From assembly GCA_903869345.1 (NCBI GenBank), contig CAIPYM010000014.1, positions 1 to 35,265 of the forward strand: a stretch of 35,265 nucleotides of DNA, given 5' to 3'. This DNA comes from an uncultured Pseudomonadota bacterium (GTDB lineage Bacteria > Pseudomonadota > Alphaproteobacteria > UBA9219). This document shows positions 1 through 35,265 of the stretch, one piece after another. How positions within the stretch are numbered: position 1 is the stretch's first letter; every line of letters begins with the position of its first letter. The notes below the pieces were generated by a model. It was not told the DNA's origin. It saw only the letters and a list, made by a program, of their open reading frames with translations, and searched no databases. A program made the position numbers and the translations under genes.

Positions 1-91
1 AGCTCACCACGAGAAAAACAAAATGATTTAAAATCAAACGCTTAGGCCCTTATCCCCGTGCCCCCCCCTCGGGCTCCCTTCTCCCTTGCCT

Positions 92-1477
92 TCAAAATCC
101 CTTCCGCTCACCCCCGTCCCCCCTTTTCGCAAAGGGTTCCTGGGATGTTAACTTTTTCTCGAGGGCAAACACAAACTCACTGAACTGAGGATCGAACGCC
201 TGTGTTTCCTCCAGGGCCTTCAGTGCCCACGCGTAGGCCTTTCGATCATCGTGAGGGAGACCGTCCCCCGTCGCGTAGGCATGGGCAAGAAACACAGCGG
301 CCTTATGTCCTCCATCCTCGGCGGATTTTGTGTACCAGAGGATAGCTTGCGCTTTGTCTTTCTCAACACCACGTCCTTCGTCATACGCTTTTCCCAGGTG
401 ATATTGCGCTTCAACTCTCGCAAAACGATGCTCGTCTCCCTGTTGGCTCGCTAGTTTCTGGTATAATGTCAGGGCCTTCCGATCATCTCGAGCCCCCTCC
501 GGGCCGAAGCCATAATACCCAGCAAGCACCAATTGATAATAAGGGCTTTCCTGAGCCGCGGCTTGTTCGAGGAGAGCCATGCCTTGAGGAATGTCGTGGG
601 GGATATTCTCGCCCCTGATCAACAACTCGCCCAAAGCCCCACGAGCCACCGATTGGAAGGCTGGGGGCTCCTCGTTAAGGGCTGGGTTTTCAACGGCCCG
701 ACGGTACCATTGAGCAGCCTCTGCGTCGTTTTTCGGAACGACCCTGCCCATAAGATAGGCCTGGCCCAACGCACATTGCGAGCGCACATCACCGAGGGAG
801 GCCGCTTTCTTCCAGACATCAAGGCCACGAATCCCATCGAACGCGAGAACGGGTTTCTTGTTCCCAGCATGACGGGCGGTTCCATCCACATAGTCACGGC
901 CTATTTGGTATAATGCAGCCTTGGCAGCTTGCACAGCATTTGGAAAAGCATGGGATGACGGGTTGCTGAGGACTCGCAAATACCACCTGACGGACTCTTC
1001 ATCGTCTTTTTCTACCAAATCACTTACAAAATGATTATTGTAGTAAGCCTCAGCCAACGCTATTTGGGATTGAATATCCCCCTCGTTTGCCGTTTTTTTC
1101 CACAGAGCAATCCCTTTGGCGCCGTTCCGTTCGACATAATTTCCTTCGATGTAATCACGTCCTAACGTGTAGAGGGCGAACGGTATTCCTTTTTCGGCCT
1201 CAAGATAAGCGGCCTTTTCCCATAAAAGCTCTCCCTTTGGGATGTCTTGTTTGACACGTTTTCCCTTTAAATAGTCTTCAGCCACGAGACGCATGGCAAA
1301 AACATCACCGTCTGCTGCCCGTTGTTCGTATAAACGATGGATGAGGGCATCGGCCTCGTTGATAGATTCAGCCTGCATAGGCCCTTGCTGATGAGCTGCA
1401 TAATCATAACCTTCCCATGCCATCAAGGCAAGAGAAATAAAAAAAGCAAATAAGAGAATCCATTTTCTCTGAGGCAT
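92..1477 (-). CDS. Sel1-repeat (TPR-like) envelope protein
   Basis: 461 residues. A basic N-terminus is followed by a hydrophobic stretch (about residues 6-20), read as a signal peptide or membrane anchor; no clean AxA cleavage site is visible. The rest is a run of about eight or nine Sel1-type helical repeats of roughly 35-45 residues (patterns such as LGxxYxxG, DxxKAxxWYxKxAxxGG), ending in a short charged tail. Sel1 proteins act as protein-protein scaffolds; in Legionella the family (LpnE, EnhC) helps host interaction, but no substrate can be inferred here. The start at 1477 is supported by a GGAG about 8 bases upstream. The gene is monocistronic, separated from the upstream receiver gene by a repeat element. 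The exact partner is unknown; family assignment is confident. Confidence 0.88.
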   Translation of the reverse strand: MPQRKWILLFAFFISLALMAWEGYDYAAHQQGPMQAESINEADALIHRLYEQRAADGDVFAMRLVAEDYLKGKRVKQDIPKGELLWEKAAYLEAEKGIPFALYTLGRDYIEGNYVERNGAKGIALWKKTANEGDIQSQIALAEAYYNNHFVSDLVEKDDEESVRWYLRVLSNPSSHAFPNAVQAAKAALYQIGRDYVDGTARHAGNKKPVLAFDGIRGLDVWKKAASLGDVRSQCALGQAYLMGRVVPKNDAEAAQWYRRAVENPALNEEPPAFQSVARGALGELLIRGENIPHDIPQGMALLEQAAAQESPYYQLVLAGYYGFGPEGARDDRKALTLYQKLASQQGDEHRFARVEAQYHLGKAYDEGRGVEKDKAQAILWYTKSAEDGGHKAAVFLAHAYATGDGLPHDDRKAYAWALKALEETQAFDPQFSEFVFALEKKLTSQEPFAKRGDGGERKGF

Positions 1478-1514
1478 GGCACATCACTCCACAAGACGAC
1501 TTAAAATCACTTCT

Positions 1515-1651
1515 ATACTTGGGTATGGCACACGATGACCTTTTTCTCAGCCCTGTTCTCTCGACCGTCATCCCGGCGAAAGCCGGGAACCAGTGCCATT
1601 TTTCTGGGACGTCTGAACCATGGACCCCGGCTTTCGCCGGGGTGACGGTCC
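1515..1651 (+). repeat. Dispersed palindromic repeat element, copy A
   Basis: It begins with ATACTTGGGTATGGCACACG, runs through a ~25-base spacer, then a palindromic arm (CCGTCATCCCGGCGAAAGCC at 1565), a ~40-base middle and the inverted arm (ACCCCGGCTTTCGCCGGGGT). The leader matches copy D inside prmC almost base for base, and the middle matches copy B. The right-hand end seen in B and D is missing here. It lies between the receiver gene and the Sel1 gene, so it could also act as a transcript-end hairpin for the receiver gene. Confidence 0.85.
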
Positions 1652-1689
1652 TTTTTGAGACTCTGTCCTCGCTCTTTCAAATCGCTCGG

Positions 1690-1712
1690 GGTCCGGCCTT
1701 CGCCGGAAGGGC
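1690..1712 (+). repeat. Solo arm of the palindromic repeat family
   Basis: GGTCCGGCCTTCGCCGGAAG is a decayed single arm resembling the second arm of copy C. It sits only 8 bases beyond the 3' end of the receiver gene and about 40 bases after copy A, so A and this arm may be one decayed array. Confidence 0.5.
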
Positions 1713-1719
1713 GGTGCTT

Positions 1720-2106
1720 TTAAAACTCGCCCAAAACCGAGACCAGCTTTTGCCGCAACGCTTGCGCTGTGAAGGGTTTGATGAGGGCACCCGAATCACC
1801 CGCTTCCCGGAGTGTCGCGGCGCGGACGGCTTTGCTGGGGGCTGTCAGCATGATGAAGGGCACGGATTGCAACGTGCGATCGGCGCGGACTTCGCGCAAG
1901 AACTGCAACCCCGTCATGGGACTCAAATTCCAATCCGAAAGAATCAGGCCGTAAGGTTTTTCGCGCAGCTTTTGCAACGCTGAGGGGCCGTCTTCGGCCG
2001 GGACAATGTTCCGAAAGCCAAGCTTGCGCAGCCAATCCCTTACAATGTCCAGCATGGGAGGGTAGCTGTTTACCACGAGAATGGCGAGGTCGGAGTTAGC
2101 CGCCAT
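1720..2106 (-). CDS. Stand-alone CheY-like receiver with a degenerate acidic pocket
   Basis: 128 residues, a single receiver domain with no output domain. The phosphoacceptor Asp58 (LILSDWN), Thr88 (IMLTA) and Lys110 (LIKPF) are present. The acidic pair that normally binds Mg2+ after beta-1 (DD) is replaced by Asn13-Ser14 (ILVVNSY). This suggests weak or no phosphorylation, or constitutive signalling. I chose the ATG at 2106 because GGAAAAGAG lies just upstream; an in-frame GTG at 2124 would add six residues but has no ribosome site. No kinase gene is adjacent; the cognate kinase could be elsewhere. Overall sequence resembles alphaproteobacterial CheY-type single receivers. Confidence 0.87.
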   Translation of the reverse strand: MAANSDLAILVVNSYPPMLDIVRDWLRKLGFRNIVPAEDGPSALQKLREKPYGLILSDWNLSPMTGLQFLREVRADRTLQSVPFIMLTAPSKAVRAATLREAGDSGALIKPFTAQALRQKLVSVLGEF

Positions 2107-2225
2107 GGTTTTTCTCTTTTCCACTCAAGGGAGGTTGCCCCCTCAGGGGGTCGGATCCTGGTGTTGGTCCCGGAGGAAAAGATCTGCAACGAGAACGTGC
2201 CGGCCGCTTTCCTCCTGCCCTCGCC

Positions 2226-3626
2226 TTATTGGACGTAAACGTGAACCTCCGGCGTTTGGGCGGCAGCTAGGTAGGCCGAGCCCAAGCTGATCTTGGAAGG
2301 CGGAAGCCCCAGCTGAATGAGCGCACGCTTGACGGATTCGGCGTTGCGCCCAGCGGCTTCACGGGCTCGGGCGATTTCCGAACTGTCACCCTTTTGGGGC
2401 GTGATGGCCACGACCGTAAAGGAGGCCTCGGGGCGATTCTGGAGGGCAAGGCTGACGGCCGAGGACAGGTCTTCTTCGTAGTGAACAACGGGCTGGTTGT
2501 ACCTGATCAGAACCAGGAGGTGACCGAGACTCGGCATCGCACCCGTCTGATAAGCACCGTCGGGGCCGGACGATTCACGATCGCCCGATGGGGGCGTGGG
2601 CGCAAGAGGTGCCGCGCTGACGGGAACCGCCGGAGCTGCTCCCGAGGTTGCAACCGGAACTGTCCCTAGAGTTGTGGCGGGAACTGTCCCCAAAGTTGCA
2701 ACCGGAGCTGTTCCTGAGACCGCGGCTGGAGCCGCCCCCGAGACTGTCCCCACGGTTGCGGCTGGAGCTGCTTCCGAGGTTGTGACCGGAGCTGTCCCCA
2801 AGGTGGGGGCAGGCTGGAACGTGACCTGCGAGGGCGGGTTCACGATGACAGGACGATTGGCCAAGCTGTTGCCCAGCATCTCGCCACGGTTGATTGCGAA
2901 CGCAAGCGTTTGAAGGTTGGAACGCTCAGCGGTCAGGTAGCTCGTCTGGCGGCTAATGTCGCCTGCGACTTGGTTGCGTAGGTTATCAAGCGCGACCAAC
3001 GTTTGCGTGACGTCGTCCCGCAGCAAGCGAAGCTGATCATGGTCTTCGTCCACGGCCCCTGAAAGTTGAAACGCCCCTTGAATCGCTTCCAACAGGTAGG
3101 ACGCAAGGGAGGCATCCGCCGAGACGACGTTTGAAAGGCCGTTCAAACGGTCCAGTGAGGTTGTCACTTCGTTAAGGCTTGCCTCGGCCTCTTCCCATTG
3201 GCGGAGCAGGATCGGGTTCCCCCGTGTCGTGCCGTTCTGAAGCCGCGCCGTGATAGCCGCGACCGTGCTGTGGTACTGAACGGCACCCGCCGCACCGTTG
3301 GAGCGGAGCATGGCAAATTCGTTCTGACTGAGTCCGACCGACGACCTCAAACGCGCGACTTCACTCCGTAATTCGGAGGCCCGGACCGAAACGGTTGTCC
3401 CGCTGGCGGGTCCGAACTTGGCAAGCGCGTTTTCTCCCGGAGCAGGTGTCACACCCATGTCGGGTGCGAGGGGCAACGGTGACGTAGCTTCGGGGCCAGC
3501 ATTGGCGGGCCACGACTCGGCCGATTCTTTGTCCGCAAAGGCTGCCGAGGCTGCCCAGGACGTTAGAGCCAGTCCGAGAATGAGAAGGCTGAAAAGACGT
3601 AGGGCTGCGCGGCGATGTGTTGGCAT
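2226..3626 (-). CDS. Secreted coiled-coil protein with octapeptide-repeat linker and OmpA-like C-terminus
   Basis: 466 residues. There is a clear signal peptide (arginine-rich start, hydrophobic core to about residue 28, ASAAFA cleavage region). Residues about 80-255 are helical and probably coiled coil. A Pro/Ala/Thr/Val-rich linker follows, made of octapeptide repeats. The last ~100 residues (from PSLGHLLVLIRYNQ to EVHVYVQ) look like an OmpA-type peptidoglycan-binding fold: an NAESVKRALIQLGLPPSKI helix and a terminal beta strand match the shape, though the usual Asp/Arg ligand residues are not obvious. It probably sits in the periplasm, spanning between membrane and wall. Genomes with Dot/Icm systems carry OmpA-like accessory proteins such as DotK, but a link to the dot genes at 28.7-32.9 kb is only a guess. 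I do not recognise the gene. Confidence 0.75.
   Translation of the reverse strand: MPTHRRAALRLFSLLILGLALTSWAASAAFADKESAESWPANAGPEATSPLPLAPDMGVTPAPGENALAKFGPASGTTVSVRASELRSEVARLRSSVGLSQNEFAMLRSNGAAGAVQYHSTVAAITARLQNGTTRGNPILLRQWEEAEASLNEVTTSLDRLNGLSNVVSADASLASYLLEAIQGAFQLSGAVDEDHDQLRLLRDDVTQTLVALDNLRNQVAGDISRQTSYLTAERSNLQTLAFAINRGEMLGNSLANRPVIVNPPSQVTFQPAPTLGTAPVTTSEAAPAATVGTVSGAAPAAVSGTAPVATLGTVPATTLGTVPVATSGAAPAVPVSAAPLAPTPPSGDRESSGPDGAYQTGAMPSLGHLLVLIRYNQPVVHYEEDLSSAVSLALQNRPEASFTVVAITPQKGDSSEIARAREAAGRNAESVKRALIQLGLPPSKISLGSAYLAAAQTPEVHVYVQ
2612..2811 (-). repeat. 24-bp tandem repeats encoding octapeptides
   Basis: The linker of the preceding secreted protein is built from about eight diverged 24-bp units encoding G(T/A)(A/V)P(A/V)(A/T)T(S/L). 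Unit starts fall 24 bases apart for most of the array, with one 12-base half-unit. Such repeats often vary in copy number and set the reach of an envelope protein. Confidence 0.75.
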
Positions 3627-3823
3627 GGGGGATCACCATCCTCAGGATGAAATCGGAGAAGGCGCGTAAGCCCCCTCACTTCGAGTCGGGGGCAGTCTAG
3701 TGATTCATCCCTTTTCCAACAAGAGGCCTTCACGTGTCGAATTTTTGTTCTCAAGACGTGTTTGGGATTGCAGCGGAAAACGTGGTATGCGGCCCTGTTT
3801 TGACCCGATTCCGAGGGGTGTTG

Positions 3824-3838
3824 CACCTCCGTGAGGTG
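3824..3838 (+). promoter_or_regulatory. Perfect hairpin in the ychF leader
   Basis: CACCTC-CGT-GAGGTG is a 6-bp perfect inverted repeat with a three-base loop, 31 bases before the ychF start. It could be an operator or a leader hairpin, but may be chance. No convincing -35/-10 pair was found in this leader. Confidence 0.25.
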
Positions 3839-3869
3839 AACAGGGACGACGACGAGAGGAAACAAATCC

Positions 3870-4976
3870 ATGGGACTCAGTTGCGGAATCGTCGGTTTGC
3901 CCAACGTTGGCAAGTCCACGCTTTTTAACGCGCTCACTGCCACAGCGGCGGCGGAGGCGGCCAATTATCCCTTTTGCACGATCGAGCCCAACGAAGGGCG
4001 CGTGAGCGTGCCCGACGAGCGACTCACTCGCCTTGCTGAGCTCGCGCATTCGGCCAAAATCATTCCCACGCAGCTGGCGTTTATGGATATCGCGGGGTTG
4101 GTACGTGGGGCTGCGCAAGGGGAAGGGCTTGGGAATCAGTTCCTCGCCCATATCCGTGAGGTGGACGCGATCATCCATGTTGCGCGGTGTTTTGAGGATT
4201 CCAACGTCACGCACGTCGAAGGTTCGGTGGATCCTGTCCGGGACGCGGCGGTGATTGCGACCGAACTCATGATCGCGGATTTGGAAAGCGTCGAAAAACG
4301 TATCCCCGCGCTTCAAAAAAAAGCCAAGGGGGGTGAGCTTGATGCTAAAGAGCAGCTCGCCCTTCTCGAGCCTGCGCGGGAATCCCTGCAGCGTGGGCAA
4401 CCGGCCAGCGTCGTGGAATCCTCGCTCGATTCCGAAAAGAAGATTCTTTTTCACCGTTTAAATCTTCTGACGACCAAGCCTGTTCTGTACGTCGCCAACG
4501 TGGGCGAGGAAGACGCCGCCAACGGCAATGCGCTGTCCCGTGCACTTGAAGCGCATGCGCAGACCGAGAGCGCACCGTGCATACGAATCGCGGCGGCGAT
4601 CGAATCGGAGGTGTCGCTGCTGCCCGACCCGGCCGACAAGAAGGCCTTTTTGGATTCGCTCGGGCTTGCCGAGCCTGGGCTCAACGCCATTATTCGTGCG
4701 GGGTATCGCTTGTTGGATCTCATCACGTTTTTCACGGTGGGGCCGAAGGAAGCGCGGGCGTGGACGTTGCGGCGAGGGTCCCTGGCGCCTCAGGCCGCTG
4801 GGGTCATTCACACGGATTTTGAACGCGGGTTCATCAAGGCCGAGGTCATCGGGTACGACGATTACGTCGCGTGCGGCAACGAGGCGGCCGCGCGGGACGC
4901 TGGGAAACTGCGACAAGAAGGCAAAGACTACGTCGTCCACGACGGCGACGTCGTTCACTTTCGTTTTAACGTGTAG
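3870..4976 (+). CDS. ychF: Ribosome-binding ATPase YchF (OLA1 family)
   Basis: 368 residues, the usual length for the family. The P-loop GLPNVGKST is at residues 9-17 and the G3 element DIAGL follows around residue 72. The C-terminal third carries the TGS domain (HTDFERGFIKAEV, then DYVVHDGDVVHFRFNV at the end). YchF is a cytosolic Obg-class P-loop NTPase that prefers ATP, binds ribosomes and takes part in translation and stress responses. An AGAGGAAA ribosome site sits about 8 bases before the ATG. The 3' end overlaps the convergent restriction-modification gene by 11 bases, so the two transcripts must collide or share a termination region. Confidence 0.97.
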   Translation: MGLSCGIVGLPNVGKSTLFNALTATAAAEAANYPFCTIEPNEGRVSVPDERLTRLAELAHSAKIIPTQLAFMDIAGLVRGAAQGEGLGNQFLAHIREVDAIIHVARCFEDSNVTHVEGSVDPVRDAAVIATELMIADLESVEKRIPALQKKAKGGELDAKEQLALLEPARESLQRGQPASVVESSLDSEKKILFHRLNLLTTKPVLYVANVGEEDAANGNALSRALEAHAQTESAPCIRIAAAIESEVSLLPDPADKKAFLDSLGLAEPGLNAIIRAGYRLLDLITFFTVGPKEARAWTLRRGSLAPQAAGVIHTDFERGFIKAEVIGYDDYVACGNEAAARDAGKLRQEGKDYVVHDGDVVHFRFNV

Positions 4977-7900
4977 GGACGAGGGGGTCTGAAAAGATCA
5001 GGACCTCTTGCCGTGTGTCGGACTCGTCGGTTCGGCTGCAAGGGCAGGACGCTGTGCCGCCGCCTTTTCCGCCGCCCCGTGTGGTGCGAGGGTCGGGGGT
5101 GGGCAGGAGGTCCTCCGCCCGGAAACAGGGACCTTGCACAAGAGTGTCCAGAAGATTCTGAATCTCGGGGAGCAGGGCGACAGTGTGCTCCAGGACCCAC
5201 AGAAGCTCCAGAAACTGATCCGTCATCGGAGCGGTCCAGACGGCTGGGCGAATCGCATCGAGGGGCGAGGATTTTTTGCCCGCGCCCTCGCGCCGTCTGT
5301 ACGAAAGCCATGATGGAACAACGTGCAGTCCCGAGACCTCAAAATCCCAAACCGCCGGGGACACGGGGCCAAAACGCCCCTTGCCAAAGGCAATCTCGCG
5401 GGTTTCAGGGATGTAGGAAAACGTGTCGGGGTAATCGGCCTCGGTCGGGGGAATGGCCTTGAGGCATCGCGCCTTGCCCTGTGGCACGTCCCCGGCGCGG
5501 CGGCCTTTGGGGATCATGCGGTTGCCAAACGTGTGCAGGTGAATCAGCTTGCGCCCAATGGCTGCGATTTTGGCGAACAGATCGGCATCGTGCGTGATGG
5601 GCAGGCGCGGAGCGGATGCAGAGAGCTCGGTCCAGAACATCGCGGCGTAACCGGGGTTCGCGAGCACCGCATAAGCATAGGCGAACACGTCCTCGGCCCG
5701 TACGGGGCGTTCGTAGACCTCGGCCAACGTTTCGGCGAGCCCTTCCGCAAGGTTCGGGTTCTGCCCTTCGGCGTCGCGGTAGAGGGGAATCACGTCCTTG
5801 CCACCGCGCCCCGAAAAGTGGTGACGATCGGGGAGAAGGTCTGTCACAACGGCGCTACTGCCACTGCCCAGGCGACCGCTGAGCAACGAGGTCAGATAGA
5901 CCTGTTTCGGACCGTGCGTTTCAACCAACTCCGGGCGGATGTAATCGCAAAGGCGCACGTCGAAAAACATGACCTGGCGGTCGAACGATCGGAAACCATA
6001 AGGTGTTACCCGAGGAAGTTCTGCCGAGGATTTAAGGCTTGCGACGCAGGGTGCGCCGGAGCCGGGCAGATCTCCGGACGTGTACACTTTGTCAATTGTG
6101 CGGTCGCGGCTTTCCACAAACGCGGTGGCGCGGAGATCCGGGGGAAGGGTGCATAAACGCCTCCAGCGTTGTTCCAGGACCTCCGGCGTTTCCCCGATGG
6201 GCCAACGCCCCACGAATTGAATTCCCGAATGTTGCCAGGGGAATACATCCGTTAGGGCGGGCCAGGCGAAAAACGCTCCCGAGCCTTGGGGGACAAAGGG
6301 GTCGTGCCAACCGCTTGGGCAGGGTTGCCACGTGACATCGGCAAAGCGCGTGATAGCCTCCAGCCGTGCTTTTTTGTCGTCACGTGCGCCAGAGATTTTC
6401 GCATAACGCACCTTGGCGGGGCGATTTCGCCGAGGTTGGCCTTTGCAATACCCCACTGCAATCGCGACCGGAGTTCGAATGGCGAACAAATTGGTAGTTT
6501 TGCGTGATCCCAGGCCATCACCCTCCAGATCAATGATCCACAGGGCGTCGAACGTACGGCGCATGACCTCGCGCATGCCGACAAACCCTGGGCCCGTCAG
6601 GTAGGACGAGGCCGTGATAAAAGACACAATACCGCCCGTTTCTTGACACTCAAAAAGTTTCCACAGCGCCCAGCGCCAAAAATACACATAGTCATTGTAG
6701 AGATTGCGAATATTGGAGGACTTCCCAGCTTTTTTGGCCGGGAGGATGAAGTCGTCGAGAATCGGGCGTTGGCCCTGGCTTTCTTGCCGTGCTCCGCCTT
6801 CCACCTTGTCGCCGAATCGCACCCAGCCACCTTTGGGGCGTGTGGTGGTGTCGCCGCGCTCAATCACTTGGCGGTCGTAGGGCGGGTTGCCGAGGCAGAC
6901 GAGGACGTTCGTTTGTTCTTTCACGGCGCGAGCGCGGCGGCGTTCTTCCACGAGGGGCCGATGCGCCAGATCCAAAGTCCCTGGGGGAGTCGTAAACGGG
7001 CTTTCCAGTGTATCCGCGAGGTAAACCTGCAGACGACCTTCGGGCAGGGTTCCGCCTTCTGACAGAATCTCTTGCGCCAAGCGTAGATGCGCGACGGCGT
7101 AGGGCCCCACCAAGCATTCGAACGCGTACATGTTGCGGGCGAGCAGCGAGGCGCGGGCGGGTACCGCGCCTTCTCCGCTGCGTTCCCGCACACGGGCCAG
7201 CGCGTGCTGAACGGCGGCCACGAGGTACGTGCCTGTGCCGACGGCGGGGTCCAGGAACGTCACGCCGTCGTCCGCGAACGCGAGGCGTTTGCCGAACGTC
7301 GTATCGAGAATCTCCGCGACAAGCCGAACCTGGCACCCGACGATCTCGGCGGGCGTGTAGTAAACGCCGTAATCGTTGCGGAGTTTACGGTCGTAGGCGT
7401 CCAGAAAGTCTTCGTAAAAGTAGAGCCACAGCTCGGGATTGCGTTTGAGAATCACATGAGGGTCCAGGGCGGACAGGGAGCGTTCCAAAACCTCGTACCC
7501 CACCCGGACTTCCTGCCGTGCGTCCTTGTGCGCCAAGATCCGCAGCGTTGCGGCTAACAAGCCGTTGCCCGCATCCAGCGTCTTGGCGGCGCTTTCGGGG
7601 GAGAGGTCCTCCGCCCCGCTGATTCGGGCCAAAAGCAGGGCGTAGGTGAGCGTTTGCGCGTAAGCATCGGCGAACTGCGCCGCATCAGCGTCCGGGAACA
7701 AGTACCCACGCCATTCCTCGGCAAGCAGCGCTAGGCCCGAACGTGCGTTCTCCACGGCTTGTTCCACCTCGGCTCGTAACAGGCGCGTGAGCGGTGCGAG
7801 GTAATGCGCGAGGTCTCGGGGGGTGTGGGGGACGATGGGCTCCCACGTGAGAAAATCACTGAGGAGCGTCTGCAGCGCCTCAGCGTTGGCCTCGTCCACC

Positions 7901-8331
7901 GCGCGGGGACCGTCGGTGGTGATGTCGCCCTTCAGTCGAACGGTCGCTCCGGTTTTTTGGCCGCAGCGGTAGAGGGACCAGGATTGACCGTCGGTGTAGA
8001 TGAGGTTGGGAATCGCTTGGAAGGTTCCCCACTGTTTCTTGTTTTGCTCCCCTTTGAGACGGTTGGGGTCTGATCCCATGCCCGGCGCCTTCAGTTCCAC
8101 AAACCCCGCCAAGAGGTGCGCGACCGTCACACCCAGATCGGGGCGTCCGTGAAAATCCGCGATTCGTGCCTCGGTGCGGATGACGACGGTGTGGCCCAAC
8201 ACCTCGCCCACGGCGCGAAGGAGGTCCGCCGTGGGGCCTTTGAGTTGGTCTTCGGCTCCTGCGTCAACGGGCGCGGCAAAGTTACGCGTCAACGTGTCGG
8301 CAAAGCGCTCAAGGGCGGCAAGGACGGACAT
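4966..8331 (-). CDS. Single-polypeptide restriction-modification enzyme (Type ISP-C specificity domain)
   Basis: 1121 residues. The N-terminus has a PD-(D/E)xK-like nuclease signature (GRPDLG with Asp65, then FVELKAPG with Glu79 and Lys81). The middle is an N6-adenine DNA methylase: a GVYYTPAEIV segment, SAM-binding FLDPAVGTG (about 359-367) and catalytic NPPY (482-485). The C-terminus (about 1000-1085, with PSWLSYRRREGAGKKSSPLD and a LLWVLEHTVALLPE helix) is the specificity domain of Type ISP enzymes. The SF2 helicase/translocase of true Type ISP enzymes such as LlaGI is absent, so the architecture is closer to Type IIG/IIL enzymes: one protein that methylates and probably cuts. It is a likely phage-defence gene between two housekeeping genes. 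The last ~35 residues after the specificity domain are low-complexity and probably an unconserved extension overlapping ychF. Confidence 0.88.
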   Translation of the reverse strand: MSVLAALERFADTLTRNFAAPVDAGAEDQLKGPTADLLRAVGEVLGHTVVIRTEARIADFHGRPDLGVTVAHLLAGFVELKAPGMGSDPNRLKGEQNKKQWGTFQAIPNLIYTDGQSWSLYRCGQKTGATVRLKGDITTDGPRAVDEANAEALQTLLSDFLTWEPIVPHTPRDLAHYLAPLTRLLRAEVEQAVENARSGLALLAEEWRGYLFPDADAAQFADAYAQTLTYALLLARISGAEDLSPESAAKTLDAGNGLLAATLRILAHKDARQEVRVGYEVLERSLSALDPHVILKRNPELWLYFYEDFLDAYDRKLRNDYGVYYTPAEIVGCQVRLVAEILDTTFGKRLAFADDGVTFLDPAVGTGTYLVAAVQHALARVRERSGEGAVPARASLLARNMYAFECLVGPYAVAHLRLAQEILSEGGTLPEGRLQVYLADTLESPFTTPPGTLDLAHRPLVEERRRARAVKEQTNVLVCLGNPPYDRQVIERGDTTTRPKGGWVRFGDKVEGGARQESQGQRPILDDFILPAKKAGKSSNIRNLYNDYVYFWRWALWKLFECQETGGIVSFITASSYLTGPGFVGMREVMRRTFDALWIIDLEGDGLGSRKTTNLFAIRTPVAIAVGYCKGQPRRNRPAKVRYAKISGARDDKKARLEAITRFADVTWQPCPSGWHDPFVPQGSGAFFAWPALTDVFPWQHSGIQFVGRWPIGETPEVLEQRWRRLCTLPPDLRATAFVESRDRTIDKVYTSGDLPGSGAPCVASLKSSAELPRVTPYGFRSFDRQVMFFDVRLCDYIRPELVETHGPKQVYLTSLLSGRLGSGSSAVVTDLLPDRHHFSGRGGKDVIPLYRDAEGQNPNLAEGLAETLAEVYERPVRAEDVFAYAYAVLANPGYAAMFWTELSASAPRLPITHDADLFAKIAAIGRKLIHLHTFGNRMIPKGRRAGDVPQGKARCLKAIPPTEADYPDTFSYIPETREIAFGKGRFGPVSPAVWDFEVSGLHVVPSWLSYRRREGAGKKSSPLDAIRPAVWTAPMTDQFLELLWVLEHTVALLPEIQNLLDTLVQGPCFRAEDLLPTPDPRTTRGGGKGGGTASCPCSRTDESDTRQEVLIFSDPLVPTR

Positions 8332-8474
8332 TCGGTTTTCTCGTCTCGTGCGATGCCGCGCGAGGCTCTCCCTCCCCAGGCGAGCAACAGACGGCCTGCC
8401 CTTTCTTCACCAGGGCTCTGCCTTTGTCCAGGGCCGCACGCAAGAGGCCAGGGTCCTCAATCCCGAAAGGATGC

Positions 8475-10004
8475 TTACTTCTTGACCTCTTTCAGCGGGA
8501 TCGCGACGAATCGCAGATCACCCGCCCGGTCCACAAGCACCAGAAGAGGCTTGTCGGCCTTTTGAGCGCGGCGAGTCTCCTCGGTCAAGTCCTTGGCCGT
8601 GTGAAGCTCTTGTTGGTTCACCTCACTGAGAACGTCGCCCGTCTGAAGCCCGGCTTGCGCGGCGGAGCCCGTGGATTCCACGCGCGTGACAACCAGACCA
8701 CTGGCGTTCTGCCCCAGGTTGTACTGCCGACGCAGGGCGGCCGTGACAGGAGCGACGGTGACACCGAGGTCGCGCACCACCTCGCCGGTTGCTCCGTGGG
8801 AGGCCGAATCCTCTGCGCCCGCGTCCTTGGTGGCGAGCACCGATTCGTCGTCTTTCAGTTCCGCAATGCGGGCCGAGACGGTGACCTGCTTGCCCCGTCG
8901 CCAGACAACGACGGGCACCGTTTGCCCGATCGGGGCTTCGGCCACCAAGCGGGGAAGACGGTGCATTTCGCTGACTTCTTTACCGTCGAACGTGAGAATC
9001 ACGTCTCCTGCAAGGAGATGGGCTTCCGTCGCGGGACTTCCCGCCGTGAGGCTGGAGACCAGTGCACCGTGCGGTTTGCCGAGTCCCAGGCTGTCTGCAA
9101 TCTCGGGGGTCACCGTTTGAACGTGTACGCCAAGCCAGCCACGCCGTGTTTTCCCGTGATCCTTCAACTGGGCAATCACGCCTTTGGCGAGAGCCGAGGG
9201 AATCGCGAATCCGATTCCGATGGACCCGCCCGAGGGCGAGAAAATAGCGGAGTTCACGCCAACGACTTCGCCGTCCATGTTGAACATGGGACCGCCGGAG
9301 TTCCCACGGTTAATCGGGGCGTCGGTTTGGAGGTAATCGTCGTAGGGACCCGAGTTGATGTCCCGCGCCCGTGCGGAAATGATTCCCGCCGTAACACTGC
9401 CCCCGAGCCCAAAGGGGTTCCCGACAGCCACAATCCAGTCACCGACTCGTGCCTTATCGCTGTCGCCCCACGGGACGAAGGGCAGGGGTTTGGCGGGAAC
9501 CACTTTCAAGAGTGCCAGATCGGTCTTTTCATCGCGCCCAACGATTTTCGCGGGAAGCGTGACGTCGTTTGCGAACACAACGTCAATGGTGTCGGCGTTC
9601 TGGATGACGTGCTCGTTGGTCACGATGTAACCCGTGGGGTCAATCACGAACCCCGATCCCAGAGAGGTTGCGCGGTGCGTTCGCGGCGAGCCGGGGTGTG
9701 AAGGATGACGACCGGAGAAATCGCGCTGACCGAAAAAATCGCGCAAAAGGTCATCGAAGGGGGCTCCGGGGGGAAGTTGGAGATCAGGTTCGTTGGACGG
9801 ACCGTCATGGCCTGACGGGGCGTTGGGGGTCGTGTTGGCGAACGTCTGGGACGTTGAGATATTGACGACGGCAGGCAGCACCTTGTCCGCAAGGTCGGCA
9901 AAGCTGGCGGGGCCGCTGGTGGCATGGGCCCGACTCACCCAACTGAAAGGGCCTCCCCAAAGCATCGCGAGAATCAGGAGGCTAACGCGGACATGATTCG
10001 CCAT
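8475..10004 (-). CDS. degP: Periplasmic serine protease, DegP/HtrA (Do) family
   Basis: 509 residues from the ATG at 10004. A signal peptide with an AHA cleavage region ends near residue 28. The trypsin-like domain carries the triad His132 (TNEHVI), Asp162 (KTDLALL) and Ser236 (NRGNSGGPM). Two PDZ domains follow (about 285-375 and 415-505, the second with GSAAQAGLQTGDVL). The family degrades or refolds misfolded envelope proteins. The longer reading from 10043 adds 13 residues with no signal-like character and no ribosome site, whereas AAGAAGAGG lies 7 bases before 10004. The gene is divergent from the receiver operon at 10.3 kb. No partner sensor gene is adjacent. Confidence 0.96.
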   Translation of the reverse strand: MANHVRVSLLILAMLWGGPFSWVSRAHATSGPASFADLADKVLPAVVNISTSQTFANTTPNAPSGHDGPSNEPDLQLPPGAPFDDLLRDFFGQRDFSGRHPSHPGSPRTHRATSLGSGFVIDPTGYIVTNEHVIQNADTIDVVFANDVTLPAKIVGRDEKTDLALLKVVPAKPLPFVPWGDSDKARVGDWIVAVGNPFGLGGSVTAGIISARARDINSGPYDDYLQTDAPINRGNSGGPMFNMDGEVVGVNSAIFSPSGGSIGIGFAIPSALAKGVIAQLKDHGKTRRGWLGVHVQTVTPEIADSLGLGKPHGALVSSLTAGSPATEAHLLAGDVILTFDGKEVSEMHRLPRLVAEAPIGQTVPVVVWRRGKQVTVSARIAELKDDESVLATKDAGAEDSASHGATGEVVRDLGVTVAPVTAALRRQYNLGQNASGLVVTRVESTGSAAQAGLQTGDVLSEVNQQELHTAKDLTEETRRAQKADKPLLVLVDRAGDLRFVAIPLKEVKK

Positions 10005-10011
10005 GGGAAAA

Positions 10012-10020
10012 CCTCTTCTT
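10012..10020 (-). promoter_or_regulatory. Ribosome binding site fixing the degP start
   Basis: On the minus strand AAGAAGAGG ends 7 bases before the ATG at 10004. This favours that start over the in-frame upstream one at 10043. Confidence 0.7.
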
Positions 10021-10150
10021 AGGGAAAAACCTTCACGTCTCAAGGTGTCATTAACATCGAGCCGATGGACTCAAGAAACCCTCTCAACGTGGCCAATGTA
10101 GGGCAAAAAACGGGTGCGAGAAACGCGGACTCTTTTTTCGTACCACGGAC

Positions 10151-10181
10151 TTGGCGCTGCGGGAAGTTTTGGGTGTAAGAT
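10151..10181 (+). promoter_or_regulatory. Candidate promoter of the cheY-cheX-kinase operon
   Basis: A TTGGCG (-35 like) at 10151-10156 is followed, 19 bases on, by an extended -10 TGTAAGAT (10174-10181). The same octamer TGTAAGAT occurs upstream of ftsZ at 13143. The leader to the GTG start would be about 80 bases. Prediction by eye only. Confidence 0.35.
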
Positions 10182-10268
10182 GGACTCGCCTACCTACGCT
10201 CAGACCATGAGCGTGTTTTCCTCCTCGCCGTTGTGGACAGAGGGGCGTCAGCTTGAAGGGGATCCCCC

Positions 10269-10703
10269 GTGACTCAGCTTTCCGATCTCAAGGTTCTGGT
10301 GGTGGATGACCACTTTCTCGTGCGGCAGTTCGTGCGCAACACGCTGCAGGAAGCCAAGATCAACGACGTTCAGACGGCGGCCGACGGCAACGAGGCGATT
10401 GATATGGTTCAAAAGGCCCATGAGACCGAGCGGCCTTACGATATCGTGCTGTTGGATTGGAACATGCCGACGGTCTCGGGGTTGGAGGTTCTGAACTACT
10501 TTCGGGCCAAGCCTGAATACGCCAACACGGCGTTTGTGATGTTGACGGTTGAATCGGAGCAACAAAACATCATGAAGGCGATTAAGGCCGGTGCGACCTC
10601 TTACATGATCAAGCCTGTTTTGCCAGGCGATTTCAGCAAGAAACTCGCCGAGATCTACGATTGGATTCTCCGCAAGCGCCAAGCGGCTAACGCGAAGAAG
10701 TAA
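10269..10703 (+). CDS. CheY-like response regulator
   Basis: 144 residues, receiver domain only. All key residues are present: acidic pair Asp13-Asp14 (LVVDDH), phosphoacceptor Asp63 (VLLDWNMP), Thr in FVMLT and Lys in YMIKP. The start is a GTG preceded by AAGGGG. It is the first gene of a three-gene operon with a CheX-like phosphatase and a CheA-like kinase, so it is very likely the phosphate acceptor of that kinase and the substrate of that phosphatase. Without an output domain it probably works by protein binding, as CheY does. No chemoreceptor, CheW or flagellar gene is nearby, so the output is unknown. Confidence 0.93.
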   Translation: MTQLSDLKVLVVDDHFLVRQFVRNTLQEAKINDVQTAADGNEAIDMVQKAHETERPYDIVLLDWNMPTVSGLEVLNYFRAKPEYANTAFVMLTVESEQQNIMKAIKAGATSYMIKPVLPGDFSKKLAEIYDWILRKRQAANAKK

Positions 10704-10744
10704 CGGCTTTTACCCGTTTTCCCCTCCTCCTAAGGACGCGCCCC

Positions 10745-11284
10745 ATGATGCCTTCCGAACGTGAGCCCGCCAAGCGTTTTGAGCTTGATGAACGCTTGGC
10801 CCAGCATATCTCGGACGCTGTGTGCGTCGCGATTAACACCACCTTCAGCGTGTCGATCACACCGGGTGAGGTGGTCTTTGGCGAGGGAATGGTCTCGTTG
10901 ATGGGGGACGTTTCCGGGATCATCGCGATGGTCCAGGATCGCCTGGAGGGGACCCTCACGGTTTGCATGCCGACCGAGGCTTTGCGCGACATTTTGCCCC
11001 GCGTGCTGGGCCACGGGATCCCCGTGACACGGGACATGACGTCCGACGCGGTGGGAGAGATCACCAACTTGGTTTTTGGCCAGATCAAAACCGAGCTGAA
11101 TCAAAGGGGCCATGTTTTCCGTTTGGGAATCCCCAGCGTGATTCAAGGTAAAGGCCATTTCGTCAGCCAGTTCCACCGGGGTCGGTACATGCTGGCTTCC
11201 TTCCATATTGAAAATCATCTCATCCAGGTGCATGTGGCTATTCACGGTGGCGCGTGTGATCCCTCTTGCGCGGATGCCCCTTAA
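10745..11284 (+). CDS. CheX/CheC-like CheY-P phosphatase
   Basis: 179 residues. The region around 100-118 (SDAVGEITNLVFGQIKTEL) carries the ExxN signature of the CheC/CheX/FliY phosphatases, here Glu105 and Asn108, which insert into the receiver active site and hydrolyse the aspartyl phosphate. The flanking beta-rich segments (for example GTLTVCMP and the ending HVAIHGG) fit the CheX fold. TAAGGA lies about 9 bases before the ATG; a second ATG one codon later is equally usable. The gene follows the receiver gene by 41 bases and precedes the kinase by 15, consistent with one transcript. Only one ExxN motif is seen, as in CheX rather than CheC, which has two. Confidence 0.82.
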   Translation: MMPSEREPAKRFELDERLAQHISDAVCVAINTTFSVSITPGEVVFGEGMVSLMGDVSGIIAMVQDRLEGTLTVCMPTEALRDILPRVLGHGIPVTRDMTSDAVGEITNLVFGQIKTELNQRGHVFRLGIPSVIQGKGHFVSQFHRGRYMLASFHIENHLIQVHVAIHGGACDPSCADAP

Positions 11285-11299
11285 GCGTCATCGGTTTGG

Positions 11300-11632
11300 A
11301 TGGCCTCCATGTCGTCGGATCTCCCCTTTTCCTCTCCTTCGGTCCGGGATGATCCGTTAGCGTTTCTCCTCTTTGGCAAGGGGGGAACGCTGGCAAGGGT
11401 TGTGGCCCGTTTCGATATTGTACCGCTGGCCCTCGTGGGGCTTGTCAGCATCATTGCCCTTTTGAGCATCGCCGTGGTGCTGCCGCTTCTGGGGCTGGAG
11501 CCCCTTTTGCAGCCTTCGGCGCTGGGGTTTCTAGGGAGCGCAGCGTTGGTGGGGGGGGGGGTTCTCCTTTCTGAGCTACCGGGCCCATACCTGGGTTGTC
11601 AAACAAAGGCGGCTCACCGAAGTGCTGGTTGA
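11300..11632 (+). CDS. Membrane-anchor (5') part of a frameshifted CheA-like kinase
   Basis: This 110-residue reading frame supplies a short cytoplasmic start and two transmembrane segments (about residues 39-63 and 70-90, with VPLALVGLVSIIALLSIAVV). It reaches an 11-G run at 11551-11561 and then leaves the kinase frame, ending shortly after in residues with no family resemblance. Removing one G joins it to the downstream frame through FSFLSYRAHTWVVKQRRLTE, giving one 586-residue protein. The frame starts 15 bases after the CheX-like gene, with ATGs at 11300 and 11309 and no strong ribosome site, so translational coupling is likely. Confidence 0.75.
   Translation: MASMSSDLPFSSPSVRDDPLAFLLFGKGGTLARVVARFDIVPLALVGLVSIIALLSIAVVLPLLGLEPLLQPSALGFLGSAALVGGGVLLSELPGPYLGCQTKAAHRSAG
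11551..11561 (+). repeat. 11-G homopolymer at the kinase frameshift
   Basis: Eleven consecutive G lie inside the second transmembrane segment coding region of the CheA-like kinase. Ten G would keep the 5' and 3' parts in one frame; eleven separate them. Runs of this length are known sites of replication slippage (phase variation), RNA-polymerase slippage and also of sequencing error. Confidence 0.9.
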
Positions 11633-13061
11633 TAGCCTTGGACAGGGGTTTCTTGTTTTCGGGAGCGACGGGGTGTGTGGGCCTGCGTTTTCGCGGGCGT
11701 GCCAGGATTTGTTCGAGGTTATACCAGCGGGGTTGCCGGTCGCGGACGTCTTGCGTGTAGCGGAGGATCAACGCCCTGACTTCAACGACTGGATTCATGT
11801 TTTGTTTCGACCCGAGCATGCGCTGAGTTTTGAGGACGTGGTCAAGTTTCTGCCCTCCACGTTACGTGACACGGAGGGGCGGCACATCGCCCTTGTGTAC
11901 CGGCCTATTCATGACCTGGGGGATTTTCTTGAGGGCGTTGTCGTGATTGCCACGGATCAGACGGCCCATGTTGAAGCGCAAAAGACACTGGAAAAACAGC
12001 AAGTTTTTGCGGTCATGGTGCGCCGCATTTTTGATGATCGCAACGGTTTTGCGGCGACCGTGGCTCATTTACGTGCTTTGGCGATTGCTTCGCCGCGGGT
12101 GACTCGCGAAGAGCGAACAGAGTTCTTGCGCCATCTGCACACGATCAAAGCGAACGCGCGGTACTTTTCGATTTTGGATGTTGAAACGGTGGTCCACAAC
12201 CTTGAGACGTCCTTGCGTGGTCTGGAAGACGAGGGAGACGGCTTTAATGCGGCGCTGGTTGGAGGGCAAGAAGCCCTCACCCAAGCCTTAGCCTGCTTGA
12301 CGGTCACCTGTGGGAATCTCCTCGGGCGTGAAGGCGAGGGAGAGCGCCTGATGCTCGAGATGCGCGAAGACGACGTGTACGCTTTCGGGCGCGTTTTGCG
12401 TGACCATCGTGTCCCACCGGACCTGTTGCGGGAGTATCTGTTGACGTTGGCGGCCGTGCCGTTCAACGCGTGTTTCAAGTCGTTTGAGCGGAGTTTGCAG
12501 GATCTGGCGGGAATCTTGGACAAGCAGGTCAAGCCCGTCCGGTTTATCGGGTCAAACCCTTTGATTCTGACGCGGCCCTTGCGGGAGTTTCTCTTTGCTC
12601 TGCCACACTTGGCCCGTAACATGGCGGATCATGGCCTGGAAGATCCTGTCACGCGGTTGTCGCGTGGCAAAGATCCTCAGGGCCAGGTGACCATCTGCGG
12701 TGACGTTGTAGTGGGGCCAAGGGGCGAGGAAACGCTTGAGATCCGAATCAGTGATGATGGCAACGGCATTGATCCCTCACGCGTGCGGGCGCGTCTCGCG
12801 GTTGTGGACCCGCAAGGGGAATGGCGGTTCGAAGACGACAAAACGGTTATCCAGCGTGTTTTTTCGTGGGGATTTTCCACGAAAGGGGAGGTGTCGCGTC
12901 TGTCGGGGCGTGGCCTCGGGTTGGACGTGATGGCCCACGAGGTCGGGCGACTGGGTGGGTCCATGAGCGTCGCGTCGGAACTTTACCGAGGCGTGGAGTT
13001 CATCATCCGTGTGCCCTACCGGATGGATGAACGGGTGTTGAAGGACACGGCCGACGGGTAA
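11622..13061 (+). CDS. CheA-like histidine kinase (3' part, HPt plus HATPase)
   Basis: 479 residues from a GTG that is probably not a real start; the frame is open back to the poly-G run. In order: a PAS-like segment (about 1-118, LVDSLGQGFLVF), a short coiled coil, an HPt domain with phospho-His173 (HLHTIKANARYF), a helical dimerisation region (250-310), and a CheA-type ATPase with N box HLARNMADHG (Asn333), D box SDDGNGID (Asp378) and G box SGRGLGLDVM (429-436). It ends at the HATPase: no P5/CheW-like coupling domain and no P2 are visible. Joined to the upstream part, it would be a membrane-bound kinase independent of CheW arrays. It is the last gene of the operon with the receiver and CheX-like phosphatase. 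Confidence 0.85.
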   Translation: MLVDSLGQGFLVFGSDGVCGPAFSRACQDLFEVIPAGLPVADVLRVAEDQRPDFNDWIHVLFRPEHALSFEDVVKFLPSTLRDTEGRHIALVYRPIHDLGDFLEGVVVIATDQTAHVEAQKTLEKQQVFAVMVRRIFDDRNGFAATVAHLRALAIASPRVTREERTEFLRHLHTIKANARYFSILDVETVVHNLETSLRGLEDEGDGFNAALVGGQEALTQALACLTVTCGNLLGREGEGERLMLEMREDDVYAFGRVLRDHRVPPDLLREYLLTLAAVPFNACFKSFERSLQDLAGILDKQVKPVRFIGSNPLILTRPLREFLFALPHLARNMADHGLEDPVTRLSRGKDPQGQVTICGDVVVGPRGEETLEIRISDDGNGIDPSRVRARLAVVDPQGEWRFEDDKTVIQRVFSWGFSTKGEVSRLSGRGLGLDVMAHEVGRLGGSMSVASELYRGVEFIIRVPYRMDERVLKDTADG

Positions 13062-13142
13062 CGGAACTCTCTTCCTATTGGAGGTGGAGGGGCCGAGGTG
13101 GAGGGCGCGCGTGAAGCCGAGTGCGAGCAAACGTCTTGTTTT

Positions 13143-13150
13143 TGTAAGAT
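13143..13150 (+). promoter_or_regulatory. Candidate extended -10 upstream of ftsZ
   Basis: TGTAAGAT matches the extended -10 proposed for the receiver operon at 10174. No convincing -35 is seen at 16-18 bases upstream. It would give a leader of about 170 bases. The rest of the 13062-13328 gap contains only purine-rich GAGGTGGAGG repeats near 13081 and no gene. Confidence 0.22.
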
Positions 13151-13328
13151 AGGATCGTCAATCCACTGTTTTTCGCTCCCCCCTCCCGTTTGGGAAAGTT
13201 TAAGGTTAGAATGTCCTCGTCCCCCCGAGAGGATCGCGTTCTATCGGGAGTGTTCGAAGTGTTCGCAGCGGAGGGCGTCGTACGCGTGTCCCCGATTTCG
13301 TGCCCTTTGGTAAGGATTAGAGAAACTG

Positions 13329-15422
13329 ATGTCGGAGGAAGAGATGCTCAACTTATCCGTGGCCGCGCCGGACAACATGATCCGTCCGCGTATTTGCGTC
13401 ATTGGGGTAGGTGGAGCCGGGGGCAACGCCCTCAACAACATGATTCGTGCGAATCTGGAAGGGTGTGAGTTTGTTGGTGCCAACACCGACACGCAGGCCC
13501 TGTCCATGTCGCTTGCGCCGCGCAAACTGCAATTGGGCGTGGCCTTGTCGCGCGGGCTTGGCGCTGGGTCGAAGCCCGAAGTGGGCCGGGCCGCGGCCGA
13601 GGAGCAAACAACCGAAATTATGGGCTGTCTGGAAGGCACCGATATGCTTTTCATCACGGCGGGTATGGGCGGGGGCACGGGCACAGGCGCTGCGCCCGTC
13701 ATTGCCCGTATTGCGCGGGACGCTGGGATTTTGACCGTTGGCGTTGTGACCAAGCCTTTCCATTTTGAGGGCACGAACCGTATGCGGCAGGCTGAAAGTG
13801 GGTTGGCCGAGTTGCAACAGTATGTGGACACGCTGATTGTCATTCCCAACCAAAACCTCTTCCGAATTGCCAACGAGCGGACGACGTTCGCCGAAGCGTT
13901 CCGTATGGCCGATGAGGTTTTGCACGCAGGTGTACGTGGCATCACGGATCTGATGGTTATGCCGGGATTCATGAACCTCGATTTCGCCGACGTGAAAACG
14001 GTGATGGAGGAAATGGGCAAGGCTATGATGGGCACTGGCGAGGCGGAAGGCGAAGGTCGGGCCATTCGCGCGGCTGAGGCGGCAATTTCCAATCCCTTGC
14101 TGGACGATATTTCCATGCGGGGCGCGCGCGGTGTGCTCATCAACATCACGGGCGGGCTCGATATGACTCTGTTCGAGGTGGATCAGGCCGCAACGCGAAT
14201 TCGCGAAGAGGTGGATCCCGAGGCGCAAATCAAGGTCGGCTCAACGTTGGGCGACGATCTAACGGGCAAAATCCGTGTCTCGGTGATTGCAACGGGCATT
14301 GAAGCGCCGATTCACGAGAAAGCGTCCTCCAACCGGCGTGGGACGGGTGAAGCCGATAAAGCTACCTCGTCCACAGGCGGCGGTGCTGGACTTTACGCTC
14401 CTTCGACTTCGACGAATCGCGCAGCAACAGGCAGTGTTGCGGCGGGTGGCAGTGCAAAGGAGGCGGCCGGGGTTTCGGGTGTCTCCTCATCCCCGTCACC
14501 CTCCTCGGCCTCGGTGGGGGCAGGGCGATTTTCAGCGAGTGGTGGAACCTCTGCTGCGGTTTCCCCTGTTTCTTCCTTCTCGGCGGGGCACGATTCAGCC
14601 GCCTCTGGGGGGATCGCGTCTTCCTCGCGGGGGACGTCGTCGGGGCCGTCCCTCTTGTCCCAGGAAACGCCTTCCACGGTGCGAGGGGGAGATGATCTTC
14701 GGGGGAGGGTTGCGGTGCCGTCGTCCGGAGGGGCGTCGTTGGCCTCATCGTCGTACTTCACCATGCCCTCGGTGGCGCGGCCTTCCGCCTCGCCGTTTTC
14801 CTACACGAACGGGATTCTTGCGGTTCCCTTGTCGGCGCTCCCTTCGTCCGGAGGGGGCGAGGCGACAGAGCCCGCACCCCCCGTCGCTCCGTCGCGGCAG
14901 GCCGCTGCGCCCGCGTCTTCACCCTTTGGAACGGGACGTGGAGGATCGGCGGGAATCGCGCCCGCCACGGCGTCGGTCCCTCCCGCGCGGACTCCGTTCA
15001 CCACGTCGGATCGCGATTCCCAATTCTTGTCACCTCTTTCGGGGGGTGGGGATCGCCGTGGAACGTCGTCTTTTGGCAGCTCTAGCGGTGGGAGCTCCCT
15101 GGGTGGCGGAACCTCCTCCCTCGGTGCGCGAAGCGTCGGCGGCGGAGCCGTCGTGACCGGAGCTGCGGGGGCCCATCGCTCCCATTCGCTCTTTCAACGC
15201 ATCACGGGCTTTGGCTTGGTGCGGACCTCGGCGCACGATTCGCTGGAGGCCGGTGAAGAAGACAGGGGGCCGGATTCGGGGGCTTCCTCTGGTTATGGGG
15301 ACAGACCCGTGCGCCGCACAGGGAGCGAGGGGCCGGAACGTTCGGCGCCAGCGGGATCCGGCAGTGAAGCTCCGGATGTCCTGGAGATCCCGGCGTTCTT
15401 GCGTCGGCAAACGAATCATTAG
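13329..15422 (+). CDS. ftsZ: Cell division protein FtsZ with an unusually long linker
   Basis: 697 residues. The tubulin-like GTPase domain (about 20-335) carries GVGGAGGNA, the nucleotide loop GGGTGTG (114-120), and the NLDFADV and [12 protein letters not shown] segments. A Ser/Gly/Ala/Pro-rich, probably disordered linker of roughly 340 residues follows (about 340-680). The protein ends with the conserved membrane-tether-binding peptide [12 protein letters not shown] (683-694), showing the frame is correct to the end. FtsZ forms the division ring; the end peptide binds FtsA and other partners. AAGGATTAGAG precedes the ATG. No ftsQ/ftsA/mur genes are adjacent, so it is outside the usual division cluster. 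It is longer than typical alphaproteobacterial FtsZ (about 500-600 residues). Confidence 0.98.
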
Positions 15423-15453
15423 GGCTTTGGGTGAGGAGTTAATACCGCGAAAC

Positions 15454-15618
15454 GGCACAGGATGACCTTCTCTCTCGGTTCCGTCCCCTTTTGCCGTCAT
15501 CCCGGCGAAAGCCGGGAGCCAGAGCCGTTTTTCCGTGACAGCTGAACCAGGAAGCCCGACTTTCGTCGGGACGACGAGGAGATGCGATAAAGATAAAAAG
15601 GGGAATCCATGCTGTGCT
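15454..15618 (+). repeat. Dispersed palindromic repeat element, copy B (most complete)
   Basis: The ends are imperfect inverted repeats: GCACAGGAT at 15455 and ATGCTGTGC at 15609 (8 of 9 pair). Inside are a leader matching copies A and D (GGCACAGGATGACC), the palindromic arm GTCATCCCGGCGAAAGCCGG, a middle shared with copy A, the inverted arm, and a right flank GAGGAGATGCGA also found in copy D. This layout is that of a small non-coding, MITE-like element. It lies between ftsZ and ETF-QO and could form a strong hairpin in the ftsZ transcript. Confidence 0.82.
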
Positions 15619-15661
15619 CCAGGAAAGATCGTTGTGAGCCCCTACAACCATGTGCCGTCTC

Positions 15662-15677
15662 TTAACCTCTGTTTAAC
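15662..15677. promoter_or_regulatory. Perfect CtrA-type site TTAA-N7-TTAAC
   Basis: TTAACCTCTGTTTAAC matches the alphaproteobacterial CtrA consensus at all nine fixed positions. It is 75 bases before the ETF-QO start, so it could bind at that promoter. The match is sequence-only; no CtrA gene is in the window. The rest of the 329-base gap (15423-15751) holds copy B and the ribosome site below. Confidence 0.5.
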
Positions 15678-15738
15678 GGTTTCATCTTAAACTCCATCAC
15701 CTCGTGCGCGGTCGTGCACGGTGTTTTTTCCGGTTCCC

Positions 15739-15745
15739 AAGGAGG
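15739..15745 (+). promoter_or_regulatory. Strong ribosome binding site fixing the ETF-QO start
   Basis: AAGGAGG sits 6 bases before the ATG at 15752. It rules against the in-frame GTG at 15704, which would add 16 arginine-rich residues. Confidence 0.85.
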
Positions 15746-15751
15746 CCCCTG

Positions 15752-17413
15752 ATGCCTGATGATCCTCGCCAAGCCCCGCGCGATGTGATGCCGTACGATG
15801 TCCTGATCGTGGGCGGTGGTCCCTCGGGCCTGAGTTGTGCGATTCGTCTCAAGCAGCTTGCCCAAGCGCAGGGGCAAGACCTGTCGGTGTGCGTCATCGA
15901 GAAAGGCGCTGAGATCGGTGCGCATATTTTGTCCGGCGCGGTGATCGAACCTCGCTCTTTGGACGAGCTTTTCCCGGATTGGAAAGAACGTGGTGCTCCT
16001 CTGACCGTCCCCGTGACGGGCGACAAATTCCTCTTTCTGACGGCCAAGCATGCCGTGCGGCTGCCAACGCCGCCGACAATGCACAACAAGGGGAACTTCA
16101 TCATCAGCCTCGGGCGTCTGGCCCGCTGGCTGGCCGAACAAGCCGAGGCCCTGGGTGTGGAGATTTATCCGGGCTTTGCGGGCGCGGAAATTCTTTATGA
16201 CGACAACGGGCGCGTGGTCGGCGTGGCCACGGGCGACATGGGTATTGGCAAGAACGGCCAGCCGACCGGACGTTTCACCCGAGGGGTTGAACTGCGGGCC
16301 AAGCAGACGGTGTTTGCCGAAGGTTGTCGGGGCTCGCTGACGCGGCAAATCTCCGAGCGCCTTAAGTTGCGGGCCGCGTGCGATCCCCAGTCTTACGGAC
16401 TCGGCATCAAGGAACTGTGGGAAGTCGACCCCGCCAAGCATCGCCTTGGGTTTGTGCAGCATACGCTTGGGTGGCCCGTGGACACCGAGACTTACGGCGG
16501 CTCGTGGCTCTACCACGCCGAGGGAGGGATCGTGTCCATCGGATTCGTCGTGGGGCTTGATTACACCAACCCGACGTTCTCGCCGTTTGAGGCGTTTCAG
16601 CAGTTCAAGCAACATCCCAAAATCCGCGCTTTGTTGGAGGGTGGCAAACGCATCGCTTACGGGGCGCGGGCGCTGACCGAGGGGGGCCTCCAGGCCATCC
16701 CCAAGCTGACGTTCCCCGGTGGTCTTTTGATCGGCGACACGGCGGGGTTCATGAACGTGCCCAAAATCAAGGGCATTCACACCGCCATGAAATCCGGCAT
16801 GCTGGCTGCTGAGGCGCTGATCGCGCACGGCGTTGGGCGGGAGGATGCGCCGCCCGAGGTTACGGGCTACCCCGCATTGTTTAAGGCCTCGTGGCTCTAC
16901 CGCGAACTTCACGGCGTTCGCAACATTCGGCCCGCGTTCCACTTTGGGCTCTTGGGCGGCATGATTTACAGCGCGATGGACAGTATGGTGTTCCATGGCC
17001 ATGTGCCGTGGACGCTCCATACCCAGCATGCGGACAATGAACGGACGCGGCCCATCAACGAGATCAAGCCGATTGTCTATCCCAAGCCCGACGGTGTCGT
17101 GAGCTTTGATCGGCTGTCCTCGGTCTTTTTGGCGAACGTGCACCACGAGGAGGATCAACCCGCGCACCTGACGCTGAAAGATCCCTCCGTGGCGATTGAT
17201 GTGAATCTGACGCTCTACGGTTCACCCGAATCGTTCTATTGTCCGGCGGGAGTCTATGAAATCGCCCGCGATGCTAACGGGTTGCACCCGCACCTTGTGA
17301 TCAATGCTAGCAACTGCGTTCACTGCAAGACGTGCGACATCAAGGACCCGACTCAAAACATCGTCTGGGTCACGCCCGAGGGTGGCGGCGGTCCGAACTA
17401 CCAAGGGATGTAA
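15752..17413 (+). CDS. Electron transfer flavoprotein-ubiquinone oxidoreductase (ETF-QO)
   Basis: 553 residues. An FAD-binding Rossmann motif VGGGPSG lies at 20-26, followed by a typical ETF-QO body (GAHILSGAVIEP, GDTAGFMNVPKIKGIHTAMK). The C-terminal ferredoxin-like part has four cysteines (CPAGVYE, then NCVHCKTCDIKDP) for one 4Fe-4S cluster, and ends with the usual GGGPNYQGM. The enzyme is a monotopic inner-membrane protein that takes electrons from ETF, loaded by acyl-CoA and other dehydrogenases, and reduces ubiquinone. The etfA/etfB genes are not adjacent. It converges with prmC with only 14 bases between the stop codons. Confidence 0.97.
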   Translation: MPDDPRQAPRDVMPYDVLIVGGGPSGLSCAIRLKQLAQAQGQDLSVCVIEKGAEIGAHILSGAVIEPRSLDELFPDWKERGAPLTVPVTGDKFLFLTAKHAVRLPTPPTMHNKGNFIISLGRLARWLAEQAEALGVEIYPGFAGAEILYDDNGRVVGVATGDMGIGKNGQPTGRFTRGVELRAKQTVFAEGCRGSLTRQISERLKLRAACDPQSYGLGIKELWEVDPAKHRLGFVQHTLGWPVDTETYGGSWLYHAEGGIVSIGFVVGLDYTNPTFSPFEAFQQFKQHPKIRALLEGGKRIAYGARALTEGGLQAIPKLTFPGGLLIGDTAGFMNVPKIKGIHTAMKSGMLAAEALIAHGVGREDAPPEVTGYPALFKASWLYRELHGVRNIRPAFHFGLLGGMIYSAMDSMVFHGHVPWTLHTQHADNERTRPINEIKPIVYPKPDGVVSFDRLSSVFLANVHHEEDQPAHLTLKDPSVAIDVNLTLYGSPESFYCPAGVYEIARDANGLHPHLVINASNCVHCKTCDIKDPTQNIVWVTPEGGGGPNYQGM

Positions 17414-17427
17414 GGGGGGGCTGGGAC

Positions 17428-18543
17428 TCAAGAAAGAGTCGTCACCCCGGCGAAAGCCGGGGTCCCGAGGGATTCTTGACAGCTCTGCCCAACGTCTTGA
17501 GGTCCCGGCCTTCGCCGGGACGACGACAAAGAGGATCCCGTCCCTGACGGTCCGCGTTCTCCCCCGACACAGCGCTCGATTCCGGCAAGGTCCTGGGCGC
17601 GGAAAGTGTGGAGGAATCCTGCCGCGGCCAGAAGGGATTCGACCGCTTGCGCTTGGCCCTCACCGACCTCCAACATCACAAACCCGCCCGGTTTCAAAAG
17701 CCGTCTCACGTCAGGAAGCAGGGCGCGGTAAGCGTCGAGTCCGTCCGGGCCCCCATCCAACGCCGCTAAGGGATCGTAAAGCCGCACGTCGGGCATGAGC
17801 CCCGGAATCACAGACGTAGGGATGTACGGTGGGTTGCTGATCACGAGATCAAAGGGTTTTTTCAAGCCTTCACCCCAGGTGCCCACGCGGAAACGGGCCC
17901 TTTTGGACAGCTCCAACGCGCGAGCGTTTTGGCGAGCTTGGGCCACGGCGCGTGGCGCGATGTCCACCCCCAGCCCGATCGCCTCAGACCATGCATGGAG
18001 AATCGCCAACAGCAAACACCCCGAGCCCGTGCCAAGGTCCAGGATGCGAGGGGGCGAAGAACCTCTCCTGCGGCACGGCATAGATTCTCTCGTATCGTCG
18101 CATCTCCTCCCCGTCACCCCGGCTTTTGCCGGGATGACGGTGGAGAGGGCCGGGTTGAGAAAACGGTCATCGTGTGCCGTGCCAAAGTATCCGGCAGTTT
18201 TCAAGCGCTTGAGGACCTCTTCCACCAACGTCTCGCTGTCGGGGCGAGGATCGAGTGTGGCCTCGTTGAGGGCGAACGGCAGACCGCTAAACTCGCGTTC
18301 GCCGAGGATGCGTGCAACGGGTTCGTAGGCTTCGCGCCTTTGCAAAAGAGCCTCGAAGGATTCCGACTCAAAGGGCGTGAGGGTTCGCGCAGACTGTGCA
18401 ATCAGATCCGCGCGGGTGAGGTTCAGAACATGCGCCAGCAAAAGCCTTGCATCCACGCTGGCGCTTTCGATTCCCTTGGTGTTCAGGCGATGGGTGGCAG
18501 CGCGAAGGGTGGCCTCCAGACGCGGGGACGGCCGGGGAGTCAT
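17428..18543 (-). CDS. prmC: Release-factor glutamine methyltransferase PrmC with repeat-derived insert and tail
   Basis: 371 residues against the usual ~280-290. The N-terminal helical domain runs to about 112 (ending in PDSETLVEEVLKRL). Residues about 117-162 come from repeat copy D. The SAM-dependent catalytic domain then starts at ILDLGTGSGC (167-176), with catalytic NPPY at 237-240. The native end is probably near 330 (DLAGIERCVGGER); residues 331-371 are encoded by repeat copy C. Removing both gives a normal length. PrmC methylates the Gln of the GGQ motif in RF1/RF2 and is near-essential. Its ATG overlaps the rsmB stop (ATGA), so translation is coupled. Whether the insert is tolerated as a surface loop, or weakens the enzyme, cannot be told. 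Confidence 0.93.
   Translation of the reverse strand: MTPRPSPRLEATLRAATHRLNTKGIESASVDARLLLAHVLNLTRADLIAQSARTLTPFESESFEALLQRREAYEPVARILGEREFSGLPFALNEATLDPRPDSETLVEEVLKRLKTAGYFGTAHDDRFLNPALSTVIPAKAGVTGRRCDDTRESMPCRRRGSSPPRILDLGTGSGCLLLAILHAWSEAIGLGVDIAPRAVAQARQNARALELSKRARFRVGTWGEGLKKPFDLVISNPPYIPTSVIPGLMPDVRLYDPLAALDGGPDGLDAYRALLPDVRRLLKPGGFVMLEVGEGQAQAVESLLAAAGFLHTFRAQDLAGIERCVGGERGPSGTGSSLSSSRRRPGPQDVGQSCQESLGTPAFAGVTTLS
17440..17526 (+). repeat. Dispersed palindromic repeat, copy C, forming the 3' end of prmC
   Basis: Two GC-rich arms (GTCACCCCGGCGAAAGCCGG at 17441 and CCCGGCCTTCGCCGGGACGA near 17504) flank a ~40-base middle. It lies inside prmC and encodes most of its last 40 residues; the prmC stop lies about a dozen bases beyond the element. 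The hairpin also falls between two convergent genes and may stop transcription from both sides, although it lacks a T-run. Confidence 0.82.
18072..18183 (-). repeat. Dispersed palindromic repeat, copy D, in-frame inside prmC
   Basis: It is bounded by a perfect 9-bp inverted repeat, GGCACGGCA at 18072-18080 and TGCCGTGCC at 18175-18183. Read on the minus strand, its leader (GGCACACGATGACC, then TTTTCTC) matches copy A, and its right flank (GAGGAGATGCGA, then GAATC-ATGC-GTGC) matches copy B. Similarity continues a few bases outside both ends. The centre is a single collapsed palindrome, ATCCCGGCAAAAGCCGGGGT. The prmC reading frame stays open throughout. Confidence 0.85.
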
Positions 18544-19847
18544 GGGGTCGCACGCTCCAACGCGGCCGCAAAAAAGCCGTCGGTTGCGTGGTCACGCGGC
18601 GTGAGGATCAGGTAAGGCGACTCCGAAGCCGGCAGCACGATGGATTCCGGCAGGGCCTCACGTAGCGGCACAAGCCGGAAATCCACCTGCGTGTCCAGGA
18701 ATCGCGTGATGGGATCCTCGTCCTCCTCGGGGAGAAGGGAGCAGGTTGCGTACACAAGCCGTCCGCCCGGTTTCAGAAGCTCGGCGGCCAGGGTGAGCAG
18801 CTCGGCTTGGGTGGTCATCAGGTCTTCAAGCTTGGGGCCGAGGTTCCTCCCACGCGTCTCTGGGTGCCGTCGCCACACGCCCATGCCCGAGCACGGGGCG
18901 TCGAGCAAAACGCGATCAAACGATCCCCGGTGGCGGCGAAGGTAGGAATCGCGCGCGCCCTCTAAAGGACGCAACGTAACGTTGTGAACCCCCGCGCGGC
19001 GAAGGCGCAGGATGCTTTGCTCCAAGCGCTTGGCCGAGGTGTCGCACGCGGTCAAACGCCCCTTGTTGTGCATGGCCGCGGCGAGGGCAAGAGTCTTGCC
19101 GCCCGCTCCAGCGCAGAGGTCCAGAACGTTTTCGCCCGCCTTGGCCCCAAGCAGCGCTGCGATCAATTGCGAGCCTTCATCCTGAATCTCCAGAGCCCCC
19201 TCGCGGAGGAGGGCCAGGTTGGAGAGGGCAGGGCGCTCCGACAGCCAACGGATCCCCACGGGCGAAAAAGGGCACGGCTCGACGGATTCGCCGACCTTCT
19301 TTAAGGACACAAGGGCTTGCTCCCGCGTCATCTTCAGTGTGTTCACGCGCCCGTCGAGGGAGGCTTGATTCAGAAACGCAGCCAGGTGGCTGGAAAAATC
19401 AGCCCCCCAGCGGCGGCGGAGCCCCGGCTCGGCCCAGGGCGGACACTCGTGTGCAAGGACCTCGGGCATCTCGGGAGGATGGAGGGGGCGACCTTCAAGA
19501 CGACGAACCCCCTCGCGCTCGGTGGGCGTGAGAGCCTTCAGGGAAAACGGCTTTCCGTCCGTGAGCGCCGCGAGGGAGGCCACCGTCGCGCCTTCGACAA
19601 GGGTCAGGTAGGCGAACAGCCGCAAGCAGGGTGTTGGGGACAGGTTTTGGGATTCAAGCCACCAGCCAAGCCGACCCTCGTGGCGAAAGATGGCGTAGAC
19701 CCTGTCCGCTACGGCCGCTCGGTCTTTGGAGCCGATGTACCGTCGCGCCCGAAAGTACGAGCTGATGAGGGCGTCGGCGGGTCTTGGTGTGGCGGCCACC
19801 TCACGGAGGATGTCCAGAACGGCCTGAAGGCGTGCAGAAGGAGTCAC
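18540..19847 (-). CDS. rsmB: 16S rRNA m5C methyltransferase, RsmB (NOL1/NOP2/Sun) family
   Basis: 435 residues. An N-terminal NusB-like RNA-binding part (SSYFRARRYIGSKDRAAVAD) is followed by a Rossmann methyltransferase with SAM loop LDLCAGAGGKT, the DAPCSGMGVWRRHPE segment holding one conserved cysteine, and the catalytic-cysteine motif YATCSLLPEED. The family methylates C5 of cytosine in rRNA (C967 of 16S in Escherichia coli). It shares an ATGA overlap with prmC downstream, so two translation-related methyltransferases are co-expressed. The precise target base in this organism is inferred from the family; other RsmB/RsmF-type paralogues cannot be fully excluded. Confidence 0.9.
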   Translation of the reverse strand: MTPSARLQAVLDILREVAATPRPADALISSYFRARRYIGSKDRAAVADRVYAIFRHEGRLGWWLESQNLSPTPCLRLFAYLTLVEGATVASLAALTDGKPFSLKALTPTEREGVRRLEGRPLHPPEMPEVLAHECPPWAEPGLRRRWGADFSSHLAAFLNQASLDGRVNTLKMTREQALVSLKKVGESVEPCPFSPVGIRWLSERPALSNLALLREGALEIQDEGSQLIAALLGAKAGENVLDLCAGAGGKTLALAAAMHNKGRLTACDTSAKRLEQSILRLRRAGVHNVTLRPLEGARDSYLRRHRGSFDRVLLDAPCSGMGVWRRHPETRGRNLGPKLEDLMTTQAELLTLAAELLKPGGRLVYATCSLLPEEDEDPITRFLDTQVDFRLVPLREALPESIVLPASESPYLILTPRDHATDGFFAAALERATP

Positions 19848-19894
19848 GATCTTTCAATCCTTTTCTCTCAAGAACGACCCTGAATCGGCAAACG

Positions 19895-19920
19895 GTTTCA
19901 CACCTTGTGGGGTGAGAAAC
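19895..19920. promoter_or_regulatory. Dyad symmetry in the rsmB / giant-protein divergent region
   Basis: GTTTC-A-CACC and GGTG-A-GAAAC pair over nine positions with one A-A mismatch and a six-base loop. It lies between rsmB (minus, starts 19847) and the coiled-coil gene (plus, starts 20124), where both promoters must be. It is a candidate operator; no regulator is known. A weak TTGGAT / TAAGTT pair at 19998-20026 could be the plus-strand promoter. Confidence 0.3.
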
Positions 19921-20123
19921 GTGGGGGAAAAGTCTCGGGCCTTGATCCCTCCGGGGGTTACTCCTTATCCCCTCCGGATAGGGCCATCGCTTTTCCGTTG
20001 GATACCGACGAGAATTAACGTAAGTTAGCCCCCGGAGCGAATCGGAGGTTGGCCGTCGGGTTTTGGCGGCGAAACTTTGTGGTGTTCTGTCTCTTCCTTT
20101 ATCTGCCACGTTTTGAGGCCCCC

Positions 20124-23100
20124 ATGGCTGATCCCCATCCTGTTTCCCCGGCGACTCTTTCGGCCTCGTCCGCTTCCAAAGCCGCCCCTCGCCCTGTTGC
20201 CTCCCGTTCTTCGGGGAGGCCAACGAACTTTTCGGGTGTGCCCTTTTGGGTCGGACTCGGCTTGTCGTTCGTGTGGGTTGCGGGCGTTGTGGCCCTGTTG
20301 GTGGATGCGGGTTCGGCGCAGAGCATGGGGGGGATTCCGCTGACGAACCTGGCTCTCGGGGTGTCGGCGGTTGCGGCCCCTGTAGCGCTAATTTGGATGG
20401 TGACGGCTTACCTGCAACGGGCGGCGGACGTGCAGTCGGTGGCCGAACCCTTGCGGCGGCAATTGCTGATGATCACCGGGGAATCGGGGATCGCGGAACA
20501 GCGCCTTCGACGTTTCAACCAAGCCGTGCGTGAGCAACTGGACCTGTTGCGCCACGCGCAGGCCCTGAGCCACGAGGACTTGGCCGCAGTCATGGAAGGC
20601 GTGCGTCGCGCCCAGGAAGACATGCAGCACTTTGAGCAGCGTAGCGCCCAGCAAACCGAGGCCATGCAAGCGATTGTGCGCAAAAGCATCCACCATCTTG
20701 AGCAGATGATGGAAGACAAGTTCGTCCTGATGCGCGTTTTGGACGGCAAGTTGACGCAAACCGGCGAGGAGGCGTTCCAGCAAGCTGCGGCAATGCGGCA
20801 GCAGATCGGCGATTTGTTGGACGCCATGACGGCGACAGCGAGCGGTGTGCGAGAAGCTGTGGACCATGCGCGACACGACAGTCAGAAACTGTCCGAAGAA
20901 GCCCGGAGCCAGGAAACCACGTTGCGGGAAGCCGCTGCGCGGATGTCCGGCGTTGTGCAGGACCTTTCCGGCGGCCTTCAGCAGACCATGGATCGATTCT
21001 TGGACAAGGCTGGTGCGGCGCGAAAAGAAGCCGAGCGTTTGTCCCAGGCCATTGACCTGCAGACGCGTTCTTTGGAGGAGTTTAGTGGCTCCATGCCAGC
21101 GCGTGTGGGGGAGGCCGAGAGCGTGTTACGCGGGGTGGCGGAACGTCTCTACGCGAGCGAGCAACTGGCGCGCGATCAAGCCGTCACGTTGGGGGCGACG
21201 TTGGGGGATCAGGCCGAAGGATTCAAGCGTTTGTTCGATCGGTTTGGGGCGCAAGTGCAATCCGTGGACGGCGCGTTCCAACGTCGGCAAAGCGATCTCG
21301 ATGCGCTCCTCATTCGCTTTGGTGCGGCTACGGAAGATGCGGCACGGGCGCTGGATGGGGCAACGCTCGGGCTGAAGGACCGGACGCAAGCGGCGCTTCA
21401 GAATTTCACGACGGCCAGCGACGAGGCGCGCGCCAAGGCCGAGGCCGTGGGGACTCAGTTGGCGACGACCGTGGCCTCGTACGAGGAATCCACGAGGGCC
21501 TTGAACGAAGCCGCGCAGAGTCACGAAACGCGGTGGCGCGACTTTTCCGAAGAAGTGCGCGCTCGCCACGCGCAGTTTGCAATCCTGGCCGAGACCACAA
21601 GCCGTGCAGGTTCGGAGATTCAGACCGCGACGGGGGCGGCTCTTCAAAACCTCCAGCAGGTGCTCGATCGGTTGAGTGCGGCGCGGGAGACGGCGCAAAG
21701 CGTCGGGGAATCGCTGGCGGGGCAGATTCTTCAAGCGGTCCATCAGAACGAGCAAGCCATTGCGCGTTTGAACGAAGCGGGTCGCATGACGGTGCATGCT
21801 TTGGGGGCTTCGGTGGACGCGTTGGGGCGCAAAGAAGGGGACCTCAAGCTCTCCGCTGATGGGGCTGAACAAGCGTTGCGGCAGGCCATGGTGCATCTCC
21901 AAGCCAGCGTCAGTGCATCGGAAGAGGCGCTGCGTAGCCGGAATGCGGAACTGATCGCTCTGCTTGAAGCGGCGCGGGGGCAATTGGCCTCAACCGAAGG
22001 TCGCATGGCTGATTTCGTGGCACAGGCCTCATCGCCGTTCAATGAAGCCATTCAGAACATCGAACGTTTGGCGACAGCAGGACTCGGGACGTTGGACGGC
22101 TATGGTACCAACATGCGCGAGCAATTTGTTGGGCTTCAGGGCATGCATGCTCAGGTCGAGATCATGGGAACCAAGGCGGAGGCTTTGGCGTCCTCAACGC
22201 TGGCGGCGTTGGAAACTTTGCAGAACAAGTTTGCGGTTCTTCGCGCGGCGCAGGACGAGACGGCGCAGGCGGCGTTGGGCTCGTTGGACGGTGTGGCGGG
22301 TCGTTTACGCGCCGAGGTGGACCTGTTGGGCGACCGCGCGGCCGATGCGACCATGCTGATTGCCGACGCAACGTCACGATTCAGCGATTCAGCGCGGCAG
22401 ATTCGCACTGATTCCGAGGAATCCAGCAAGCAAGTTGGGGTGGCCACAACGACGTTGATCGAGGCTGAACAGAAGTGGGGCACGCTGGAAGAGCGTTTGT
22501 CTGAACGGGCTCGGACCACCGAGTCCGCCTTGGATCGTGTGTTGGCGCGTTGCCATCAAGCGATTGAAAGCGTAGCGGCCACCTTGGATCAACATGGGGT
22601 GCGTTTGGAAAAAATCACGGATGCGGCAGAGATTAAGAGCGGCGACGTGAATGCTGCCTTGGATCGGCAACTCGGGGCGCTCAGCGCGGGTGTGGACCGC
22701 ATGGCGCACGAGGCGAATCGTGTGGGTGAGGTGGGGGGGGGCGTGCTGCAGGTTCTCAGCACGTTGAACGAAAAACTGTTGGTCACTCAAGAATCCACGG
22801 TTCAGCGTGTTCGCCAATCCGTTGCTTCGCTGACCGAAGCGGGACAGACGTTTGCGCAACAGGGGGATATTCTTGCCTCTTCGGCGCATCAGGCCGCCCA
22901 CGAAGTTCAACAAGCGCGCACGGATATCGCCACACAAGCCGAATCCCTGGCCGAGACGTCACGCCGTGTTGGCGAAGATATGGTGGCTTTGCAGGAAGCG
23001 GCCTCTGCGTGTGCCGAGCGTACCTCGGGTATCCGGGCAGGGATTCGAAATGAGTCACGCCTGATGACGGGCGAGTTGACCTCCGTCGTTCAACGTCTTG

Positions 23101-26100
23101 AGTCGTCGGCGGGCACGTTTGACCAAACCTTGGCGGGCGTTCTGAGGGGGGCTCACCAGGCTTCTGCGCGGTTCACGGCGATGACCGAAGAGGCGCTTGT
23201 GCAGGTCGAGGGCAGTGCTCAACGTCTTTTGGACGTGGCGGCCAAGACGGAAAACTCGCTGGATTCGCTGGGAACGGGGCTTGGCCGTCAAACGGCGGGC
23301 CTGAATCTCGTGGGGGAACAGTTGGGCGAGCAGAATCGTACGCTGGTGGCTCAGAACGAGGAGCGCCGAGCGAGCCTTGTGGAACTGTTCGACAACATCA
23401 GCGCGTTGCATCACCAAACCTCCGAACTGGCCGACACGAGTCTTGGACGGCTCGGCGAAACGTTGAGGGCGGCGCAGGCGCACCTGGGTGCGGTGGAGGA
23501 ACAGACCAAGGGTGCGGTTGTTTCCGTGCGCGAGGCTGGCGGCGCGTTCGCCGACCAGGCGACCCTTTTGTTGCAAAACGCGCAGGAGGCTGAACAACAA
23601 GCACGCACGGTCCTGGTTGTGACATCAGCGTTGCAGGATCAGGCGCGGCAGATTCGCGAGGCGTTGCAAGGCGAAGGGGAGCGCACGAACGGTCTTTTTG
23701 GCGGGATGTTGAACAAGATCAGCGCGGGGCATACCGAACTGCGGAATATCAGCTCGACCGCCGAAACGACGCTGACCAATCTGCAAAACATCCTGGGGCA
23801 GCAGACCTCGGGTCTTAGTGCACAAATGCAGCAACTCACGGATCGCCAACGGGGTCTCACGACGTCCCTGGATGCGCAGCGGGATGTTTTGAATGGGCTC
23901 CTCAGCCGGTTGACGTTGGCGCAGGACGAAACGGCAGCGATTGCCGAGCGGACGGCGGCTCGTTTGACCGAAGGGACACAACAGATCACGCGCCAAATGG
24001 AGGCGATGGAAACGCAGTCGGGCGCGACCCTCACAGCGGTACAGACCACGGGGGCCTTGTTCGCCGAGCAGTCGTCCGCGTTGGCGGGGCAGACTCAAGG
24101 TGCCGAGCAGCAGGTTCAGGCGTTGGCGCTGCATGTGACGTCGCTGCAGGATCAGGCCCGTCGTTTGCGCGAGGCGCTGCAGGACGAGTCAGGACGGATG
24201 GGCGAAAATCTCGCAACCTTCCTCGCCAAGATCAACACGGGCACTTCCGAAATGCGGAATCTTGGCTTGACCGCCGAAGGGTTGCTCGAGACCCTGAACG
24301 GCATGGTGCAGAGCCAAGCTGGGCTGTTGGGCAGCACAACACGACAAGTGGGTGATAGGCAGCGTGAGCTTTTAACCCTTTTGAACGACCAGCGCGACGC
24401 TTTGACAGGGCTTCTGGGGCGTTTGGCGGCGGCGCAGGACGAGGCGGTGGGGGCTGCCGAAGGGCGTATGGCACGGCTGACGGAAGGCGTGCGGGTGATT
24501 GCCAAGAACATGGAAACGCTGAGCACGGAATCTCAAAACGCCTTGACGGGGCTACGGACGGCGGGGAGTGGATTCTCGGAAGAAGCCGCTTCGTTGGGGG
24601 CTCAGACTCAGCAGGCCGAGCAAAACGTGCGCGGGCTTGTGGCGGTCATGACGCATCTGCAGGATCAAGCCCAGCGGACGCGCGAATCGCTGCAGGCCGA
24701 ATCGGGACGGGTGGCCGAGCGAATTGGCGGCATTCTGGCTCAACTCGACCAAGCGGGGCAGAAACTCCGCGATCAGAGCGCGTCGGTGATTCAGAATCTG
24801 GATCAGTCGGTTTCCGGTGTGACGTCTCTGACGCAGACGGCGACGGAGGCTTTGCGTCGGCAAGGCGATGCGTTGGGCGATGTGGCGGAACAGGCTTCGA
24901 CGCATCTTACTGTTGCGGGGGCTGCTCTTGCTGAGCATGCGCAGACCGTGGCGAGTGTTGGCGAACAAGCCGAACAGCGGGCGTATCGTTTGGTGGAATC
25001 CTCGGACGAGGCGGTGACGCGTCTTGGGAACCTCCGGCGTGGGCTGTTGGAAAGTGAACAAGAAGCATCCGCCGTTCTTGAACGCGCACGGGCGCACGTG
25101 GGTGACGCACAGACCTCTTTGACGCAGCGCATGGGCGAGGTGGCTGAGGGGGCTGAGGAATCGGTCCGTCGTGTGGGCGAGGCGACCGAAGGGCTCCGCC
25201 GTCGGGGTGAGGCGCTTGTCGGGGGGCTGACTGTCTCCGAACAAGCGGTGGCCCGTGCAACATCCCATCTCCGCGAAGATCTTTTGGGTCTGCCGGACGT
25301 TCTAGAAGCAGGAGCCGAGCGAATCGAAGAGGCGGGTCAATCCTTGAAGGCCGATGCCACAGCGGCGGAAGGACACCTGATCGCGACGGCGGATCGTTTT
25401 ATCGAAGTTACGGGCCTGATGCGCAATTCGTTGATGGACGAGGTCACGTTGCTCAATGCAACCTCGGAAGGCGCGTCCGAGGTTTTCACCCTTTTCAAGA
25501 AAGGCTTGGCGGAGCAAGTCGATGCTCTGCGTGGCGGTGTTGTGCATTTGGCCGACGAACAAGATTCGTTGGTGAAAAAAACATCGGCCACGCTTGCGCA
25601 ATTGGGAGTTGCAGGAGATCGTTTGGCGCACTTGCGCACCGAATCCATCAGTGCGGCCGAGAAATTGGCGAGCGAATTTTCCACCATCGAATCGCGTGCA
25701 GGGGGAACGGCGGCGCGTCTGTTGGAAGCAGGAGCAGGGGTCAGCCAACACGTTACGCGCTTGGTGGAAGCAGCTTCGAAAGGCGAGGCTCAGCTTGGGG
25801 AGGCCACGCAAGGCTTCCGCGAGCAGATGGAGCGCGTTCGCTCGGGCGTTCAAGGGCAGGTGGATGATCTGAATCGGGGGCTCATGCAACTTACGGCGCA
25901 GATGGAGCGCACGGGTGCGGCGCTGAAGGCCACCACGGCGGGAGCTGCGACGGAGGTTGAAAAAACGACCGTTCGGTTGGATCAGGCGAGTCGTGACACG
26001 ACAACCGCTCTCACGGAACGCACGGCACGCTTGCGGGTGGCGGTGGAGGAGGGCGCCGAGTTGCTCAAGGGATTTGGTCAACAAATCGAAGGCCTTCTTG

Positions 26101-26615
26101 ATCGCCTCGCCTCGGCGAGCCAGGGCATCAAGGGAACCGAAGGGGAATTGGCCAGTCACCTGCACGTCGCGCTCGCGAATTTGCGTGGGATCCGCGAAGG
26201 CCTGGAAGCTGGGCGGGTCTTGGCGCGGAACGCAGCGGAAGATGCGGTGGCGCAGCTGGTTGGCGTGCGCGCCGAATTGGAACGGCAAGTGAAGGACGTT
26301 CAAGACGGGGCCGAGACTGTTACGGGACTCGTGCGGAAGGTGAGCGAGGCCTACACGGGCGAGGCGCAAGGTCTCAATACCGTCGTTTTGGGGGCGCAGG
26401 AACATGTGCTTGAAACGGGGCAAGCGATTGGGGGCCTTCAAGACCGTGCGGGGCAGCTGCACGCCACCCTCAAGGTGCAGACGCAAGATCTGATGTTCCG
26501 TTTGGAGCATGTCTTGCAGCAGTTGGCCGAAGCCGGGGAAAGCCCCATTTTGTTGGGGGGGCTTCTTCCGGGCGAGGTCCGCGAAGAGTCCGATTCGCGC
26601 AAGATCAGCGGGTAA
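20124..26615 (+). CDS. Giant two-TM coiled-coil protein, growth-pole-ring (GPR)-like
   Basis: 2163 residues from the ATG at 20124, which has GAGG 5 bases upstream (a TTG at 20049 would add 25). A 35-residue Pro/Ser-rich start precedes two transmembrane segments (about 39-61 and 71-97), then more than 2000 residues of almost uninterrupted Ala/Gln/Glu/Leu-rich helix, predicted coiled coil, with a 171-residue tandem repeat in the middle. The end is short and polar. No enzymatic motif is seen. Size, N-terminal two-TM layout (including the PVALIWMVTAYLQRAADVQ join) and apolipoprotein-like helical body resemble GPR of Agrobacterium, which forms a ring at the growing pole and is needed for rod shape. 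The function here is inferred from architecture; homology by sequence is untested. It is not a chemoreceptor, as no HAMP or signalling hairpin motif is present. Confidence 0.85.
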   Translation: MADPHPVSPATLSASSASKAAPRPVASRSSGRPTNFSGVPFWVGLGLSFVWVAGVVALLVDAGSAQSMGGIPLTNLALGVSAVAAPVALIWMVTAYLQRAADVQSVAEPLRRQLLMITGESGIAEQRLRRFNQAVREQLDLLRHAQALSHEDLAAVMEGVRRAQEDMQHFEQRSAQQTEAMQAIVRKSIHHLEQMMEDKFVLMRVLDGKLTQTGEEAFQQAAAMRQQIGDLLDAMTATASGVREAVDHARHDSQKLSEEARSQETTLREAAARMSGVVQDLSGGLQQTMDRFLDKAGAARKEAERLSQAIDLQTRSLEEFSGSMPARVGEAESVLRGVAERLYASEQLARDQAVTLGATLGDQAEGFKRLFDRFGAQVQSVDGAFQRRQSDLDALLIRFGAATEDAARALDGATLGLKDRTQAALQNFTTASDEARAKAEAVGTQLATTVASYEESTRALNEAAQSHETRWRDFSEEVRARHAQFAILAETTSRAGSEIQTATGAALQNLQQVLDRLSAARETAQSVGESLAGQILQAVHQNEQAIARLNEAGRMTVHALGASVDALGRKEGDLKLSADGAEQALRQAMVHLQASVSASEEALRSRNAELIALLEAARGQLASTEGRMADFVAQASSPFNEAIQNIERLATAGLGTLDGYGTNMREQFVGLQGMHAQVEIMGTKAEALASSTLAALETLQNKFAVLRAAQDETAQAALGSLDGVAGRLRAEVDLLGDRAADATMLIADATSRFSDSARQIRTDSEESSKQVGVATTTLIEAEQKWGTLEERLSERARTTESALDRVLARCHQAIESVAATLDQHGVRLEKITDAAEIKSGDVNAALDRQLGALSAGVDRMAHEANRVGEVGGGVLQVLSTLNEKLLVTQESTVQRVRQSVASLTEAGQTFAQQGDILASSAHQAAHEVQQARTDIATQAESLAETSRRVGEDMVALQEAASACAERTSGIRAGIRNESRLMTGELTSVVQRLESSAGTFDQTLAGVLRGAHQASARFTAMTEEALVQVEGSAQRLLDVAAKTENSLDSLGTGLGRQTAGLNLVGEQLGEQNRTLVAQNEERRASLVELFDNISALHHQTSELADTSLGRLGETLRAAQAHLGAVEEQTKGAVVSVREAGGAFADQATLLLQNAQEAEQQARTVLVVTSALQDQARQIREALQGEGERTNGLFGGMLNKISAGHTELRNISSTAETTLTNLQNILGQQTSGLSAQMQQLTDRQRGLTTSLDAQRDVLNGLLSRLTLAQDETAAIAERTAARLTEGTQQITRQMEAMETQSGATLTAVQTTGALFAEQSSALAGQTQGAEQQVQALALHVTSLQDQARRLREALQDESGRMGENLATFLAKINTGTSEMRNLGLTAEGLLETLNGMVQSQAGLLGSTTRQVGDRQRELLTLLNDQRDALTGLLGRLAAAQDEAVGAAEGRMARLTEGVRVIAKNMETLSTESQNALTGLRTAGSGFSEEAASLGAQTQQAEQNVRGLVAVMTHLQDQAQRTRESLQAESGRVAERIGGILAQLDQAGQKLRDQSASVIQNLDQSVSGVTSLTQTATEALRRQGDALGDVAEQASTHLTVAGAALAEHAQTVASVGEQAEQRAYRLVESSDEAVTRLGNLRRGLLESEQEASAVLERARAHVGDAQTSLTQRMGEVAEGAEESVRRVGEATEGLRRRGEALVGGLTVSEQAVARATSHLREDLLGLPDVLEAGAERIEEAGQSLKADATAAEGHLIATADRFIEVTGLMRNSLMDEVTLLNATSEGASEVFTLFKKGLAEQVDALRGGVVHLADEQDSLVKKTSATLAQLGVAGDRLAHLRTESISAAEKLASEFSTIESRAGGTAARLLEAGAGVSQHVTRLVEAASKGEAQLGEATQGFREQMERVRSGVQGQVDDLNRGLMQLTAQMERTGAALKATTAGAATEVEKTTVRLDQASRDTTTALTERTARLRVAVEEGAELLKGFGQQIEGLLDRLASASQGIKGTEGELASHLHVALANLRGIREGLEAGRVLARNAAEDAVAQLVGVRAELERQVKDVQDGAETVTGLVRKVSEAYTGEAQGLNTVVLGAQEHVLETGQAIGGLQDRAGQLHATLKVQTQDLMFRLEHVLQQLAEAGESPILLGGLLPGEVREESDSRKISG
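23118..24656 (+). repeat. Three 513-bp (171-residue) tandem repeats in the giant coiled-coil gene
   Basis: The anchor (C/T)TGCAGGATC recurs at 23631, 24144 and 24657, exactly 513 bases apart each time. A second anchor (CTGGATTCG at 23259, CTGACCAAT at 23772) gives the same 513-base step, showing that a more diverged first unit begins near 23118. At protein level the units share LQDQAR-REALQ-E, LRN-S-TAE-L, DxQRDxLxGLLxRL-AQDE and AEQ blocks. A partial fourth unit fades after 24657. Confidence 0.85.
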
Positions 26616-26656
26616 GCGTGACGCTCGGGCGGTTGAGGACATGAAGGAGAGCCGTC

Positions 26657-26902
26657 ATGGCGATGCTGGACGAGATTCTGGATGTTGTTGCCCAAAAAAC
26701 GGGTCTTGATCGGTCGCGCCTCGTGCCCGAGGCGCGTTTGAGCGATTTAGCCATCAGTTCGCTGGATATGGTGGAAGTCATTTTCGTTCTGGAAGACAAG
26801 CTGGGCATTGAACTCACGTTCAACGCCAACACAGCTGGACGGGACTTCAGGACTTTGGGCGATGTCATCAAAGCCGTCGAAGCGCAACTTCCGCACGCCT
26901 GA
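26657..26902 (+). CDS. Small acyl carrier protein-like protein
   Basis: 81 residues, acidic, four-helix ACP size. The helix-2 motif ISSLDMVEVIFVLEDKLGI corresponds to the DSLDxVELVxxLEExFG of carrier proteins; Ser35 is the expected phosphopantetheine site, with Ser instead of the usual Asp before it. AAGGAGAG lies a few bases before the ATG. It starts 41 bases after the giant coiled-coil gene, so both may be one transcript. No fatty-acid synthase, lipid A or peptide-synthase gene is near, so this is probably a specialised carrier and not the housekeeping AcpP, which normally sits by fabF/fabD. Confidence 0.87.
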   Translation: MAMLDEILDVVAQKTGLDRSRLVPEARLSDLAISSLDMVEVIFVLEDKLGIELTFNANTAGRDFRTLGDVIKAVEAQLPHA

Positions 26903-26923
26903 TGCTAATGTCTAATTTCAAAA

Positions 26924-26938
26924 TTAACGATAAATTAA
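26924..26938. promoter_or_regulatory. Perfect CtrA-type site TTAA-N7-TTAA
   Basis: TTAACGATAAATTAA matches the consensus core at all eight fixed positions. It lies in an AT-rich pocket 52 bases before the IS630-type fragment. AT richness raises the chance of an accidental match. Confidence 0.35.
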
Positions 26939-26989
26939 GGGAGGCAGGGGTAGGGCCTTGCGCGAGGGCAGCTTGCGCGGGAGGGGATC

Positions 26990-27511
26990 ATGGGGAGAAG
27001 AGGGATTTCGCTGGAGTGCAGTGCTGAAGACTGGGCGGAGATGGCGCGAATCGGTCGGAGCCACAAAGAACCCAAAAGGCGTGTTGAGAGGTCGCGCATC
27101 ATCCTCAAAGGCCTTGACGTCGTTCCTCAAGGTCAGATTGCCAAGGAGCTCGGGGTGCGGCCCAACACGGTGAGTGTTTGGAAGCATTGTTTTGCCCTCA
27201 AAGGCCTTGCGGGGCTCGAGGACACCACACGATCAGGGCGGCGAAAAGTCTATGATGCCGATTACGAAGCGCGGGTTCTCAAAACGTTGGAAAAGAAGTC
27301 TCCGAAAGGGCAAGCCGTTTGGGACGGACCGGCGCTTCTTGCGACCTTCGGCGGAAGTCTGAGTGCAGTGTGGCGGTTTCTCCGCAAATCTTACGAATCC
27401 CTTGTTCTTTACGACCCCTTACCTAGGATGAACGACGTACGAGACCGCAGGGCTTTGGCTCCGCAAGGACTTTTTGGGGGCATGGGACCCTCCTCGGCAC
27501 CGGGATTCTGA
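26990..27511 (+). CDS. IS630-type transposase N-terminal fragment
   Basis: 173 residues. Residues about 30-125 form the paired helix-turn-helix region of IS630-family transposases (RSRIILKGLD, QIAKELGVRPNTVSVWK, GLAGLEDTTRSGR, then the second HTH ending in VWRFLRKS). After about residue 130 the sequence is unrelated and soon stops; the DDE catalytic domain is missing and no second frame supplies it. No inverted repeats were recognised at its ends. The element is therefore a dead remnant, or the DNA-binding half has been kept as a regulator. A GGGAGGGG ribosome-like site precedes the ATG. Low-purpose neighbourhood: it sits between an ACP gene and a TfoX-N gene. Confidence 0.75.
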   Translation: MGRRGISLECSAEDWAEMARIGRSHKEPKRRVERSRIILKGLDVVPQGQIAKELGVRPNTVSVWKHCFALKGLAGLEDTTRSGRRKVYDADYEARVLKTLEKKSPKGQAVWDGPALLATFGGSLSAVWRFLRKSYESLVLYDPLPRMNDVRDRRALAPQGLFGGMGPSSAPGF

Positions 27512-27561
27512 AACGCGGACAACGGGTGTGAGCCTGCGAGGTTGAATCAGGTCTCTTGACC

Positions 27562-27903
27562 TTACCGAGCGGGTTTTGCCCGTGCGCGGCGCGGTTTGGG
27601 GGCGGGGAGGGCGCACTCGGTGGCGCGGAGGAGGACGGCCAGGGCCTCGCGGTCGTCCAGCCCGTCCGTGACGTTGAAAAACATTTTGGCTCCGGGGTAG
27701 GGCGGCGCTTCCGTAAGCTCCTCGCCGAGCAGCCGACGCCCAGCCTCCGTCGGTTTCACAAACACCTGGTTGTCGCACACCAGCGCCACCACTTTGCCGT
27801 TCAGGTAAACGGCATATTCGCCGAACATCTTGCGGAACGTGATGGCGCCTGCGTCTGCCATCTGGTCGCTGAGATACGCGATGAACGATGCGTCGGTGGA
27901 CAT
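27562..27903 (-). CDS. TfoX N-terminal domain protein
   Basis: 113 residues from the ATG at 27903, with AGGAAA about 6 bases upstream; the longer reading from 27930 has no ribosome site. The sequence follows the TfoX-N fold (RKMFGEYAVYLNGKVVALVCDNQVFVKPT, then PYPGAKMFF and a final helix DREALAVLLRATECALP) and then a basic Pro/Arg/Lys tail. The TfoX C-terminal domain is absent. Members with both domains control competence in gammaproteobacteria; the role of short single-domain members is not established. Confidence 0.88.
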   Translation of the reverse strand: MSTDASFIAYLSDQMADAGAITFRKMFGEYAVYLNGKVVALVCDNQVFVKPTEAGRRLLGEELTEAPPYPGAKMFFNVTDGLDDREALAVLLRATECALPAPKPRRARAKPAR

Positions 27904-28017
27904 GAAAGTTTTCCTGCCCGAAGAGGGCAATCAGGTGCTTCTGACGGGAGCCCCCTTCTGAGGGAGGATCGCGCGCGAGGTCGGATTCTTTTCCGGCGGT
28001 TCCTAACGAAGGCGGAC

Positions 28018-28668
28018 TCAGGCCTTCTTTTCAGGCTCTTCGGGCGGCGTGGGACGCGTCGTGACAACCTCGTCAATGAGCCCGAACGCTTTGGCTTCTT
28101 CGGCGGACATGAACGTGTCGCGCTCCACGGCAGCGGTGATTTTTTCAAGTGTCTGGCCTGTGTGGGTCACGTAAATCCGGTTGAGCCGTTCCCGCAATTT
28201 CAGAATTTCCCGCGCCTGAATCTCAATATCCGTGGCTTGGCCTTGAGCGCCGCCGGACGGTTGGTGGATCATCACCCGGCTGTTGGGGAGCGAAAACCGT
28301 TTGCCCTTTTCCCCCGCGCACAGGAGGAGGGAGCCCATGGAACACGCTTGGCCGATGCACAGCGTTGCCACGGGGCAGCGGATGTACTGCATGGTGTCGT
28401 ACATCGCGAGGCCCGATGAGACGACCCCACCTGGCGAGTTGATGTAAAGCGAGATTTCCTTTGTAGGGTTCTCGGATTCCAAAAAAAGAAGCTGGGCGCA
28501 CACGAGGCTGGAGACGAGATCATCAACTTGGCCCGTGAGGAAAATGATTCGTTCCTTGAGAAGCCGTGAAAAGATATCGTACGAGCGTTCCCCACGCGAT
28601 GTTTGCTCCACGACGATCGGAACCAGATTATCCAAAACTTCAAGGGGAGAACGTTCGAGGCGGGTCAT
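28018..28668 (-). CDS. clpP: ATP-dependent Clp protease proteolytic subunit ClpP
   Basis: 216 residues. The catalytic triad is Ser110 (GQACSMGS), His135 (MIHQPSGG) and Asp184 ([11 protein letters not shown]). The usual GQAASMGA signature is altered to GQACSMGS (Cys before the serine, Ser two after Met), which is uncommon but leaves the nucleophile in place. ClpP forms the tetradecameric chamber fed by ClpA/ClpX. GAGGAAAG precedes the ATG. Neither clpX nor tig is next to it, unlike the usual tig-clpP-clpX order; the upstream neighbour is the dotF-like gene 90 bases away, on the same strand. Confidence 0.97.
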
Positions 28669-28695
28669 GGAAGAGCTTTCCTCGGGTGCTAGGAG

Positions 28696-28721
28696 AGATG
28701 GACCGCTGAGGGGTGCTCAAC
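28696..28721 (-). promoter_or_regulatory. Candidate heat-shock-type promoter of clpP
   Basis: On the minus strand GTTGAG (28721-28716) and CCATCT (28701-28696) are 14 bases apart and resemble the RpoH elements CTTGAA and CCATnT. Transcription would start about 20 bases before the ATG. By-eye prediction, only partial consensus. Confidence 0.28.
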
Positions 28722-28758
28722 GGTGGCGAAAAGGGAACGCGGGACGCCGCACGGAAAT

Positions 28759-29979
28759 CTAGCGAAGAGTTTTCGCCGTTCCGACGACTTCCCAACGACC
28801 CCCAACGGAGCGGACGTCGGTAATGCGCCCAAGACCAGGCAATGTTTCCCCGACGCCGATGCGGTGCAGGTTTTCAGACGTTGAGCTTTCAGCAACCCAG
28901 GCCGTTCCGGGGATGGCGCCACGAAGAACCCACGCTGTGGATTTCGCCGTCTTTGCAACCGCAGGCTTTTTGGAGGCCTTCGCGTGTTTGGACGTGTGCA
29001 CGGTTTTCGTACGATGACGGGCCTCCGATGATGGCTCCCATGCGGCAATATCTTTCGAAGGCTTGACAGTCCGCGATTTGCTGAGGGCTAGTTTTTGTTC
29101 CAACAGACCAACACGTTCCACCAAACCGATGGGGTTTGCGCCGGGCGAATCAGAACCCAATCCAGCCTCCAAACGCTGAACAAGAGCGTCCAACTTCCGA
29201 CCCGTCTCTTCTTGCGTGAGGGCGATCGTGCTGAGGCGGGCTTCCACCGTGGAAAGGCGCTGTTCCGCTGCTGAAGGGAGAACGGCGGCGACGGACGAAG
29301 CCCCACCCGTGGAGGCTGTGCCTTGCCCAGGGACGGTAGGACCGTTTGCGGACCCTCCCGATGGTGGAGAAGAGGCTGGGGTTAAGCTTGTCAAATCACC
29401 CGGAACAACAGCCCCGGATTCGGGCGAAGCAGGAGGTAACGGTTCTCCCGAGGGGTGGCCAAGGGCCGCATCCAGGGATGTCCCGTCGGTCTTGTTCGCA
29501 GGGGCGTGGGTTGGGCTGGAGGCTTTGTCACGTCCCGTGTTGTAAAGGGCAGCAACGTCTTCGGGGGAAAGTCCCTGAGACCCCCCGGCCCCCGGAAATT
29601 CGGTGGCTGTCTCGTTGACGGACGTCCCACTCTTCGGCGGACTCACGGTTGCCGTCGGAGGGGAGGGCGGGGGTGGGGAGCTCTCGCCACCGAAGAATTG
29701 GAAATAGCCCAGCAAGGCCAGGGCAACGATGCCCAGCAAGACAACGCCCGCAACCAGCGGTCCACGTCCTTTGTTTTTTTCGGGAGGCGTCTCCTCCTCC
29801 TCGACAGGTTCGTGCTCTTCGGTTTCGTCGTGATTGAGAATGACGGCGGATTCAGCCGATTCGGGATCGTGGAAATCATCTTCCACCATGACCTTGGGGT
29901 CTTCGTGCTCGCCCCAGACACCTTCTTCGGAGGAGGAGGTCGGAGAGTGAGATTCCCGAGGCGTTGAATCATCAGACAT
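28759..29979 (-). CDS. dotF: Type IVB secretion core protein, DotF/IcmG-like
   Basis: 406 residues. An acidic cytoplasmic start (1-70) precedes one transmembrane segment (about 74-95), a long Pro/Ser/Thr-rich periplasmic linker, a coiled coil (about 250-310), a basic stretch (315-340) and a compact C-terminal domain (AWVLRGAIPGTAWVAES, then LPGLGRITDVRSVGG) of the kind seen at the end of IcmG/TraP proteins. DotF is an inner-membrane protein of the Dot/Icm core complex. The assignment rests on this end domain and on gene order dotH-dotG-dotF, as in Legionella (icmK-icmE-icmG). It is longer than Legionella DotF (about 270 residues), mainly through the linker. Confidence 0.62.
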   Translation of the reverse strand: MSDDSTPRESHSPTSSSEEGVWGEHEDPKVMVEDDFHDPESAESAVILNHDETEEHEPVEEEETPPEKNKGRGPLVAGVVLLGIVALALLGYFQFFGGESSPPPPSPPTATVSPPKSGTSVNETATEFPGAGGSQGLSPEDVAALYNTGRDKASSPTHAPANKTDGTSLDAALGHPSGEPLPPASPESGAVVPGDLTSLTPASSPPSGGSANGPTVPGQGTASTGGASSVAAVLPSAAEQRLSTVEARLSTIALTQEETGRKLDALVQRLEAGLGSDSPGANPIGLVERVGLLEQKLALSKSRTVKPSKDIAAWEPSSEARHRTKTVHTSKHAKASKKPAVAKTAKSTAWVLRGAIPGTAWVAESSTSENLHRIGVGETLPGLGRITDVRSVGGRWEVVGTAKTLR

Positions 29980-30031
29980 AAGAGTTACTCCATGAAGCGC
30001 AAGGTGATTTTGCAGGCGTCACGCGGCAAGG

Positions 30032-31657
30032 TCAATAACGCCCGTACGCTGAAGGGAAGCCCATTGTTCCCGTTGAGGGGGAGAGGGGGATCGCTCCGGG
30101 ATTTGTTTGTTGCTGTGGCAGGAAGCCATTCCCACCGAGACCCGAAAGGCCGCTCATCGTATTAATCCCGGAATAAAGGGCCGAAGATAAACCACCGCCG
30201 AGGTTGGTCGCGCCTCCTGGCATGACGCCACGGGGTCCTTCGTAGCTGTTGCCGTAAGCATTGCCGTAGGGCGATCCAGCGGCATATCCGCTGGCAGACC
30301 CGCCGGGGTAGGCTGACCCTGGGACAAAGCCTTCCGGAAGCCCACCCCCAGGCTGATTGAGAGAACCTCCCTCCTTCACCGAAGTGAGGAAAAACAATCC
30401 CATGGGAGCTCCAACGGCGAGGCGAACGAGGGGCTGTGTGCGATTAGCTTTGTTCTGAAAGAACTGGCTGACGGTCTGTGCGGCTCCGCCGAGCCCTGAG
30501 TAAAGGCCTTCGTTAAAGCCCTGCTTGGCACGGCTCACAATCACAGCCCCATTCGATACGGTTGTGGATGAATCCCCCTGACCCAGGGATGAACCAAAGG
30601 ATGACAGAAACGAAGCGGCGGCTGGGAGGATGACCCGCACCACGTAGCGCTGGTCCACTTCGGTGACAAGGCCAGCGAGCGTTGTATCGGGATCCAGCGC
30701 CATGGCATTAATCGCGTAGTCTTTGCCTTTGAGGTGCGCCGAGTTGAACTGAAGGGTCAGAAAATCGTTAGAGACTTGGAAAGTGCCAATGGCGCGTGCA
30801 CCGGCCAAGGGGCCGGAAAGAATCTGAGCCATAATGGGGGAGGGGACGTCCGAATTTGCCTCGGTCAAAAGTTGAGCATAACTGACGGTTCCAGCTGAAA
30901 CAAGCGGTGGTTTTGCGGGCACTTCGGGGGAAGGAGTTTGATCGCCAACGCCCTGGACCGTGGTGGCGCTGGGGGCCCCTTTCGTTAAAAGGCGACTGGT
31001 GAGTTCATCGGCGCGGCCTTCGCCCGTGCCGGCCACAATCTTGATTCCCTGGGGGGTCCATTTCTCGGAAAGTTTTTCCATCTGCTGTTGCATCGCGAGG
31101 GCCAGCGAGTTGTCTTCTTGCTGCGTTGCCACTTGCGGTTGCCGGACTTGTTGCTGAAGAACTTGAATCTGCTGTGCATTTTGCTTTTGTTCTTGTTGAA
31201 TTTGTTGACGCAGACGGTCGGTTTCGGCCCTAAACTCCACCAAGGGATCTTGTGAGTTCTTTTGCATTAATTCGCCGATATCGATATTCTGCCCTACCGG
31301 TGTCGGAAGAGCGCTTCCGCCTTGGCTTGCGGCTTGGTCAGCACGTTGAGCACTGGCCTCTTTGTTTTGGTCGATAAAAAACGGCGAAGCTTTACCCCCA
31401 GGGGCTTCTTTGAGGGGAGGGGGAGCGCCCAGTGTTGAAATGTCTGGCGCCGAGGACGACGAAAAGACCCCCAGAGAACCGGCGATGGCCAGGGCGACAA
31501 CGGTCACGATCGCGATTAGCTTGATGAGGGGACGTGTGCGCCACGCCTCACCGATTCGCGCGGCCAACCCTGGACCTTTCCCGGCTGCGGGAAGACGCTC
31601 GGGCTGGTCACCGGCTAGGCCTTGGTCGAATTCGTCGAAACTAGGGGTGTTGGCCAT
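30032..31657 (-). CDS. dotG: Type IVB secretion core protein DotG/IcmE (VirB10-like C-terminus)
   Basis: 541 residues from the ATG at 31657; GAGGG lies 8 bases upstream, whereas the in-frame start at 31774 would overlap dotH by over 100 bases. One transmembrane segment (about 42-65), a Gln-rich coiled coil (about 140-200), then the VirB10/TrbI-like domain (SPIMAQILSGPLAGARAIG to DQRYVVRVILPAAASFLSS). The end is a Gly/Tyr-rich tail. DotG lines the channel between inner and outer membrane in type IVB systems. It lacks the long pentapeptide-repeat section of Legionella DotG (over 1000 residues), as do conjugative TraO homologues. It overlaps the dotH stop by 17 bases. Confidence 0.9.
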   Translation of the reverse strand: MANTPSFDEFDQGLAGDQPERLPAAGKGPGLAARIGEAWRTRPLIKLIAIVTVVALAIAGSLGVFSSSSAPDISTLGAPPPLKEAPGGKASPFFIDQNKEASAQRADQAASQGGSALPTPVGQNIDIGELMQKNSQDPLVEFRAETDRLRQQIQQEQKQNAQQIQVLQQQVRQPQVATQQEDNSLALAMQQQMEKLSEKWTPQGIKIVAGTGEGRADELTSRLLTKGAPSATTVQGVGDQTPSPEVPAKPPLVSAGTVSYAQLLTEANSDVPSPIMAQILSGPLAGARAIGTFQVSNDFLTLQFNSAHLKGKDYAINAMALDPDTTLAGLVTEVDQRYVVRVILPAAASFLSSFGSSLGQGDSSTTVSNGAVIVSRAKQGFNEGLYSGLGGAAQTVSQFFQNKANRTQPLVRLAVGAPMGLFFLTSVKEGGSLNQPGGGLPEGFVPGSAYPGGSASGYAAGSPYGNAYGNSYEGPRGVMPGGATNLGGGLSSALYSGINTMSGLSGLGGNGFLPQQQTNPGAIPLSPSTGTMGFPSAYGRY

Positions 31658-32930
31658 CGTTCTGGCCCTCGTCTTTCGTGAGGCGTGCCCGAATAAGGGC
31701 ACCGTTGTCCGAGAGAAGCAACACAGGAGCTTCTCCAATATCATAAACCGTTGTGCCGTCGGAAGACGAGACACTGGCGTTCCAGGCAGGGGAGAGAAGA
31801 GTCAAGGGCGTGCGCACGAAAACGCGGTTGCCGAGACGCCAGGCCATGGTTCGCATGTCGACGCCGCTGATGGTCAGACGTTCGGCGGACTTGGGCGGCG
31901 CGTTCTGAAGCACAAGAGTGAGGGTCTCATCGCCCGCAGCCAGCTCTTTTCCTTTGAGTTTAATCAAAGGCGTCCTGGCGTTGGGGCCCATCTTAGGAAT
32001 CTGGACATCGTAGCGCATTTGGTACGAAGGCCCACCTGCGACCAGGCGGAAAATCACCGGTGTTGGGAGATTCTTGAGAAGGAGGGAAAGGTCTCCACCG
32101 CCCGACCGAACTAACGGAACGACGCGAAGCACATGCGACCCAGCTTGTGTGGGCGTAACTTCAAAATTGCCTCCTATGCCGACATCCAGGATGGGCCAGG
32201 GAGCTCCCGTGGCGTCCACGACATCCACGGTCGTGACATGATCGGCGGCAAGATCAATCTGAGGCGGGACAGCCCCCGGATCCAACTCAACGGTGACGAC
32301 TTTTGTTCCCCCTTTAGGCGGTCCCTCGGAAGGGGGGATGGCGGCTTTTTGGGTGGCTTCCACGCGACGCATGAAATCTCTCACCTCGTCGGGGGTGAGG
32401 GGAAGCAGGCCTCCCGCGGCTTTTTCAAACGAGTTGCGCCGGAAGTTTTGCTGCTTTTGCTCCTCCTCAATCGCCGCCCGTGCGGCTTCTTCCTGGGCTT
32501 GTTGCTCAAGCTGCGCAGGATCCACCGTCAGGTTTTCTTCGCCGGGCAGCTGGGGGGGGGCCTCCGTTGAGGACAATCCAGGCGGAGAAGATCCAGGCGC
32601 AGAGGACTCCACCAACGGTGTTTCTCCCGGAGGATTGCCCATCGGCAAGGAGGTTGAAAGTCCAGGAAGGTTGATGCCGAGGGCCCCTGGAGGGGCACTT
32701 GACTTCGCAAAGCCCATGTCCGCGTGCGTACCGCGAATCGCTGCGACCACGCCCCCGACGGATAAGGGTGGCGGAGGGGACGCTGCGGCGGCGTGGGCGA
32801 CGGACGCGAGCGGAACCAGGGTTCCGCCCATGAGAAAAACGGTGCCAAGGGCGAGGAACGCTCGGGCAGCAGGCTTCCACGCGAGGCGCGAGCACCTGGG
32901 CGGAGAAATCGGGGAGTCGGGGAAAATCAT
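31641..32930 (-). CDS. dotH: Type IVB secretion core protein DotH/IcmK
   Basis: 429 residues. A signal peptide ends near ASVAHAAAAS (about residue 50). A Pro-rich region and an Ala/Glu/Gln-rich helix follow (about 125-165), then the conserved DotH body: DATGAPWPILDVGIGG, PTPVIFRLVAGG and a C-terminal beta domain (MRTMAWRLGNRVFVRTPLTL, VYDIGEAPVLLLSDNG). DotH is an outer-membrane-associated ring component that binds DotG and the lipoproteins DotC and DotD. No lipoprotein cysteine is present, as expected. It is the first gene of the dotH-dotG-dotF operon. The start is less certain: GACGAG lies about 12 bases upstream. Confidence 0.88.
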   Translation of the reverse strand: MIFPDSPISPPRCSRLAWKPAARAFLALGTVFLMGGTLVPLASVAHAAAASPPPPLSVGGVVAAIRGTHADMGFAKSSAPPGALGINLPGLSTSLPMGNPPGETPLVESSAPGSSPPGLSSTEAPPQLPGEENLTVDPAQLEQQAQEEAARAAIEEEQKQQNFRRNSFEKAAGGLLPLTPDEVRDFMRRVEATQKAAIPPSEGPPKGGTKVVTVELDPGAVPPQIDLAADHVTTVDVVDATGAPWPILDVGIGGNFEVTPTQAGSHVLRVVPLVRSGGGDLSLLLKNLPTPVIFRLVAGGPSYQMRYDVQIPKMGPNARTPLIKLKGKELAAGDETLTLVLQNAPPKSAERLTISGVDMRTMAWRLGNRVFVRTPLTLLSPAWNASVSSSDGTTVYDIGEAPVLLLSDNGALIRARLTKDEGQNDGQHP

Positions 32931-33115
32931 GCGACGAAACGCTCGTCATCACGGAGGAATAAGGAAAAACCGTAGCGCCCGACACAAGGGCGCCACCGCC
33001 GTGGGAGTGTCTAGCATGCTGTCTTCCGTTCGACAATGCCCTGTGCAGCCCCTATGCTGCTTAAGGTTGAGGCCCCTCAGAAGGGGGGATCCGGTTTCAC
33101 CTGAAGCAGTGTAGG
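32931..33115. promoter_or_regulatory. Divergent promoter region between dotH and a methyltransferase gene
   Basis: On the minus strand a TTGTCG / TAGACA pair with 17-base spacing lies at about 33010-33038 and could drive dotH. A short hairpin CCCCT-CAGA-AGGGG is at 33073-33086, just before the plus-strand gene. Neither is more than a weak prediction. Confidence 0.22.
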
Positions 33116-34087
33116 ATGCATCAGCGATTCGCGTCGTTCCCCCGGAAACCTCTCCTGACAACGCCCCGCATGCCTTCCGATTCTGTCCGTCCTGCGTCTC
33201 CCGGCTGGGGAAGACGCCTTGGCCGTGCCCTTAAGGGGCTTGCGCAGGACATCTGGAGCAATCCTCCTGCGGGGGTGTGGACGCACGGGTGGCGGTCAAC
33301 GTCACGTCGCGAGTCCGCGCCCAACGTCAGGAAGTCCCGTGTCCGTAAGCCGAGCATCACGTTGCCTCAGTTGCTGGAGACCCTTTGGGGACCTGGGCAG
33401 GCTTTGCCTTCTTGCGCGGACGTGATGGCGCGGCTGTTGATGCCTCTTGGGATTCGAGCCGAAGGCACCGATCCCCCGCAGAGTCTTTTGGATCTTTCGG
33501 CGGGGTTAGGGGGACCTTTGCGGGCGTTAACGCAGATTCCGGGCATCACGGTGACGGGCTTGGAATCGAACGGGCGGTTGATCGGTGAAGGGGACCGTGT
33601 GCTCTATGACCCGGCGACGTTTCAGGCGTCCGACCTCTACGATGGCGTGATGGCGCGTGAGCTTTTTTACCGCGTGGCGCACAAGGCCGTTTTTTTCGAA
33701 TCGATTCTGAAGGCGTTGAAGCCGGGGCGACCTCTTGTGTTCACGGACTATGTTCTGGACACGCAGGCCGGGCTTTCGCCGACCGTCACGGGATGGCTCA
33801 TTCAGGAACCCCACGCCGAGCCTCTGTGCCTTGAGGAAATGCGGCAGGCGTGGGCGAGCGTGGGGATTATGGACATTGAGAGCGACGATGAGACCGTCCC
33901 CTACCTTGCGGAAGTGCGTCAGGGCTTGGGGCGGCTTGCGGCTTTTTTGCAGGATTCTTCGCTGGATGATGTGACGCGGGCGTTCATCCACCAAGAATTG
34001 ACGCCGTGGCTTGGACGGGCCGACGCGTTGGCGTCCGGCGGCGTCAAACTTTACCGATTCCGGGTGTTAAAGCCCCGCGAGGGTTAG
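33116..34087 (+). CDS. Probable SAM-dependent methyltransferase
   Basis: 323 residues. After ~75 basic, low-complexity residues, the segment SLLDLSAGLGGPLRALTQ is a class I SAM-binding motif, followed by VTGLESN (ribose-binding acidic residue) and a helix-strand order typical of Methyltransf_11-type enzymes (ILKALKPGRPLVFTDYVLD). The substrate is unknown. The start is uncertain: 33116 or the ATG at 33170, both without a strong ribosome site. It is divergent from dotH and converges with tmk, overlapping its 3' end by 4 bases. Confidence 0.7.
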   Translation: MHQRFASFPRKPLLTTPRMPSDSVRPASPGWGRRLGRALKGLAQDIWSNPPAGVWTHGWRSTSRRESAPNVRKSRVRKPSITLPQLLETLWGPGQALPSCADVMARLLMPLGIRAEGTDPPQSLLDLSAGLGGPLRALTQIPGITVTGLESNGRLIGEGDRVLYDPATFQASDLYDGVMARELFYRVAHKAVFFESILKALKPGRPLVFTDYVLDTQAGLSPTVTGWLIQEPHAEPLCLEEMRQAWASVGIMDIESDDETVPYLAEVRQGLGRLAAFLQDSSLDDVTRAFIHQELTPWLGRADALASGGVKLYRFRVLKPREG

Positions 34088-34722
34088 GCCATCGTCCAAC
34101 GGACGTCGGATTCCAAAATCGTCCTCACGGCCTGCGCAACGCTGTCTGCGTCGCCCGAGGCCTCCACGATGCGAAAGCGCGTGGGTTCGGCGAGGGCTAA
34201 GCGGAGGTAAGCTGCGCGAAGCGTTTCGTGAAAAACGACGTCTTGTTGTTGATAGCGATCATCGGGGCCCCGGCGGGCGCTCATGCGCGCGAGTCCAACG
34301 TCCACCGGCGCGTCCAACAGAATTGTGAGGTCCGGGGCGGAATCTCCCGCCACGTCGCGGTAAAGGCGGCGGATGAGGTCGTCGTCCAGACCGAGCCCGG
34401 CCCCTTGGTACACGAGGGTTGAATCGGCGAATCGGTCCGAGATCACCCAGACCCCGCGCCTCAGGGCGGGCCAGATGGTTTTGACCAGGTGCTCTCGCCG
34501 CGCGGCCATGACGAGCAGCACCTCCGTCAGAGGGTCCCAGGGTTCGGGCGGCGTGTGAAGCCACAGGGCGCGGATGGCCTCGGCTCCGGGGGGGCCGCCG
34601 GGTTCGCGCGTGGCGAGGGCCTCGATTCCACGGGAGCGCAGAAAATCCACAAGGCGATTGACCTGAGTGGACTTGCCCGTCCCTTCGCCGCCCTCAAATG
34701 TGATGAATCGTCCTGACGTCAT
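34084..34722 (-). CDS. tmk: Thymidylate kinase
   Basis: 212 residues, the family's usual length. P-loop GGEGTGKST (11-19), the REPGG substrate loop, DRFADSTLVYQG, and the LID region RRGPDDRYQQQ are all present. It phosphorylates dTMP to dTDP in the cytosol. Its ATG overlaps the stop of the upstream gamma-carbonic-anhydrase-like gene (ATGA), indicating one transcript. In many alphaproteobacteria tmk is next to holB, which is not the case here. Confidence 0.97.
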   Translation of the reverse strand: MTSGRFITFEGGEGTGKSTQVNRLVDFLRSRGIEALATREPGGPPGAEAIRALWLHTPPEPWDPLTEVLLVMAARREHLVKTIWPALRRGVWVISDRFADSTLVYQGAGLGLDDDLIRRLYRDVAGDSAPDLTILLDAPVDVGLARMSARRGPDDRYQQQDVVFHETLRAAYLRLALAEPTRFRIVEASGDADSVAQAVRTILESDVRWTMA

Positions 34723-35265
34723 GGAACCGCCCTTAGGGATTCGTTCAACTTCCCCCCGTAATGCCGGACCAGTTCCACATATTCGGCGGCGGGGCTCGTA
34801 AAGGTTGCCCAGTCATCCGGGGTCACGTCGCGCCAATAGCGTGCCGGAATCCCCGTCCACACTTGACCGGAGGGCAGGCGCTTGTTGGGCGTCAAAAGAG
34901 CTCCGGCGGCCAGGACCCCGCCAGATTCGATCACCGCGCCGTCCAGAACGGCAGCCCGCATGCCGACAAAGGCGCGATCCTCAAGGCGGCATTCATGCAC
35001 AAGGGCCTGATGCCCGATGGTCACATCGTCGCCGATGAAAACGCCTTGGCCGCCCGAGGTGACGTGAACGACCGTGCCTTCTTGAAGGTTGGACCGTGCT
35101 CCGACGCGGATCGTGCCCATGTCAGCCCGGAGGACGCTTCCGAACCACACCGAAGTCTGAGGCCCGATGACAACATCGCCCACAACAACAACCCCAGGCG
35201 CGAGAAACGCCGACGGGTCCACGCGGGGGCCAACGCCACGGTAAGGCAGAAGAATCGGCGAGGGC
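34719..35265 (-). CDS. Gamma-carbonic anhydrase-like hexapeptide-repeat protein (partial, 5' end outside window)
   Basis: The frame stays open to the window edge: before the GTG at 35222 it encodes PSPILLPYRGVGPRV, which matches the usual N-terminus of this family, so the true start lies beyond 35265. The left-handed beta-helix is built of hexapeptide repeats, with the conserved RADMGTIRVGARSNLQEG segment and metal-ligand histidines in VVHV and IGHQALVHE. A C-terminal helix (SPAAEYVELVRHYGGKL) follows. Family members (YrdA, PaaY, CaiE) bind zinc or iron; many are active carbonic anhydrases and others have unknown substrates. Translationally coupled to tmk. Confidence 0.92.
   Translation of the reverse strand, partial: PSPILLPYRGVGPRVDPSAFLAPGVVVVGDVVIGPQTSVWFGSVLRADMGTIRVGARSNLQEGTVVHVTSGGQGVFIGDDVTIGHQALVHECRLEDRAFVGMRAAVLDGAVIESGGVLAAGALLTPNKRLPSGQVWTGIPARYWRDVTPDDWATFTSPAAEYVELVRHYGGKLNESLRAVP

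Follow-up and report, generated by a model that had tools for sequence, protein, structure and literature searches.

Short palindromic repeats that lie in frame within genes for working proteins are best known from Rickettsia, in which the Rickettsia palindromic elements (RPEs) are repeats of 100-150 bp (Ogata 2000, 2002, cited in PMC10969869 and PMC3767692). For RPE-4, RPE-6 and RPE-7 it was not decided whether they mark insertion hot spots or share a common origin (PMC3767692), and RPE-4 and RPE-6 of R. conorii have been assigned to the CGTC superfamily of REPs (PMC3733652). The CGTC-1 REPs occur in alphaproteobacteria in pairs, and their intragenic copies and the tolerance of linkers have already been discussed (Di Nocera 2013, PMC3733652); the same work places a REP at about the same site of recB in two Xanthomonas species, describes composite arrangements of REPs within longer palindromes in a few species, and does not have prmC among the genes named in its main text. 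Bacterial MITEs, reviewed in PMC10969869 and including the QMITEs of Coxiella (PMC5896051), form the third system with which we compared our locus. Palindromes in frame within genes are thus already known from RPEs and REPs, and in our literature search no paper on palindromic elements within genes mentioned prmC or hemK. The present case stands apart in how often unrelated families have independently hit a single loop; what is new here is the repeated, independent insertion of such families at a single loop of one translation enzyme.

The DNA analyzed (the window) is a stretch of 35,265 nucleotides from an uncultured alphaproteobacterium of the order UBA9219. A preliminary description made from its letters had proposed that a palindromic repeat of mobile type sits in frame inside prmC, which encodes the release factor glutamine methyltransferase, and both the reading frame, open over 371 amino acids and running through the repeat without a stop, and the presence of a repeat family in the genome bear this out. 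The identity of the product as PrmC was established with the curated model TIGR03534 (250 bits, above its cut-off of 199), its best fold match being the E. coli PrmC-RF1 complex 2b3t (E = 1e-25). The Pfam domains flank the insert (PrmC_N at residues 13-81, methyltransferase from residue 166), the catalytic motif NPPY is intact at residues 237-240, as had been claimed, and a single PrmC was detected in the genome. The repeat lengthens the protein in frame by about 45 residues, and this claim too was upheld by the PrmC proteins of relatives (59 genomes), whose matches to the window protein end at residue 112-116 and restart at 160-166; E. coli PrmC has two residues only at this position. In an AlphaFold2 model (45 rows) with a mean pLDDT of 90, both domains lie near 97 and residues 119-163 drop to about 46-56, and the insert is predicted to be a disordered loop that lies clear of the active site and runs from helix 103-116 to the opening strand of the methyltransferase fold (residues 166-170). 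In-frame insertion with intact gene features makes the repeat appear RPE-like, in agreement with the preliminary description. We say that the element works like an RPE, not that it is a member of one of the ten RPE families of Rickettsia.

Table 1. Coordinates in the window of prmC, the repeat within it and its two related copies.
Feature	Position	Strand	Details
prmC reading frame, release factor glutamine methyltransferase	17428..18543	-	371 aa
Mobile repeat between perfect 9-bp ends	18072..18183	-	112 bp; encodes PrmC residues 121-157
Element including imperfect 18-bp terminal repeats	18064..18191	-	~128 bp; ends fit consensus TATMCTGCGGCACGGCA of other copies
Left terminal inverted repeat	18175..18183	-	GGCACGGCA
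Right terminal inverted repeat	18072..18080	+	GGCACGGCA
Inner palindrome	18112..18139	.	CGTCACCCCGGCTTTTGCCGGGATGACG, 28 bp; single CGTC-type REP remaining of the usual pair, core shortened
Catalytic motif NPPY, intact	17824..17835	-	residues 237-240
Second repeat in prmC, CGTC-type REP pair	17438..17526	-	encodes C-terminal tail past conserved PrmC end
Intergenic copy	1515..1654	+	left end and two-REP core, different right end
Intergenic full-length copy	15452..15622	+	downstream of ftsZ-like gene

The perfect 9-bp inverted repeat GGCACGGCA, spanning exactly 112 bp overall, and the inner palindrome CGTCACCCCGGCTTTTGCCGGGATGACG, both noted in the preliminary description, were confirmed (Table 1). 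The true ends lie further out than this core, at about 18064-18191, as imperfect 18-bp repeats, which in the prmC copy match at 12 of 18 positions, nine of them in one run. An alignment of ten copies with both ends revealed shared ends close to TATMCTGCGGCACGGCA and arms in which CTTTTT and AAAAAGGAGAATCCATGC are frequent, and the core was found to be swapped among copies, being mostly a pair of CGTC-type REPs and in others a GTCATCGCGAGCGGAGCGAAGCGATCC palindrome. The REP core reads CGTC-ATCCCGGC-GAAA-GCCGGGAT-CCA in the intergenic copies and CGTC-ATCCCGGC-AAAA-GCCGGGGT, with one G.T pair, in the prmC copy. The terminal CGTC, the 8-bp stem with A/T at its first two positions and the 4-base loop are those of CGTC-1 REPs; the unpaired CCA tail and the pairing of REPs are present in the full-length copies and lost from the prmC copy, which retains both ends with one REP only, half of its core being gone, and which is an internally shortened form of the element. 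Unlike the CGTC-1 REPs, the REP here forms the centre of a larger element that has terminal repeats of its own. It follows the preliminary description in being GC-rich, and this together with its MITE-like frame and swapped core sets it apart from RPEs; the core is not foreign to RPEs as had been supposed, since it fits the CGTC-1 type and RPE-4 and RPE-6 were assigned to the CGTC superfamily (PMC3733652).

MITEs were defined for our purposes by terminal inverted repeats of 15-30 bp, a non-coding element of 70-300 bp and several copies. Imperfect ends of 17-18 bp occur in several copies, with 106-189 bp between the 9-bp ends, and dispersed copies, the lack of a transposase and occasional in-frame fusion likewise recall bacterial MITEs; in contrast to these, neither a parent insertion sequence nor a clear target-site duplication was found for the element. 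It thus appears MITE-like, its terminal inverted repeats enclosing a palindromic core that can be exchanged. The ends are TA-like but degenerate in several copies, and with a simple 2-bp target duplication the net length would not be a multiple of three; therefore, no duplication is claimed. Among the genomes compared there was no empty allele of a close strain, in which the insertion event and a target-site duplication would be visible. Internal deletion as the sole cause of the readable frame was also rejected, because several full-length copies have at least one open frame and loss of core sequence is thus not needed for readability.

The preliminary description had named three copies and suggested a BLAST comparison of the element with its own genome. 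This comparison (60 pieces), made against the 1.74-Mb draft assembly of 76 contigs, showed the family to be larger, with about 20 sequences that match the left or the right half well, nearly all intergenic, in addition to the in-frame copy in prmC. The best other copies reached E = 9e-19 and 6e-18, which excludes a chance origin of the repeat, and the nearest matches of the left half of the prmC copy lie within the same genome. The copies named at 1515 and 15454 are indeed related to that in prmC (86% over 73 bp for 1515-1587; 77% for 15452-15516), although their structures differ from it and from each other (Table 1). Copies beyond those first listed exist, and relatives lack the PrmC residues in question, so that neither of the two outcomes named as refuting the preliminary description was observed. 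The full element was absent from the genomes of relatives, a few of which contain the inner palindrome alone; Rfam gave zero matches within the window, and the element was unmatched in a plasmid collection. Of 94 distinct repeat places in the genome, each taken with its flanks, two lay within a frame that stayed open and had coding-like codons to the left and the right. These clear genes are prmC and an RNase E/G gene (L178 / G000:C76:10844-12067, minus strand), each hit in frame, and the latter carries an insert of about 115 residues composed of several palindromic repeats that the RNase E/G of relatives is without. An RlmN frame (L231, G000:C53:42300-43900) starts in REP-derived sequence, and its N-terminus may be repeat-derived, its start codon being unsure.

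In the stretches around repeats in the genome, no transposase with the ends of this element was found. The genome contains an IS630-type DDE remnant (L096 1014-1325) and two Y1 (IS200/IS605-like) transposases (L096, L097 centre) as possible helpers. The borders of the IS630-type remnant are without the ends of the element, and a link to RAYT or IS200-type transposases was rejected since the two Y1 hits have hairpins of their own and no element ends.

Across the order, a long PrmC insert was present at the identical alignment column in 8 of about 28 genomes with a full PrmC, namely the window genome and G005, G008, G009, G010, G016, G019 and G032. Because prmC was examined in the own genome only after the window had pointed there, that genome is left out of the count, which then becomes 7 of 27. 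In an alignment of 30 PrmC proteins the eight inserts, adding 15-82 residues, all fell at this one column, and no insert of at least 8 residues was seen at any other internal column; their start positions inside the linker differ by many residues. All eight have an open coding frame, stops interrupt 15 of the 16 remaining forward frames, and thus the inserts have been kept readable. When a joined query of the inserts was compared with the seven genomes, and the window insert with its own genome by BLAST, seven of the eight recurred elsewhere in their own genomes as differing repeat families, G005 having about 100 pieces and G009 and G032 dozens each (these totals include matches to other inserts of the joined query, for which the individual rows are the better guide). 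The insert of G010 was not repeated in its genome. It is a further difference from RPEs that in this order different families have hit the same PrmC loop. When the insert columns were left out of the tree, the eight bearers required eight changes (7-8 over bootstraps), and the tree has weak branches, the firm ones alone forcing at least three. G019 seems to have two PrmC genes (G019:C38 and G019:C89), one with and one without an insert, and contamination is possible.

A class-wide sample of 385 genomes was also searched, of which the 150 best matches and 43 of the weakest were read. None of the 150 best had an insert, and four of the 43 carried extra residues at the PrmC junction, three of these being low-complexity or charged linkers and one unmistakably a CGTC-type REP pair. 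The latter, from a genome (G202; L187, G202:C19) that belongs to a different family of the class, makes a ninth case. The contigs of two genomes, G011 and G367, stop at the junction and may reflect further repeats. Inserts of other kinds were noted in two PrmCs, a long Ser/Thr/Asn repeat in that of G106:C5 (L191) and about 70 residues before NPPY in that of G197:C138 (L190). Repeats have also entered other genes of the order, with about 165 in-frame residues of tandem palindromic repeats in KdtA and about 38 or more in-frame repeat residues in BirA of G005 (L242, L253), and the repeat family of the G032 prmC insert in TrmB of that genome (L264). Therefore, prmC is not the only target, and the insert in an enzyme of translation termination, correctly recognized in the preliminary description, is no one-off. 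In the samples from relatives prmC is one target among several, yet the sole one seen hit repeatedly; the in-gene repeat rate rests on one genome and samples of four others.

Taken together, it is highly probable that a stop-free, in-frame, MITE-like palindromic element with a CGTC-type REP core has been retained in a tolerant loop of PrmC, and that the repeats of relatives were retained independently. A short non-autonomous palindromic element would have landed in prmC in the stretch that leads from the helix following the PRPDSET motif to strand 1 of the methyltransferase domain, and the insertion would have persisted as one that was in frame, free of stops and placed in a loop tolerating extra residues, the insert being translated and the enzyme remaining the only PrmC detected for the cell. 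In relatives, various palindromic repeats, each dispersed through the genome that carries it, would have been kept independently in the same loop. Such a pattern would result from a filter, in that several kinds of repeats move or are copied and only in-frame, open insertions in tolerant loops survive in important genes. We infer that mobility is provided by a transposase acting in trans, that the insert is translated into a working enzyme and that the peptide is neutral; the repeat would on this basis be termed selfish. Tolerance alone does not explain why the PrmC loop was chosen over many other loops of many proteins. The contrast between eight inserts at a single column among about 28 genomes and, in the own genome, only two of the 94 repeat places lying in genes would suit inserts that are useful, a flexible linker or a coding RNA hairpin tuning the amount, folding or release factor binding of PrmC and being selected repeatedly at the site. 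Strong structure is seen in several inserts (z -4 to -8; G005, G009, G016, G032 and G202), and in TrmB of G032 the hit again lies directly ahead of strand 1 of the methyltransferase fold; however, the inserts of G008, G010 and G019 have no unusual hairpin, the length, sequence and linker position of the inserts vary freely, and most relatives manage without one, so that we regard this explanation as unlikely. It is similarly doubtful that the loop is favoured, not merely tolerant, with palindromic inserts altering release factor methylation and being repeatedly selected in the order, an effect that could act through linker length or through a coding-region hairpin slowing the ribosome between the two domains.

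The identical column in all bearers could also be explained by one ancestral insertion in the order that later diverged or was overwritten by recombination with local repeats, as discussed for RPE-4, RPE-6 and RPE-7, and the study of R. japonica leaves common origin or hot spot undecided (PMC3767692). We consider this improbable here, since the bearers are scattered over the tree, the sister pairs G009/G015 and G032/G026 differ, the starts within the linker lie apart, and the inserts are unalike and match repeats of their own genomes; this dissimilarity argues for separate insertion events. With dispersed families differing per genome and eight changes on the tree, the recurrence at the PrmC loop therefore supports a hot spot over one old insert that diverged. 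That the insert is skipped at the RNA level or by ribosome hopping, or that the prmC copy is an assembly artefact, is very improbable: strong inverted repeats, a draft genome and the two contigs of relatives ending at the junction are compatible with it, but the consistently open coding frame among mostly closed ones speaks against it, and an in-frame artefact in eight genomes is not expected. Independent retention in one tolerant loop would provide a natural series of insertions of different selfish repeats in a conserved translation enzyme, by which the question of hot spots or a single ancient, diverged insert, discussed for Rickettsia, becomes testable. The series would show how mobile DNA can lengthen proteins without breaking them, and it calls for caution, as extra PrmC residues in this order, or protein families built on them, may be repeat DNA.

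At its other end, the prmC frame of the window does not close where the conserved part of PrmC ends but continues for about 40 codons through the second repeat, and the last ~30 residues are encoded by its CGTC-type REP pair (window 17428-17530, minus strand).
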